A stretch of DNA of 53,481 nucleotides from Pyrinomonadaceae bacterium (lineage in GTDB: Bacteria; Acidobacteriota; Blastocatellia; Pyrinomonadales; Pyrinomonadaceae). The notes below the pieces were generated by a model. It did not search any database, had not been told where the DNA came from, and saw only the letters and a program-made list of their open reading frames with translations. A program made the position numbers and the translations under genes. Positions within the stretch are counted from its first letter, which is position 1. Each line of letters starts with the position of its first letter. Below, piece after piece: positions 1 through 53,481 of this stretch. The DNA is taken from the NCBI GenBank assembly GCA_023717605.1, contig JAMQPH010000719.1, forward strand, positions 1 to 53,481, given 5' to 3'.

Positions 1-813
1 CCGTCCCCCCGTCTCCTTGTCCTTCGTCTCGGATTGAAATACGTAAAAGGTCTTAGCGAATCCTCGGGGCAAGCCATTGAACGCGAAAGAAAAGCCAGTC
101 CTTTCGTGAGCTTTGATGACTTGCGCAATCGCGTACCCGAACTGCGAAAAGACGAATTGCGCAAGCTGGCGTCGGTGGGCGCGCTGAATTTCATCCAGGA
201 AAGTTCAATGTCCAATGTCCAACGTCCAAAGTCAAAAACACGGACAGCAAAACAGACGTTGGATGTTGGACGTGGGACTTTGGACAAAGGAACAAATCGC
301 CGCGACGCTCTTTGGCAAGTAGAACGTGTAGCTCGGCCAGCCGGTCCCCTGTACCGGGAGCTGCATGAGGCTGACGGTAAGTCGCCTCTGGCCCCCATGA
401 CTTTACCGGAAAAGCTGGATGCGGACTTTCGCGGCACCGGGTTAACAATCGGACGTCATCCAGTTGCCCACCATCGGAGTGAATTAAATAAGCTGGGAGC
501 TTCGCGCGCGATCGATATTGCCTTGATGCGTAATGGCAGCACAGTGCGTGTTGCCGGCTGGGTCATTGTTCGTCAGCGCCCGGGCACGGCAAAAGGATTT
601 GTTTTTCTAACTCTGGAGGACGAAACGGGTGTTGCCAACATCATCATCACGCCGCAGCTTTTTAGTAAGAACCGCCTGGTATTGGTGGACCACCCGTTTC
701 TTTTAATCGAGGGCACTCTGCAGAACCAGGACCGCGTCGTTTCAGTCAAAGCAAAGCGCGTTAGGCCACTTTCCTTCAAAGTTGCCGCCACTCCTTCGCA
801 TGACTTTCATTGA
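1..813 (+). CDS. dnaE2: Error-prone DNA polymerase DnaE2, C-terminal part (5' end outside window)
   Basis: The reading frame is open from base 1, so the true start lies upstream. The visible part is the helix-hairpin-helix end (LGLKYVKGLSE) and the C-terminal OB-fold region, with the typical block RRDALWQVERVARPAGPLY and the terminal strand-rich part (VRVAGWVIVRQRPGTAKGF, FVFLTLEDETGVANIII). DnaE2 is the alpha-subunit-like polymerase of the ImuA/ImuB/DnaE2 damage-induced mutagenesis system; the partner genes would lie upstream if the usual cassette is present. Odd feature: between GALNFI and RRDALWQVE there are about 30 extra residues, encoded by an imperfect palindrome made of GTCCAA-type repeats and read through in frame. 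Family identity is firm; the role of the insertion is unknown. Confidence 0.9.
   Translation, partial: PSPRLLVLRLGLKYVKGLSESSGQAIERERKASPFVSFDDLRNRVPELRKDELRKLASVGALNFIQESSMSNVQRPKSKTRTAKQTLDVGRGTLDKGTNRRDALWQVERVARPAGPLYRELHEADGKSPLAPMTLPEKLDADFRGTGLTIGRHPVAHHRSELNKLGASRAIDIALMRNGSTVRVAGWVIVRQRPGTAKGFVFLTLEDETGVANIIITPQLFSKNRLVLVDHPFLLIEGTLQNQDRVVSVKAKRVRPLSFKVAATPSHDFH
208..285. repeat. In-frame imperfect palindrome of GTCCAA motifs inside dnaE2
   Basis: The left arm (about 211-233) is built of GTCCAA/GTCCAAC units. The right arm (about 256-285) carries the reverse complements (TTGGAC, GTTGGA). The spacer is about 22 bases. It falls between conserved DnaE2 blocks and keeps the frame open. 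It looks like a dispersed palindromic element tolerated in a surface loop, as known for Rickettsia palindromic elements. The mobility interpretation is inference. Confidence 0.7.
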
Positions 814-1046
814 AGCGCCCGCACGATTGTCAGGAAATGTTGACTTCAACCATTGAAGGTATAAACTCGCCGCAATCTTAGCCGGGTCAGAAGTGCGGCG
901 CGACGAGGCGAAACCAAGACTTAGGCGAAGTCCGCAATTTTCGAGAAGCCGCAATCCATCTAATTCAGTAGCGTTCGACTGAAAAGCGTGCGCGAACTTG
1001 CGTCCTTGATCTTCAGACTTCAATAACCCCCCCAAGGAGAAGACAC

Positions 1047-1487
1047 ATGAAGATAAACTATCCGGCAGTGCTCGTGGCTGGGATTCTGCACTGGATCCTC
1101 GGGGCCGTCTGGTACGGCATATTCTCAAACAAATTTGTGGAGCTAATGGCGTGGACACCTCAGCAACTCACCGAGATGGAGAGCAAAAGTAATACGAAAG
1201 AGCTTGCACTGGCCTTTCTTTCATCCCTGGTGCTGGTCTACGTGCTTGCCCATGTCGTGCAGTATACGAAGGCTAGCAACCTGGTTGGTGGTCTTCAGAC
1301 AGCATTCTGGCTTTGGCTGGGCTTTATCGCCACGACACAGCTGGCCACAGTGATTTTTGAGGGGCGCAAGCCCGGTCTGTATCTTTTGAATATCGGCTAC
1401 CAGCTTATCGCTTGTTTGGTTGCCGGAGCACTTTTGGCGATATGGAAACCGCGAACCGCTCCGGCCGCTGCCTCTCAGCCCGCTTGA
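1047..1487 (+). CDS. DUF1761 family small integral membrane protein
   Basis: A 146-residue protein with about four hydrophobic segments. It starts MKINYPAVLVAGILHWILGA and has the WYGIFSNKF stretch typical of DUF1761 proteins, with a C-terminal helix (LIACLVAGALLAIW) before an Ala/Pro tail. The start is well supported: AAGGAG lies about 8 bases before the ATG. The gene stands alone between dnaE2 and a hypothetical gene on the same strand. The molecular function of DUF1761 is not known; nothing in the sequence suggests a transporter motif or catalytic residues. Confidence 0.8.
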   Translation: MKINYPAVLVAGILHWILGAVWYGIFSNKFVELMAWTPQQLTEMESKSNTKELALAFLSSLVLVYVLAHVVQYTKASNLVGGLQTAFWLWLGFIATTQLATVIFEGRKPGLYLLNIGYQLIACLVAGALLAIWKPRTAPAAASQPA

Positions 1488-1513
1488 ACTTACCAAGAGT
1501 CGAATTTACATAA

Positions 1514-1551
1514 GCGGCCTCTCACTTTCGCTGCGGGGCCGCAAGTTATTC
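1514..1551 (+). terminator. Weak hairpin, possible terminator of the DUF1761 gene
   Basis: A six-base GC stem (GCGGCC / GGCCGC) with a 17-base loop is followed by a modestly T-rich run (AAGTTATTCTT). It sits 27 bases after the stop. The short stem and broken T-tract make it uncertain. Confidence 0.35.
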
Positions 1552-1618
1552 TTGACCACCGGCAGCTTACGATAAAGACCCTTGAAAGAAGACGGGAATG
1601 AAGTAAACTTCGGTCGAA

Positions 1619-2314
1619 ATGTCGAAGTCGATCATCGGCGAGCAACTATGGGCCGAGATGACCGAGGTCCAGAAGGCTGAAGCTGTCCGTAGGGGTAGCG
1701 CAACTTTAAAACAACTGACTGAAGGCTTGCTGGATGGTTCAGATGAACTGCGCAATGCCTGCCGAGAATGCCTCGCTCATATCGATCCCTCCCTTGAAGA
1801 CAGTTACCGCGAAACCGCTGCCGGGCATAACCCTTTTGAAAAAACTAAGCGCAGATTCGACAAAGTCATAAAGAAACGAAGCTCCTTAAAGAAGAAAAAG
1901 AAAGTTCTCAACTCGAGGAAGCCGAAGCCTCGATTCGGCTTGCCCGACGGTTTTAGTCCGCGTTTGCAAAGGTCCGGAAGAAGCGTTCTACTTGAAGACA
2001 ATGTCTATAGTCTTCCCAGCGGGCAAGAGTTAATACCCAAATATCCAACCGGAACGCTGGGCAAGCCTCGCCACCTGTATGCGCTATTGACCGTTGAACA
2101 AATCGAACGTGGCCGCCGCGGGTCTGTCTATGTTCACACCGATGGGCGAATTTTCGACTACAGTGTGGACAACGCAGATCCGTCACGTGACATGTTCGAC
2201 ACCGGGTACACTATTTATGATTTGGAACGGACCGGAAGATATGCGCCGAATGTTGAGTCAAAGAAGGGACGAAACGAAGATCTAAAACCGCGGAGACTGG
2301 CCCATGCTGGATGA
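1619..2314 (+). CDS. Hypothetical basic protein
   Basis: A 231-residue protein that I do not recognise. The N-terminal half (about 1-75) is charged and helical with a Cys pair (NACRECL). Residues about 76-105 form a Lys/Arg-rich linker with a run of lysines (SLKKKKK). The C-terminal half is mixed alpha/beta with the conserved-looking stretch RGSVYVHTDGRIFDYSVDN. There is no signal peptide or membrane segment. No clear Shine-Dalgarno precedes the ATG, but the open frame is long and has normal codon usage. The basic linker could bind nucleic acid; that is speculation. Confidence 0.6.
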   Translation: MSKSIIGEQLWAEMTEVQKAEAVRRGSATLKQLTEGLLDGSDELRNACRECLAHIDPSLEDSYRETAAGHNPFEKTKRRFDKVIKKRSSLKKKKKVLNSRKPKPRFGLPDGFSPRLQRSGRSVLLEDNVYSLPSGQELIPKYPTGTLGKPRHLYALLTVEQIERGRRGSVYVHTDGRIFDYSVDNADPSRDMFDTGYTIYDLERTGRYAPNVESKKGRNEDLKPRRLAHAG

Positions 2315-2360
2315 GGAAATTAGATTTGTAGAAAGCCAAACTGGTGATCAGGTTTTCAGG

Positions 2361-2852
2361 CTAGGCTGATTTAACGACTTGTTTGGCTGGAGACTCGATT
2401 AAGCCCTGGACCACCTGCGCTACTTGTGAGAGTGGTTTTGGCTTTCTCAGAAATGCGTCAGCACCGCAGCGCCTGGCTTCATCTTCCATCTCAGTGGAAC
2501 CGTAGGCCGTGAGCACTATGATTCGCGTTTCGGGATGACGCTCGTGAGCCAATCTAATAATGTTGAGTCCGTCCGGATTGCGAGTTGTGCCCAACCTCAA
2601 GTCCTGGATGATGACCCGGTATTCAGTGCTTTCGATCAGCTTTTCAGCTTCTTCAGTTTCTCTGGCCGTATCAACATTGAATCCATGCAGCGAGAAATAC
2701 TCGCTCATGGAGAAGCAGATCGATTCCTCGTCGTCAATAATCAGGAGGCGGGGTGTCCGCGGCTCCACTTCACGGGGGTTGCCTTGGATGCCGAGCATAC
2801 GCTTTAAACGTCCTGACACTTTTCTTAAATGTCCAAATCGAGTTTGCTTCAC
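2361..2852 (-). CDS. Stand-alone response regulator receiver protein
   Basis: A 163-residue CheY-like receiver with a short N-terminal extension. The acidic pair is D40/D41, the phospho-acceptor D84 (VIIQDLRLG), the switch Thr T115 (VLTAYGS) and the conserved Lys K137 (LRKPKP). There is no output domain, so it probably works through protein contacts or phosphotransfer. The longest frame uses a GTG at 2852 without a visible ribosome site; an ATG 18 codons in (2798), preceded by AGGACG, is an equally plausible start. It is the last gene of a minus-strand run that also contains the PEP-CTERM gene and the NtrC/kinase pair, so it may belong to that signalling circuit. Confidence 0.85.
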   Translation of the reverse strand: MKQTRFGHLRKVSGRLKRMLGIQGNPREVEPRTPRLLIIDDEESICFSMSEYFSLHGFNVDTARETEEAEKLIESTEYRVIIQDLRLGTTRNPDGLNIIRLAHERHPETRIIVLTAYGSTEMEDEARRCGADAFLRKPKPLSQVAQVVQGLIESPAKQVVKSA

Positions 2853-3012
2853 GAGCGTTATCGGGAAACGATCGATGACGCAATTACGAAATCTGCGTCG
2901 ATTCGAGTTAGCTCCAGACAGTGCAGAATGACGTAACCTACCCCGAGAGATCTTGATTCATTTCTCGGCGAAGGTTCCACCCTGGCAACCAACTACACCC
3001 CTGGCACGAAGG

Positions 3013-3330
3013 TTAGTTCAAATGCGAAACCCGGTTGTGGTAAGAGAGGATCCCTGAGTATTTTGATCCTTCATAATAGTCTTTCAGCTTTCCCCTAAGC
3101 AGTGCTTCAGCCAGCCGGCGAAGGTTCGCCGGCATCTCTGCGGCTTCATGTTCTTCTGTGGTGGGACTGTATGCGGAAAGAAAACTCCGTTCGGCTGCGC
3201 AAAATTCGCAGCCAGCAATATGACGAACCATCTGATCCGATTTACCGCGAGGAAGTCTGCGACTAGAAATATCTTCTGTTGATGGACAGGCGCGCGTCTT
3301 GGTAAAAGCATTTGCTCTTATGGCACTCAT
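3013..3330 (-). CDS. Small putative zinc-binding (anti-sigma-like) protein
   Basis: A 105-residue cytoplasmic protein with an H-x3-C-x2-C arrangement (HIAGCEFCAAE), the core of zinc-finger anti-sigma domains. A helical C-terminal half follows (LRRLAEALLRGKLKDYYEG). It lacks a transmembrane segment and lies next to no sigma factor gene, so an anti-sigma role is only suggested. The start is supported by GGAG seven bases before the ATG. It lies downstream of the 70-residue gene and the PEP-CTERM gene on the same strand and may be co-transcribed with them. Confidence 0.55.
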   Translation of the reverse strand: MSAIRANAFTKTRACPSTEDISSRRLPRGKSDQMVRHIAGCEFCAAERSFLSAYSPTTEEHEAAEMPANLRRLAEALLRGKLKDYYEGSKYSGILSYHNRVSHLN

Positions 3331-3423
3331 CTTTCAACTCCCTACAAAAACGCGTCAGCATTTCGATGAGGCCAGTCCAAAACAAGAGCTAAGGGTAGAA
3401 TGGCTTACTGCCCGGCCCAGATG

Positions 3424-3636
3424 CTATATCGCTATAGCAGCCCGCACATTGGGCCTTTGCGGGATCAGCAGTTGGGCTTTACCTGCCCCAGAGGGAGAAG
3501 GAGGCTTGGTGATTATGTATAGCAAGACTTCACAGACCTCACGTGTGCCTGTCCCTATCGTATTCCCCTTCTCATCCTGCAGGGCATAAATCTTGCCATT
3601 GAGATCTAAAGGAAGAATCATTGGCTTCGTGTGCAT
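3424..3636 (-). CDS. Small hypothetical protein
   Basis: A 70-residue protein not recognised from family knowledge. The N-terminal half looks like a compact beta-rich fold (MILPLDLNGKIYALQDEKGN), with a Pro/Ser-rich middle and a short hydrophobic end. A good ribosome site (AAGGACA) precedes the ATG, which argues that it is real. It lies between the PEP-CTERM gene and the zinc-binding small gene. A strong hairpin occupies the gap to the PEP-CTERM stop codon. Confidence 0.45.
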   Translation of the reverse strand: MHTKPMILPLDLNGKIYALQDEKGNTIGTGTREVCEVLLYIITKPPSPSGAGKAQLLIPQRPNVRAAIAI

Positions 3637-3649
3637 AAACTTGTCCTTA

Positions 3650-3677
3650 ACCGCCCATGACCCCGGTCACGGGCGGT
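3650..3677 (-). terminator. Near-perfect 28-nt hairpin between the PEP-CTERM gene and the next gene
   Basis: The arms ACCGCCC and GGGCGGT, with an inner TGACC / GGTCA stem, pair almost completely. It starts about 44 bases after the PEP-CTERM stop on the minus strand. No T-run follows and the ribosome site of the next gene begins right after it. It is therefore more likely a partial terminator or RNA-stability element than a full stop. Confidence 0.45.
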
Positions 3678-3720
3678 CAGCACTTTCATTCGCTATGCGT
3701 ACCTTGGACTACAGTTACCC

Positions 3721-4356
3721 TTAGCCCTGGTTGCGCGCTCTGAGCTTTCGGCGCACAGCCCCAGCCACACCGGCAAGACCAGTTCCCAGGAGCAGCATGC
3801 TGGCTGGCTCTGGAACAACAGTTGTAGGAGTTGTAATCCGGGATTGAATCGAAGTGACTCCGTTGTTTGTGGACGGAGGTACCAGGTTCAACGGGTTTTG
3901 AGTTACATCGTACTGCACGCCGTTGATGTTGACCCCGGTTACCATAAAGGCAATCACTCCAGTACTACTGTTCTGACTGATCGTCCCCGTGAGAGTTCCT
4001 GAGAAGTCGTCAAATCCCGCGCTTGGGACAGTCTGGGTTACCCGCAGAGCGAAGGTAGTACCGGCAGTAATGGCGGCACCTGTACCCATAGTCGCAGTCT
4101 GAATCTCGCCGAGACTGGCAAAGGTAAAGCCTGCTGGGCTGGTGTCCACCATTGAGTTTGTGACACCCGTAAATGTCAGACTCAACTGGTTACCCATGCC
4201 GCCAAAAACAATGGCGTTCGGGCTTGAAAATGCACCGCCGTTGAACGACGCAGTAGTGCTAAACGTTACCGGATCTGCTTTTGCCGCCGCTGCTGCAAAG
4301 ACCATCAGTCCAGCAACCAGAGCAGTCATAAGCGAGGTCCTAAGAAGATTCTTCAT
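3721..4356 (-). CDS. PEP-CTERM sorting-signal surface protein
   Basis: A 211-residue secreted protein. Residues 1-27 form a signal peptide (hydrophobic core ALVAGLMVFAAAAAKA). The mature part is Ser/Thr/Gly-rich and beta-structured. The C-terminus is a textbook PEP-CTERM signal: VVPEPASMLLLGTGL, a short membrane helix and a basic tail (RRKLRAR). Such proteins are processed by an exosortase/archaeosortase and exported to the surface or the exopolysaccharide; no exosortase gene is in this window. The ribosome site is strong (AGGAGG, about 7 bases). A sigma-54-type promoter about 325 bases upstream and an adjacent NtrC-type activator suggest sigma-54 control, as known for the PrsK/PrsR-regulated PEP-CTERM genes. 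Confidence 0.9.
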   Translation of the reverse strand: MKNLLRTSLMTALVAGLMVFAAAAAKADPVTFSTTASFNGGAFSSPNAIVFGGMGNQLSLTFTGVTNSMVDTSPAGFTFASLGEIQTATMGTGAAITAGTTFALRVTQTVPSAGFDDFSGTLTGTISQNSSTGVIAFMVTGVNINGVQYDVTQNPLNLVPPSTNNGVTSIQSRITTPTTVVPEPASMLLLGTGLAGVAGAVRRKLRARNQG

Positions 4357-4427
4357 TTGAAATTCCTCCTACCCTTGTTAAAGAACTCCCCAAAATCTTG
4401 AGTTCCGATTGTTAACACTCCTGTGGG

Positions 4428-4493
4428 CTCATCGGGAGCCCTTCAGTTCATCCCTAAACTCTCATCGGGAGCCCTTCAGTTCATCCCTAAACT
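4428..4493. repeat. Perfect 33-bp tandem duplication in the PEP-CTERM leader
   Basis: Two identical, directly adjacent 33-base units (4428-4460 and 4461-4493) lie 72-137 bases upstream of the PEP-CTERM start, inside its predicted 5' untranslated leader. On the transcript each unit carries AGGGAT and can pair GGGA with TCCC around a short loop. The perfect identity suggests recent duplication. Confidence 0.9.
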
Positions 4494-4680
4494 TTGGGAA
4501 AGAGTTGTCGGCAGACTCCCGAGCGAAACTCTTTACTACTGGGCTTCATGCTCGGGTTGTACTTACCTGGCTAAAGGCTGGGGTCTGGAGAGCTTGCGGG
4601 GCAAGTGCAGGCTCATCGCAGTTCCAGCTTGCCCTCGAATCAATCCGAGGGCGACGTGTAGATTGGCACACCGTCTGTTT

Positions 4681-4696
4681 AGCAAACGTTGGGCCA
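4681..4696 (-). promoter_or_regulatory. Sigma-54 (RpoN) -24/-12 promoter for the PEP-CTERM gene
   Basis: Read on the minus strand the sequence is TGGCCC-AACGT-TTGCT. It matches the consensus TGGCAC-N5-TTGCW at 10 of 11 defined positions, with exact GG-N10-GC spacing. It points at the PEP-CTERM gene and gives a leader of roughly 310 bases. It lies directly behind the gene for a sigma-54 activator. Confidence 0.7.
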
Positions 4697-4765
4697 CAGA
4701 CATTCATCATCATGGATCATGGAAAACCTTGATTCTATTACCTCTTTGGGCCTGAGTATCGGAAC

Positions 4766-4786
4766 TCTCAGACCGAAAATCTGAGA
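4766..4786. promoter_or_regulatory. Inverted repeat, candidate activator-binding site upstream of the sigma-54 promoter
   Basis: TCTCAGA-N7-TCTGAGA is a perfect 7-bp inverted repeat about 70-90 bases upstream of the -24 element, the distance expected for an enhancer-binding protein site. It also lies just after the stop of the NtrC-type gene, so a weak terminator is the alternative; no T-run follows. Confidence 0.4.
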
Positions 4787-4800
4787 TTCAGACTTGGATT

Positions 4801-6153
4801 CTAGACTCTGGACGAGCTGAGCTGGTATTTCTTAATCTTCTGATAAAGCGAGCTTCGGGGAATGCCCAGTCGTGACGCTGCCTTCTCCACCCGCCCTTGC
4901 TCCTCGAGCAACACTCGTTCGATATGCTGCTTCTCGAGTTCGTCGAGGGTCAGATTCGAGTCGAGGTAAGAAGCCCGGCGCTTAGAATGGCCATCGAAGT
5001 GAAGGTCCTGAAAGCGTATGTTCTTCTGTTCACTCAGTAATACTGCGCGTTCTATTACGTTGCGGAGTTCTCTCACATTGCCGGGCCAGGAGTACGCTTG
5101 CAACGCTTTGATCGAATCCGGCTCGAGCTGAATCTCGCCCCGGCCGAGATCGGTAGCCAGTTTGTCGAGAAGATAGTTGGCCATGATCGGGATGTCTTCG
5201 ATTCGCTCTCGTAATGATGGAAAGGCAAGCGGTATCGTGCTGACCCGAAAGTAGAGATCATCTCGAAATGTTTTGTCTCGCACCAATTGGCCGATATCCT
5301 GATGGGTCGCAGCAATCAGGCGAACATCAACTTGCCTATCTCTGACATCTCCTACTCTGCGGAAGCGATTGTCTTCAAGCACCTTCAGCAGCTTCGGTTG
5401 GATCTGAAGATCGACGTCACCAATCTCGTCGAGGAAGATCGTCCCCCGATGAGCCACCTCAAACAGACCCTGTTTCGAAGCCGTGGCGCTGGTGAACGCC
5501 CCTTTTTCGTGGCCGAATAGCTCAGTTTCCAACAACTCCCGCGACAAGCCCGCGCAATTAAGATCTACGAACGCCTCCTCGCCTCGGGGACTATTATCGT
5601 GCAGCCACCGTGCGAGCACGCCTTTGCCGGTACCCGTCTCGCCGAGAATTAGGACCGGGCTTTCCGTGGCCAAAACTCTCTTTGCCTGCTCCGCGAGAGC
5701 GCGAATGCTTGAGCTCACTCCAATGAATGGGTTAATCGCGCGGCGCACCTGACGAGATCTGCTGGCGAGTTGTTTGTGACGGTTCCGTTGATTCTCCAAA
5801 AGGCGCTTAAGAATAACCATCAGGGCCGGCAACTCCAGGGGCTTGGTAAGAAATTGCTCCGCACCCTCCTTAATCGCCCTAACTGCGAGGTCGATAGAAC
5901 CGTGGGCCGTCAGAATAAGCAGGGGAATATCCGGATTGATTTCTTTGAGGCGTGGGAGAAGGTCCAGAGCCGTACCATCTGGAAGCATGTAGTCGGCGAT
6001 GACAATATCGGGACGCGATGTTCTAAATGTTTCCTGCGCTTCCCGGCAACTCTCGGCTTCGTCAATCTCATAGCCTTGAAGCTCAAGAAAATCTCGGATT
6101 CCGAAGCGCAACCCGGGCTCATCATCCACAATCAGAATCCGATTTCTAGACAT
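4801..6153 (-). CDS. NtrC-family sigma-54-dependent response regulator (PrsR-like)
   Basis: A 450-residue protein in three parts. The receiver is at about 4-118 (phospho-acceptor D54, T83, K104). The AAA+ domain is at about 142-375, with Walker A GETGTGKG at 171-178 and Walker B FLDEIG at 240-245. A C-terminal Fis-type HTH is at about 405-445 (RVEKAASRLGIPRSSLYQKI). The sigma-54 contact loop reads GAFTSA rather than GAFTGA; the key Phe and Thr are kept. The start codon overlaps the end of the kinase gene by 8 bases, so the two are translationally coupled. Its position directly upstream of a sigma-54 promoter for a PEP-CTERM gene supports a PrsR-like role; the exact target set is inferred. Confidence 0.9.
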   Translation of the reverse strand: MSRNRILIVDDEPGLRFGIRDFLELQGYEIDEAESCREAQETFRTSRPDIVIADYMLPDGTALDLLPRLKEINPDIPLLILTAHGSIDLAVRAIKEGAEQFLTKPLELPALMVILKRLLENQRNRHKQLASRSRQVRRAINPFIGVSSSIRALAEQAKRVLATESPVLILGETGTGKGVLARWLHDNSPRGEEAFVDLNCAGLSRELLETELFGHEKGAFTSATASKQGLFEVAHRGTIFLDEIGDVDLQIQPKLLKVLEDNRFRRVGDVRDRQVDVRLIAATHQDIGQLVRDKTFRDDLYFRVSTIPLAFPSLRERIEDIPIMANYLLDKLATDLGRGEIQLEPDSIKALQAYSWPGNVRELRNVIERAVLLSEQKNIRFQDLHFDGHSKRRASYLDSNLTLDELEKQHIERVLLEEQGRVEKAASRLGIPRSSLYQKIKKYQLSSSRV

Positions 6154-8383
6154 CCACGGTCTCCTCCTGGTGAGGCACCGGGAATCTCGCTGTCATACAA
6201 GCACCACCTTCGGGATTATTGCCTGCGATCAGCTTGCCCCCATGCTCGCCCATAATTCTATCCGCTATTGCAAGTCCCAGTCCGGTGCCCCCCCGGCGCT
6301 TTGAAAAGAAGGGTTCGAACATTTTTGATCGATCCTCTTCAAGGATCCCCGGGCCGCAATCCTTCACAGAGTAGTCAATCCAGGTCTGCATAGCCTCATG
6401 CACCAAGCAAGCTTCGACTCTTACTGCTGCCCCCGACGGCGAGTGCTGGATTGCGTTTTCAATCAGATTCACAAAGACCTTTGACAACCTTCTGCGATCA
6501 ACCATCAACTTCGGCAGTGGATTCGTAATATTATTCACCAGGCTTACTTGAGCAACCTCCGCGGCTGGTAAGCAGGAGCGCAGCGATTTCGCGATGACAT
6601 CGTCGACGGACATTTTAAAGAAGTCTCCTTTGAACGGCTTGCCATATTCAAGAAGTTCTTCCATGAGAACTGTGAGCCGTCCCACCTCGTCCCGGAGCAC
6701 GTCCGTGTACCTGAGATACTCTGTCCGGTCGGCAAAGCGGGTTTCGAATGCGTCCAGGATTGAAGATATGCCGAACAAGGGATTCCTAACTTCGTGTGCG
6801 ACCCCAGCCACCAGAGACCCGAGCAGAGACATCATTTCGCCCTGACGCAGCGAGGCCTCGAGTTCGGTTCTCTTGGTAATATCCTGGGCGATGAGGATCG
6901 CCCGTTCCCCAACTGAGCCGAATTCGTGAATCAGAGACAGCGTTATTGCCCAAGTCTTGCCAGTTGCTTCGTCTTTGACCTCAGCTGAACTGGAACCACC
7001 GTTTGCCCGGATCGCTTTGATGAGTTCTGAAGATTTCTTCCACGGCTGACTGCCCTCCAACTCGGCGATGTTGCGACCGACAATCTGTTCTGCGTTCACT
7101 CCCGCTATCTCCTCGGCCACCTGGTTTAGCCGCTTAATGCGACCCTCCAGGTCAATGATTAGAACCGGGAATTCGATAGCATTGAATGTCTGGCGCCATT
7201 CCATTGCAGACTGCTGAAGAGAAGCATGTAAGCTTAGCTGTTTCTCATCCAGTAGTTTCCGCTCGCTTACGTCGTTAGCGATCACCAGCCGGGCCGCGCT
7301 CCCGTTGAAGGTCAGAGGATGAGAGGTCATTTCGACATAGATGATGCTGTTATCTTTCCGACGGTGACGCCAGGGACTGGAAATCAGCGGTTCGTTAATA
7401 CCAGTCGGAGTTTTAATTAGGAGGGCCGGGGTATCCGCGGTCGAGCGAATGTCTGCGATGGTCATCGACAGAAACTCCTCCCGATCATACCCATAGGTCA
7501 GGATAGCGGCTTCGTTTACCGCAAGAAATGCAAGAGTCAGTTCGTCGTAAACGAATATCGGTTGCGGAGTAGATTCAAACAACAGCCGGTAACGCTCGTC
7601 GGAGTCGCGCAGGGCAAGCTCGATCTGCTTCCGGTCGGTGATGTCGCGAGCGACGCCGCGAAGACCTATTGTGTCGCCTTTTCTATCCTTGGTGGGAGAG
7701 GTGACGATTTCGAGCCACCGCTCTCGACCGTTGGCGTCTTCAGTCCGGAACTGGAGATTGCCGTCCGGCTCAAGTTGCCTGAACGTCCCCGTTTGATCGG
7801 AGTCTCGAGGATCGATCTTGAATGCCTCAGTGAAGCGAGTGCCCAGCAACTCTTCCGGTCCGACGCCGAGAAAGTGGGCTCCCGCCGCATTAATTCCCGT
7901 CAAGCGCCCTTTCATGTCTTGGGTGAAAATAATGTCACTGGCTTGCTCGACCAGATCACGATAATTGGCCTCGAGGTTTGAACGTTCCAGTAATCTCGAA
8001 ACCTTTGCAATTAGGCGCGTTGAGTCAAAAGGCAGTTCAAGATAATCGTCGGCGCCTGATTCAAGCCCCTCAATAACACTTTCGGTGTCCCGTCGATGGG
8101 CGCTTGCCAGCAGGATCGGAATTGAGCGCAGTTCTGAGTCCTGTCGAATAAGCCGGCAAAACTCTATTCCATTTAACCGAGGCATGGAGACGTCGCTAAT
8201 GACGAGGTCCGGACGGTTGCCCTTGGCGACGTCGAACGCCTCCTGTCCGTCGGCCGCAGTGATTACTGCATAGCCGGCCTTACGTAATAGGTTCTCCATC
8301 AACCACAACTGTTCGGGTATGTCGTTGACTATCAGCACCGTGTCTTCGCGGTGCCCATTATTGGAATAGTGTACCCGACGCAT
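6146..8383 (-). CDS. Receiver-PAS-PAS-PAS histidine kinase
   Basis: A 745-residue soluble hybrid kinase with no membrane segment. The order is an N-terminal receiver (about 15-130, phospho-acceptor D64), three PAS domains (about 135-255, 260-380, 395-510), a HisKA dimerisation domain with H530 in GVAHEVRNP, and a HATPase domain with the N, G1 (KDCGPGI) and G2 (GGTGLGLAIADRIMGEHGG) boxes. The C-terminal NtrC gene overlaps it, so this is its likely cognate kinase. PrsK kinases of known PEP-CTERM systems are usually membrane proteins; this one senses through PAS domains in the cytosol and may itself be controlled by phosphorylation of its receiver. Confidence 0.9.
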   Translation of the reverse strand: MRRVHYSNNGHREDTVLIVNDIPEQLWLMENLLRKAGYAVITAADGQEAFDVAKGNRPDLVISDVSMPRLNGIEFCRLIRQDSELRSIPILLASAHRRDTESVIEGLESGADDYLELPFDSTRLIAKVSRLLERSNLEANYRDLVEQASDIIFTQDMKGRLTGINAAGAHFLGVGPEELLGTRFTEAFKIDPRDSDQTGTFRQLEPDGNLQFRTEDANGRERWLEIVTSPTKDRKGDTIGLRGVARDITDRKQIELALRDSDERYRLLFESTPQPIFVYDELTLAFLAVNEAAILTYGYDREEFLSMTIADIRSTADTPALLIKTPTGINEPLISSPWRHRRKDNSIIYVEMTSHPLTFNGSAARLVIANDVSERKLLDEKQLSLHASLQQSAMEWRQTFNAIEFPVLIIDLEGRIKRLNQVAEEIAGVNAEQIVGRNIAELEGSQPWKKSSELIKAIRANGGSSSAEVKDEATGKTWAITLSLIHEFGSVGERAILIAQDITKRTELEASLRQGEMMSLLGSLVAGVAHEVRNPLFGISSILDAFETRFADRTEYLRYTDVLRDEVGRLTVLMEELLEYGKPFKGDFFKMSVDDVIAKSLRSCLPAAEVAQVSLVNNITNPLPKLMVDRRRLSKVFVNLIENAIQHSPSGAAVRVEACLVHEAMQTWIDYSVKDCGPGILEEDRSKMFEPFFSKRRGGTGLGLAIADRIMGEHGGKLIAGNNPEGGACMTARFPVPHQEETVDV

Positions 8384-8848
8384 CGACGGTATTTACCCCG
8401 GTCGCTTATCGTTTTTAAGATTAGACAAAACTAGAGAATCAAGCTCTAGAGTGCGGAGGGTTGTAGTTCTCGAGCCTATCCTGGGCGAGAAAAATCAACC
8501 CGAACTGATTGGGTTTTTCGACGGCGAAAATTATAGCACACGCCGTTCTGACCGAACCAAGGAGTTTTTGACGAGAGGCACCCCTCCCGCAGAACCCAGG
8601 CGATCGGCTCGCTTTTTCCAAATTGGTCCGCTATCTCTTAGCAGTTCTATTAGAGGTCTTTTTCCGGCATTGGGTTCAACTATTATTGCGTTTTGGTAAT
8701 ATTCACCATTAGAGGCTATTCACCCTCCAATCCTCCGAGGTCTGATGTCCTGAAGAAAAACCACTTGACGCCGGGTGCGTTCGTCGGTAGGTTGCGAAGA
8801 ATTCAATGGTGGTTTCATCAAAAAACGGTGCGTCTATAGGTGGTGCAA
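8384..8848. other. Intergenic region upstream of the kinase operon and of the cupin gene
   Basis: These 465 bases lie between divergent transcription units. I see no gene-like frame, RNA gene or repeat here. Promoters for both directions must lie in it; none matches a consensus well enough to call. Confidence 0.5.
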
Positions 8849-9220
8849 ATGAACGATGATTTGGAAACATCCGATCGATTTGACCGGCGCCCCTGGGGCA
8901 CTTTTACGGTGCTCGATGAGGGCAAAGACTTCAAGGTCAAGCGAATCGAAGTCTTGCCTGGCAAACGATTGAGTTATCAGAAGCACTCACAGAGAGCTGA
9001 GCACTGGGTCGTGGTGCAGGGAACGGCAAAGGTGACGCTTGACGATCAGGAGTTAGTTGTTCGCCCCGGTGAGGCGATTGACATCGCTATTGGTGCTGCA
9101 CACCGCGTAGAAAACCCTGGCGAGGAGAACCTTCTGTTCATCGAAGTTCAACGAGGCGCTTATCTTGGTGAGGACGACATCGTACGTTTGCAGGACGACT
9201 TCGGCCGAACAGGTGCATAG
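8849..9220 (+). CDS. Cupin, mannose-6-phosphate isomerase type II C-terminal domain
   Basis: A 123-residue single-domain cupin. It begins with the typical RPWGTFTVLDEG and has the two cupin motifs (GKRLSYQKHSQRAEHW with the metal His/Glu set, then PGEAIDIAIGAAHRVEN). This is the domain that in ManC/AlgA forms the isomerase half. Here it stands alone without the nucleotidyltransferase half, as in many genomes. It probably interconverts fructose-6-phosphate and mannose-6-phosphate or a related sugar phosphate. The ATG at 8849 was chosen because AGGTGG lies five bases before it; two upstream GTG codons are in frame. Confidence 0.85.
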   Translation: MNDDLETSDRFDRRPWGTFTVLDEGKDFKVKRIEVLPGKRLSYQKHSQRAEHWVVVQGTAKVTLDDQELVVRPGEAIDIAIGAAHRVENPGEENLLFIEVQRGAYLGEDDIVRLQDDFGRTGA

Positions 9221-9280
9221 TTCGCTATCGGAATGCTCAATTCATGACTGCTCCTGATAACCGCTTGCCGCTTGACCACA

Positions 9281-9769
9281 ATGCTTCCACAAGGCCTTAC
9301 GCACCTCACCATTCGCCCAGCCAGCAATGATGATCTAAAGCCAATAGTGAAACTCGTTTTCGGCGTTCTGAGAGAGTTTGGTTTACAGCCGGATCCCAAT
9401 GTAACAGACGCGGATTTACAGGATATCGAGGGCAACTATCTGCAACGCGGCGGGTTCTTCGAGGTAATCGAGGATCCGGATGGCAATCTCATGGGTAGTG
9501 TAGGGGTCTTCGCAATCGACGAGGACACTTGCGAGCTTCGCAAGATGTACTTCGTTCAGAAAATTCGTGGTTTGGGTTTGGGCAGTTACGTACTTCAGCG
9601 CGCCATCAATCAGGCGAAAGAGTTGGGTTTTAAACGAATGGTCCTGGAGACGTCCAGCAAACTGGCAGCCGCCAACCGGCTTTACCTACGTTTCGGTTTT
9701 CAGCCATTCGCTGCCAGTCATCTGGCGCCGAGAGCTGATCAGTCGTACAGCCTTGACCTCACAAAGTAG
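9281..9769 (+). CDS. GNAT family N-acetyltransferase
   Basis: A 162-residue acetyltransferase. It begins with LTIRPASNDDLKPIVKLV and has the acetyl-CoA-binding motif with the R/Q-x-x-G-x-G/A pattern (QKIRGLGLGSYVL). The C-terminal strand follows with ETSSKLAAANRLYLRFGFQP. The substrate cannot be told from sequence. The ATG at 9281 is preferred over an in-frame TTG nine bases earlier; neither has a strong ribosome site. It lies 60 bases after the cupin gene and could share its transcript. Confidence 0.85.
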   Translation: MLPQGLTHLTIRPASNDDLKPIVKLVFGVLREFGLQPDPNVTDADLQDIEGNYLQRGGFFEVIEDPDGNLMGSVGVFAIDEDTCELRKMYFVQKIRGLGLGSYVLQRAINQAKELGFKRMVLETSSKLAAANRLYLRFGFQPFAASHLAPRADQSYSLDLTK

Positions 9770-10117
9770 ACATTCTGAGACGAACGGATTAGTTGGGGCT
9801 GCTAATAAACAAACAGCGCAATGCAAGAGGGGATCACCCTGAAACATTGCGCCGTTGCTTTAACCCGATGTCGCACGTTGGTACCCACGCGCATCAGTCA
9901 AGTCTATGCGTCGCATTTTAGTGAGCAACACGATCCACGTCAACAAACGAGTGGGAAATAAAACACATGAGCTCTTCGACATTGAACAAAACTTTTTAGC
10001 GATGCATTGCGTAGAGTTTGGACGCGCAGGAGACTGAACTTAAACCAAGGGCAGCACCCCGCGGGCCTCGGGTGGAAGATTCATGGCAGAACTCTTGAAG
10101 ATAAACGAGCCGTACAA
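9770..10117. other. Intergenic region with a short inverted repeat
   Basis: No gene is supported here. An 8-bp perfect inverted repeat (GCGCAATG at 9816-9823 and CATTGCGC at 9845-9852, 21-base loop) follows the acetyltransferase gene and may act as a weak terminator. Confidence 0.4.
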
Positions 10118-11557
10118 ATGGCAGAAGCCAGGCCAGTAGACCACGCCGGGGAAGCCGCGACACCTGAGCCGCAGGGATTTTGGAACGCTATCCGTGAGTC
10201 TTTGCGGGGCACTCACCGCGACTACACTAAAGGGCCGATCGGTCGCTCCATCATCCTGCTCGCGATACCGATGGTACTGGAGATGCTGATGGAGAGCGTC
10301 TTTGCCGTCGCAGACATCTATTGGGTAGCGCATCTCAAGAACGCCGACGCGGTGGCTACTGTAGGTTTGACTGAGTCGATGCTCACAATGATCTATACGG
10401 TCGCTATCGGTCTGGGAATTGGGGCCACGGCGACAATTGCGCGGCGCATCGGCGAACGTAATCCTGAAGGCGCGGCGCGAGCTGCAGTACAGGTGATCTG
10501 GCTGGGACTTATTGTTTCCGCTGTCATCGGGACCGCGGGCGTGATTCTCGCGCCGAGGTTGCTGGCGCTGATGGGTGGATCACCATGGGTTGTAGAACAA
10601 GGCGCAGGTTTCACGCGAGTCATGTTCGCGGGTAATGCCTCGATCGTCCTGCTATTCCTGATCAATGCCATTTTCCGCGGTGCCGGTGATGCCGCCATCG
10701 CCATGCGTGTGCTCTGGCTGGCAAACCTCATCAACATCATTCTCGGTCCCTGTTTCATCTTTGGTTGGGGTCCGTTTCCGGAACTCGGAGTGATGGGAGC
10801 CGCCGTGGCGACGACGATTGGTCGCAGCACTGGCGTGCTCTACGCCTTAAGCAGACTGGTTCGTTCGGGTGGACGGTTCGATATCAAACGGGAGCATGTG
10901 AAACTTGATCCGGCGATCATGGTGCGGCTGATTCGACTCTCAGCTACCGCCACTTTCCAGGTATTCATTGGGATGGCAAGCTGGATTGGGTTGGTTTTTA
11001 CGATCGCGAGATTCGGCAGCAATGCTCTGGCTGGTTACACAATCGGCATCCGGGTAATCATCTTTGCCCTCTTGCCTTCCTGGGGTATGGCTAACGCCTC
11101 TGCCACGATGGTGGGCCAGGCGCTGGGAGCAAAGAAACCAGAACGAGCCGAGAAAGCAGTTTGGCGCGCTGGGTTCTACAATATGATTTGCCTAGGCATT
11201 GTAGGTCTCATGTTTGTGTTGTTCGCCCGGCAGATCATTGGTTTGTTCACAGATGATCCAAACGTGGTGCCCTATGGCGTGGATTGCCTTCGCATAGTTT
11301 CCTATGGCTTTCTTTTCTACGCCTATGGGATGGTAATCACGCAATCGTTCAACGGGGCGGGCGACCCCTGGACACCCACAATTATCAATCTCTTTGTCTT
11401 TTGGTTGCTTGAACTGCCGCTGGCTTACACCCTGGCAATCGTTCTGGGTCTTGGCCCCCGCGGAGTGTTCCTGGCGATCATGGTTGCGTTCTCAACTCTG
11501 GCCTTTGTGAGCGTCTTGGTTTTTCGCCAGGGAAAATGGAAGACCCGCGTTGTCTGA
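10118..11557 (+). CDS. MATE family multidrug/cation efflux protein
   Basis: A 479-residue inner-membrane protein with about 12 hydrophobic helices and the two-fold MATE repeat. The first half begins GRSIILLAIPMVLEMLMESVFAVADIYWV, the classic first-helix pattern. The gene family exports drugs or metabolites in exchange for Na+ or H+. A cytosolic leader of about 55 residues precedes the first helix. An open frame continues upstream to a TTG at 10007, but the ATG at 10118 fits family length better. The gene stands alone on the plus strand. Confidence 0.9.
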   Translation: MAEARPVDHAGEAATPEPQGFWNAIRESLRGTHRDYTKGPIGRSIILLAIPMVLEMLMESVFAVADIYWVAHLKNADAVATVGLTESMLTMIYTVAIGLGIGATATIARRIGERNPEGAARAAVQVIWLGLIVSAVIGTAGVILAPRLLALMGGSPWVVEQGAGFTRVMFAGNASIVLLFLINAIFRGAGDAAIAMRVLWLANLINIILGPCFIFGWGPFPELGVMGAAVATTIGRSTGVLYALSRLVRSGGRFDIKREHVKLDPAIMVRLIRLSATATFQVFIGMASWIGLVFTIARFGSNALAGYTIGIRVIIFALLPSWGMANASATMVGQALGAKKPERAEKAVWRAGFYNMICLGIVGLMFVLFARQIIGLFTDDPNVVPYGVDCLRIVSYGFLFYAYGMVITQSFNGAGDPWTPTIINLFVFWLLELPLAYTLAIVLGLGPRGVFLAIMVAFSTLAFVSVLVFRQGKWKTRVV

Positions 11558-11713
11558 TTACTCCCGGCCGCCTCGTCACTTCGCAGGGCCGTCTCATCAC
11601 AATTGCCTCCCATCGACTGGCAGCTTCAACTATTCAGTCAGTCAATTATTCTCAAATACTTGACCTGAACCGAATCTCGCGAGAGACGTAGTTCGAAGGA
11701 GAGTGATTCTCAA

Positions 11714-12646
11714 ATGAAAATAGCACTCTGGCTAACGGTGTGCGTGTCAGTGGTTGGGCTCAACACGACGGCACAGCAGCCTGAACCTGCGCCCGCGTTG
11801 CAAGTAGTAGTAGATACCGAGCGATCGTTTGCCCGGACGTCGGCAGAGCGAGGAATACGCGAATCATTTCTGGCTTACATCGCTGATGACGGGCTGTTGT
11901 TCCGACCCGGCGCCGTAAACGGGAAGAAGTGGATGCTTGAGCATCCTGTTCCGCCAACACAAAAGCGGCCATTGCTTTCATGGCAGCCGGCGTTTGCCGA
12001 CATCGCTCAAGCTGGGGATCTCGGCTACACCTTTGGGCCGTGGGAATTTAAAGAAGACATCACTGATGAAAAGCCGGTGGGTTACGGTCACTTCGTCACG
12101 GTTTGGAAAAAGCAAACCGATGGCTCCTGGAAATTTGCGGCCGATCTCGGGATTAGCCATGCTGCCCCAAAGGATCCAAAAGTCGATTGGCAGCCGTCGA
12201 CTAACTACAAAGTGAAGTCGTGGAAGGCAACGGATAAAACTGATCCCAACTCGACTCGCGCCGGCCTGCTGAGTCGTGAGCGCCAGTTCTCAAAAGCCTC
12301 AACGACAGATGGTCCGGTTAAGGCGTACGCCTCTTACTCCGCGCCGGATCTAAGGTTGTTCCGTGAAAACAGCTACCCTTTCGAGGGGATCGCGGCAAGC
12401 ACTCAGGCATTAGCAGCGAAGATTTCCAATGGCCACCTGCTGACCTGGCAACCGTTAAGTGCGGATGTTTCGCAGTCGGAAGATTTGGGTTACACGCATG
12501 GTACTTACATTCTTAGCAGCAAGCAGGACCCTGGCAAGATCATCGAGCGAGGAAGTTACGTCAGGATTTGGAAAAAGCAGAATGGAGTCTGGAAGTTAGT
12601 GCTGGACGTTACCAACGTGTGGCCGCCAGCGAATCAGCCCGGGTGA
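11714..12646 (+). CDS. Secreted protein with two tandem NTF2/SnoaL-like (DUF4440-type) domains
   Basis: A 310-residue exported protein with a signal peptide at about 1-21 (cleavage near TTAQQ). It contains two copies of the same domain, at about 35-150 and 180-300. Both share DLGYT(F/H)G and the terminal pattern VWKKQ-DGSWKFAADLG / IWKKQNGVWKLVLDV. This is the cone-shaped NTF2-like fold, often a small-molecule-binding or enzyme scaffold. No catalytic set is obvious. The ribosome site (AAGGAG) supports the start. A repeat array follows directly downstream. Confidence 0.75.
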   Translation: MKIALWLTVCVSVVGLNTTAQQPEPAPALQVVVDTERSFARTSAERGIRESFLAYIADDGLLFRPGAVNGKKWMLEHPVPPTQKRPLLSWQPAFADIAQAGDLGYTFGPWEFKEDITDEKPVGYGHFVTVWKKQTDGSWKFAADLGISHAAPKDPKVDWQPSTNYKVKSWKATDKTDPNSTRAGLLSRERQFSKASTTDGPVKAYASYSAPDLRLFRENSYPFEGIAASTQALAAKISNGHLLTWQPLSADVSQSEDLGYTHGTYILSSKQDPGKIIERGSYVRIWKKQNGVWKLVLDVTNVWPPANQPG

Positions 12647-12675
12647 TCTCCAGCGCTCAGCCCGAGCAGGGGCGG

Positions 12676-12876
12676 CTCAACTCACAGAACCATTTGCGGT
12701 AGCCAGTGGATCCCAGCACTCATCATGAGCATGAGCAGGACCAGAACCGTTTGCGTAGCCAGCGGAAACCTCGCACTCAAAGGGATGTATTACACTCAAC
12801 ATACTCATGTTGAGTGGCTCCTGTTCTTGCTGAGTGCTGGGTCCATTGGCTACCGCAAATGGTTCTGTGGGTTGAG
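12676..12876. repeat. Inverted ~47-bp repeats of a dispersed family (core CAGAACCATTTGCGG)
   Basis: The left copy at 12676-12722 and the right copy at 12831-12876 are reverse complements with only a few mismatches. Both contain the core CAGAACCATTTGCGGTAGCC. A more degenerate direct copy lies at about 12741-12765, and part of another inverted unit follows to about 12905. The same core recurs seven times, degenerate, at 17957-18430. The array sits about 150 bases 3' of the first TonB receptor gene. Confidence 0.85.
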
Positions 12877-12940
12877 TGGCCCCCCTATTCTTGCTAAGTG
12901 CTGGCGAGCGGTTAGGAACAGAACTCTTAGGGATGAATGT

Positions 12941-13001
12941 TTTGGAGTGCGGCCGACTGGCGTAAGCGCGACGCTGCTTCGCTCTGTCGGCGCACTCCAA
13001 A
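12941..13001. repeat. Long palindrome just 3' of the first TonB receptor gene
   Basis: The arms TTTGGAGTGCG(G)CCGAC at 12941-12957 and its complement at 12986-13001 differ by one extra base and enclose a 28-base loop. It begins 25 bases after the receptor stop codon, where it could end transcription or protect the 3' end. It is unrelated to the CCATTTGCGG family next to it and looks like a dispersed palindromic element. Confidence 0.75.
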
Positions 13002-13025
13002 TTTCAGTGGCTGCCTACAGTCGCC

Positions 13026-16000
13026 TTAGAAAACATATCTTACTCCAACGACGACGCGCCGGTTTCCACCGTTCGTGCTCCACTGATTCAGAAACGCAGC
13101 ATTGGCTGCGCCGCTGGTGGAAAATGCCCGACCGTCCGGTATTCCGAAATTACGTGTGTTGGTGGCATTGAAGAAATCGGCCCGTAGTTGGAGCCTTTGA
13201 TTCTCACCAAGACGAGTATTTTTCATTACACCGAAGTCGATGTTGTTTATGCCATCGGCGCGCAGGATGTTGCGACCCGCATTGCCTACACGTTCTCCGA
13301 ACGCTGCCCCTCTTAATGGCTGGAAGAGAGTGTTCCTCAACGCGTAGATCTCCTCAATCGACATTCCGGAAATATCCAGGGTCGTGATCACGTTGGGGCG
13401 AATCGCATCGCCGACGAGGCCGGCGATGCCACTCAAAGCGCCCGTTGGGTCAGAGCCATTCAAGACCGTAAACGGGGCGCCGCTCTGGAAAGTAAAGAAT
13501 GAGTTAATCTGCCAGCCGCCCAGAACGTGTCCCTTAATTCCACTCTGGTTCTGGAAGAAAGGTAATTCATAAACGACATTGCCGCTGAAGCGGTGCGGCC
13601 GGTCGTAAGTGGAACGTGCCCGATCGGCTCGGCGGTTAAAGGAGTCTTGCGAGACGGCGACTTCGCCGCTGGACGGATTGAAAATCTCAGAGGCGTCGTC
13701 AATGAAAGAGCTCCAGGTGTAGTAGAGACCGGAGCTGAAGCCACGGCTCAATCGCTTATCGAAACTGACCTGCATCGAGTGGTAGGTCGAAGAGCCGGAA
13801 TTTGCGCGCAACCGGATCACGTTCTGAGAGGGGTTGACCCTGACTGTTGAAAATGGCAGCCGGGGATTCCCGTCCAGCGTTTGAAATAAGCCGGTCCCCT
13901 TTGAACCCACATAGCCGACACGCAGGACCATGTCCCGCGAGAGCTCGCGCTGCGCCTCGAAGCTAAAAGAATCGTACGTCGGCGCGTGAAAATCTCCGGA
14001 CACGACCGTGCGCGCGAAAGCGTCGGGGTTAATCGGAGGACTATTCAAGTTAGCGAAGGCACTCGAGACGCCGTTACTGGCCGTACCCTCACCAGGGAGA
14101 ATGATCGGCGCAGTCGGCGAGATGAACGCTGCCACGAATGGGAAAGCGCTCCAGATATTCAGCGCGATGTTGGTAAATGCATAGTCATTCGTGCGGGAGT
14201 AACCACCACGAAGCACTAGTTTGTCGCCACCCGTTAGAAAGCCGGCGATCCCATCAGTGCCGGTCCGGAGGTTCCAGTTAAAACCAATGCGCGGCTGGAA
14301 ATTATTCTTATCGCGCTCGGGAATTGGCCCGACTCTGAAGCGCGGATCATTGCCCGCGGCAGCCAGAACCGGAGCATTAAAGTCAACTAGATCCGAGATC
14401 GGTTGGCCTGGATTCTCATAGCGGAGTCCGTAGGTCAAGGTGAAGTTAGGCCTGACCTTCCACTCATCCTGGCCGTAGAAGAAGAAGTCGTGCCAGTCAA
14501 GATGGAGAACTCGCGCCACACCCTGCAGATCCTTGTTAATCGTGGACGACTGGGCCACGTCGTTCACAAAACGATTCAAGCTGGAGTACTGCAATCTTCC
14601 CCGGGTCGTAGGTTTGAACAGCTGGGCCAACTGATTGCGACGAATATCGAAACCAAATTTGAAGGCATGGCTGCCCGAGGTGTATGAGAGGTTGTCTTGC
14701 ATCTGGTAAGTGTTCCGGAACGAGAACTGAGCCAGATTGACACCAAGTCCGATGCCGGTGCGGTCAGGAGCAGCGTTGAAGCCAACCAGGCCCAGTTCGG
14801 TGATCTCAATCGAGGGAATGAGTTCTGCGCTGGGATCCAGGGCCTGAGTATTTGAGGCTGCTCGCAGATAAGCTCCGCGCAATTCATTTATGAGTTTGGG
14901 TGTAAACACGCTGGTTAGCTGCATGTTTACGCCTTGGTTGCGGGCCACCTGTTTTGATGAGAATCCCGGCGGTGTGACCTGTGATCCGATTCCGTTGGTG
15001 TCACCGTCCTGATAGATATAGCGACCGTTGAGACTGTGTTTGTCGCTGAGCCGATGATCGACACGGAACGAAGTTTGCCAATCGTCAAAGGAGAATGATG
15101 TGGCACCTGTCAAGGAACCGAGAGGCACGTTAAAGGTTTGTCCGTTGGTGATGAACGACGCGGAGGTTCCGATTGGTGTCTGTGCGGCGGGAAGAAACCT
15201 CAACAAAGCTGCGACCTGCGGCCGATTGCCAACGGCATTCAGAAGAACCTGACGGCCTGCTTCTGTGGGCGCGCCTGTGAGGGTGGCGCCTGTACCAAGT
15301 TGGCGGTCATACCAACGCTGGAGGGAGAAAAAGAAAAAGGTGCGATCTTTCCCGCTAATGTAAGACCGTCCGCCTTCGCCGAAGCGCGGCAGGTGCAGCG
15401 GTCCACCAATCGTTCCGCCCACCTGGTTTTCAACGCGAAACGGAGAGTGTCGCAGGGACGGGTCAGTCGCATTGGGGGTGCAAAATCCGGCCGCCTTGTT
15501 CGTGTTACTGCAAGAGTTCAGAGCGTTGCCGTTGTAAAACCAGAAAGCAGAACCGTGATAGCCGTTGGTACCACTTTTCGTTATGGCGTTAAATACTGAG
15601 CTCCCATTTCTTCCATACTCCGCGGTGAACTGGTTGGTCAGCAGTCTTACTTCCTGGATAAGGTCCGGATTGTTAAGCGGCACTGAAGCTCCGGCGACTC
15701 CGAAGTCGTTGTTATCCTGACCGTCAATCATGAAATTGTTCGAGCGAATCCGGCCACCGTTTGCCGAATAACTAACGCCTGAGGTGGCGCCCGCACCGCC
15801 GCCGGCGAAGTTGGTCTGTCCAGCTCCTAACTGGCTAACGCCGGCAGCCGAAAGAGCGACGTTGTAGACGTTCCGATTCGTGGAGAGCGGCAGCTCGGAA
15901 ATGCGCCGCGAGTCAAACCGGACGCCCACCTCCGCAGTAGTCGTATTTAACAGAGATGCATTCTCTACAACACTAACTGACGCTTGAACGTCCCCGGGTT

Positions 16001-16328
16001 TCAACGAAGCATCAATCACGGCGTTCTGGTTTAGAGCCAGCGTAATTCCTGACTGCTCATATTTCCCGAAGCCCTGGGCCTCGATAGTCAATTCATAGTT
16101 ACCGACGGGCACATTATTAAAGCGATAGCGGCCCTCGTCGTCGGAATCCGTCGTTCGCGAATCATTAGTTTGTACGTTTCGCAGTGTCACCTTGGCTTTG
16201 GGTATGATCGCTTCCTTCTCATCTCTGACTTCACCCAGGATGGATCCACTCGTCTGAGCAAAGACTGAAACTGACGTACAAACAAAGAGTGCCATCAACA
16301 GCACCAGGAATCTCACTGTCTTACACAT
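13026..16328 (-). CDS. Oar-like TonB-dependent outer-membrane receptor with N-terminal carboxypeptidase-regulatory domain
   Basis: A 1100-residue protein. The signal peptide covers about 1-25 (cut near VFAQTSG). A CarboxypepD_reg beta-sandwich lies at about 27-110 (GSILGEVRDEKEAIIPKAKV). The plug domain follows at about 115-250 with FMIDGQDNNDFG and QFTAEYGRNGSSVFNAITKSG, then a large beta-barrel ending in the outer-membrane signature VVGVRYVF with terminal Phe. It matches the Oar/TonB family that is greatly expanded in Acidobacteria and imports or binds oligosaccharides, peptides or siderophores; the ligand is unknown. The start is supported by AAGGAGAG. A second receptor of the same type lies 2.2 kb away on the same strand, with a secreted hydrolase between them. 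Confidence 0.92.
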   Translation of the reverse strand: MCKTVRFLVLLMALFVCTSVSVFAQTSGSILGEVRDEKEAIIPKAKVTLRNVQTNDSRTTDSDDEGRYRFNNVPVGNYELTIEAQGFGKYEQSGITLALNQNAVIDASLKPGDVQASVSVVENASLLNTTTAEVGVRFDSRRISELPLSTNRNVYNVALSAAGVSQLGAGQTNFAGGGAGATSGVSYSANGGRIRSNNFMIDGQDNNDFGVAGASVPLNNPDLIQEVRLLTNQFTAEYGRNGSSVFNAITKSGTNGYHGSAFWFYNGNALNSCSNTNKAAGFCTPNATDPSLRHSPFRVENQVGGTIGGPLHLPRFGEGGRSYISGKDRTFFFFSLQRWYDRQLGTGATLTGAPTEAGRQVLLNAVGNRPQVAALLRFLPAAQTPIGTSASFITNGQTFNVPLGSLTGATSFSFDDWQTSFRVDHRLSDKHSLNGRYIYQDGDTNGIGSQVTPPGFSSKQVARNQGVNMQLTSVFTPKLINELRGAYLRAASNTQALDPSAELIPSIEITELGLVGFNAAPDRTGIGLGVNLAQFSFRNTYQMQDNLSYTSGSHAFKFGFDIRRNQLAQLFKPTTRGRLQYSSLNRFVNDVAQSSTINKDLQGVARVLHLDWHDFFFYGQDEWKVRPNFTLTYGLRYENPGQPISDLVDFNAPVLAAAGNDPRFRVGPIPERDKNNFQPRIGFNWNLRTGTDGIAGFLTGGDKLVLRGGYSRTNDYAFTNIALNIWSAFPFVAAFISPTAPIILPGEGTASNGVSSAFANLNSPPINPDAFARTVVSGDFHAPTYDSFSFEAQRELSRDMVLRVGYVGSKGTGLFQTLDGNPRLPFSTVRVNPSQNVIRLRANSGSSTYHSMQVSFDKRLSRGFSSGLYYTWSSFIDDASEIFNPSSGEVAVSQDSFNRRADRARSTYDRPHRFSGNVVYELPFFQNQSGIKGHVLGGWQINSFFTFQSGAPFTVLNGSDPTGALSGIAGLVGDAIRPNVITTLDISGMSIEEIYALRNTLFQPLRGAAFGERVGNAGRNILRADGINNIDFGVMKNTRLGENQRLQLRADFFNATNTRNFGIPDGRAFSTSGAANAAFLNQWSTNGGNRRVVVGVRYVF

Positions 16329-16665
16329 GATTCTCTCCTTCTATTAATCCCGACTGGGGTGTCTAAGTGTTGTCGCGTATTGGTCACCGGGTGCTCACCG
16401 GGGAGGTTGAGCATTTGTTTCCGAAATGTCGGAGAGGCGACCGGTAATGGCGACGGCTGCCTACACTGGAGAGTGCAACGATTGTGCCGTTTGTCCCGTG
16501 AACACTTTAGGCCAGCTCGTCACGCGGTCAGGCCTATTCACTGGTTGGGCGTTGAAAGGGCAGTTGTGGATTTTGGATTAGGTGAAAAGGAAGTTGCGGT
16601 TAATGGACGTTCGCGGTGAGAACACACACCCGGTGTTCACTGTGATTACATCTTTTCGTACGCCA
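16329..16665. other. Leader region of the first TonB receptor gene
   Basis: No gene is called. A 44-base stretch at 16563-16606 resembles one at 22237-22280 upstream of the second receptor (32 of 44 identical, no gaps), in the same orientation. A plus-strand open frame covers it but has no ribosome site and I do not accept it as a gene. Confidence 0.45.
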
Positions 16666-16778
16666 GTCAGAACCGGGAGCTGTAGCGACCGGCTTGCGGA
16701 ATAAGTAATGCGGCTAACAGCTTGCGCTTTGCACAGGTCCGCCACAGGAACCCGGTCGCTACCGCTCCCGGTTCTGAC
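16666..16778. repeat. 113-bp palindromic element with 27-bp arms
   Basis: The arms at 16666-16692 (beginning GTCAGAACCGGGAG) and 16752-16778 (ending CTCCCGGTTCTGAC) are complementary at 26 of 27 positions and enclose 59 bases. No coding potential. It lies between the receptor leader and the end of the hydrolase gene and resembles a dispersed MITE- or REP-like element. Confidence 0.8.
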
Positions 16779-16805
16779 AAGACCAGGATCACTTATGCAG
16801 TAAGC

Positions 16806-17897
16806 TCATTGCCTCACGTTCGCGTCGCGGAAGGCGGCCTCCACGGCAGCGCCGGCTACGTAGTTTCGAAAGATTAGCTTTCTCACCCGAGAGTTGCCGG
16901 CGAATGCTTGTTCAAATTCGTCGAGATTCACACCTTTCCGCACTTGGTCCAGCGTCTCTCCGCGCGGAACCGCGGCTTCAACTTGTCGTTTGATTGAAGC
17001 AAACAGGCGCACCATTAGTTTCAGGTAGGAATCGTCGCGCAACACCGGACCATGTCCCGGGACGATGATGGATGGTTGGAGAGCCAGCAGCTTTTCGAGT
17101 GTAGCTCCCCATTCTCCGGGATGCGATTGTGGACTTCCGACATAGGGCACAGGCGAGATGACCAGGTCGCCGACAATCACGATGCGCTCCTTTGGCAGGT
17201 GGACCACAAGATCGCCGCTGGTGTGTCCACGTCCTAAATACCGAATCTCGACAGTGCGACTCCCGCTATGCAGCGTAACCCGATCAGTTAGAGTGACCGT
17301 TGGCAAGATTATCTCGACGCCCGGATTCTCTGACATGTAGCGTTCGGCGATCCTGATGTCGCTCTCGTAAGTGGTGCGCTCTTCGTCGTCCATTGGGCCA
17401 CCAAATACGCTCTCCTCCTTTTGCAACCTGCTTTTCAGAGACGCGATAAATCCGGGATAGCCCTGTTCAGACATCGCTTGCTTGCGATTGGTTAGTCCAG
17501 TGGTGGGCAAGTATTCGCGTGTGTTCGCATGGGCAATGAACACGACTCCGGGGAAGGCATCGCGAAAGACCTGATTCCCCATGATGTGGTCGTCGTGCCA
17601 GTGCGTATTGACGACGTACTTCACTGGCTTGGAGGTCAGCTTCCGTAACTCATCTAGAACTTCCCTGCCGGATCCAGGAGTCAGCGTGCTATCGACGACT
17701 ACAACTTCCTCTTCATTGATAATGAAAACGCTATTGCCGTTAACAGTGAGGCCCGGCGGTTCTTTGCGAATGACTGCATAGACACCTTCGCTGATCTTTT
17801 GTACTTCGAAATCAGCCAAACGTTTGGGGATCTGGGACAAACTTGGAGCACTCGTCAGTAGGGTTAGCGAGAGAATGTAAGAATAGGTGCGAAGCAT
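16806..17897 (-). CDS. Secreted metallo-beta-lactamase-fold hydrolase
   Basis: A 363-residue exported protein. A signal peptide occupies about 1-21. The MBL zinc motif THWHDDH is at 98-104 (H99, H101, D103, H104), with later ligands in GRGHTSGD and PGHGPV. This layout matches periplasmic MBL-fold proteins of the SoxH/quinoprotein-relay or class-B-like type rather than RNases. The substrate is not predictable; true beta-lactamase activity is possible but not implied. It lies between two TonB receptor genes on the same strand, with repeat elements on both sides, and might process a substrate that they import. Confidence 0.85.
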   Translation of the reverse strand: MLRTYSYILSLTLLTSAPSLSQIPKRLADFEVQKISEGVYAVIRKEPPGLTVNGNSVFIINEEEVVVVDSTLTPGSGREVLDELRKLTSKPVKYVVNTHWHDDHIMGNQVFRDAFPGVVFIAHANTREYLPTTGLTNRKQAMSEQGYPGFIASLKSRLQKEESVFGGPMDDEERTTYESDIRIAERYMSENPGVEIILPTVTLTDRVTLHSGSRTVEIRYLGRGHTSGDLVVHLPKERIVIVGDLVISPVPYVGSPQSHPGEWGATLEKLLALQPSIIVPGHGPVLRDDSYLKLMVRLFASIKRQVEAAVPRGETLDQVRKGVNLDEFEQAFAGNSRVRKLIFRNYVAGAAVEAAFRDANVRQ

Positions 17898-17956
17898 CTA
17901 AAGAGGACCGATTGTTGCCACTTTGTTGAAACTGGCATTCAACGCTGCCAGCATCG

Positions 17957-18430
17957 CTCAACACAGAACCATTTGCGGTAGCCAGTGGATCCTAGAGTCA
18001 ACCATGTAAGCACCGCTCAACCATAGATCCATTTGCGGTACCCAATGGATGCCAAGTTCAACCAAGCCAGATCCCTCAACCAGAGAACCATTTGCGGATA
18101 GCCAAGGGATTCTGGAGTCAACTATGTCAGCACCACCGGACAACATACGATTTCCCCGGTGATAAGTTGATGCTACATTCATCCGGTTAGCCCTCCGAAC
18201 ATTTACGGTGGACTTCATTCATCGAGCCAAGAACCCAACTGGTCCAAGACGCATGAGCCTAGTCAATTAGGGCGGAGTTCAGCTTTGGGTACATTGGATA
18301 TCACAAATGTGTGGGTTGAGCGGTGCTGGTCCGGTTGAATTTACGTTCCATTGGCTACGGCAAATGGCTCTGTGGTTGATCGGCGCTGGTCGGGGTAAAT
18401 CTTGCTCACCCATTGGCTACCGGTACTGAC
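17957..18430. repeat. Degenerate ~59-bp repeat array: five direct units followed by two inverted units
   Basis: Units begin near 17957, 18016, 18075, 18134 and 18193 with a constant 59-base step. The first three share CCATTTGCGG(A)TA and a following (A)TGGAT; the last two are strongly decayed. Two reverse-complement copies with CCATTGGCTAC occur at about 18348-18425. There are no unique spacers, so this is not a CRISPR array. 59 is not a multiple of three and the frames shift, so it is not protein-coding. It fills the gap between the hydrolase and the 3' end of the second receptor gene and belongs to the same family as 12676-12876. Confidence 0.8.
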
Positions 18431-18506
18431 TACAGAAATTGGGGAGCACCTGGCGGCTGCTCCCCAAATACCGGCTCAGCGATCAAGCCAGTCAATATGA
18501 TCTTCC

Positions 18507-21500
18507 TCAGAAGATAAACTTGGCGCGCAGTTGTACCGTGCGGCCGCTAAAATTACCCGCGCTATAGTTATTAAAGAGCGGGCTGGTTACATCGGGAAAG
18601 GCAAAGGACACTGCCCCGATCCCGAATTGGTTGGTGCCGTTGAAGTCGTTCTGATTCACGAAGAACGGTGAACCAAAATCGCCAATCGTCCTGATCCGTT
18701 GGTTGAAGAAGTTGCCTATCTCAGCCGCTAGTTGGACATTGTAGCGCTCACCACCGAAATAAATGTTCTTCACAAACGCCATGTCCGTGCGGTTCCAGTT
18801 ATTAGTACGCAGCGAGTTGCGGCCGGCGTTGCCCCGGGCACCGAAGCCTGCCTGAATATACTGCGCCGATGGGTTCATAGCGACGTAGGCGACTGTCGAA
18901 GGATCACCCAGTAGGTCCACTCCACTCGTGTCTACGATTCGCTGGCCCAGCGCGTTCACTCCATACACACCGCTACCGGTTCCAGGTATACCGCCGGGAT
19001 TGACGATAGTCCGATCTCCGGCGGTGTCACCATTGCGGTTGCTGTCAATGGTTGACTGCGGCGTCATCAACTGCCCGGATTGGGTTTGAAAGACACCGTT
19101 GATTTGCCAACCGCCCAGCACTCCTTTCAACAATCCGTTCGTGCTCTGGTTGAAGAAGGGAACGTCATAGTTAAATGACGCCGCAAAACGATGGGGCACA
19201 TCGATCGCCGAGAGTGAGCGCTCCTGACTGAGATCAAAGCCATCTTGTGCGCGACGCGGATTAACGGTGCTCGAGAACAACTCATTGGTCGAGTTGTCGA
19301 TAGCTTTGCTGAAGGTGTAAGCCGCCGTTAGCGCCAGTCCTCGCGTCATCCGGCGCGTCAGACTGATCGAGGCTCCATCGTAAACAGAGTTGCCTTCCGG
19401 TTCGAATGAGGTGACGCTTCCGAGGAACCCGAGGCTTCCCAGTCGTGTGGGAAACCGGTGTTGTGTTCCGTCCGGATCTACATGGAGATTCAGACTTCCC
19501 AGCGTCGGCCGGCCCGCCAGTTGGTCCACGGTGGGATTAGTCAGAAAAGTCGGCATGACTAATTGGCTGTTGTCCACCACACCACCGTTGAGACGAACCT
19601 GGACAGGCAAGTGGCGGCCAGCTGTGTGCAGATAGCGCAACTCCAGTACGGTCCCGCGAGCGAGCTCACGCTGGTAAGAGAGTGTTGCCGACATGATGTA
19701 AGGCTCGACTGCGTTATTGATGAATGAAGCGGTCGCAGCACGCGCATCCGCTGGTGTGTTCGGTGGGAATGGAGTCGGAGGAACACCACCACTTTGGAGG
19801 AAGGGCGGGGTGAAACCAAACGCCGAGGCACTGATCTCCTGCTGGAACTGCGGTGGCAGATTTAGGAGATACAGATTCTGGTAGGTCTCATAGTAGTTAA
19901 GACCAAAGGCGGCCCTAATTGAGCTCTGTCCACGCTCGCCGGAAATGATTCGGCCCAGCCTGCTGGTAAACGCCGGCGAGTAGGCCAGCCCCAGTCTCGG
20001 CGAAAAATTGTTCTTGTCCGTCTTGGGAACGTTGAATTCAATTACTCCCGGCACGTTGGCGATTGAGTTCAACTGCTGGAGTGCCGCGTCACGCGGCAGA
20101 CTCAGATACTCATAGCGCAGTCCGAGGTTCAGAGTGAGATTGGGTGACACTTTCCAATCGTCTTGGGCGAAGGCGTAATACTTCTTCTGGTTTCCTGTAA
20201 ACGCCGCCGAACCGACGCCGCGAATGTCGACCACGGTTGGCAGTGAGTCGGTAAGCAACTCGTCCATCGTCGAGTAGTTGTAGTCGCCCCGGCCACGCGG
20301 CAGGAAGAAGCTGGTAAAGATCAGCCATCTCACTTCACCGCCGAACTTGAAGTTATGCCGGCCATGCACGTAGCTAAGGGAATCGTAGAGCTGATACGAG
20401 TTGTTCAAACCGCCCTGGGGCAGGTTCTGGTTTGGACCAAGCCCGAGATTGAGCGGCGCCACGGTGATGTTTGGAAATGTATTGAACGCCGGATCGTTTA
20501 GAGGGTAGTCAGTGATGAAGCGCTTGTAGGACAGACGCACCTCGTTGACTAGTCTGCTATTGATTGTGTTGATCCAACCGGCCGAGAATAATCGCGCGAT
20601 CACATTCTGTTTGTTGTTGAACTTTGGGTTGCCGCTGCCGGGTTGCTCGCTGCCGATCGTGTCCGAGCTGAAACGGTAACGAAACTGGTTCTTGGTGCCC
20701 AGCAGATGATCGATATTGATCTGATACTGGGTTTCAAGCGAACCTCCGGGGGTGACAAGTGAAACCACACCGAACGGGATTCCAGGTGTGCCCAGCACGG
20801 TTTGGGTTTCCGTAGCAGTGGTGGGTAACACCAGGTTGTCTCGTAACAGTCCAACTACAAAAGGACTTGCTCCTGGCAGTCCAGCGATCTGGGTTAGACC
20901 TGTGGCAGTAGGCGCAGTGTAAGAGACCCCGCTCGCCTGTTGGCTTATCGGTTCTCGTTGATAAGCGCCAAAGAAGAAAAGCCTGTTCTTGAGAATCGGC
21001 CCGCCCAGCGCCCCGCCGTAACGTCGATCCGTGAATGCCGGCTTTTCCGTAATCACACCCGATTGGAGATTAAACTCCTCGCTGGTCGTGGTGGCGTTGA
21101 GATGCCGATTCTGCAGGTATCCAAAAGCTGAGCCGTGAAAGCTATTGGTACCGCTCTTGGTGACAGTATTAAACTGGCCTGCCGCACCAGTGCCAAATTC
21201 GGCATTGAAGTTATTGGTCAGGATTGCCACTTCGGAAATGGAATCTTGAATGATGTTTACCTGCTTGCCGGTGAGATCCGGAGAATTGTTATCCACGCCA
21301 TCGACGTTAAAAGCATTGGCATGCGGACGAGTACCACCCACTGAACCACCATCTCCCGCTACGCCGACTCCCTGGGCGACGACATTGGGGGACAGCAAAG
21401 CAAGGGCGCGCACGTCATTGAAGATTGGCAGGTCTTGAACTTGCCGCGTCTCAAAATTTCTTCCAACTTGCGAGGTCTCGGTTTGCACAAGCGTTTCACC

Positions 21501-21869
21501 GCCTGAGGTAACCTCGACGACCCCACTAACTCCCGCCGGTCTCAATATGATATTCACGGAGCTCTCTTGATTGAGCAGCACCTTTACTTTCTCGGTGGCT
21601 TCCTGGAAGCCTGAGGCGGTCGCGGTAACCGTGTATTCACCTCCGAGTGTATTGGGAAAGCTGAAAGCACCATTGCCCGTAGTCTGGGTGGTTAGAGTTT
21701 GGCCCGTGGCCTCGTTTTTTAAGGTAACTGTCGTGCTGGGAACTGCGGCTCCGTTTTGATCGAGCGTTTGTCCAATTACAGATCCGCCGGTTGCCTGGGC
21801 AAATCCTTCAGTCGTAAATGCCAACAGTACTGCCAGGACTGCTATTACTAGTCCCATTTTCTTTTGCAT
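18507..21869 (-). CDS. Second Oar-like TonB-dependent receptor with carboxypeptidase-regulatory domain
   Basis: A 1120-residue outer-membrane receptor of the same architecture as the one at 13026-16328. The signal peptide is at about 1-24 (cut near GFAQATG). A CarboxypepD_reg domain lies at about 28-110 (GGSVIGQTLDQNGAAVPSTT). The plug has AFNVDGVDNNSPD and NNFNAEFGTGAAGQFNTVTKSG, and the long beta-barrel ends VQLRAKFIF. GGAGG stands before the ATG. The two receptors are clearly diverged, so this is an old paralogue or family member, not a recent tandem duplication. The ligand is unknown. Confidence 0.92.
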   Translation of the reverse strand: MQKKMGLVIAVLAVLLAFTTEGFAQATGGSVIGQTLDQNGAAVPSTTVTLKNEATGQTLTTQTTGNGAFSFPNTLGGEYTVTATASGFQEATEKVKVLLNQESSVNIILRPAGVSGVVEVTSGGETLVQTETSQVGRNFETRQVQDLPIFNDVRALALLSPNVVAQGVGVAGDGGSVGGTRPHANAFNVDGVDNNSPDLTGKQVNIIQDSISEVAILTNNFNAEFGTGAAGQFNTVTKSGTNSFHGSAFGYLQNRHLNATTTSEEFNLQSGVITEKPAFTDRRYGGALGGPILKNRLFFFGAYQREPISQQASGVSYTAPTATGLTQIAGLPGASPFVVGLLRDNLVLPTTATETQTVLGTPGIPFGVVSLVTPGGSLETQYQINIDHLLGTKNQFRYRFSSDTIGSEQPGSGNPKFNNKQNVIARLFSAGWINTINSRLVNEVRLSYKRFITDYPLNDPAFNTFPNITVAPLNLGLGPNQNLPQGGLNNSYQLYDSLSYVHGRHNFKFGGEVRWLIFTSFFLPRGRGDYNYSTMDELLTDSLPTVVDIRGVGSAAFTGNQKKYYAFAQDDWKVSPNLTLNLGLRYEYLSLPRDAALQQLNSIANVPGVIEFNVPKTDKNNFSPRLGLAYSPAFTSRLGRIISGERGQSSIRAAFGLNYYETYQNLYLLNLPPQFQQEISASAFGFTPPFLQSGGVPPTPFPPNTPADARAATASFINNAVEPYIMSATLSYQRELARGTVLELRYLHTAGRHLPVQVRLNGGVVDNSQLVMPTFLTNPTVDQLAGRPTLGSLNLHVDPDGTQHRFPTRLGSLGFLGSVTSFEPEGNSVYDGASISLTRRMTRGLALTAAYTFSKAIDNSTNELFSSTVNPRRAQDGFDLSQERSLSAIDVPHRFAASFNYDVPFFNQSTNGLLKGVLGGWQINGVFQTQSGQLMTPQSTIDSNRNGDTAGDRTIVNPGGIPGTGSGVYGVNALGQRIVDTSGVDLLGDPSTVAYVAMNPSAQYIQAGFGARGNAGRNSLRTNNWNRTDMAFVKNIYFGGERYNVQLAAEIGNFFNQRIRTIGDFGSPFFVNQNDFNGTNQFGIGAVSFAFPDVTSPLFNNYSAGNFSGRTVQLRAKFIF

Positions 21870-22348
21870 CGTACATCCTCCAACTTCTTGAAAGAGACCA
21901 TCTTTACTTTCCGCCGCTGAGGCTCATGGTCTGACTCGGATCAGCAGCGCGATTCGAGCTCGAACTCAAACCGACAGCAGCGCGTTGACTGCGAATACAC
22001 CGGTCTAATGTTGCGGGCTTCGAATCTTCGCAGCCTCGAGTTGCATTCACGGTCTCGCCGGAATGTTGGACCACCTGGCCCACGCTCATAGGTTCCGAGA
22101 ATTCGGAACGCGCGTTAGAGAGCTCGAAGCTGACGCCTCTGAGAAGGTGCAATGCTCGTGCCTCTTGGCCCACACGCCATGCAGGCCAACTCATCACTCC
22201 CGTCGGCCAACTCGCCTTGAGGCTACGAAAACTCGCGTTGCGGATTTTGGACTTTGCGAAGAGAGGATTGCTGTTATTGGATTTGGTTTTTTGAAAGGAA
22301 CACTTCCGCGGTAGTGCGCTTACATTTTTTCGTGGCCTGGGAATCGCT
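21870..22348. other. Leader region of the second TonB receptor gene
   Basis: No gene is supported in these 479 bases. Positions 22237-22280 match the leader element of the first receptor (16563-16606) at 32 of 44 bases. The rest shows no recognisable promoter, RNA gene or repeat. Confidence 0.45.
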
Positions 22349-22467
22349 TATCCGCAGATTACGCAGATTACAAAGAAACACTTGGGCTGTAAGAGGACGA
22401 AAGTCAAAAACGCGTAGTGACGGCCAGCGTTCCTTCCAGTCTGTGTAATCTGCGTAATCTGCGGATA
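22349..22467. repeat. Palindromic element with perfect 23-bp arms of TCCGCAGATTACGCAGATTA type
   Basis: The arms at 22349-22371 and 22445-22467 are exact reverse complements, each made of short repeats of (C)GCAGATTA. The 73-base loop has no gene. This type of repeat is widely dispersed in environmental bacterial genomes, a recollection that needs a search to confirm. Confidence 0.85.
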
Positions 22468-22480
22468 GTCTTGGAGGCGC

Positions 22481-22512
22481 AAAAAAATCACCCAGCCGCG
22501 ATGGCTGGGTGA
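22481..22512 (-). terminator. Rho-independent terminator of the Fis-type HTH gene
   Basis: On the minus strand a perfect 10-bp stem (TCACCCAGCC / GGCTGGGTGA) with a five-base loop is followed directly by seven T. It starts 32 bases after the stop codon of the HTH gene. Confidence 0.85.
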
Positions 22513-22543
22513 CTTTCGGCAACAATCCAGGTGGTCGCCGCTC

Positions 22544-22936
22544 TCAGATGTGTTGACGAGTCTCGATATCGCTGGCTTCCACTAGGGGATAACCATTGGC
22601 GAAACCGTTCAGGGCGATGTGGTAGTGTTTAATCTTGGAATTGAGCGTGGTCACTTTTAGGTTCAATAGTCTCGCAGCACGGCCCTGATGCCCGGCCGTT
22701 TGCAAGAGCGCTCGCTTGATAAGGTCAACCTCGAAGCGACTCACTTCCCCGTAGAAGTCGACACCACCTTCCAGACTCAAGGTCCGCACTTCCGTGATGG
22801 CTTGCACCTCGCGGAGCAGGCGGAGGGTCAGTTCCTTGAGAGCGCAGACGTTGCTACGAGTGGCTTCGCCATTCCCGTCACCCTTTGGTACCGCGTTAAC
22901 TAATCGTTCGCTCTCCCAGGTTGATATCGATTTCAT
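22544..22936 (-). CDS. Small Fis-type helix-turn-helix protein
   Basis: A 130-residue protein whose C-terminal half (about 70-112) is a Fis/NtrC-type HTH (VDLIKRALLQTAGHQGRAAR, then LLNLKVTTLNSKIKHYHI). The N-terminal half is short, charged and unrecognised; there is no receiver or AAA+ domain. The start at 22936 is chosen because a very strong ribosome site (AAGGAGGAG) lies just before it; an upstream in-frame ATG at 22984 lacks one. It follows a secreted zinc peptidase gene (57 bases apart with this start) and ends in a clear terminator, so the two likely form an operon. The role as DNA-binding regulator is inferred from the fold. Confidence 0.75.
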   Translation of the reverse strand: MKSISTWESERLVNAVPKGDGNGEATRSNVCALKELTLRLLREVQAITEVRTLSLEGGVDFYGEVSRFEVDLIKRALLQTAGHQGRAARLLNLKVTTLNSKIKHYHIALNGFANGYPLVEASDIETRQHI

Positions 22937-22992
22937 ACTCTCCTCCTTAGTGGTATTTAAACTCTCTGAAAAACTACGACTCATCGCGGGCC

Positions 22993-23745
22993 CTACGGTT
23001 GAGTACGTCCACTCGTAGTGGGGACGGATTGTTGGTCGGGGCCTTTATACTTCCCGAGATCTTTCGTCGTGATAACCTTGCTCAGGCTTTTGAGCTCCCC
23101 TTCACAGACATCTTCGATCTTGTATGAGTTAGCCCGGCTCAGTCCTTCGTCTTTGCCATCATCTGGTAATAGCCAGTGGCCATCGGATCCCTTCATCACA
23201 TGGCCCAACTCGTGAAGGAGTATTAGTACCCGAGCCTCTTGCGTGTTTGGTTCGAACGGACCCACCCTAGGCACAGAAGGCTCCCAGGGCGCAACTCTCT
23301 TGCGGTAGAACGGGCCGTTCGAATTCAGTGACACCTTATCGAAGATCCTGAAGTTCCTTTTGGTCTTGGCATCGTGAACGTTGGTCGTAACTCCTGACAT
23401 GCGCATGGCGATACCCACTGAGAGAGCGTCCTTCCGGATCTTGCTGACGAGTTCGTTGAAGATCTCGACCGAAGTGGGCCCGCCAAAGAAATCACTACAG
23501 GGATTGTCAGAACTGAGAATGCTCACCGTGTCGTAGTACGCAGAACCCAAAACCTTGTCCTGAGATATCAGCGGCGACGGTGCGGATGGGAGTGACACGC
23601 TCGTCCTGGTCTCGACGATTCTGGCGGCGCCGTCTCCAAAATCAGGTCTGCAGTACTCGCTAGGGTCTGTCGGCGCGCTGGCTTTGGTTGTAACTAAGGC
23701 AATGGACATTAACGCTGAACCAAATAGAAATTCGCGTAGCCTCAT
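22993..23745 (-). CDS. Putative secreted zinc metallopeptidase
   Basis: A 250-residue exported protein with a signal peptide at about 1-23. The zincin motif LLHELGHVMKGSDGH gives H178, E179 and H182, with a further candidate ligand H190. Two Cys (C32, C83) could form a disulphide. The rest matches no family that I can name. The start has AGGAGG at good spacing. It is the first gene of a probable two-gene unit with the small HTH protein. It may be a structural relative of eukaryote-like or acidobacterial HExxH proteins; substrate unknown. Confidence 0.65.
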   Translation of the reverse strand: MRLREFLFGSALMSIALVTTKASAPTDPSEYCRPDFGDGAARIVETRTSVSLPSAPSPLISQDKVLGSAYYDTVSILSSDNPCSDFFGGPTSVEIFNELVSKIRKDALSVGIAMRMSGVTTNVHDAKTKRNFRIFDKVSLNSNGPFYRKRVAPWEPSVPRVGPFEPNTQEARVLILLHELGHVMKGSDGHWLLPDDGKDEGLSRANSYKIEDVCEGELKSLSKVITTKDLGKYKGPDQQSVPTTSGRTQP

Positions 23746-23991
23746 GGGAATACCTCCTGACCGAAATTAAGGAGTTGGTCCGGGCCCTACTGTGGCTCGC
23801 TGGGGACCGAGCACTTGAACATGAGCAACGCGAAGATGACTTGGCTGAAAAGTGCGGCTTGATCAAAGCATCTTTTCAATCACCCGGATTAACACGACCA
23901 GTTATACGGGACGTTTTCCAGTAAAGGGCGGGTTTTGTGACGGAAGGGCAGGCGCTTGTGATCAGCGGGCTTGAGGCTGTGATAACTGCGA

Positions 23992-24768
23992 TCAGGGAAG
24001 CTTGCCCAGCGCTTCCTGCAGCTTGTCTCGATAATTCCTGGAGAGGGTGAGCTGGGTACCGTTTTGCAGGATGATGCGATACTCGCCGTGAAACCAGGGC
24101 TGCAGCTCCTGAATGCGATCTATACGGACTATGGATGAGCGGTGGATGCGCAAGAACTTCTTGGGATCGAGCTGGGCTTCCAGACTGCTGATTGTCTCGC
24201 GCAGTAAATGAGATTTCTTGGCGCTGTGGACAGACACATAGTTACCCTCGGCTTCGATCCAGTCGATCTCCGCTGTCTCGAGGAAGTAAATTCGACCGCT
24301 GGCCTTGATTACCAGGCGTTCGAGATACTTGTTACCCGCCTTCATCTCTTCCAGGAGCGCCAGGATTCGCTGATCCGTGCCGCCATCGCGGTCGCGCAGA
24401 ATCTGGGCCCGGGCGCGTTGCCAGGAGATGTCAAAGCGTTCCTGATCGAATGGCTTCAGTAGATAGTCGAGGGCGTGTACTTCAAAGGCGCGCACGGCAT
24501 ACTGGTCGTAAGCAGTGACGAAAATGACTCGGGGGATTTCCTTTCCGAGCGCTTCGAGCATCTCGAAACCACCGAGTTCGGGCATTTGTACGTCCAGGAA
24601 AATCAGATCGGGTGAGTGAGTCCGAATCGCTTCCAGTGCTTCGTGACCGTTACAGGATTCTCCCACGATCGTGACCAGCGGGTCATTCTCGAGCATTTCC
24701 CGCAACATCTCGCGCGCGAGTGACTCGTCATCCACCAATAGCACCCGGATGAGGGGAGACTCCATCAT
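23992..24768 (-). CDS. LytTR-family response regulator
   Basis: About 258 residues. The receiver domain is at about 5-120 (VLLVDDESLAREML, phospho-acceptor in LIFLDVQMPELGG, VTAYDQYAVRAFEVHALDYL, KPF). The LytTR DNA-binding domain is at about 150-255 (DWIEAEGNYVSVHSAKKSHL, FLRIHRSSIVRIDRI). I chose the ATG pair at 24768/24765 because the family starts just before the first receiver strand; the frame is open to a TTG at 24855. It is the partner of the LytS-like kinase upstream. Such pairs often act on one or a few nearby genes. Confidence 0.9.
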   Translation of the reverse strand: MMESPLIRVLLVDDESLAREMLREMLENDPLVTIVGESCNGHEALEAIRTHSPDLIFLDVQMPELGGFEMLEALGKEIPRVIFVTAYDQYAVRAFEVHALDYLLKPFDQERFDISWQRARAQILRDRDGGTDQRILALLEEMKAGNKYLERLVIKASGRIYFLETAEIDWIEAEGNYVSVHSAKKSHLLRETISSLEAQLDPKKFLRIHRSSIVRIDRIQELQPWFHGEYRIILQNGTQLTLSRNYRDKLQEALGKLP

Positions 24769-24892
24769 GGTCTTTCTAGCCTGAACGGTGACAGGGAAGA
24801 GGAGATCGGGGAGACTCCTGTTGCTGTTACACCATGAGCGTGTATTTTCTGGCAAAAACTTTCCGTCTTTTTGGAAGTGCCAGGACTGGAGA

Positions 24893-26059
24893 CTACGCGA
24901 TTTCGGATTGGCTGGGAGCGACGCCGTTTGTGTGAAAGGGTATTTCCAGAGTCACAATCAACCCGCCATTGGGATTGTTGCTTAGGTTAAAGCTATGCGC
25001 CGGCCCGTATAGTTGCTCTAGTCGCGTCTCGGTATTGGCCAGTCCCAGACCCTTCTTGAACACATTCTCGGATGTCCGATGTGCGGAAAGGCCGGGGCCG
25101 TTGTCTCGAATTTGAATACGAAGCCTGCCATTTCGTTGTTTCGCTTCAATTTCGATGAGGCCCTGGGTCGAGCGCGGCGCTATGCCGTGGCGGATCGCGT
25201 TTTCCACGATGGGCTGCAAAATGAGATTCGGCACTCTCGCGTCCAGCGTCTGCTGAGCCACGTCCAAGTGCGTTACCAGCCGATCCTGAAAGCGGATGCG
25301 TTCGATTTCAAGATAACAACTGAGAAATTCCATCTCTTGCCTCAGTGTTACCTCTTGAGAGCCGGAGTTTTCCAGAGTGAGGCGCAGAAAATCTCCCAGC
25401 CGCGTGATCATTTTGCGGGCCGCTTCGGCGTCTTTGTTGAGCAGAGCGGAGATTGAATGGAGGGTATTGAAGAGGAAATGAGGATGAAGCTGCATCTTGA
25501 GTGCTTGCAATTGAGCCTGTGAAAGCTGGGCTTCGAGTTGGAGTGTTCTTACTTGTCCTTCGCGAAAGCGGCGGTAGTAGCTAAATGCATAACCGGTGAG
25601 CGCGATCAGCATATAAATGCCTATCGCTTCGGTGAAATTGGCAATTACAAATCTGACGACGCTTTCGAATGTGAGTGGCTTGTCGTACAGCCAGCCCCAG
25701 CGCAACCAAATAAGTACGCGTCCCAGTGCCGTGAGAAGGACGCCGAGTACAATGCTAATCGGGATGTGCAGTAGGGCATTCCGAATCCAGTTATCACGCT
25801 CGAGCGGCATCCGGGTGACTGTCCAGAGCACCAGGGGAGTCGCCAGGGCGAAGAGATAAGCCCAGATCATCTGCATGTAAACCGCATCAACAAACGGCAT
25901 GGGACGTTCTGAGCGGTATGAGGCGAAGTAGAACTGTAGCGTAAAAACCAGACCGATGAAGGTCCAGATCCCCCAGATGATTGCCAATCGCGCCCATCGG
26001 CGTTGCCAGAGAGGGACGCGAGAACGCTTGCTCAATTCTTGGCCGGTTTCTTCAATCAT
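24893..26059 (-). CDS. LytS/YehU-type sensor histidine kinase
   Basis: A 388-residue membrane kinase. Four hydrophobic helices lie between about 20 and 170, a coiled linker follows, then the His_kinase domain with the phospho-acceptor in LHPHFLFNTLHSISALL and a HATPase domain (PIVENAIRHGI, IRDNGPGLS, KGLGLANTETRL). There is no extracellular sensor domain; the helices themselves are probably the sensor. It is transcribed ahead of the LytTR regulator, with a gap of about 124 bases. Confidence 0.9.
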   Translation of the reverse strand: MIEETGQELSKRSRVPLWQRRWARLAIIWGIWTFIGLVFTLQFYFASYRSERPMPFVDAVYMQMIWAYLFALATPLVLWTVTRMPLERDNWIRNALLHIPISIVLGVLLTALGRVLIWLRWGWLYDKPLTFESVVRFVIANFTEAIGIYMLIALTGYAFSYYRRFREGQVRTLQLEAQLSQAQLQALKMQLHPHFLFNTLHSISALLNKDAEAARKMITRLGDFLRLTLENSGSQEVTLRQEMEFLSCYLEIERIRFQDRLVTHLDVAQQTLDARVPNLILQPIVENAIRHGIAPRSTQGLIEIEAKQRNGRLRIQIRDNGPGLSAHRTSENVFKKGLGLANTETRLEQLYGPAHSFNLSNNPNGGLIVTLEIPFHTNGVAPSQSEIA

Positions 26060-26638
26060 GGTGGAACAATGTGCGGTGCCATCCGCCGCCTTATGAGAGA
26101 CGAGCTAGCCACGCTCGCCGATGCCCGCCGTCTAAAAGAGATATTCGGTCTGACTCTGGAGGAACGCAAGGGCTGACCAGCGGTTATTGCTGGTTTCCGC
26201 TTGATAGTGCACATCATACCGCAGAGAACGGCAAACTCTGGAGACACTTGCAGGTTGTTTAAGTCCAGAAGATAGTTTCCTGAATTCGTGACTAAAATGA
26301 AGGATCGAGTCTGGATTTCTCAAGTGCCGCTCACAAGCTTCGGCGCTTCCACGTTCGTAAGGTCGAAGAGGAGTCCGAACTCAACCATTAATGACAGGAC
26401 TGAGTTTGGGACAATCGGTTTGTGATGAGTTGGCCCCGGGTCATGGCCAGACGGCCTGACGGAATGACGGCAAGACACCACGTCATTCTTGCAGGCATCA
26501 CCTTTGACGACCTGTTCCTGAAGCCCGGCGAGCCGGAGCGCGGTCATTACCACAGCGTCATTGCAACACTGCCAACTGCCGAAATCGAATCGAAACCCGA
26601 AGTGAAGGTCTTTTGAAATCTGAACGGCCAAAACGGAA
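26060..26638. other. Gene-poor stretch with a possible remnant peptide
   Basis: No confident gene. On the plus strand a 35-codon frame at 26069-26176 (MCGAIRRLMRDELATLADAR, then RLKEIFGLTLEERKG) has protein-like composition and may be a remnant or a very small gene. It has no ribosome site and I do not call it. The rest holds only overlapping unlikely frames. Confidence 0.35.
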
Positions 26639-26661
26639 ACGGGCAGCTCCCTGCTGCCCGT
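26639..26661 (-). terminator. Perfect 9-bp hairpin, possible terminator
   Basis: ACGGGCAGC and GCTGCCCGT enclose a five-base loop. On the minus strand it is followed by an interrupted T-rich run. It lies about 125 bases beyond the M50 gene stop and next to a decayed tRNA copy. Termination of the M50 transcript is plausible. Confidence 0.5.
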
Positions 26662-26672
26662 ACCTCCGCTCG

Positions 26673-26735
26673 GAAATGTCGGCTCCTCAAGTTAGACTCG
26701 AACCCAACCCTTCGGTTAACCGAAAGTAACCCTGC
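26673..26735 (-). pseudogene. Decayed partial copy of tRNA-Asn
   Basis: The sequence from 26681 aligns to the intact tRNA-Asn at 27580-27651 from its 3' end through the T arm (GACTCGAACC), the variable loop and the anticodon arm (AACCCTTCGGTTAAC). Similarity also includes about 8 flanking bases beyond the 3' end. Small deletions disrupt the T arm and anticodon stem, and the 5' half is unrecognisable. It has the same orientation as the intact gene, 0.9 kb away. Confidence 0.75.
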
Positions 26736-26785
26736 CTGGTATCCACTGGATGTCAGCAGTGTCGCCTAATCTTGACCCGCGCTGA

Positions 26786-27280
26786 TCAAAAGCTGAATAG
26801 TGCGCGCGACACCAAGGCCAGACCCATTAGACCTCCCGAGACCGTGAAGCACCATTCTACTAGGGGACTGGACCGCTTAAATCCACGCCGAAAGACTACC
26901 ATGCCGATTTTCCAACCATCTTGTTGGTAAAACGGGAGAAGATTCCCGATTGCGAGGACCAAATTGAGAGTGCCAAAGAAGGTTCCCCAGGCAATCACTG
27001 CCAGGATGAGATTCACGGCGATACCCGCGAACAGTACGACAATCTGCTGGACTAGAGGTCGTTTCTGCAAACCAGCCATGTCTATCCTGACGTATGCGCC
27101 TAAAGGCAGCAGACGAAGATGGTAATCAATGCCGCGAGCTCGAACATTAAGAAGCTTCGGACCCCAACCGAGGCCGACCTCGGTTACAGAGGTTTTGCAG
27201 AGGCGGGCTGCCAGCAAGTGCCCCAGCTCGTGAACCACGAGGGCCAAGACAAAGCTCACTATTATGTTGATTACAGTCAT
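26786..27280 (-). CDS. M50 family site-2-protease-like membrane peptidase
   Basis: A 164-residue, mostly hydrophobic protein with about four membrane segments. The zinc motif is HELGH (H17, E18, H21) in the first helix and the third-ligand motif is NLLPFYQQDGWK (D121). It has no PDZ or CBS domain, so it is a minimal S2P fold. Such enzymes cut membrane-embedded substrates such as anti-sigma factors; the target here is unknown. No good ribosome site precedes the ATG. It is the only gene between the decayed and the intact tRNA-Asn copies. Confidence 0.85.
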   Translation of the reverse strand: MTVINIIVSFVLALVVHELGHLLAARLCKTSVTEVGLGWGPKLLNVRARGIDYHLRLLPLGAYVRIDMAGLQKRPLVQQIVVLFAGIAVNLILAVIAWGTFFGTLNLVLAIGNLLPFYQQDGWKIGMVVFRRGFKRSSPLVEWCFTVSGGLMGLALVSRALFSF

Positions 27281-27538
27281 TTGTTGAATTTTCCAGATTA
27301 AGATTTGGTGAGGTGAGAGATATGAAACCGGGGCCTCACATTATCTAGTCAACTCTTGTGCCTCAATGTTCCTGAAGCAGGCTATCTGTCAATTGTTGAA
27401 TAAATAGGAATAAGTTGATTTTGTAGGAGGTGGGTAAGAACCGAGAGTGCTCAAGATGAAGCGTCACCTTGATGCGCGTCGTTCAGAATGATTGCTGGAT
27501 GGTTTAACTCGGATCCCAGCCGTGTCACAAATACTTAA

Positions 27539-27563
27539 GGCCACCGTTCGCCGGTGGCCTTTT
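27539..27563. terminator. Strong hairpin between tRNA-Asn and the M50 gene
   Basis: GGCCACCG and CGGTGGCC form a perfect 8-bp stem with a five-base loop, flanked by TTTT on the plus side and a T-rich run (TTAAGTATTT) on the minus side. It lies 17 bases 3' of the tRNA gene and most likely ends the tRNA transcript. Confidence 0.75.
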
Positions 27564-27579
27564 CCCTAGCAAAGTCTGG

Positions 27580-27651
<72 letters not shown>

Positions 27652-27655
27652 ATAA

Positions 27656-27689
27656 GCGCCCTCACATAGTGTCAAACTATGCAGGGCGC
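27656..27689 (-). other. Leader hairpin directly 5' of tRNA-Asn
   Basis: GCGCCCT / AGGGCGC plus an inner CATAG / CTATG stem ends five bases before the mature tRNA 5' end. It lies between the promoter and the tRNA in the transcribed leader and probably helps RNase P processing. On the plus strand it is followed by five T after a short gap, but no plus-strand gene ends there. Confidence 0.6.
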
Positions 27690-27698
27690 GAAGCGGTT

Positions 27699-27727
27699 TT
27701 TATAGCAGACGGGGTGGTGAGCGTCAA
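27699..27727 (-). promoter_or_regulatory. Sigma-70 promoter of tRNA-Asn
   Basis: On the minus strand: TTGACG (-35), a 17-base spacer and TATAAA (-10), ten of twelve consensus positions. It points at the tRNA gene 48 bases downstream. Confidence 0.8.
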
Positions 27728-27861
27728 GCGGGTGAGGAGATGAGCAGAGCCGCAGTTAACTTGCGCTGTGCACTGAACTGCGAGAATATCTCCCACTGCC
27801 AAAACCTTAACGATGCAAAGCTCTGTCATCTTCCCCTTGATTTCACTTCTGAAAGGTCTAT

Positions 27862-28596
27862 ATGGAACGCAGGACCACAGCCTGGTTTAGTCCCAACTTG
27901 AATATGGAAATGCCGCTGGTGGCCTATGGGCATGCCGGACAGCCACTCTTGATGTTGCCCACCGCCGCGGCCGACTATCTTGAATACGAACGGTTTCATC
28001 TGGTTGACGCCATAAAGCCTCACATCGAAAGTGGACGAATTCGTGCCTATTCAATCAATAGCGTGAATCGTTACAGTCTGCTTAATGAGCAGATGCCGCC
28101 GCATCTAAAGGCCGAACTGCTGACGCGTTTCGATCGCTACATCGTGGATGAAGTACTGCCCGCAATTCGAAGAGATTCTGGCCAGGCCGATGCAAGGCCA
28201 CTCACAACGGGCGCAAGCCTGGGCGCCTTTCTGGCGGCCAATGCTTACTTCAAACATCCCGATCAGGTTCGCGGTGTGATTGCTATGAGCGGCAGTTATG
28301 ATGTGAGGTCCTATCTCAAAGACTTCTATGACGACAATGTCTACTTCAACAATCCAGCTGACTACCTGCCAAACCTAAATGACGACTACCATCTACCGCT
28401 CCTGCGAAGAGCCGACGCCATTTTCATCATGTCGGGTCAGGGCTCGTACGAGGCGCCAGAGCGCAGCCGACATCTCTCCGACATTCTAAACTCGAAGGGC
28501 ATTCCTCACACGCTGGACCTTTGGGGCCCAGATGTTAACCACGACTGGCCGTGGTGGCGGCGGATGCTTCCTTATGCGTTGGATAAGCTAGTATAA
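27862..28596 (+). CDS. Esterase-like alpha/beta-hydrolase
   Basis: A 244-residue cytosolic protein of the putative-esterase (esterase D-like) family. The nucleophile elbow is GASLGAF (Ser in residues about 112-118). Acid and His candidates lie later in the chain, with the catalytic His probably in PDVNHDWPWWRRMLPYAL. The N-terminal ERRTTAWFSPNLNMEMPLVAYG matches the family's beta start. The substrate is probably a small ester; not predictable. GAAAGG precedes the ATG by five bases. The stop codon abuts the left inverted repeat of the four-helix-bundle cassette. Confidence 0.8.
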   Translation: MERRTTAWFSPNLNMEMPLVAYGHAGQPLLMLPTAAADYLEYERFHLVDAIKPHIESGRIRAYSINSVNRYSLLNEQMPPHLKAELLTRFDRYIVDEVLPAIRRDSGQADARPLTTGASLGAFLAANAYFKHPDQVRGVIAMSGSYDVRSYLKDFYDDNVYFNNPADYLPNLNDDYHLPLLRRADAIFIMSGQGSYEAPERSRHLSDILNSKGIPHTLDLWGPDVNHDWPWWRRMLPYALDKLV

Positions 28597-28599
28597 GGA

Positions 28600-28624
28600 T
28601 GAAGGCGGAAGGATGAAGGCGGAA
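28600..28624. repeat. Left 25-bp inverted repeat of the four-helix-bundle cassette
   Basis: It consists of repeated GAAGGCGGAAGGAT units and is an exact reverse complement of 29085-29109. It begins four bases after the esterase stop codon. Confidence 0.9.
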
Positions 28625-28672
28625 TAGCCTTTGCAAGTGTCCCCTCACTAACTCACAAAAGGAGAACCTCAC

Positions 28673-29044
28673 CTGGACCGAGATCTCAAAGAACGCACAA
28701 AGCAATTCGCCCTTAGAATCATAAAACTGTACCTGGCACTTCCCGGGAGGGGACTAACGCAAGTATTAGGAACTCAGATCCTAAAAGCGGGAACATCTGT
28801 TGGAGCACACTATCGTGAGGCCCAGCGTGCAAAGTCAAATCCCGATTTCATTAGCAAGATTGAGGGAGCACTCCAGGAACTAGAAGAAACGATATATTGG
28901 CTCGAGCTTCTATCGGATTCAGGTGTCGTGGGTCCCAAAAGGCTGGAAGGATTGCGCCAAGAGGCAGAAGAGCTATTGTCAATCCTGGTTACTATTGCAA
29001 GAAAGGTAAAGAACCGGCCGAAAGTGAAGAAGAGTTACTCGTAG
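28673..29044 (+). CDS. Four-helix-bundle protein of the 23S rRNA intervening-sequence type, CTG start
   Basis: A 123-residue all-helical protein. Hallmarks are ERTKQFALRIIKLYLALP near the N-terminus, KAGTSVGAHYREAQRAKSN in the middle, then KIEGALQELEETIYWLELL and a basic end. These proteins are known from insertions in 23S rRNA genes and from relatives (Avd) of diversity-generating retroelements; their function is not settled. Upstream the frame has a stop about 25 bases before CTG, and no ATG, GTG or TTG occurs in between. The CTG lies eight bases after a good AAAAGGAG ribosome site, so it is the probable start, unless a start codon was lost. No 23S gene is near. The gene sits alone between perfect 25-bp inverted repeats. 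Confidence 0.85.
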   Translation: MDRDLKERTKQFALRIIKLYLALPGRGLTQVLGTQILKAGTSVGAHYREAQRAKSNPDFISKIEGALQELEETIYWLELLSDSGVVGPKRLEGLRQEAEELLSILVTIARKVKNRPKVKKSYS

Positions 29045-29084
29045 CCTCATCGCGGGACGAAACTAGGCGGAACGATTTTCATCC

Positions 29085-29109
29085 TTCCGCCTTCATCCTT
29101 CCGCCTTCA
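29085..29109. repeat. Right 25-bp inverted repeat of the four-helix-bundle cassette
   Basis: Exact reverse complement of 28600-28624. Its end coincides with the stop codon of the PBP1A gene read from the other strand, so the element reaches to the last codon of that gene. Confidence 0.9.
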
Positions 29110-31650
29110 CTCAGGCTCGTCCTCGCCCTTCTTCCCCTTCTTCTTTTGGGGTTCTACCTCTCGCGGGCGCGTAGTCGGTGCCGGAGCTTCCACTTTGGGC
29201 GCAGCCGCTTCAGGTTTGGTAGGCGTCACCGTGGGTTGATCCTCCGTCTTTGGAGGTGGAGGCAGTGTTATTTGTTCTAACTTCGGTTCCGTATCGGTCA
29301 CAGTAACCGCACTCTCATCGCCTTCTTCAGTTTCCGCTTCCGCAGCGAGCTGGGCTCTTTCAGCTGCTAGTTCACGCTGGCGCTGTCGGAAGAGCTCTCT
29401 CATGTCTTCGGGCATCGAGGGTGCCTTATCGAAGGTCTCCTTAGGTTTGTCCTTTAGAAACGGCTTCATGAAATCAATGAAGAAAGGCAGCGCGCCGACG
29501 CCTCCAGTCATGCCGCTTCCGAGATCTTTTTTCTTGCCCGGATAACCCATCCAGACACCGGTGACATACGTCGGGGTGTAACCTATGAACCAGACGTCAG
29601 TATGATCGTTTACAGTGCCTGTCTTACCGGCTAGTTGAACTCCGAGCGAGCCGGCAGCCGTGGCCGTACCAGACTCCACCACCCCTCTCATCATCGAAAC
29701 CATCGTCAACGCAACATACTCGTTCATCACTTTGTAGGTAGTCTTTTCCCACTCCTCCAAGGTTGCGCCATCGCGATCCAGCACCCGACGGATCATGTGT
29801 GGCTCAACGCGGATACCCTTGTTTGGAAAAGCCGAGTAAGCCGAGACCATTTGATCCAGAGGTACCTCAGTCGCCCCGAGTGCCGAAGGAAGATAAGGTG
29901 CCATTGGAACCTTTATGCCGAAGCGACGCACCATCTGAGCTCCGGTTTGGATGCCAACAGTTTGCAGCAGATGAACTGCAGGGATGTTCATCGATTTCGC
30001 CAGGGCGACTTTCAGAGGCAAGTCGCCGTTACCAAGCGACCCATCGTAGTTGTGTGGGTTCCAGGAGCCAATGCTGATCGGTGCGCCGCTGACGGGCGTG
30101 TCTGGCGTCATGCCCCATTCTACGGCGGCGGTGTAGATGAATGGCTTAAAGCATGACCCGGTCTGCCGATAGGCCTGAGTTGCATTATTAAACTTGCTGG
30201 TACTGTAGAAATCATACCCGCCCACCATGGTAATGATCTCGCCAGTCTTCGCGTTGAGAGTCATCATCGCGCCCTGCACCGCGGGAACCTGTGAAAGATC
30301 GACCTTTAGCCGGCGCGTCTTTTTGTCCACCTCTTTAATATCAAACTCGGCGAGGTACCCAACCTTGAATTCCTCTTTTGGTTGCCGATGTCCCCAGCCC
30401 ATCTCCATGGGCGTAACCGTGGCGGTGTAGTTGCCAAAGCGCACGGTTGCCTCATTTCTCGTCCGATCAACCTTCATGACCAGACCCATTAGAAAACGGC
30501 CCTCCTGGTATTCGTTACCGTACCAGTCGGGGTGTTTGAAGCTATTCAACTCATGTTGGGTCGGCGGACCAGCTCCGTTCTCTGTGGAGGTGGGAATCAT
30601 CGTGTAGCTCGATCGCCAGCCCCTGGTCCGATCGTAACGTCTGAGACCAGCACGAACCACTTCATACGCCTTCTTCTGAGCTTCGACATTAATCGTGGTG
30701 TAGACCGATAATCCGCCCTGGGCCACTCGAGTTGTGTACCTGTCTTCCAGATCTTGTCTGACGTGCTCCACCGGATAATCAAACGCGCTTGACCGCGGTT
30801 GGGACTGGTAAAAGGCCGTGTCGGCCAGCTGAATTGGGTTCGCTTTTGCAGCATCAACTTCCGCTTGAGTTGCGAACCCGTTCTTGGCCATCAGATCCAA
30901 AACCAGATCTCTTCGCTCTTTCGCTTTCACTGCGTTAGCGGTCGGTGAATACTCGCTGGGTGCCTTGGGAATACCCGCAAGGAGGGCGGCCTCGCCGATC
31001 GTTAAGTCCTTCGCCTGTTTGCCGAAGTAGGTCTCAGCCCCAGCCTCAATGCCATAAGCGTTGGCGCCCAGGAAAGTATGATTGGCGTACAACTCCATGA
31101 TATGGTTCTTCGTATAGTAGCGTTCGATCTGGAGCGCCAATGCCCACTCATTTACCTTGCGCTTGTATGTTTGTTCTCGTGAAAGAAAAAGATTCTTAGC
31201 CAGCTGTTGGGTTAGCGTGGATCCGCCTTCCACTTTGTCGGTTGTAAGGTTTTTCCAGCCGGCACCAATGATTCGAATCGGGTCGATGCCGACGTGATCG
31301 TAGAAGCGAGCATCTTCAACTGCCAGAATCGCGTTTTTCACAAGCTGCGGGATTTCTTCATACTTAAGGGGAATCCTTTTCTCCAGGGCGAACTCGCCGA
31401 TTACTGTTTCCTCATCGTCGGCGTAGACGCGAGTAACTACGCTGGGACGATAAGTCGCCAGGGCCGCGACTTCATTGGCGGCCCGCGAGTAATTCAGTTC
31501 ATCGGCAGCGATCATGCCGGTCAGGCCCCCAGCCGCCAGGGCCAGGAGCAACACTGCCGGCAACCAGAATCGGCGCAGAAGGTGTTGGCGCTCGGCGGGC
31601 TGAGCGTGCAGAACTGCGCGGGTTGGAACCGTTCTGGTAATTTTTGCCAT
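29107..31650 (-). CDS. Class A penicillin-binding protein (PBP1A)
   Basis: An 847-residue bifunctional peptidoglycan synthase anchored by a membrane helix at about 28-50. The GT51 glycosyltransferase has the catalytic Glu E112 in AVEDARFYDHVGID and GGSTLTQQLAKNLFLS. The transpeptidase has SxxK at S499-K502 (SCFKPF), SMN and KTG (LAGKTGTVND). A tail of about 100 residues is rich in Glu, Pro, Thr and Lys and lacks domain signatures; it may bind partner proteins or cell-wall polymers. It is a single gene with its promoter in the gap toward ssrA. Confidence 0.95.
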   Translation of the reverse strand: MAKITRTVPTRAVLHAQPAERQHLLRRFWLPAVLLLALAAGGLTGMIAADELNYSRAANEVAALATYRPSVVTRVYADDEETVIGEFALEKRIPLKYEEIPQLVKNAILAVEDARFYDHVGIDPIRIIGAGWKNLTTDKVEGGSTLTQQLAKNLFLSREQTYKRKVNEWALALQIERYYTKNHIMELYANHTFLGANAYGIEAGAETYFGKQAKDLTIGEAALLAGIPKAPSEYSPTANAVKAKERRDLVLDLMAKNGFATQAEVDAAKANPIQLADTAFYQSQPRSSAFDYPVEHVRQDLEDRYTTRVAQGGLSVYTTINVEAQKKAYEVVRAGLRRYDRTRGWRSSYTMIPTSTENGAGPPTQHELNSFKHPDWYGNEYQEGRFLMGLVMKVDRTRNEATVRFGNYTATVTPMEMGWGHRQPKEEFKVGYLAEFDIKEVDKKTRRLKVDLSQVPAVQGAMMTLNAKTGEIITMVGGYDFYSTSKFNNATQAYRQTGSCFKPFIYTAAVEWGMTPDTPVSGAPISIGSWNPHNYDGSLGNGDLPLKVALAKSMNIPAVHLLQTVGIQTGAQMVRRFGIKVPMAPYLPSALGATEVPLDQMVSAYSAFPNKGIRVEPHMIRRVLDRDGATLEEWEKTTYKVMNEYVALTMVSMMRGVVESGTATAAGSLGVQLAGKTGTVNDHTDVWFIGYTPTYVTGVWMGYPGKKKDLGSGMTGGVGALPFFIDFMKPFLKDKPKETFDKAPSMPEDMRELFRQRQRELAAERAQLAAEAETEEGDESAVTVTDTEPKLEQITLPPPPKTEDQPTVTPTKPEAAAPKVEAPAPTTRPREVEPQKKKGKKGEDEPE

Positions 31651-31748
31651 TGAACCTAACCTCTTTTCGATATCGAAACGGCTGGGGCGGTAGGATTACT
31701 ACCCGTTTGGGCAAGTTGCCTCGCTGGTGGGGATTATAACAAAAGCTC

Positions 31749-31757
31749 TGTTATAAT
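31749..31757 (+). promoter_or_regulatory. Extended -10 promoter of ssrA
   Basis: TGTTATAAT is a perfect extended -10 element 14 bases before the predicted tmRNA 5' end. No convincing -35 box exists at normal spacing, which fits an extended -10 promoter. Confidence 0.65.
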
Positions 31758-31771
31758 CTCACCTTAGCAAC

Positions 31772-32162
31772 GGGGGCGACAGGCTTCGACAGGAGTCCTG
31801 GACGATCGACCGGATGCCATGCCGGGCTTCTCTATGCAGCTCGTTAAAAAGCGTAGGGAAAAACAATTGCCAATAACAATGAATTGGCTCTCGCTGCCTA
31901 ATTAAGCACCGAGCGTCTCACCGCAAGTTGCTCATGCGCGCGGAGGGAGATGTCACTTAGTTGAGCTGGCCTGCTCCTTCGGTCCGTGGGAGTGGGCGAG
32001 AACAAAGTCGGACTAGCTCCTGCTGAGGTCTTGTCACTTCACTGACTCGGCAGCGAGCGAATTTTTGTCCGGCTTGCCGGACATGAAAGAGAAGTGACTA
32101 AGCATGTAGAGTCTTTCGACGTTGGCTCTTGGATCCGAGTTCAATTCTCGGCGCCTCCACCA
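31772..32162 (+). ncRNA. ssrA: Transfer-messenger RNA (tmRNA)
   Basis: The 391-nt gene starts GGGGGCGACAGGCTTCGACA and ends with the T-arm (GGATCCGAGTTCAATTCTCG) and CGCCTCC-ACCA; the first and last seven bases pair as the tRNA-like acceptor. The tag frame at 31869-31901 reads ANNNELALAA then stop, close to the common AANDNxALAA pattern. tmRNA with SmpB rescues stalled ribosomes and marks the peptide for proteolysis; lon lies further along this window. Confidence 0.97.
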
Positions 32163-32167
32163 CCTCT

Positions 32168-32269
32168 GAATTTCGGATTTCGAATTGCGGATTTGGGATT
32201 TGAAATTGAATCTGAGACCTGAGAATTGAAATCCGAAATCCGCAATCCAAAATCCGCAATCCGAAATTC
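32168..32269. repeat. Palindromic element of AATCCGAAATCCGC repeats between ssrA and murI
   Basis: The left arm (32168-about 32216) and right arm (about 32222-32269) are imperfect reverse complements built from CGGATTT/AATCCG motifs. It begins five bases after the tmRNA CCA end. The right arm encodes the first 15 residues of the murI frame and holds its only usual start codon. Confidence 0.85.
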
Positions 32270-33113
32270 CCTTCCCATCGGAATCTTCGACAGCGGGGTG
32301 GGTGGGCTGACTGTCTATCGCGCCCTGCATGAACGTCTACCCGACGAGCATTTTGTTTACCTTGGTGATACGGCGCGAGTACCTTACGGCACCAAATCGC
32401 TCGCCACAGTTGAACGATACGCCATCGAGAATGCGAGATTTCTAGAGTCACACGGAATCAAACTTCTGGTAGTTGCTTGCAACACAGCTTCGGCCCTCGC
32501 GTTACCCGCGATTCGCGACGCTGTAAGTGTGGACGTGATTGGTGTGATCGATCCGGGTGCCCGTGCAGCGGTGGAGAGCACCAACGGCAAACGAATTGGA
32601 GTAATCGGAACGGAAGCAACAGTACAGAGCGGAGCTTACCGCCGGTCGATCTCGAGCCTTGATCCGACGGCGGTAGTAATCGAACGGGCCTGTCCTCTTT
32701 TTGTCTCGCTGGCTGAAGAAGGTTGGGCCGAGACGGAAGTGGCCCGTTCAGTGGCTGAGCATTATTTGAGTGACCTGAAAAAAAGCGGCCTGGGCGCGCT
32801 CGTTCTGGGTTGCACCCATTACCCGATCCTACGCGGCGTGATAAGCGATGCAGTTGGCAGAGATATTACCTTGATTGATTCTGGAGACGCCACGGCGGAC
32901 GAGGTACGGTCCCTGCTGCAAACCAGAGGGATCTTTCGTCCGAGAGTACCAAGCGAGAATCGGGTGAGACAGCTGTGCGATGATCTGGACCACTTTTACG
33001 TAACAGACGCGGCCCAGCGTTTCTCCAAGGTCGCGGAGAGGTTTCTCGGAGCTGCGCCGATGGTTCTGGAGGCGGTTGAAGTGTGGGGGCACGATGAGCT
33101 TCGTACGTACTGA
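32226..33113 (+). CDS. murI: Glutamate racemase
   Basis: A 295-residue frame. MurI makes D-glutamate for peptidoglycan. The catalytic pair is C85 ([11 protein letters not shown]) and C196 ([10 protein letters not shown]), and D22 lies in [12 protein letters not shown]; the family core starts at about residue 17. The frame is closed by a stop two codons before the TTG at 32226, and no ATG, GTG or other TTG occurs before the conserved core. The first 15 residues ([15 protein letters not shown]) are encoded by the palindromic repeat, so the element seems to have replaced the original start. The stop overlaps rph by 20 bases. Confidence 0.93.
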
Positions 33114-33831
33114 TGGACGCGCCGCCGATGAGCTGCGTGCCGTAAAGATAACCCCCGGATACCTGCCCTATGCGGAAGGCTCCGTGCTGATTGAGATGGG
33201 GCAGACCCGCGTTATCTGTTCGGCCTCGATCGAGGATCGCGTGCCACCCTTTCTGAGGAATACCGGACAGGGATGGGTCACGGCCGAGTATGCCATGCTG
33301 CCGCGTTCGACTCAGCAGCGCGTGCAGCGCGAGACCGGTCGCGGCGGCCCCTCCGGCCGCACCCACGAGATTCAACGGTTGATCGGGCGTAGTTTAAGGG
33401 CCGTAACTGACATGAAGATTTTAGGTGAGCGGACCATTACATTGGATTGCGATGTGCTGCAAGCCGACGGAGGAACTCGTACGGCTGCGATCACTGGGTC
33501 TTATGTTGCGCTCGCCCTTGCCAGCAGGCGCCTTTCTAAAGCTGGCAGGATTCAAAGAAGTCTCGTCGCCAGCCAGGTGGCCGCAATCAGCGTTGGTATC
33601 GTTGACAACGCGCCCCTACTGGATTTGAAATACGATGAGGACTCTCGGGCAGAAGTCGACATGAACGTAATTTGTACTGGTGACGGCCGCTTTATAGAGG
33701 TGCAGGGCACAGCAGAGCGTCAGCCTTACACCAGAGAGCAGATGGATAAACTGCTCAACCTGGCCACTAAGGGAATTGAGCATCTCGTAGAGATTCAACG
33801 CGAAACACTGGCCAGGGCGAACCATGGCTGA
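33094..33831 (+). CDS. rph: Ribonuclease PH
   Basis: A 245-residue phosphorolytic 3'-5' exoribonuclease that trims tRNA 3' ends. Signatures include [51 protein letters not shown] and [20 protein letters not shown]. The ATG at 33094 (MSFVRTDGR) fits the family; a TTG at 33076 is in frame. It overlaps murI, so the two are translationally coupled. The usual partner rdgB does not follow. Confidence 0.95.
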
Positions 33832-33916
33832 ACCGACCTTGGGAGACAACCAAGGCAATGCCGCGATGCATCTGAAGTTCATGATTCAGGTGGGATCTCG
33901 AACAACTCACGCATAG
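33824..33916 (+). CDS. Possible 30-residue peptide overlapping the end of rph
   Basis: The ATG overlaps the rph stop region by 8 bases in another frame and encodes 30 residues ([20 protein letters not shown], then [10 protein letters not shown]). Coupled translation is possible, but length and lack of similarity leave it doubtful; it could also be a decayed downstream gene. Confidence 0.2.
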
Positions 33917-33939
33917 TACTTTTATTCCGCCGTCCGCGG

Positions 33940-34467
33940 ATGGAGCTAATCAATAACATGCCAGTCTTAAGAATGATCCTAGCGTTTGCTTTCCTGGCAC
34001 TGAGCTGTTCGCTAGCCATTGCTCAGCAGGTGTTTACCACCGACAAGCTTGACTACACAATTGAACTGCCTTCGACTACGTGGCGCGTGATCTCGGAACC
34101 CGACGCGGCGCACGAACACGTCGAATTTGTTTATGGGGATCGCCTCGACGGACACTTACAGATCCGAAAAGAAGTTGTAGACGCAGGAACCACGGCATCT
34201 GATCTCGCCCGACGCGATCGCGATCAAAAACTCAGATTTCTTCCGGGCTTTGTGGAAGGAAAGGAAGACAGCTTCTCGGGTCGCTTGAATGGCGTAACTG
34301 CCTCGTATGAGTATGTCAAGACCGGTAAACCGATGATTGGTCGGATCTATTATCTGCAAGTTGATAACCGCACGATCTACACGCTTCGTTTCACCGGGCT
34401 GCGCGATAAGCTGGCCCGCATTCGCAATCAGACTGATTTAATCGCCCGGAGCTTCAAACTCAAATAA
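33940..34467 (+). CDS. Secreted protein of unknown function
   Basis: A 175-residue protein with a signal peptide (about 10-29, cut near AIAQQV) and an alpha/beta domain beginning FTTDKLDYTIELPSTTWRVI. It resembles the PsbP/DUF1795-type fold that occurs in small exported proteins; that is a structural guess. ATG codons at 33940 and 33958 are both in frame; the second has GGAG upstream at a rather long distance. The gene follows rph by about 110 bases and ends in a strong terminator. Confidence 0.7.
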   Translation: MELINNMPVLRMILAFAFLALSCSLAIAQQVFTTDKLDYTIELPSTTWRVISEPDAAHEHVEFVYGDRLDGHLQIRKEVVDAGTTASDLARRDRDQKLRFLPGFVEGKEDSFSGRLNGVTASYEYVKTGKPMIGRIYYLQVDNRTIYTLRFTGLRDKLARIRNQTDLIARSFKLK

Positions 34468-34488
34468 GCCCTACTCACTAAAAGCCTT

Positions 34489-34525
34489 ATGGCCGCCCAG
34501 CTTACTGTTGGCGGCCATTTCTTTT
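34489..34525 (+). terminator. Rho-independent terminator
   Basis: A perfect 9-bp stem ATGGCCGCC / GGCGGCCAT with a 12-base loop is followed by TTCTTTT. It lies 21 bases after the stop of the secreted-protein gene and closes the murI-rph unit. Confidence 0.85.
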
Positions 34526-34670
34526 CATTGAAATCCGAAATTTTCAGCGACGCCGGCAATGCTAAGATGGGGGCCTTTAGAGGGCGCCATTAGTTGAAGG
34601 ACGGCGCCCGGCGTCGCTCACGTCAAACACGCGGGACTAAGGATTTCCAAGTTGGCGAAGGCACTCGGCA

Positions 34671-35093
34671 ATGAAGCTAAAGCTGCATCCTGGTCTGGAG
34701 ATCAAGTACTCCACAATCGAGGGCAAGGGGTGTTTTTCAAAGACGCCCGTTCCCCGCGGCCGAAAGATAGCGGAGTATACCGGCGAGAGAATATCCAACG
34801 CCGAAGCTAACCGCCGCGCCGGGCGGCGCCGACTCCGTATCTGCGCTATCAATGAGCGGTGGAGTCTCGACGGCAGCAAGGGCGGGAACGGAACGCATTA
34901 CATAAACCATTCCTGCGAACCCAATAGCTATATGAAAATACTCTACGGTCATATCCTCTTTATCGCACTCCGCGACATCCAGCCGGGCGAGGAGATCACC
35001 ATCGACTACGAGTCGACGCTCCACTCAAATGATAAGAGGTGCGCTTGTCGTGCACCTTCTTGCAGGGGAACGATAAACAGAGCTGAGGGGTAG
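34671..35093 (+). CDS. SET-domain protein (putative lysine methyltransferase)
   Basis: A 140-residue protein that is a minimal SET domain. The N-terminal part is YSTIEGKGCFSKTPVPRG, the SAM/pseudoknot motif is HYINHSCEPNSYMKI, then IQPGEEITIDY. A short post-SET tail carries Cys residues (KRCACRAPSCRG) that probably bind zinc. Such proteins methylate lysines on histones in eukaryotes; in bacteria targets are mostly unknown, with ribosomal or nucleoid proteins possible. Length is at the low end for the family. It converges on the kinase gene on the other strand with a 3-base gap. Confidence 0.85.
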   Translation: MKLKLHPGLEIKYSTIEGKGCFSKTPVPRGRKIAEYTGERISNAEANRRAGRRRLRICAINERWSLDGSKGGNGTHYINHSCEPNSYMKILYGHILFIALRDIQPGEEITIDYESTLHSNDKRCACRAPSCRGTINRAEG

Positions 35094-35096
35094 CAA

Positions 35097-36983
35097 TCAC
35101 AACCTCGGCAAAGTGAAACTGAATTTGGACCCTCTGCCGACCTCCGACTCCAAATCCACCGCGCCACCGTGCTGTTCAACAACCTCGCGAACGAAAGATA
35201 GACCCAGCCCAGTGGACTCTTCATCCTTCTCTTGCCCTTCACGGACCACTCGGTAAAACTTCTCCCACACGCGATCCACTGCTTCAGGCGGAATGCCAAA
35301 ACCACGGTCTTCAACCGAGACCCGCACCGCCTCCGCTTCCAGAGCAGTCGATACGGTAACGGTGGTACGTTCGGGACTGTATTTGATCGCATTGCTGACC
35401 AGGTTGCTCACCGCCTGTGAGATAAGGCTTTTGTCGGCTGCCACGGGAGGTATTCCTTGATTGGGTTGTTCCACTAGCCGGATTCGCTTCTTCTTCGCTG
35501 TCGGCTGCAAGTTCACCACAGTTTCGCGCACGATCTGGTCAAGCCGCAAAGGAATCTTCAAGACTTCCTGCTTGTCCTTTCGCTCCAATTGGGTGACGGC
35601 TAGAAAACTATTGATCATTCGCGAGAGCCGTTGGGATTCATTGGAGATAATCGTCACAAACTCTTTGGCCTGTTCCGGAAGCTGATCGTCCGCAATAAGA
35701 AGTTCAGAGAAACCATTGATACTTGTAATGGGCGTTCTCAGTTCGTGAGACATTAACGAGATCATGTCACTCTTCAACTGTTCGTGTTCTTTGAGTCGCG
35801 TTATGTCTCTGACGCTAACAGCAAGGCAGAGAGGTTGGTGCGATTCCTGGTCGCTATGATCGAAGACCAGAGATATCCGCAGCCCAAATGTTCCGTTTCG
35901 GTCAGGGAACTGCAATTCTCGTTCGTAAGCGTCCCCCGTCTGTAACACGCGTCGCACAGCAATCGCCGGCTCGTCGAACACACTAGTGCGCAATGCATCC
36001 AGGAGGGCAAAGAGGTTGAGATCTCGTGCCTGTTCCTCTGATAAGTGAGCAAATCGCAAGAGCGCGGAGTTAATGTAAGGGATGGTGCCGTCGAGATATG
36101 CGATTGCCATTCCCTCATAGACCTCTGATAGCGCGCTCAATCCAAATCCTTGTTCTGACAGGAGACCATTGAGCACATTCAGTAGTTCAAGTCTCCTGTC
36201 GCCGGCCCGCGCAGACAGAAAGGAGATGCGACTGTGGCTGGCTGCTGACCTGCACGCCTCTTCGCGTTGGAGACTGCGCGCCAATTGTGCACCAACGGCC
36301 GTTAGCAGCGCTCGATCGTCATTGTCGAATTCATTATTGAGTCGAATCAGGAGTGCTCCGACCGCGCGATTCTCGTGACTTAAAGGCAGCGCAATGCAGG
36401 TGCCGAACTCGCTGTTCTCGGGTTCCTGAGTAATTATCTCACCCGCTTTTATTGCCCGCTCACAGAGGTTGATGCCTTCGCGCCAGGTGGAGTTTCGACT
36501 TGTTTCGAGTGAGGTGCTGGTACAGGCGCGGAGCCTGGCTGCGGAAACCAGGTTCCCATTACTTTCACGTTGAAAGAGAACGGCTTCCTTCAGCGAGAGC
36601 ACGGTGTCCAGGAGCTTCAGTCCGCTCTCGAGCCTGGACCTCGCTTCGTCGACACTAAAGGAACTTAGTTTGGTAGATGACTCTATTAGCTTCTCTGTGA
36701 GTCTCAAATTCTCGCTCCAGAGACGTTGAGTTTGTATTGCCACGGCGGCCAGCAAAGCGGCCACAAACGCGTATTGGAGCCAGCTTGGAAAGCTAATCCG
36801 AAACAAGCTAAGAGTTACAATTGCGGCCAGCAGAGCCAGACCTACGGAGATGAATGCGGATTTATACGAAGATATGTTTGCCAAGATGAATAACAGAAAC
36901 CAGGTAGGTTTAATAACGGCCGCTTCACGGGGCGTAAAGCGTTGGCGGGAGTATACAACGCGAGGATTGTTTAATCCAACCAA
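35097..36983 (-). CDS. Sensor histidine kinase with GAF and PAS domains
   Basis: A 628-residue membrane kinase. Two hydrophobic segments lie within about 26-85, then a helical linker, a GAF domain (about 100-245), a PAS domain (about 270-395), HisKA with the phospho-acceptor in LMSHELRTPITSINGFSELL, and HATPase (SNAIKYSPE, VEDRGFGIPP, STGLGLSFVREVVEQHGG). There is no response regulator beside it. The start is a TTG at 36983 seven bases after AGGGGG, with no ATG before the first helix. It starts seven bases after the selA stop codon, so the two are almost certainly one unit; any link to selenium use is unknown. Confidence 0.88.
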   Translation of the reverse strand: MVGLNNPRVVYSRQRFTPREAAVIKPTWFLLFILANISSYKSAFISVGLALLAAIVTLSLFRISFPSWLQYAFVAALLAAVAIQTQRLWSENLRLTEKLIESSTKLSSFSVDEARSRLESGLKLLDTVLSLKEAVLFQRESNGNLVSAARLRACTSTSLETSRNSTWREGINLCERAIKAGEIITQEPENSEFGTCIALPLSHENRAVGALLIRLNNEFDNDDRALLTAVGAQLARSLQREEACRSAASHSRISFLSARAGDRRLELLNVLNGLLSEQGFGLSALSEVYEGMAIAYLDGTIPYINSALLRFAHLSEEQARDLNLFALLDALRTSVFDEPAIAVRRVLQTGDAYERELQFPDRNGTFGLRISLVFDHSDQESHQPLCLAVSVRDITRLKEHEQLKSDMISLMSHELRTPITSINGFSELLIADDQLPEQAKEFVTIISNESQRLSRMINSFLAVTQLERKDKQEVLKIPLRLDQIVRETVVNLQPTAKKKRIRLVEQPNQGIPPVAADKSLISQAVSNLVSNAIKYSPERTTVTVSTALEAEAVRVSVEDRGFGIPPEAVDRVWEKFYRVVREGQEKDEESTGLGLSFVREVVEQHGGAVDLESEVGRGSKFSFTLPRL

Positions 36984-36990
36984 AAACCCC

Positions 36991-38433
36991 CTAAACTGTG
37001 GACCTGAGGTTTTCGGTGGTTAGCTGGCGTATAGCGTCAAGGAGTTCGGACTCTTCCTCGTTCGCGACAGTGCGCAGATCAATAAGGACCTTTGCGTCAG
37101 CAATGCGGGCGATAACCGGCGGGGATGATTGCCGGAGGCGACGCTGGATTTCGTCAGCGGAAAGACTGGCATGCTGAAGTGAAATGAGAACGGTAGCCGG
37201 ATGGGTGGTCGGACCTGAACCCCCTCCCACTGCAGAGTTGCCCTCCTCGAGAGCAATTGTCAGCCCCGAGTCAGGAGACCCTTGTGACAGGGCGTTGGTC
37301 ACGTCTGTCGCCCGCACCTCAATTTCCTCCCTACTCAGCGAAAGCATTCGAAGAGCTGGAATGTCATTCAATCGTGTCTCACGGCGGTGCGACTCGAGGG
37401 TAGCTTCCAGTGCCGCCAGAGTCAGTTTATCGACTCGTAAGGCCCGGTAGAGCGAGTGTCTGCGTAGTCGGGTGACGACGTTGCGTCGACCTACGATCAG
37501 CCCCGCTTGTGTTGCACCCAACAATTTATCGCCGCTAAACGAAACCACGTCTGCACCCGCGGAAATGCAATCCCGAATCACGGGTTCATCGCCAAGTTCG
37601 TACTGACCTAAATCCAACAGCACCCCGGATCCAGCATCTTCAAACAATACAAGTTTCTCATCATGGGCGAGTTCAGCAAGCTCTGACAGTGAAGGCGAGG
37701 TGGTAAATCCCACAATCCTATAGTTCGACGGATGAACCCGCATAATGAGACGAGTACTTTCGGTAATTAGCCGTCGGTAGTCGTCAAGATGCGTTCGGTT
37801 GGTGGTACCGACTTCAACCATGCGAGTCCCGGAATTCAACATCACGTCGGGCACACGAAAATCACCACCGATCTCAACTAACTCCCCGCGGGAAACTAAC
37901 GTGTCGCCATCACTCGCGAGTACACTCAGAATGAGCAGTGCTGCAGCGGCGCAGTTGTTTACGACAAGTGCGTCTTCTGCTCCGGTTAACTCAATTAATA
38001 GCTCCTCGACCCGTGCCCCACGTCGTCCGCGTGATCCCGAGACAGTGTCGTATTCGAGGGTGCAGTACCCCGCTGCCTCGTTAGCAACTGCCGCGCGAGC
38101 AGCTTGCGAAAGCGGAGCGCGTCCCAGATTGGTGTGTAGAACTACTCCCGTCGCATTGATTACCCGGCGAATCCCACCCTTACTTTCCTGTGCGCCGACT
38201 TCCTTAAGTCGTTGCTCAGCCTGGAGCAGCAAGGAATTACGGGTGTCGCCATTGGACATCTCACTAGTCAGGATCTTTGCCCGCAGCTCATTTGTTATGA
38301 TCCGCGCCAGGACGGTAAGCCGCGGCAATCCCACCAGACTGCCTAGCCTGACAGCGGTTTCCGTTCGCAGCAATTGGTCGACGGAGGGCAGTAAGCGTAG
38401 AGCGGTTGTTTTATCGGTGACTGGATCAGACAT
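36991..38433 (-). CDS. selA: L-seryl-tRNA(Sec) selenium transferase
   Basis: A 480-residue PLP enzyme that converts seryl-tRNA(Sec) to selenocysteyl-tRNA(Sec). The N-terminal part is LPSVDQLLRTETAVRLGSL, then RRVINATGVVLHTNLGRAPL, NNCAAAALLILSVLASDG, and the PLP lysine K303 in SFSGDKLLGATQAGLIVGR. It implies a selenocysteine pathway (SelB, SelD, tRNA-Sec) elsewhere in the genome; none of these is here. A histidine kinase follows at a seven-base gap. Confidence 0.95.
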   Translation of the reverse strand: MSDPVTDKTTALRLLPSVDQLLRTETAVRLGSLVGLPRLTVLARIITNELRAKILTSEMSNGDTRNSLLLQAEQRLKEVGAQESKGGIRRVINATGVVLHTNLGRAPLSQAARAAVANEAAGYCTLEYDTVSGSRGRRGARVEELLIELTGAEDALVVNNCAAAALLILSVLASDGDTLVSRGELVEIGGDFRVPDVMLNSGTRMVEVGTTNRTHLDDYRRLITESTRLIMRVHPSNYRIVGFTTSPSLSELAELAHDEKLVLFEDAGSGVLLDLGQYELGDEPVIRDCISAGADVVSFSGDKLLGATQAGLIVGRRNVVTRLRRHSLYRALRVDKLTLAALEATLESHRRETRLNDIPALRMLSLSREEIEVRATDVTNALSQGSPDSGLTIALEEGNSAVGGGSGPTTHPATVLISLQHASLSADEIQRRLRQSSPPVIARIADAKVLIDLRTVANEEESELLDAIRQLTTENLRSTV

Positions 38434-38630
38434 GATTACTGTTCGGGCCTCGGGGTTTGGATCGCTAGAATAACTTCTGCGTCATCTTCCCGCAAACCGA
38501 CGGCCATCGGGCCGTTTCATGCTAGTTCGGAATAAGTAGTTGACACACAGCTTTTCAAACACCTAGACTCTGGAAAGCGTCTAATCTCGACGCTCCCGCC
38601 GAGAGCCTCCAGCCAGGGAGAAAGCCTTAA

Positions 38631-39272
38631 GTGAGAACCCCCGATAACAAGCTACTACGCGCTCAACAAAGAGCCCGGAGCAAGAACAAATTTGCAGTGG
38701 GTGAAAACCAGCCAACGGTCGATGAACAATTGACGCGTCTGGAGGAGGATATCCGCCGCCTCAAAATTGAATTTGATGTCTACTTCAACGGGGCGGCCAA
38801 ACGCCCTCCGTATGACACGAAGGGTCGCGTCGAGACGCATATGAAGCGTTTAGGAGACGATCGGACGCTATCCTTTGCCCAACGTTACCGCTTCAATTCA
38901 CTCGCTGCCAGATATACTGCCTTCCGCGATCTCTGGAGGCGTACAATGCAGGGACGCGAAGAAGGTCGAGACCCGGCCTCCGCTGCTCGGGCAACGGCTA
39001 AGCAGGAAGCCGTTGAGGGGTTTACTCGGACAACCCTTGTTTGTGAGGACGCAAACAAGGATGTCGAAACCGTGAAGCATCTGTACAACGCCCTGGTTGA
39101 AGCAAAGACAAAGTGTGGCGAACCGACAGACGATTTTTCATTTCCGCGATTCCATCGTTTGATTGCCTCGAAAGCCGAGACCTTAAAAGAAAAACTTGGT
39201 TGCAAGCGCGTGTGCTTCTCAGTTGATGTTGAGGGAGGCCACGTAAGCTTCAAGGCCAGAGCTGAACGATAG
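38631..39272 (+). CDS. MXAN_5187 C-terminal-type protein
   Basis: A 213-residue cytoplasmic protein. Its centre has the pattern EDIRRLKIEFDVYFNGAAKR, PPYDTKGRVETHMKR and YRFNSLAARYTAFRDLWRR, which I recall from the MXAN_5187 family of myxobacteria and acidobacteria. It is mainly helical, with a short beta end. Function is unknown. The start is a GTG at 38631 with GGGAG upstream. A terminator shared with cspA follows. Confidence 0.65.
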   Translation: MRTPDNKLLRAQQRARSKNKFAVGENQPTVDEQLTRLEEDIRRLKIEFDVYFNGAAKRPPYDTKGRVETHMKRLGDDRTLSFAQRYRFNSLAARYTAFRDLWRRTMQGREEGRDPASAARATAKQEAVEGFTRTTLVCEDANKDVETVKHLYNALVEAKTKCGEPTDDFSFPRFHRLIASKAETLKEKLGCKRVCFSVDVEGGHVSFKARAER

Positions 39273-39295
39273 AAGAAGCGCAGTGAACGTGAAGA

Positions 39296-39323
39296 AAAAA
39301 GGCGACCATGTGGTCGCCTTTTT
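39296..39323. terminator. Bidirectional terminator between the MXAN_5187-type gene and the cold-shock gene
   Basis: A perfect AAAAAGGCGACC / GGTCGCCTTTTT stem with a four-base loop gives a T-tract in both directions. The two genes converge on it. Confidence 0.9.
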
Positions 39324-39394
39324 AGTTGATGCGCTTGCCGGACTCAAGACCGGAAGCGGTCAGTGGCTTTGCTGTTGCAAGCCGGGGAGTTTGC

Positions 39395-39601
39395 TTACGT
39401 CTTAGTCACTTTTTCAGCCTGAGGTCCTTTCGGACCCTGGGTGACTTCGAACTCGACTTCCTGGCCCTCCTCGAGAGTCTTGAAGCCATCACCCTGAATG
39501 GCGCTGTAGTGAACGAAGATGTCTGAAGAGCCAGGCTGCTCAATGAAGCCATAACCCTTCGAATTGTTAAACCACTTGACCTTACCGGTTATTCTAGACA
39601 T
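39395..39601 (-). CDS. Cold-shock protein (CspA family)
   Basis: A 68-residue single cold-shock domain. RNP1 is KGYGFIEQ and RNP2 is DIFVHYSAI, with the usual start [10 protein letters not shown] and a basic/neutral end. It is an RNA chaperone that binds single-stranded nucleic acid. A strong ribosome site (AGGAGG) precedes the ATG. A long A/T-rich leader follows upstream, as is common for csp genes. Confidence 0.95.
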
Positions 39602-39774
39602 AACAACGAATCCTCCTAACGATTCGGTAAAACGGGGCGAATAGTCCAGATTCAGTTTCGGACAATCAAAGAACCGAGGCTGAATTCCGCACTAGTCCGC
39701 ACCAACCTGAGGTTAATGCTTGTGAGCCGGACACGCTTTTGAATGGGCGTTACGGAAACACACAACCAACAAAA

Positions 39775-39815
39775 ATGCATGGTGGAAAGCGCGGGAGCGC
39801 AATTCCATCATGCAT
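39775..39815 (-). terminator. Long hairpin followed by T-run on the minus strand
   Basis: ATGCATGGTGGAA / TTCCATCATGCAT (one mismatch) with an inner GCGC / GCGC stem forms a 41-base hairpin. On the minus strand it is followed by TTTTTG. It lies 225 bases after the M23 gene and 174 bases before the cold-shock gene on the same strand. It is probably the M23 terminator; a role in the csp leader is the alternative. Confidence 0.6.
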
Positions 39816-40039
39816 ACACTTACGGGGGCGAAACTCGAAAACTCATTACTGTAAAGCTTGCAGATCGGAAATGCTGGGACTAGTCAAAAAGGAGACCCTG
39901 CATTGGAACGTCGGCGCATACTAAGCGAAACTTCTCGGGCGTGTCAAGCATAATTCCGGCTTAAAATACGAGCATGCTGAGGTTAGTAGCTTCCCAAAAT
40001 GTTTTCGGTTTAAGCGCCCGATTTGACGATTCCCAGCCC

Positions 40040-40891
40040 CTAACGAGCAGGAGTGAGCAGATATTGCAGAGGATTCACTGGCTCGTCATTTATGCGTACT
40101 TCGTAATGGAGGTGAGGCCCAGTTGAGCGCCCGGTCGAACCAACCTTCCCTACTAATTCGCCTCGCATCACAGTTGCTCCCTGAGGGACCGCAATGTGGG
40201 AAAGATGGCCGTACCGAGTAGTTAAACCGCCACCATGATCGATAACGACCAGTTGGCCGTAGCCATTCTGCCAACCGACAAAACTTACTTTACCGGTAGC
40301 ACCTGCGATTACCGGCGCACCCCAGGGCGCATCAATATCCTGGCCGGTGTGAAATTCGTAGGAGCCCCCACCAAAAGGATTCCTACGCCCCCCAAACGCA
40401 CTCTCGAGTTTGCCCACGACGGGCCAGACGGAAGGAGTGTACCCACGCACCTTTAACACTGCTTCATAAGCGTGCAGTTCTTCTTCCAGTTGAGTCATTT
40501 TTTCTTCGAGTGCCGGCAGACTGTCGGGCTCCAAAGGCATCGCCGGTCCGCCCGTGCCTGGTAAGTCGTCGTTCTCGTTCACAACTCCAGATTTCTCGGC
40601 AAGTTTACGTGATGTGTCTTCCACTGCCTCAACACGATTACTTAGTTCATTCAACTCCTGTCTTTGTCTTTCATTCTCTGCTCGAAGGCGTTGATTCTCA
40701 GCCTCTGTGCGGAAATGCTGGGCTTGTTGTGTTAATCCGTAAAAACCATAGAGACAGCTGCAGAAGAGAATAACCGCGACCAGCGCAAAGAGCTTGAGCG
40801 ACTTCTTTTCAACGCAAATTCTTCTGATTCGAGCTCGGGAACGTGAAGTCTGGGGAATAATGAAAGCATAGAATCGGTCGTCTCGAGCCAT
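40040..40891 (-). CDS. M23 family metallopeptidase with coiled coil
   Basis: About 283 residues. A basic N-terminal segment, one membrane helix (LFALVAVILFCSCLYGFY), a coiled coil (about 60-110) and a C-terminal LytM/M23 domain. The zinc set is HTGQDID, YGHLSHI and HLHYEVR, which is complete, so the enzyme should be an active peptidoglycan endopeptidase. The ATG at 40891 (MARDDRFYAFIIPQ) fits relatives; an upstream ATG adds 17 residues. It probably acts in cell separation or envelope turnover. Confidence 0.9.
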   Translation of the reverse strand: MARDDRFYAFIIPQTSRSRARIRRICVEKKSLKLFALVAVILFCSCLYGFYGLTQQAQHFRTEAENQRLRAENERQRQELNELSNRVEAVEDTSRKLAEKSGVVNENDDLPGTGGPAMPLEPDSLPALEEKMTQLEEELHAYEAVLKVRGYTPSVWPVVGKLESAFGGRRNPFGGGSYEFHTGQDIDAPWGAPVIAGATGKVSFVGWQNGYGQLVVIDHGGGLTTRYGHLSHIAVPQGATVMRGELVGKVGSTGRSTGPHLHYEVRINDEPVNPLQYLLTPAR

Positions 40892-41206
40892 TTTGCGTCT
40901 CCACAATGCATCAGCGCAGAGGTTTGGGAGCTGCGTATGCAATCAGCAAATGCACAGTCCTGTAGACGTCAACAACTGTGCAGCTTAGTTATTTTTTACG
41001 AGGGTCTTTACCTGCTTGAAGATTTGCAGCGGATGAATCAAACCTTCCCGTGTTGAGAGCGCCGTCCATCCGGCCGGTGCTGCAAGAAGCAAAACCCTAT
41101 CACACCGTTACGAACCATTGCAAATCCCAACGATTTTGTAAAAGTAATGCAAGAATCTGCGAGGTGGATGGCAAGGGAAGGTGCGCGTTGGAAAGGCAAG
41201 AGAAGC

Positions 41207-41425
41207 CTACAAATTGTCAGCTTCTCTTCGACGGCGGGAGCGATCACGAAGTATGGCTAGAATAATCAGTATTACTATCGCAACGAAAATGACAACGATT
41301 GCAACTTTCACCGCGACGAGCAAAAACCCTACAAGAGTAATAAGTTTACTTAGCAGAGTGACAACCAAGAGAATCAGCGCGATGATCCCGCCCAATCTCG
41401 CAAAAATTCCTAATAAGCTGGCCAT
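41207..41425 (-). CDS. Small membrane protein
   Basis: A 72-residue protein with two long hydrophobic segments (about 5-25 and 30-58) and a basic end (RDRSRRRREADNL), so its C-terminus is cytosolic. The family is not recognised. A good ribosome site (AAGGACTG) precedes the ATG. It lies 56 bases downstream of the zinc-finger membrane protein in the group controlled by an ECF sigma factor upstream. Confidence 0.55.
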   Translation of the reverse strand: MASLLGIFARLGGIIALILLVVTLLSKLITLVGFLLVAVKVAIVVIFVAIVILIILAILRDRSRRRREADNL

Positions 41426-41481
41426 AATTCAGTCCTTATCCACGTAACTTAACACCGCGATCAAAAAACAGCACCTTAAAT

Positions 41482-42213
41482 CTATCTGCGCGACAACTGA
41501 GTCGTTTCTCCCGTTCGAAAACGCGATTCAAGAGTACCCGTAGATACGACAGATGGGGGAGGCAATCGGGAATCGAATCGCACTACACGGTCCGACGACT
41601 TACGTCTTCGGATGTAATCAAACAGCATGTAAGCACCGAGGGCTACCAAGGCAACTGGAAGCAGCTCCCGAATCGGCAACTGCACACCTAAGAGTGTGTG
41701 TAGGAGAAACACACTTCCAATAACGATCAGGGTCAAACCCCAGGCAAAAGGGTTTCCGTAAAGTCTGCGTGCTATCACGTCTTCCTCAGCTTCGGGAGTC
41801 AAACCGGCCCGCATCAGCTGGGCCGTTCGGCAAGCATCAACTGCCGCAAACAACCAGGTCCCCAAAACTCCGAGAATGAAGAAAAGCAGTCCCTGTGTAA
41901 TGACTGCCATCTGGAAAAAGCTGGCGAAGATTGCAAAGTGAACAATCGCTTTCGATGTTTGGCCGTTGTAGGCTGCTCCTAATCCCGGAACAAACGACAA
42001 TAGCGTGGCCACGAAGGGTGAGCTTCGACGTCTAATCACCTGAGAAGAATCGGCCTGTGAATGTTGTCGCAGGAATTCGACTCCCGCCACAATGCAGTCC
42101 TGGCAGAATGGGAAACCCCGAATACGGTGATCACAGGCGGCACATAACGGGCGAGCACAGCGATTGCACTGAACCACCGCCGGATTCTTCTGATGATAGG
42201 TACAGTACATCAT
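41482..42213 (-). CDS. B-box-type zinc-finger membrane protein
   Basis: A 243-residue protein. Residues 1-45 form a Cys/His-rich domain (YCTYHQKNPAVVQCNRCARP, then LCAACDHRIRGFPFCQDC), the B-box zinc-finger type. Three to four membrane segments follow from about 70 to 200, including SFVPGLGAAYNGQ, a LiaF/LiaI-like module. It resembles acidobacterial proteins placed beside ECF sigma factors. Function unknown; a membrane-stress sensor is a guess. It starts 27 bases after the anti-sigma gene. Confidence 0.65.
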   Translation of the reverse strand: MMYCTYHQKNPAVVQCNRCARPLCAACDHRIRGFPFCQDCIVAGVEFLRQHSQADSSQVIRRRSSPFVATLLSFVPGLGAAYNGQTSKAIVHFAIFASFFQMAVITQGLLFFILGVLGTWLFAAVDACRTAQLMRAGLTPEAEEDVIARRLYGNPFAWGLTLIVIGSVFLLHTLLGVQLPIRELLPVALVALGAYMLFDYIRRRKSSDRVVRFDSRLPPPSVVSTGTLESRFRTGETTQLSRR

Positions 42214-42240
42214 CTTAATTGCCCAATCCTTGCCGCCCGC

Positions 42241-43071
42241 TCAACGTTTCTCCTCACCCTTACCATCACCTGCAGCTTCCGGTTTTGTCGGAGACTTCTG
42301 CTCTGCCGGTTTTTGCCCCTGGCCTGAGTTGTTTTTGGGATTCTCTTCCTGCCCACCTACGAGGCCCTTGAGGTCGTTCGTAATCTCCTTGATGCCACCT
42401 TCCGGTCCGCCCGAATAACTTTGCGCTGCCAAAGCAAGACCTGCTCGATAAACCCCGCTAATCGATCCGTCTGCCGAAACCGTGTTGCTGAGCACAAACA
42501 CTGCGACCAGCAACATTATTGCAACCCTTGCAAGTTGTGGGGAAACAATCGGGTCAAGCCAGATCCGAAGTTGTGATGCCAGGCGAGCAGACCAGGGGGC
42601 ACGAACCTCCTGAGCCTTCAGCGTGCCGATTGTGGCCTGCAGAATTCTCTCCTCTAGACCAACCGGTACCGGCAACTCTTCGCTGATATAGGTGTAACAC
42701 GCGCCGATCGAGCGAACTACTTCGCCGGGAATCTCTGTGCAACGATCACAAAGAGCAGCATGACGCTCCCAACGATGGTAGAAGGGCGCGGGCAGAAATC
42801 CATCCAGGTAGTCCGTGAGAGATTCCTCAAACTCCTGGCAAGTCATAGCCGATTCCGGCATCGTCTTTTTCAGGATGCGCGCTTCGAGCTCTCGAGTTGG
42901 TGGCGGCACGGCCGCAACTCGGCACGCGTGCATAGTGTTTTTGACTTCGCTCAAGGTCTGATGGCAGACGGGGCAGCGTAACGCATGCTCTGAAAAGGTC
43001 CGATGCGAAGCAGGGTCAAGTATGCCCTCGAGGTAGTCACTCAGCTGGTTCTCAAAATCTCCACAAAGCAT
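42241..43071 (-). CDS. Membrane anti-sigma factor with two zinc fingers
   Basis: A 276-residue protein with two copies of the zinc-finger anti-sigma domain, at about 2-50 (YLEGILDPASHRTFSEHALR, then CPVC) and about 77-125 (DYLDGFLPAPFYHRWERHAA, LCDRC). A membrane segment lies at about 190-215 (LARVAIMLLVAVFVLSN), and the outside tail is Gly/Lys-rich with no known domain. It is encoded directly after an ECF sigma factor gene (gap 84 bases), which is the classic arrangement, so it most likely holds that sigma factor inactive. Confidence 0.8.
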   Translation of the reverse strand: MLCGDFENQLSDYLEGILDPASHRTFSEHALRCPVCHQTLSEVKNTMHACRVAAVPPPTRELEARILKKTMPESAMTCQEFEESLTDYLDGFLPAPFYHRWERHAALCDRCTEIPGEVVRSIGACYTYISEELPVPVGLEERILQATIGTLKAQEVRAPWSARLASQLRIWLDPIVSPQLARVAIMLLVAVFVLSNTVSADGSISGVYRAGLALAAQSYSGGPEGGIKEITNDLKGLVGGQEENPKNNSGQGQKPAEQKSPTKPEAAGDGKGEEKR

Positions 43072-43155
43072 TATGTTCTCTCTTCCACCCCTCTATCCTT
43101 TTTGCTAGCAACGAACCGCTCAGCGTCTCCCCATGTGCGAGCAGTCCCTTTCGGC

Positions 43156-43758
43156 TTAAGTCTCACTCATTGCCACTACCTTCATCCGCCGCAGTATTTT
43201 GGCCAACTCGATGCGGCCTCGGTTGATACGGGACTTAACTGTCCCTTCGGGTATTCTCAGAAGATCGACAATCTCCTGGTAACTCAACTCCTCTATATCG
43301 CGCAGAATGACACAGGTACGTAAATCGGGGGAGAGCTTGTCAATGCCCGCCTGAACCTGCGCGCCGAGTTCCCGGCGTTCAATTTCCTGTTGCACGGAGC
43401 GACTTGTTGTGTGGAGATGGTAACTGTGGTCGGCAAGAACATCAGCGTGATTGTCGTGTGGCGTTCGTTGTCGTTTTCTGTAGTCATCAATGATGAGATT
43501 GCGAGCCAGTCTCATGAGCCAGTTTTGCAGGTCACCCTGCTTCGGATCGTACTGACTCAGCGAACGATAAACCCGAACAAAGACTTCTTGCGTTAGGTCT
43601 TCCGCGGCGTCGGCACGGGAAGTAAAACGGTAAGCAAGATTGTATATGCGTCGGGAGTAACTCTGGACAATCTCCTCCCATGCCGCACCATCTCCAGCGC
43701 GACACCTGCGAATCAATTCGGCTCCTTCGTTGGCAGCCAACGTTCTTGCAGCCCCCAC
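43156..43758 (-). CDS. ECF-family RNA polymerase sigma factor (RpoE-like)
   Basis: A 200-residue sigma-70 of the ECF type. Region 2 lies at about 25-95 (YNLAYRFTSRADAAEDLTQE and VFVRVYRSL). Region 4 lies at about 140-195 (LREIEELSYQEIVDLL-type helix-turn-helix, here RDIEELSYQEIVDLLRIPEG, TVKSRINRGR). The start is a GTG. The two-zinc-finger anti-sigma gene follows. A GGAACTT-type promoter lies about 80-100 bases upstream, consistent with autoregulation, the usual arrangement. Confidence 0.92.
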   Translation of the reverse strand: MGAARTLAANEGAELIRRCRAGDGAAWEEIVQSYSRRIYNLAYRFTSRADAAEDLTQEVFVRVYRSLSQYDPKQGDLQNWLMRLARNLIIDDYRKRQRTPHDNHADVLADHSYHLHTTSRSVQQEIERRELGAQVQAGIDKLSPDLRTCVILRDIEELSYQEIVDLLRIPEGTVKSRINRGRIELAKILRRMKVVAMSET

Positions 43759-43833
43759 CTGATGTCTTCTCCGGCTCTGATGCTAAAGTCTAACCTAGTC
43801 CGGCAAGGTGGAAAACTCCCTTGTCGAGAGCGG

Positions 43834-43860
43834 TTACGACGGCTCGGAAGCGAAAGTTCC
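43834..43860 (-). promoter_or_regulatory. Candidate ECF-sigma autoregulatory promoter
   Basis: On the minus strand GGAACTT, a 14-base spacer and TCGTAA resemble the sigma-E-type consensus (GGAACTT ... TCTNA). It lies upstream of the ECF sigma gene with the right orientation and a leader of about 70 bases. The rest of the 316-base gap to the flippase gene shows nothing else that I can call. Confidence 0.45.
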
Positions 43861-44074
43861 GGCAAAGGGAGATGAGCCTTTCACCGTTCTGAATGCATAG
43901 CCCCCATCCAGCAGAAAGCCCCTTCATCAAACGGCGGACGGCAATCTTAGCCATTCTTGCCGCCTAATGGGAAACTGTAGTAGCCTCTCTCCGCGGCCCC
44001 ATATCTTGTGGTTTGCTTTCTAACTAAGTCAACTTTCTACCGAGCCTGCCAGCGAAGCGGAGCATTCAATCAAG

Positions 44075-45187
44075 TTGAAGTCATCATCGCGCAAATACAT
44101 TGAGTTTGGCGCACTCTGCGGTCTCGCAGTTGGCATTCTTTGGTGGTTTGGGCGAAAACTCGATTGGGGAGAAGTACGACTAGCAGTAAGCCAGTCCAAT
44201 CGATACTTGCTGGGATTGGCGGTGCTGCTCATCTGTATCGCTTATCTCTTCCGGGCCTGCCGTTGGGGTGCTCTCCTTGCTCCGCTCGGTCCGACCAGAC
44301 TTAGTCACCTTTTTGCCGCAACTACAGTTGGATTTGGGGCCGTTTTTCTTTTGGGGCGGATGGGCGAAGTGGTGCGTCCTGTTGTATTGCCGATGCGTGA
44401 TCCGGGAGTGCGAGCGAGCAGCTCCTTTGTGACCATCATGGTGGAACGGATATACGACATGATGGCTGTGGTGGTCCTGTTTGCCGTGAATCTCTTGTGG
44501 TTCACGCCCCCAACCAACTCGGGAGCGGAATTTTCCCGAGTTCGAATTGCGGGGATTGTCCTGCTCCTCCTTTCAATCGCAGGTGTAGCCGGGCTGACCT
44601 GGTTTAGAAGAAGGTCAAGCAGCATTATTGGTTGGTTCGAAAGGCACCTTGATCGCCTGAGGTTTATCCCGGAGAGATTTAGGCGCGCGCTCATTGGGGT
44701 TCTTGAGCAATTGGCTAAGGCTCTAAGGGTGTTGGTGGATGCGCGTGAACTTGCCGTAACGATAGCCTGGACAGCGTTGGTGTGGAGCGGTATAGCACTG
44801 GCTAATTGGCTGGTCTTGCGCGCGTTCGGACTTCGCTTCGGAATTAGTGAGGCTATCTTCATTCTTGGTTGGTCATTGGTGGGATCACTGGTTCCGACGC
44901 CCGGCGGAGCCGCCGGCGCATTTCACGCAGCCACTGCAGCGGGCCTGATTTTCCTTGGAGTGGATCGTGAGGCGGCAGCCGCAGTCTCTATCGTGATGCA
45001 TGTCGTTGATTTCGGACCAGCTGTAGTCTTCGGCTTTTTTTATTTCGTGCGTGGTGACATTAATCTGACGCGGCTCCGATCAATGATGTCTCCGGAAGCT
45101 GTCGAACACGCCGCGGAAGATGAAGGTATTGTGCGTGACGAATTACTCCTTAAGCATCACCTTGAAACGGCCACTCCCAGTGAGTGA
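44075..45187 (+). CDS. Flippase-like/lysylphosphatidylglycerol synthase transmembrane protein (UPF0104)
   Basis: A 370-residue membrane protein with about eight helices and the UPF0104 signatures AYLFRACRWGALLAPLG, LLGRMGEVVRPVVL, VERIYDMMAVVVLF and LVPTPGGAAGAFHAAT. It is the membrane part of MprF without the synthase domain; relatives are thought to move lipids or lipid-linked sugars. The start is a TTG at 44075 with no strong ribosome site. The gene is divergent from the ECF sigma gene and followed by nrdR. Confidence 0.85.
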   Translation: MKSSSRKYIEFGALCGLAVGILWWFGRKLDWGEVRLAVSQSNRYLLGLAVLLICIAYLFRACRWGALLAPLGPTRLSHLFAATTVGFGAVFLLGRMGEVVRPVVLPMRDPGVRASSSFVTIMVERIYDMMAVVVLFAVNLLWFTPPTNSGAEFSRVRIAGIVLLLLSIAGVAGLTWFRRRSSSIIGWFERHLDRLRFIPERFRRALIGVLEQLAKALRVLVDARELAVTIAWTALVWSGIALANWLVLRAFGLRFGISEAIFILGWSLVGSLVPTPGGAAGAFHAATAAGLIFLGVDREAAAAVSIVMHVVDFGPAVVFGFFYFVRGDINLTRLRSMMSPEAVEHAAEDEGIVRDELLLKHHLETATPSE

Positions 45188-45237
45188 TCTTTGTCGGAAA
45201 TGCGTGGGTAAGATTCCCCTCGTGAGGTTCGCGACTT

Positions 45238-45720
45238 ATGAAGTGTCCCTTCTGCGGCTATCTGGAAGACAAAGTGGTTGATTCGCGCGAGTCTCGCGAA
45301 GGCGAGGCAATTCGACGGCGGCGCGAATGCTTGCGCTGCGAACGTCGGTTCACATCCTACGAGCGCATTGATGAGATACCCTACATGGTTGTTAAGAAGG
45401 ACGGACGGCGGGAGACATTTGATCGCAACAAAGTCATGGCAGGATTGTTGCGGGCCTGCGAAAAACGTCCCGTTCCGTCGTCCAAACTGGACTCCATCGT
45501 TAATGCAATCGAGAAATATGTACAGGAGTCTTCCGAGCGCGAGCGGCCAACAAGCAAGATAGGGGAAATGATTATGCGTCGTTTGAAAGAGCTCGACAAA
45601 GTTGCTTATGTTAGATTCGCTTCAGTTTATCTGGAGTTTGAAGACGTTTCGGAATTCATGACCGAGTTGAAGCACCTTGTACGAACTCGCGCTAGCGGCC
45701 CCGGGAGCAAGAAAGGGTAA
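45238..45720 (+). CDS. nrdR: Transcriptional repressor NrdR
   Basis: A 160-residue protein. The N-terminal zinc ribbon has CPFCG and [13 protein letters not shown], and the ATP-cone domain follows ([20 protein letters not shown], to about 140). NrdR senses ATP/dATP and represses ribonucleotide reductase genes. The start is 50 bases after the flippase-like gene. No nrd genes are in this window. Confidence 0.97.
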
Positions 45721-45757
45721 CGCAATCCGGGCTGGCCGGTAGGAGACTCCGAACTCG

Positions 45758-46231
45758 ATGATCAACCCCATTCGCACAACCGGGCTGGAACGCCTCGAAT
45801 TGCAACGTCTGCGCGACCGCGTCGGCCGGTTGTTTGCTGCCTTGCAGGAGGCTACCGTGGCGGAAGATCCGTTGGCCTCGGGCGCCTGGGCGCCGCCAGT
45901 CGATCTCTGTGAGGCCAACGATGCCGTTTACATTCGCGCTGATCTTCCCGGCCTAAAGTCGGATCAGATTCATGTGGGGTTGACGAACACTCAATTGCGT
46001 ATTTGGGGAGAGAAGAAAAGACGTGTGCCACGCAACCGGATCATTTCGCATCTTTGCTCCGAACGAAGCTACGGGCGATTCAGCCGGATCGTTCCGCTGC
46101 GGTGGACGGTCAGCGTTCGGGACGCAACGGCACAGCTCGACAATGGCATACTGTTGATTCGTCTGCCGAAGATCGAAGATCGCCGTGGCGCCGAATTCAG
46201 GATTGCAGTAAAAGAAGCAGGTGGAGAGTGA
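45758..46231 (+). CDS. Small heat-shock protein (Hsp20/alpha-crystallin)
   Basis: A 157-residue protein. The alpha-crystallin domain covers about 45-145: PPVDLCEANDAVYIRADLPG, then the conserved end strand region with FSRIVPLRWTVSVRDATAQL and DNGILLIRLPKI. The N-terminal part is short. It prevents protein aggregation by forming oligomers. It lies 57 bases before lon on the same strand and might be expressed with it in heat shock; no CIRCE-type operator was seen. Confidence 0.9.
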   Translation: MINPIRTTGLERLELQRLRDRVGRLFAALQEATVAEDPLASGAWAPPVDLCEANDAVYIRADLPGLKSDQIHVGLTNTQLRIWGEKKRRVPRNRIISHLCSERSYGRFSRIVPLRWTVSVRDATAQLDNGILLIRLPKIEDRRGAEFRIAVKEAGGE

Positions 46232-46287
46232 CAACAGTTTCCAGCAATAATCGAAACTTCCAGACCTAGATCAAGTAGAATCACTTT

Positions 46288-48741
46288 ATGGCAATTATCA
46301 AAGAAGCAGATATTACCGAGGGCATCGAAACTACGGACAGCGAGCAGCAGTTGCAGATACCAAGCGAACTGCCCGTCCTGCCGCTTCGCGATATCGTTAT
46401 CTATCCTTTCATGATCGTGCCGCTATTCGTCTCGCGAGAAAAATCTATTCGCGCGGTTGACGAGGCGCTGGGCGAGAATCGAATGATTTTGCTCGCCTCT
46501 CAGAAAGACCTCGACAAGGAGGAACCATCCGCTGACGACCTTTATAGAGTGGGCACCGCGGCAGTCATCATGCGCATGCTCAAGTTGCCTGACGGACGCA
46601 TTCGTATTCTTGTGCAGGGTCTCGCCCGCGCGGAAATTGAATCAGTTGACACGAATCGCCCGTACATCCGCTCGCGCGTTCACGTGATGCAGGAAGTGCT
46701 TCCTCCCGAGCGGTCACTCGAAGTTGAAGCGCTGGTTAGAAATGTCCGCGCGTCGATGGAAAAAGCTATTAACTTGGGAAAAAATATTTCGCCCGAGGTT
46801 ATGGCCATCATCGCAAACCTTGACGACGCGGGACGCCTGGCCGATCTCTCCGCTTCAAATCTCGAACTAAAAGTTGAAGACGCCCAATCTGTACTCGATA
46901 TAGCGGATACAACCGCCCGTCTGCGTCGCGTAAATGAGTTGCTCAACAAAGAGATCGAAGTCCTGACTGTACAACAGGAGATCAATACTCAAGCACGTGC
47001 TGATATTGATCGGTCTCAACGGGAGTTTTACCTCCGGCAGCAGATGAAGGCCATCCAGACTGAGTTGGGTGAAGGCAATGAGCTGGCGGAAGAGATTGCC
47101 CAGTTCAGAGAAAAAATCGAAGCGTCAGGCATGCCCAAACCTGCCGAGGATGAGGCTTTGCGGCAGCTAAAGAAACTGGAACGGATGCACCCGGACGCTG
47201 CCGAAACCGCCACGCTGCGGAATTGGATGGAAATCATGACCGATCTTCCGTGGTCAAAATCGTCCACGGATAATCTCGATCTGCGAAAGGCAGAGCAGAT
47301 TCTGAATGAAGACCACTATGGGCTGGAAAAGGTCAAGGATCGAATTGTCGAAGCCCTGGCAGTGCGCAAGCTTAAGGAAAAGCCAAAAGGCCCGATTCTT
47401 TGCCTGGTCGGCCCCCCCGGTGTCGGAAAGACTTCGCTGGGGCGTTCGATCGCGCGCGCGCTTGAACGAAAGTTTGTTCGTCTCTCGTTAGGTGGTGTTC
47501 ACGATGAAGCTGAGATTCGAGGTCACCGCAGGACGTATGTCGGTGCTATGCCGGGTCGCGTGATTCAGGCGATTCAGCAAGCAGGCACTAACAATCCACT
47601 CATCATGCTCGACGAGATCGACAAAGTCGGTGCGGATTTTCGTGGCGACCCGTCTTCGGCTTTGCTGGAAGTACTCGATCCTGAGCAGAACAACAGTTTT
47701 CGAGACAACTACCTCGGCGTAACCTTTGATTTGTCGAACGTGATTTTCATGACGACGGCAAACGTGCTGGACACTATTCAACCAGCCTTACGCGATCGCA
47801 TGGAGGTTATCCGTCTGGCAGGATACACAGAGGAAGAAAAGCTCGAGATCGCGTTGCGACATCTGCTGCCGAAACAGATGGAGGAAAACGGCATCACCTC
47901 GCGCGACGTGCATATTTCCGAGACTGCGCTTACCGCAATCGTTCAGCAGTACACTCAGGAGGCTGGGTTGCGGCAATTGGAGCGAGAGATTGGAAGAATT
48001 TGTCGCAAGGTGGCGAGGCGCATCGCCGAGGGTCATAAGGGAGCGGTTAGGGTTTCGCTCAAGAATCTTCACGAGTTTCTGGGCGCCCCGAAAATCATTC
48101 CTGAAGAAGTGCTCAAGAAGGATCAGATTGGCGTGGCTACCGGGTTGGCTTGGACGGCAGTGGGCGGCGATGTACTTTTTATTGAAGCACTCCGCGTGAA
48201 AGGAAAAGGCATCCTGGTGCTCACTGGGCAGCTTGGCGAGGTGATGCGTGAATCAGCCCAGGCGGCCTTTTCGTACGCGAAATCACGGGCGAAGGAACTC
48301 GAGATTAGCGACGAAGACTTTTCCAACTACGATCTTCATATTCACATTCCGGAAGGGGCCATTCCGAAAGACGGGCCTTCAGCTGGGATCACGTTGGCAA
48401 CGGCGATGGTATCGGCGCTTTCCTTGCGACCGGTACTAAAGAGCGTTGCTATGACTGGTGAGATCACCCTCCGAGGAAATGTTCTACCGGTTGGAGGAGT
48501 CAAGGAGAAAGTCCTTGCCGCACGACGCGCGCGGGTGTCTACCATTATTCTTCCCCAGCAGAACCGTCGCGACCTGGACGAAATTCCGAAGGAGCTGTTC
48601 AAAGACATACGCTTTGTATTTGTAGAAAACATGCGCCAGGTTTTTCGCGAAGCGCTTAAGGAGAAAGTCGTACCGCCACTTAGCTCGGGAGGGCGGCCTC
48701 AACGTTTGCCTCAAGCGGCTTCCGGCCGCAATGCGAGCTAA
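46288..48741 (+). CDS. lon: ATP-dependent protease Lon
   Basis: An 817-residue LonA. The N-terminal substrate domain starts near 27 (LPVLPLRDIVIYPFMIVPLF), a coiled region follows, then AAA+ with Walker A at 375-382 (GPPGVGKT) and the C-terminal protease with the Ser-Lys dyad S698 (PKDGPSAG) and K741 (GGVKEK). It degrades damaged and regulatory proteins, including tmRNA-tagged peptides in some species. The full-length family form, with no break. It follows the small heat-shock gene. Confidence 0.97.
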   Translation: MAIIKEADITEGIETTDSEQQLQIPSELPVLPLRDIVIYPFMIVPLFVSREKSIRAVDEALGENRMILLASQKDLDKEEPSADDLYRVGTAAVIMRMLKLPDGRIRILVQGLARAEIESVDTNRPYIRSRVHVMQEVLPPERSLEVEALVRNVRASMEKAINLGKNISPEVMAIIANLDDAGRLADLSASNLELKVEDAQSVLDIADTTARLRRVNELLNKEIEVLTVQQEINTQARADIDRSQREFYLRQQMKAIQTELGEGNELAEEIAQFREKIEASGMPKPAEDEALRQLKKLERMHPDAAETATLRNWMEIMTDLPWSKSSTDNLDLRKAEQILNEDHYGLEKVKDRIVEALAVRKLKEKPKGPILCLVGPPGVGKTSLGRSIARALERKFVRLSLGGVHDEAEIRGHRRTYVGAMPGRVIQAIQQAGTNNPLIMLDEIDKVGADFRGDPSSALLEVLDPEQNNSFRDNYLGVTFDLSNVIFMTTANVLDTIQPALRDRMEVIRLAGYTEEEKLEIALRHLLPKQMEENGITSRDVHISETALTAIVQQYTQEAGLRQLEREIGRICRKVARRIAEGHKGAVRVSLKNLHEFLGAPKIIPEEVLKKDQIGVATGLAWTAVGGDVLFIEALRVKGKGILVLTGQLGEVMRESAQAAFSYAKSRAKELEISDEDFSNYDLHIHIPEGAIPKDGPSAGITLATAMVSALSLRPVLKSVAMTGEITLRGNVLPVGGVKEKVLAARRARVSTIILPQQNRRDLDEIPKELFKDIRFVFVENMRQVFREALKEKVVPPLSSGGRPQRLPQAASGRNAS

Positions 48742-48820
48742 TCTGCAAATGCACCTTTTTATCTGCATCCACCTGGCTACTTACTGGTAGACATAAGAAA
48801 AGCTCTTTTTCTGATCCCAT

Positions 48821-49711
48821 TCAATGCCGTCGACATTTTTGAGAGTCCAACGCGAGTATCTGTTCACTTAGCTCATCGGTGGATACCGTAGGACTAATCT
48901 CCACAGAGTAAACCAAAGTCCCAGGGTCATCTCCTTTCGGAGCATTGACTGTCCGAAGTTCGGAGTCAAAGTTATGCCCGTCGAGCACCTTTTTAAGAGC
49001 AGCTCGCGTGCTTTCGACATCGCGCGTTGCGACTTTCAGATGCATCGAGCGGAAAACTTGTTCAGGCTCACGTTTCTCGAGTACCCAAAGTAATACCAGC
49101 GCAAAGAGCGAGAGAATTACTGCAAGATCCCAGCGCCCGACTCCCGTCGCCAAGCCAATCGCGAGACTGATGAGCAGAACTGTGATTTCTTTTGGATCGC
49201 GTATGTTGGTGCAGAACCTGACGAGCGACACCGCGGCGAAAATTCCAAACGCTCGGGCAGCATTATCTCCGACGATGATCATCAGGGCCGATGCAACAAC
49301 TGCGAGTAGTATCTGAGTTTGCGCGACGTAAGGGTTGCGTTTGATCACGCGCCGGCGAGGTCTAAACGCCAACATTGCGCCAAGTAAAGCTGCGAGAATA
49401 AGTCTGACCGTCAGCATTGCCAGAGTTTCAATCCAAGTCTCTTCGCGAATACGCGCTTGGTCTTGAGTGTCAGTACCCAGGATTCGCCCGAGGAAGGGGA
49501 TGTCCTCTTTGTCTCCCGCTGGAGAAGGCTGACGTGCCGCCGGTCCGGCTTCGGGTGTGGTTGTACTCGCACCCTGCGACACCGACTCTCGGGATTGATT
49601 TGTCTTACCGGCCAGAAAATAAACACCAAACGCGCTCACCAGCAGAACGCAAACGAAAACACCTATTAGCGTTAGTGTTTCCTTTTTCATTTTCGGATTC
49701 AAATTGGGCAT
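48821..49711 (-). CDS. DUF4956 family membrane protein
   Basis: A 296-residue protein. One N-terminal helix (LIGVFVCVLLVSAFGVYFLAG), a Ser/Thr/Pro linker, three to four further helices (about 95-195, with VAQTQILLAVVASALMIIVG and RFCTNIRDPKEITVLLISLA) and a soluble C-terminal domain of about 85 residues. The signature RFCTNIRDPKE is typical of DUF4956, often seen beside polyphosphate VTC-like genes; none is here. Function unknown. A second ATG at 49690 is possible. Confidence 0.8.
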   Translation of the reverse strand: MPNLNPKMKKETLTLIGVFVCVLLVSAFGVYFLAGKTNQSRESVSQGASTTTPEAGPAARQPSPAGDKEDIPFLGRILGTDTQDQARIREETWIETLAMLTVRLILAALLGAMLAFRPRRRVIKRNPYVAQTQILLAVVASALMIIVGDNAARAFGIFAAVSLVRFCTNIRDPKEITVLLISLAIGLATGVGRWDLAVILSLFALVLLWVLEKREPEQVFRSMHLKVATRDVESTRAALKKVLDGHNFDSELRTVNAPKGDDPGTLVYSVEISPTVSTDELSEQILALDSQKCRRH

Positions 49712-50085
49712 TTGCGGAGTTCACCATCCAGTTTTCATGAGTCTCATACTTGCTCCGCCCATGGTTATACTCGAACCCGGCAAACCTTTGTCAGACCTTG
49801 TAGCCGGACGCATGTAGAGAGGAATCAGTTCAGTGACGTTTTGCTCAACTGCCTCTTTGAGTCCGGAGACCCGGATCATGAAAGACTCGTCCAGGTTTGA
49901 GGCGAAGATCGAGAGGAACTTGAGGCAAAGACCGACTGACGTCTCAGTTATGTCAAAAACGTAACATATTTCGCTGTACGGAATTAGGTCTATTCCAAAT
50001 TGGAAATCGACCGGTTCTAAGAGCGGTTGAAGTCACGGATCGAGCCTTTGTGCTGCTTTTGAATCGATCCCAGTTCCGCGCTCGC
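49712..50085. other. Intergenic region between the DUF4956 gene and the transglycosylase leader
   Basis: No gene or repeat is supported. It contains divergent upstream sequence for both neighbours; no promoter consensus stands out. Confidence 0.5.
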
Positions 50086-50212
50086 ATCAGGGAAACCACT
50101 TAGTCGGCTACTTAAAGGAACCTGGGGGGACCGGTCGCCGTTAAACCTGGGGCATAAGGGACTTCAGGGGAGACCACACACTTGTTGTCCCGGAAACCAA
50201 CCTGGAACGCGG
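50086..50212 (+). promoter_or_regulatory. Structured leader, possibly a c-di-AMP (ydaO-type) riboswitch
   Basis: The segment is closed by CCGCG (50086-50090) with CGCGG (50208-50212). It has G-rich blocks GGGGGGACC and GGGGCATAA and a later CCCGGAAACCAACCTGG, in the same order and spacing as GGGGGACC, GGGGTGAAT and CCGAATCCG...AACC in ydaO elements. Several conserved positions differ. The gene downstream is a cell-wall lytic transglycosylase, a common ydaO target. Call made by eye only. Confidence 0.3.
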
Positions 50213-50448
50213 TAAGTGCATCTGTTAGTAGCGACTTTTCTGGTGGAAAACTTCACCGTTTAGCCGTCTCTTTGAAGTAGCTATTGTTTGACACCCCGGA
50301 AAATCGTGTGTTAACCTCCGGTCGGCGTCCGTGGTCTCAAACACATTAAAGGAGCCTTTAGCTACCTCGCAAAAATTACGAATCCGCCAAGGTTCGACTA
50401 TGCAGTAGTCACTTGGGAATTCGCATCCTGTGTAAGGAGAAGAACGAT

Positions 50449-52173
50449 TTGACCTCTATGAGCTTCCCTCGTTTGATAGCGCGTGTGACGTTATTTGCCG
50501 CGTTTGTTGCCCCCGCGACTAGCATTCTTGGACAGATACCTGCCGGCTCATCCGCTCGTACTATTCAAACAGAGGTTGAAAAGTCAGATCCACGTGTCTC
50601 CCAAATCATTTCAAAGGCCGAGGACCATTTCCGCAAGGGCCGTCTCAATCTCGAAGACAATAAGCGGGAGCAAGCCAGGGATGAATTCGACAGGGCGGTT
50701 GACGCTATTCTTGAATCCGGGCTTGACGTTCGTGCCAGTCAGCGACTCCAGACTTTTTATCTGGAATTGGTTGAGCGGATATACCGGGAAGAGGTTCCGC
50801 TTGGTCACGGCGCCCCACAGGCGAATGTCACAGAGCTTGTGGCGCAGAACGTTCAATCTCCACCTCAGAAAACCTCTCCTCCGCAGGTTGGATTTCTCGA
50901 GCAGAGATTCGAGCCTTCCCCACTCGATGAGCTGAGCAAACTTGTACTAACGCCCGACGAGCAGAATGTTTCTGATGCTGACGTGCTGGCACTCGAGCAA
51001 GCGAAGCACAACGTCAACTTCGCCTTCACCATAAACCCCTTAATTCAGCAATACATCAATTTCTATCAGGGTCGAGGCCGTGCAACGATGGAGTCGGGAC
51101 TGCGGCGCTCAGGCCAATATATGAAACTCGCACGTCAGATCTTTGCCAAGGAAGGTGTGCCTGTTGATATCACCTGGCTGGGTCAGGTTGAGAGCGCCTG
51201 GAAGCCAAAGGCGATGTCATGGGCCGCAGCCTCCGGGCTGTGGCAATTCATTCCAGGCACTGGGCGCGATTACGGTTTGCGACAAACAGCATGGATCGAT
51301 GAACGTAATAGCTTTGAACAGGCGACTTTGGCCTCAGCCCGATATCTAAAGACTCTGGCCGCGCACTATCAAGGTGATTGGGAATTGGCGATGGCGGCCT
51401 ATAACACTGGCGCCGGGAATGTCGACCGCGCGATTGTTCGCTCGGGTAGCAAGAGTTTCTGGGCTATCTACCCTTACATTGCCCAGGAAACTCGTAATTA
51501 CGTCCCCAACATCCTGGCCACGATCCTAATCGCGAAGAATCCTGAGAAGTACGGCTTCAAGGGTATACGTCCTGAAGCTCCGTTGTCCTATGACCGCGTA
51601 CAGGTGTCGACTGCTACCAGCTTGCAGTTGGTAGCTGAGGCGACCGACACCAGCGTCGATTATATCCGCGCGATCAATCCGGAATTGAAACGCGACGTCA
51701 CACCCCGAGGCGAGGCTTATACCGTTCGTGTTCCGCCAGGAAAAGCCAAACAGTTCGTTGCAATTCTCCAACGAATTCCCGGAGACCGACGCGACTCTGC
51801 TCGTGTAATCTCAGTGGCGCCTGGAGAGGACTTACAGAACGTTGCTAACCGTACTGGCGTCAGCGTTGCGCAACTGCAGGCGATGAACAGCGGCGTGGAT
51901 CTTAAATCAACTACCAAGTTGGTCGTGCCGAGCGGTTCGGTTCGCTTAACGAGCTGGCGGCGGGCGAAGCCGAGCAGTACCGAGCCGGCTGCGGCGGGAT
52001 TGACGAAGATTCGAGCTCGAAAAGGCGATACCATCTCTCGGATCGCGGCGGCACGTAATCTGGATGCCAATGAAATAGCGCGGTTGAATGGCATGACCCC
52101 TGAATTGGAGTTGCGCGCCGGCCAGGAGGTTAAGTTGCCGGTGACGGGTGCTGCTCCTTCACGACGTCGATAG
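50449..52173 (+). CDS. MltD-like lytic transglycosylase with LysM repeats
   Basis: About 574 residues, exported. A signal peptide lies near the start (LIARVTLFAAFVAPATSILG). A helical region follows, then the SLT domain (about 225-360) with the catalytic Glu in TWLGQVESAWKPKAMS, and ASGLWQFIPGTGRDYGL and AAYNTGAGNVDRA. Three LysM-like repeats are at the C-terminus, the last being KIRARKGDTISRIAAARNLD. It cuts glycan strands while bound to peptidoglycan. The TTG at 50449 was chosen because AAGGAGA lies about eight bases upstream; an ATG at 50458 and an upstream frame to 50413 are alternatives. Confidence 0.9.
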   Translation: MTSMSFPRLIARVTLFAAFVAPATSILGQIPAGSSARTIQTEVEKSDPRVSQIISKAEDHFRKGRLNLEDNKREQARDEFDRAVDAILESGLDVRASQRLQTFYLELVERIYREEVPLGHGAPQANVTELVAQNVQSPPQKTSPPQVGFLEQRFEPSPLDELSKLVLTPDEQNVSDADVLALEQAKHNVNFAFTINPLIQQYINFYQGRGRATMESGLRRSGQYMKLARQIFAKEGVPVDITWLGQVESAWKPKAMSWAAASGLWQFIPGTGRDYGLRQTAWIDERNSFEQATLASARYLKTLAAHYQGDWELAMAAYNTGAGNVDRAIVRSGSKSFWAIYPYIAQETRNYVPNILATILIAKNPEKYGFKGIRPEAPLSYDRVQVSTATSLQLVAEATDTSVDYIRAINPELKRDVTPRGEAYTVRVPPGKAKQFVAILQRIPGDRRDSARVISVAPGEDLQNVANRTGVSVAQLQAMNSGVDLKSTTKLVVPSGSVRLTSWRRAKPSSTEPAAAGLTKIRARKGDTISRIAAARNLDANEIARLNGMTPELELRAGQEVKLPVTGAAPSRRR

Positions 52174-52226
52174 ATTTCATTGTTAGCGCGTCCTGGTTTA
52201 GGCTCGACGTGCAATAGCTCACAAGT

Positions 52227-52270
52227 GAGCGCGCTTTCGATCGAAAATCGCAAAGCGCGCTCGATTCTTT
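52227..52270 (+). terminator. Strong Rho-independent terminator
   Basis: A perfect 11-bp stem GAGCGCGCTTT / AAAGCGCGCTC with a 14-base loop is followed by GATTCTTTT. It lies 53 bases after the transglycosylase stop. Confidence 0.85.
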
Positions 52271-52331
52271 TCACGGAGAATCCACCGGTACCGATTATCT
52301 CCTATTCTCGTCCTCACACGGGAGCCCTCAC

Positions 52332-53481
52332 ATGCTCTTTCGCACACTCTCAGCAGCCGTTTACGGTATTGATGCAGATCTCGTTGATATCGAAGTCGAC
52401 CTGACTCCCGTGCGAGGGGAGTCGGACAAGCTGACGGTTACCATCGTAGGATTACCCGACGCCGCCGTGCGCGAATCGCGCGAACGCATTCGCGCCGCGA
52501 TCTGCAACTGCGCGTTCTTCTTTCCGTTTCAAAAAATCACAATTAATCTGGCGCCCGCTGATGTAAGGAAAGAGGGCGCGAGTTTCGATCTGCCTATTGC
52601 CCTTGGCATCCTGGGCGCAAACGGTGATCTGGCGGAAGAAAATAGCCTGATTCATGTTCTGTGTGTGGGAGAGCTTTCGCTCGATGGCCGAGTACGTCCA
52701 ATCAAAGGGGCACTATCGATTGCCATCCTGGCGCGCGATGCTGCAATCGAACATGTGATCCTACCCGATGAGAATGCGAAGGAGGCTGCCGTGGTTTCGG
52801 GCGTGAATGTTTACCCGGTAGCTGATTTGCGGAGCGCGGTGGAACTGGTGGCGGCTTTGCGGTCCCCGGATCCTCCTCAGCCCCTGAAAATCGATCCAAC
52901 AGCGATTCTGATAAAGTCTGATCACTACAGTGTTGACTTTCGTGAAGTGCGGGGACAGCTCTCGGCAAAGCGCGCTCTGGAGGTGTCCAGCGCTGGTTCA
53001 CACAATATCCTTCTGATCGGCCCTCCGGGCTCCGGCAAAACAATGCTGGCAAAGCGACTCCCGACCATTCTCCCTCCATTGGAGTTTGAAGCAGCGTTGG
53101 AGTTAACGAAAATTCATTCGGTGGCGGGGATGACAGGCCGCGCCGGGCTGGTGGCCGAACGACCCTTCCGTTCCCCTCATCACACGATCAGCGATGCCGG
53201 ATTGATTGGTGGCGGCGCTGTTCCGCGTCCCGGCGAGGTTTCTCTGGCGCATCAGGGTGTGTTGTTTCTGGATGAACTGCCCGAATTTGATCGCAGCGTG
53301 TTGGAAGTATTGCGCCAGCCTCTGGAAGACCAGAAGGTAACAATTAGCCGGGCCGCAATGTCCCTCACTTTTCCCGCGTCATTCATGTTGGCGGCGGCAA
53401 TGAATCCGTGTCCTTGTGGTTTCTGGAACGACCCGACGCGAGAATGTCGGTGCACGCCGTTGCAGATTCAACGCTACGTCG
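52332..53481 (+). CDS. comM: ComM/YifB family AAA+ ATPase (3' end outside window)
   Basis: The open frame runs from an ATG at 52332, with GGAG seven bases before it, to the window end. It encodes at least 383 residues. The N-terminal ChlI/Lon-like domain has [20 protein letters not shown] and [20 protein letters not shown]. The Mg-chelatase-type AAA+ part has Walker A GPPGSGKT and LFLDELPEF as Walker B, plus [17 protein letters not shown]. ComM promotes branch migration during natural transformation; YifB family members have related roles. The end of the AAA+ domain and the C-terminus are beyond the window. Confidence 0.93.

Follow-up and report, generated by a model that had tools for sequence, protein, structure and literature searches.

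PEP-CTERM proteins and exosortases are widespread, yet the only sigma-54 control of PEP-CTERM genes described in the literature found is the proteobacterial PrsK/PrsR circuit. As set out in the relevant sections of Haft 2006 (PMC1569441), this circuit acts before proteobacterial PEP-CTERM genes with PrsR as the proposed sigma-54 activator, and the sites consist of an activator motif, sometimes repeated, a spacer with a mean of 62.8 nt and then a -24/-12 element; motif 1 has 17 nt with TTTACA at its end, the motifs are shared among Proteobacteria only, and more regulators and DNA motifs are said there to await discovery. Here, we ask how a PEP-CTERM gene of a Pyrinomonadaceae bacterium (Acidobacteriota), which lies behind the gene for a sigma-54 activator, might be controlled. 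The whole stretch of DNA analysed, hereafter the window, is 53,481 nucleotides long and lies on the contig labelled C41 in a genome of 7.38 Mb and 909 contigs (G000, hereafter the own genome); other genomes carry G numbers and individual loci L numbers.

On the minus strand, the gene for a histidine kinase is followed by that for an NtrC-type response regulator and, after a gap of 444 bp, by the PEP-CTERM gene (Table 1), whose product has a C-terminal PEP-CTERM motif above the Pfam cut-off. The original prediction had described the next gene as a sigma-54 activator paired with a receiver-PAS3 kinase, and a domain search confirms both architectures, with 211.6 bits for the activator domain (PF00158) and no membrane span in the kinase, where the highest 19-residue Kyte-Doolittle mean is 1.35. 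We consider it likely that the locus holds an enhancer-dependent sigma-54 promoter, and that the adjacent kinase/regulator pair governs a regulon of PEP-CTERM surface proteins; what the sequence shows directly is the sites, how they are spaced and conserved, and which classes of gene follow them.

Table 1. Features of the locus, with positions in the window
Feature	Position	Strand	Remarks
PEP-CTERM protein gene, predicted target	3721..4356	-	211 aa; PF07589 29.9 bits (cut-off 20.7); start codon 4356
NtrC-type response regulator, predicted activator	4801..6153	-	receiver, sigma-54 activator with GAFTSA, Fis helix-turn-helix
Soluble histidine kinase, predicted partner	6146..8383	-	receiver, three PAS, HisKA, HATPase
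Single receiver-domain protein	2361..2852	-	syntenic in many related loci
Predicted sigma-54 -24/-12 promoter TGGCCCAACGTTTGCT	4681..4696	-	predicted transcription start ~4670; faces PEP-CTERM gene
Predicted promoter-proximal activator site (UAS2) GTCTGAATCTCAGAT	4779..4793	-	82 bp from promoter; kept in orthologous loci and before other PEP-CTERM genes
Predicted promoter-distal activator site (UAS1) GTCCAGAGTCTAGAA	4799..4813	-	overlaps the end of the regulator gene (last codons, stop); its centre is 20 bp from that of UAS2
Inverted repeat of the original prediction	4766..4786	.	distal arm forms one half of UAS2; relatives do not keep the proximal arm
Predicted leader RNA hairpin P1	4631..4652	-	hairpin in the same place in relatives, sequence differs
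Predicted leader RNA element P2/P3	4576..4629	-	hairpin with conserved loop CUUGCCCC

The promoter sequence TGGCCCAACGTTTGCT has the GG and GC of the -24/-12 consensus at the standard distance, and when the 450-bp upstream region was dinucleotide-shuffled 200 times, no shuffle scored as high as the real promoter. The bare consensus TGGCNCNNNNNTTGCW is matched 29 times in the own genome and 29 times in a reversed control, which rules out its genome-wide enrichment, and a scan for the bare element before PEP-CTERM genes, as proposed with the original prediction, was likewise without enrichment (2 of the 29 matches). What sets the promoter above chance is its conservation in 11 of 13 close orthologous loci and its pairing with upstream repeats, not the consensus alone; on these counts the predicted element facing the PEP-CTERM gene (minus strand, 4696..4681) is borne out. 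An integration-host-factor-like stretch, AATCAAGGTTTTCC, was spotted by eye on the minus strand at 4734-4721.

The comparison drew on regulator relatives gathered from 97 genomes, among which 13 close loci had at least 70% regulator identity and a readable 3' end, namely the window, G003 twice, G005, G006, G007, G008, G009, G010, G013, G015, G042 and G043. It left out G002 and G012, whose contigs end before the stop codon, orthologs of at most 66% identity, and the relatives at 35-42% identity listed by a separate contig scan. Where the -24/-12 element follows the ntrC-like gene, it lies 103-107 bp past the regulator's stop codon in nine loci, 129 bp past it in the G003b locus and 195 bp past it in G006. 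The elements stay at similar spacing while the intervening sequence diverges, and the arrangement reaches G043 and G042, which belong to other genera (77% and 70% regulator identity). Among the orthologs of at most 66% identity, high-scoring sites lie 108-123 bp behind L065 and L066 and at other distances behind L067, L071, L074 and some more distant orthologs; sites are weak or missing behind L068, L069, L070 and L075, and L072 and L073 stood outside the comparison.

An enhancer had also been suspected, in the form of the inverted repeat TCTCAGA-N7-TCTGAGA. That there is a candidate enhancer upstream holds up, and the repeat is present at 4766-4786, but its position was wrong, the repeat is not conserved and a second copy of the conserved site had been missed. 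What relatives keep is a pair of inverted repeats, GTCYR-N5-YRGAC, 19-20 bp apart centre to centre; one resembles GTCTGAATCTCAGAC (4779-4793 in the window) and the other, GTCCARAGTCTAGAA/C, lies at 4799-4813. The two predicted activator sites (UAS) both match the pattern in 10 of the 13 loci, one only does so in G042, and neither does at the G009 and G013 loci; UAS2 lies 81-86 bp from the promoter in 10 of 11 loci and 107 bp from it in G003b.

Two displaced copies are instructive. In G006, ~90 bp of extra sequence follow the regulator's stop and both sites and the promoter are shifted jointly (78, 98 and 195 bp past the stop), and in G009 the repeats and promoter have moved together to C321:4289-4400, ~6 kb from the regulator gene at C321:10395-11735. 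Since these two genomes and other targets in the own genome carry UAS1 elsewhere than in the regulator's last codons, it is not merely conserved coding sequence. The repeat TCTCAGA-N7-TCTGAGA itself is kept in none of the relatives' loci compared; the proposed scan showed no enrichment of it before PEP-CTERM genes, with the window as the sole exact match in the genome, and at up to two mismatches there are 79 places against 20 in the control, many of the listed near-matches being TCTGAGA/TTTGAGA heptad repeats. Not kept, imitated by heptad repeats and shifted from the kept sequence, it was discarded as the enhancer. Such heptad repeats and their complements are dispersed over many contigs of the own genome (e.g. 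C221:6802-6901 and C270:7720-7754).

A PEP-CTERM gene lies behind the regulator gene in 10 of the 12 loci read, the exceptions being G009 and G010, and two such genes stand in a row in both G003 loci, G005 and G015. The promoter is kept and the PEP-CTERM gene absent in G010 and G002; conversely, G013 keeps the PEP-CTERM gene behind a decayed promoter with no UAS match. In G086 and G090, which belong to another family, a -24/-12 site after the regulator gene is followed by a gene for a receiver-domain-like protein resembling that at 2361-2852 in the window, and the receiver gene may be the older target of the promoter, with the PEP-CTERM genes as later insertions. A 70-aa protein (MHTKPMILPLDLNGKIYALQDEKGNTIGTGTREVCEV...) is also encoded in the window, on the minus strand at 3424-3636, and in G007, G008, G009 and G010 genes for close relatives of it follow the promoter.

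A composite pattern of UAS and promoter, UAS-N62..92-TGGN8TTGC, has five matches in the own genome against none in the reversed control, and all five (on C41, in the window, and on C473, C592, C783 and C798) precede a PEP-CTERM gene, a result that is not fully independent because the pattern was loosened after three of the five members had been seen. With this corrected, composite element, there is enrichment before PEP-CTERM genes after all, in support of the link that had been proposed. An off-by-one control, in which the sigma-54 half has one extra base between its boxes and is unable to fit the true sites, gives three own-genome matches. Two further results bear on the same point: of 16 PEP-CTERM upstream regions, scored for sigma-54 sites when the UAS had yet to be recognised, the top four are those of four of the five composite-element genes, and a stricter UAS-only pattern, derived from the orthologous loci only, finds 16 places in the own genome (22 rows against 46 in the control), three of which fall no more than 300 bp ahead of the start of a PEP-CTERM gene (P ~1.5e-7, given the 16 such genes that have DNA upstream).

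The two UAS copies are 20 bp apart at all five sites, the upstream one being weak at C473 and C798 (TTCTAAAGTTTAGAA and GTCGCAATTCTAGAA), and the distance to the promoter is 81-85 bp except at C798, where it is 72 bp. L002, where CGG stands at -24 and the copies are 19 bp apart, makes a sixth case but a weaker one. No clear element lies upstream of the other 11 of the 17 PEP-CTERM genes (10 scored, one lacking upstream DNA), one of which, L004, may be co-transcribed with L010. On C592 (~15490-18480), three PEP-CTERM genes on the same strand stand behind one copy of the element; the second starts 62 bp after the first, and a shared transcript is possible.

Across 13 genomes of the genus, the composite pattern has 19 matches against 10 in the reversed control, so that any single match can be chance. 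Twelve precede PEP-CTERM genes, four precede the gene of a sigma-54 activator that has no receiver domain, two are regulator-side promoters lacking a PEP-CTERM gene (G002 and G010) and one is of another kind (G004). Element-bearing PEP-CTERM genes occur in six genus genomes, each with a regulator ortholog of at least 81% identity. In seven genomes outside the genus there are five matches against six in the control, and none of the reading frames that come first behind them is a PEP-CTERM gene.

The arrangement matches a sigma-54 enhancer circuit in which a Fis-type activator has paired sites two helical turns apart and about eight turns from a promoter, adjoined by an activator gene that a kinase gene precedes. 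In NtrB/NtrC-type circuits, too, inverted repeats come in pairs spaced by about two turns, ~100 bp ahead of a -24/-12 promoter; these circuits differ from the window in target genes and site sequence, and the window regulator scores 372.7 against the NtrC family model TIGR01818, below its cut-off of 558.6.

In the mechanism that we propose, to which the binding protein, phosphorylation, the signal, co-transcription and passage through the exosortase are our additions, the soluble kinase would sense a signal, probably cytoplasmic, and phosphorylate the NtrC-type regulator. Regulator dimers would then occupy the two GTCYR-N5-YRGAC repeats and oligomerise, the ~80 bp of intervening DNA would loop, and the AAA+ domain would open sigma-54 polymerase at 4681-4696. 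Looping on one face of the helix is suggested because the natural spacings of 72 and 82 bp are about one turn apart, and the 107 bp of G003b fit it less well. The transcript from ~4670 would comprise a leader of ~310 nt and the PEP-CTERM gene, and might run on through the genes as far as the receiver gene at 2361. Four further PEP-CTERM genes of the own genome, with L002 as a weak fifth, and probably the receiver-less sigma-54 activator would be driven by the same element, and the PEP-CTERM proteins would pass through an exosortase encoded elsewhere in the genome.

That the window regulator binds the enhancer we infer from position and co-occurrence, and the main competitor for this role is the receiver-less activator itself, a protein of 368 aa with sigma-54 activator matches, encoded in the own genome at C649:33078-34091. 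The tandem element precedes its gene in G001, G003, G005 and G011; in the own genome, the tandem pair stands with AGGCCCCACATTTGCA, a variant with AGG at -24, 460 bp before its start codon. On this competing account the regulon is the same but the receiver-less protein binds the repeats, the window pair acting elsewhere or only upstream of it; the element before its own gene would fit such a role, as would G011, where that gene has the element and the window regulator has no clear ortholog. Against it, G002, G007, G008, G009 and G010 have both the element and an ortholog of the window regulator, whereas the receiver-less activator has no match at E <= 1e-110 in G002, G008, G009 and G010, some of which are incomplete genomes, and one at 63% identity in G007. 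Moreover, the element lies directly behind the window-regulator gene in most close loci, and the recognition helices of the two proteins differ (LGIPRSSLYQKIKK in the window regulator against LGIDRSKLYRRLKQ). We judge this account unlikely and prefer the window regulator as binder of the repeats; the receiver-less activator is read as a downstream member of the cascade that might itself also bind them. A short gene beside the G003 copy of this activator has a weak likeness to RseP (48.6 bits, cut-off 147.55).

Variants of the GAFTGA loop, with which such activators contact sigma-54, can be altered in activity. The loop reads GAFTSA in the window regulator, in nine other genus orthologs of at least 80% identity and in G043, G065, G084, G086 and G090, and GAFTGA in G001, G019, G034, G042, G060, G061, G063 and G079.

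A resemblance to PrsK/PrsR control, with a soluble kinase, had been noticed at the outset. The logic is indeed shared with the circuit as those sections of Haft 2006 present it, namely a receiver-sigma-54 activator-Fis regulator adjoining a histidine kinase, an activator motif and then a -24/-12 element before many PEP-CTERM genes with long upstream regions (here all five composite matches), and a TPR gene in the genome, here near the exosortase. The proteins differ: the window kinase is soluble with receiver and PAS domains, whereas PrsK is transmembrane, and the window regulator scores 366.7 bits against TIGR02915 (PEP_resp_reg), below the cut-off of 502.6. The enhancer differs as well, being a tandem GTCYR-N5-YRGAC rather than a 17-nt motif ending in TTTACA, the one part of motif 1 that was compared, which is absent from the window element. 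The window system further adds a predicted leader RNA and a second activator under the same element. By these comparisons the predicted system works like PrsK/PrsR control but is not PrsK/PrsR.

It is very improbable that these promoters answer to a canonical PrsK/PrsR pair encoded elsewhere in the genome, with the window pair as a bystander. For proteobacterial PEP-CTERM genes, the same sections of PMC1569441 propose PrsR as sigma-54 activator, and a PrsT-like TPR gene (309.3 bits, cut-off 312.2) does adjoin the exosortase gene of the own genome. No protein in 20 genomes exceeds the PrsK cut-off (TIGR02916, 300), however; the own genome's best reaches 188.1 bits through its kinase part only, TIGR02916 is not among the best 25 of the 147 NCBIfam matches of the adjacent kinase, and TTTACA, the published end of motif 1, occurs in one of the five own elements. 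The exosortase, which had been noted as missing nearby, is the only one found in the genome and lies on another contig, C119 (TIGR02602, 191.9 against a cut-off of 105.55), with EpsI (144.4 against 42.8) and the TPR gene; the 423 bp readable upstream of this operon contain neither a UAS nor a sigma-54 site. That the -24/-12 match is mere chance, with conservation due to close relatedness or repeats, is a negligible prospect: the lack of enrichment of the bare consensus and the abundance of TCTGAGA heptad repeats speak for it, but a promoter kept at similar spacing amid diverging sequence as far as other genera, and a composite element that recurs at other own-genome loci, contradict it at the sequence level.

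The species Aquincola tertiaricarbonis is a proteobacterium. Its pepA gene is RpoN1-dependent, with a start mapped by primer extension, -24/-12 motifs and an upstream enhancer described as previously predicted, in the sections of the report that concern this gene (PMC9850573). It shares with the window a PEP-CTERM gene, a -24/-12 element and an upstream enhancer, here known from sequence alone; those sections describe no adjacent soluble kinase. In the portion of the open-licence literature on PEP-CTERM and exosortase regulation that was covered, no description of the window element was found.

The predicted leader spans ~310 nt, from ~4670 to the PEP-CTERM gene. Folded singly, 13 leaders show a hairpin P1 of variable sequence and then a stem of the GGCUGG/CCA-bulge-GCC type around a hairpin with the loop ACUUGCCCC or AUUGCCCC; P2 is missing in G005b and different in G008, and its bulge is absent in the window and G007. 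Folding z-scores are -3.9 for the window leader and -2.3 and -0.6 for relatives. A covariance model built from eight leaders finds 20 places in 14 of 162 genomes of the class. Twelve of these lie outside the model set, eight before PEP-CTERM genes and four not (L271, L272, L273 and L280), and for five of the eight (L269, L270, L275, L279 and L282, from four genomes) neither a sigma-54 site nor a paired repeat is clear upstream. Hairpins with the loop UUGCCCC occur before PEP-CTERM genes of other genera too, and L279 resembles a copy of the main leader of the genome that carries it. Within the own genome the model finds the window leader only, so that by this measure the other four of the five regulon members have no leader element.

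Tests of covariation gave negative outcomes or depended on the model. RNAalifold on the first alignment gave three pairs with no compensatory change, and the pair count on alignment A3 was not above shuffles. In alignment A4 (21 distinct and not overly gapped rows of its 25, fitted to the model, without a control), 83% of cells pair, with 16 compensatory cells, a figure that leans towards the model; among these rows are one match on the reverse strand and others that do not precede PEP-CTERM genes. Against Rfam, seven leader loci gave nothing at E values up to 1, and positions 3700-5000 of the window gave two matches (E 3 and 4.8) that fall far short of the gathering scores. Support for the RNA comes from similar shapes in separate folds and from recurrence before PEP-CTERM genes, not from covariation, and the leader element is probably real.

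Taken at this strength, the predicted conserved, lineage-specific sigma-54 regulon of PEP-CTERM genes holds, larger than first reported and with an RNA element that is possibly new. It offers a motif, a regulator, a list of targets and a leader RNA that are concrete enough to test directly, and suggests that on more than one occasion sigma-54 control of PEP-CTERM surface proteins has originated or been rewired, here tied to a probably cytoplasmic rather than a membrane sensor. More tentatively, and with slightly less than even confidence, we propose that this is a second, separately built sigma-54 PEP-CTERM regulon, with soluble kinase, GAFTSA regulator, tandem enhancer and second activator, to which an undescribed UUGCCCC-loop leader would add a post-transcriptional layer to the sorting of surface proteins; if so, the P2/P3 RNA would be a mark of PEP-CTERM messages across several genera, often of ones that lack the promoter.

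Two smaller observations concern leader regions. A 33-bp tandem duplication (CTCATCGGGAGCCCTTCAGTTCATCCCTAAACT, plus strand) lies within the window leader at 4428-4493 and, by eye, is not in the G007 leader. Behind L065 and L066 (G086 and G090), ~155-235 bp past the regulator stop and after the promoter, a stretch is conserved whose ends are complementary to each other, GGGCGGATG...CATCCGCCC in L065 and GGGGCGAG...CTCGCCCC in L066; it looks like a different structured leader RNA before the receiver-like gene.
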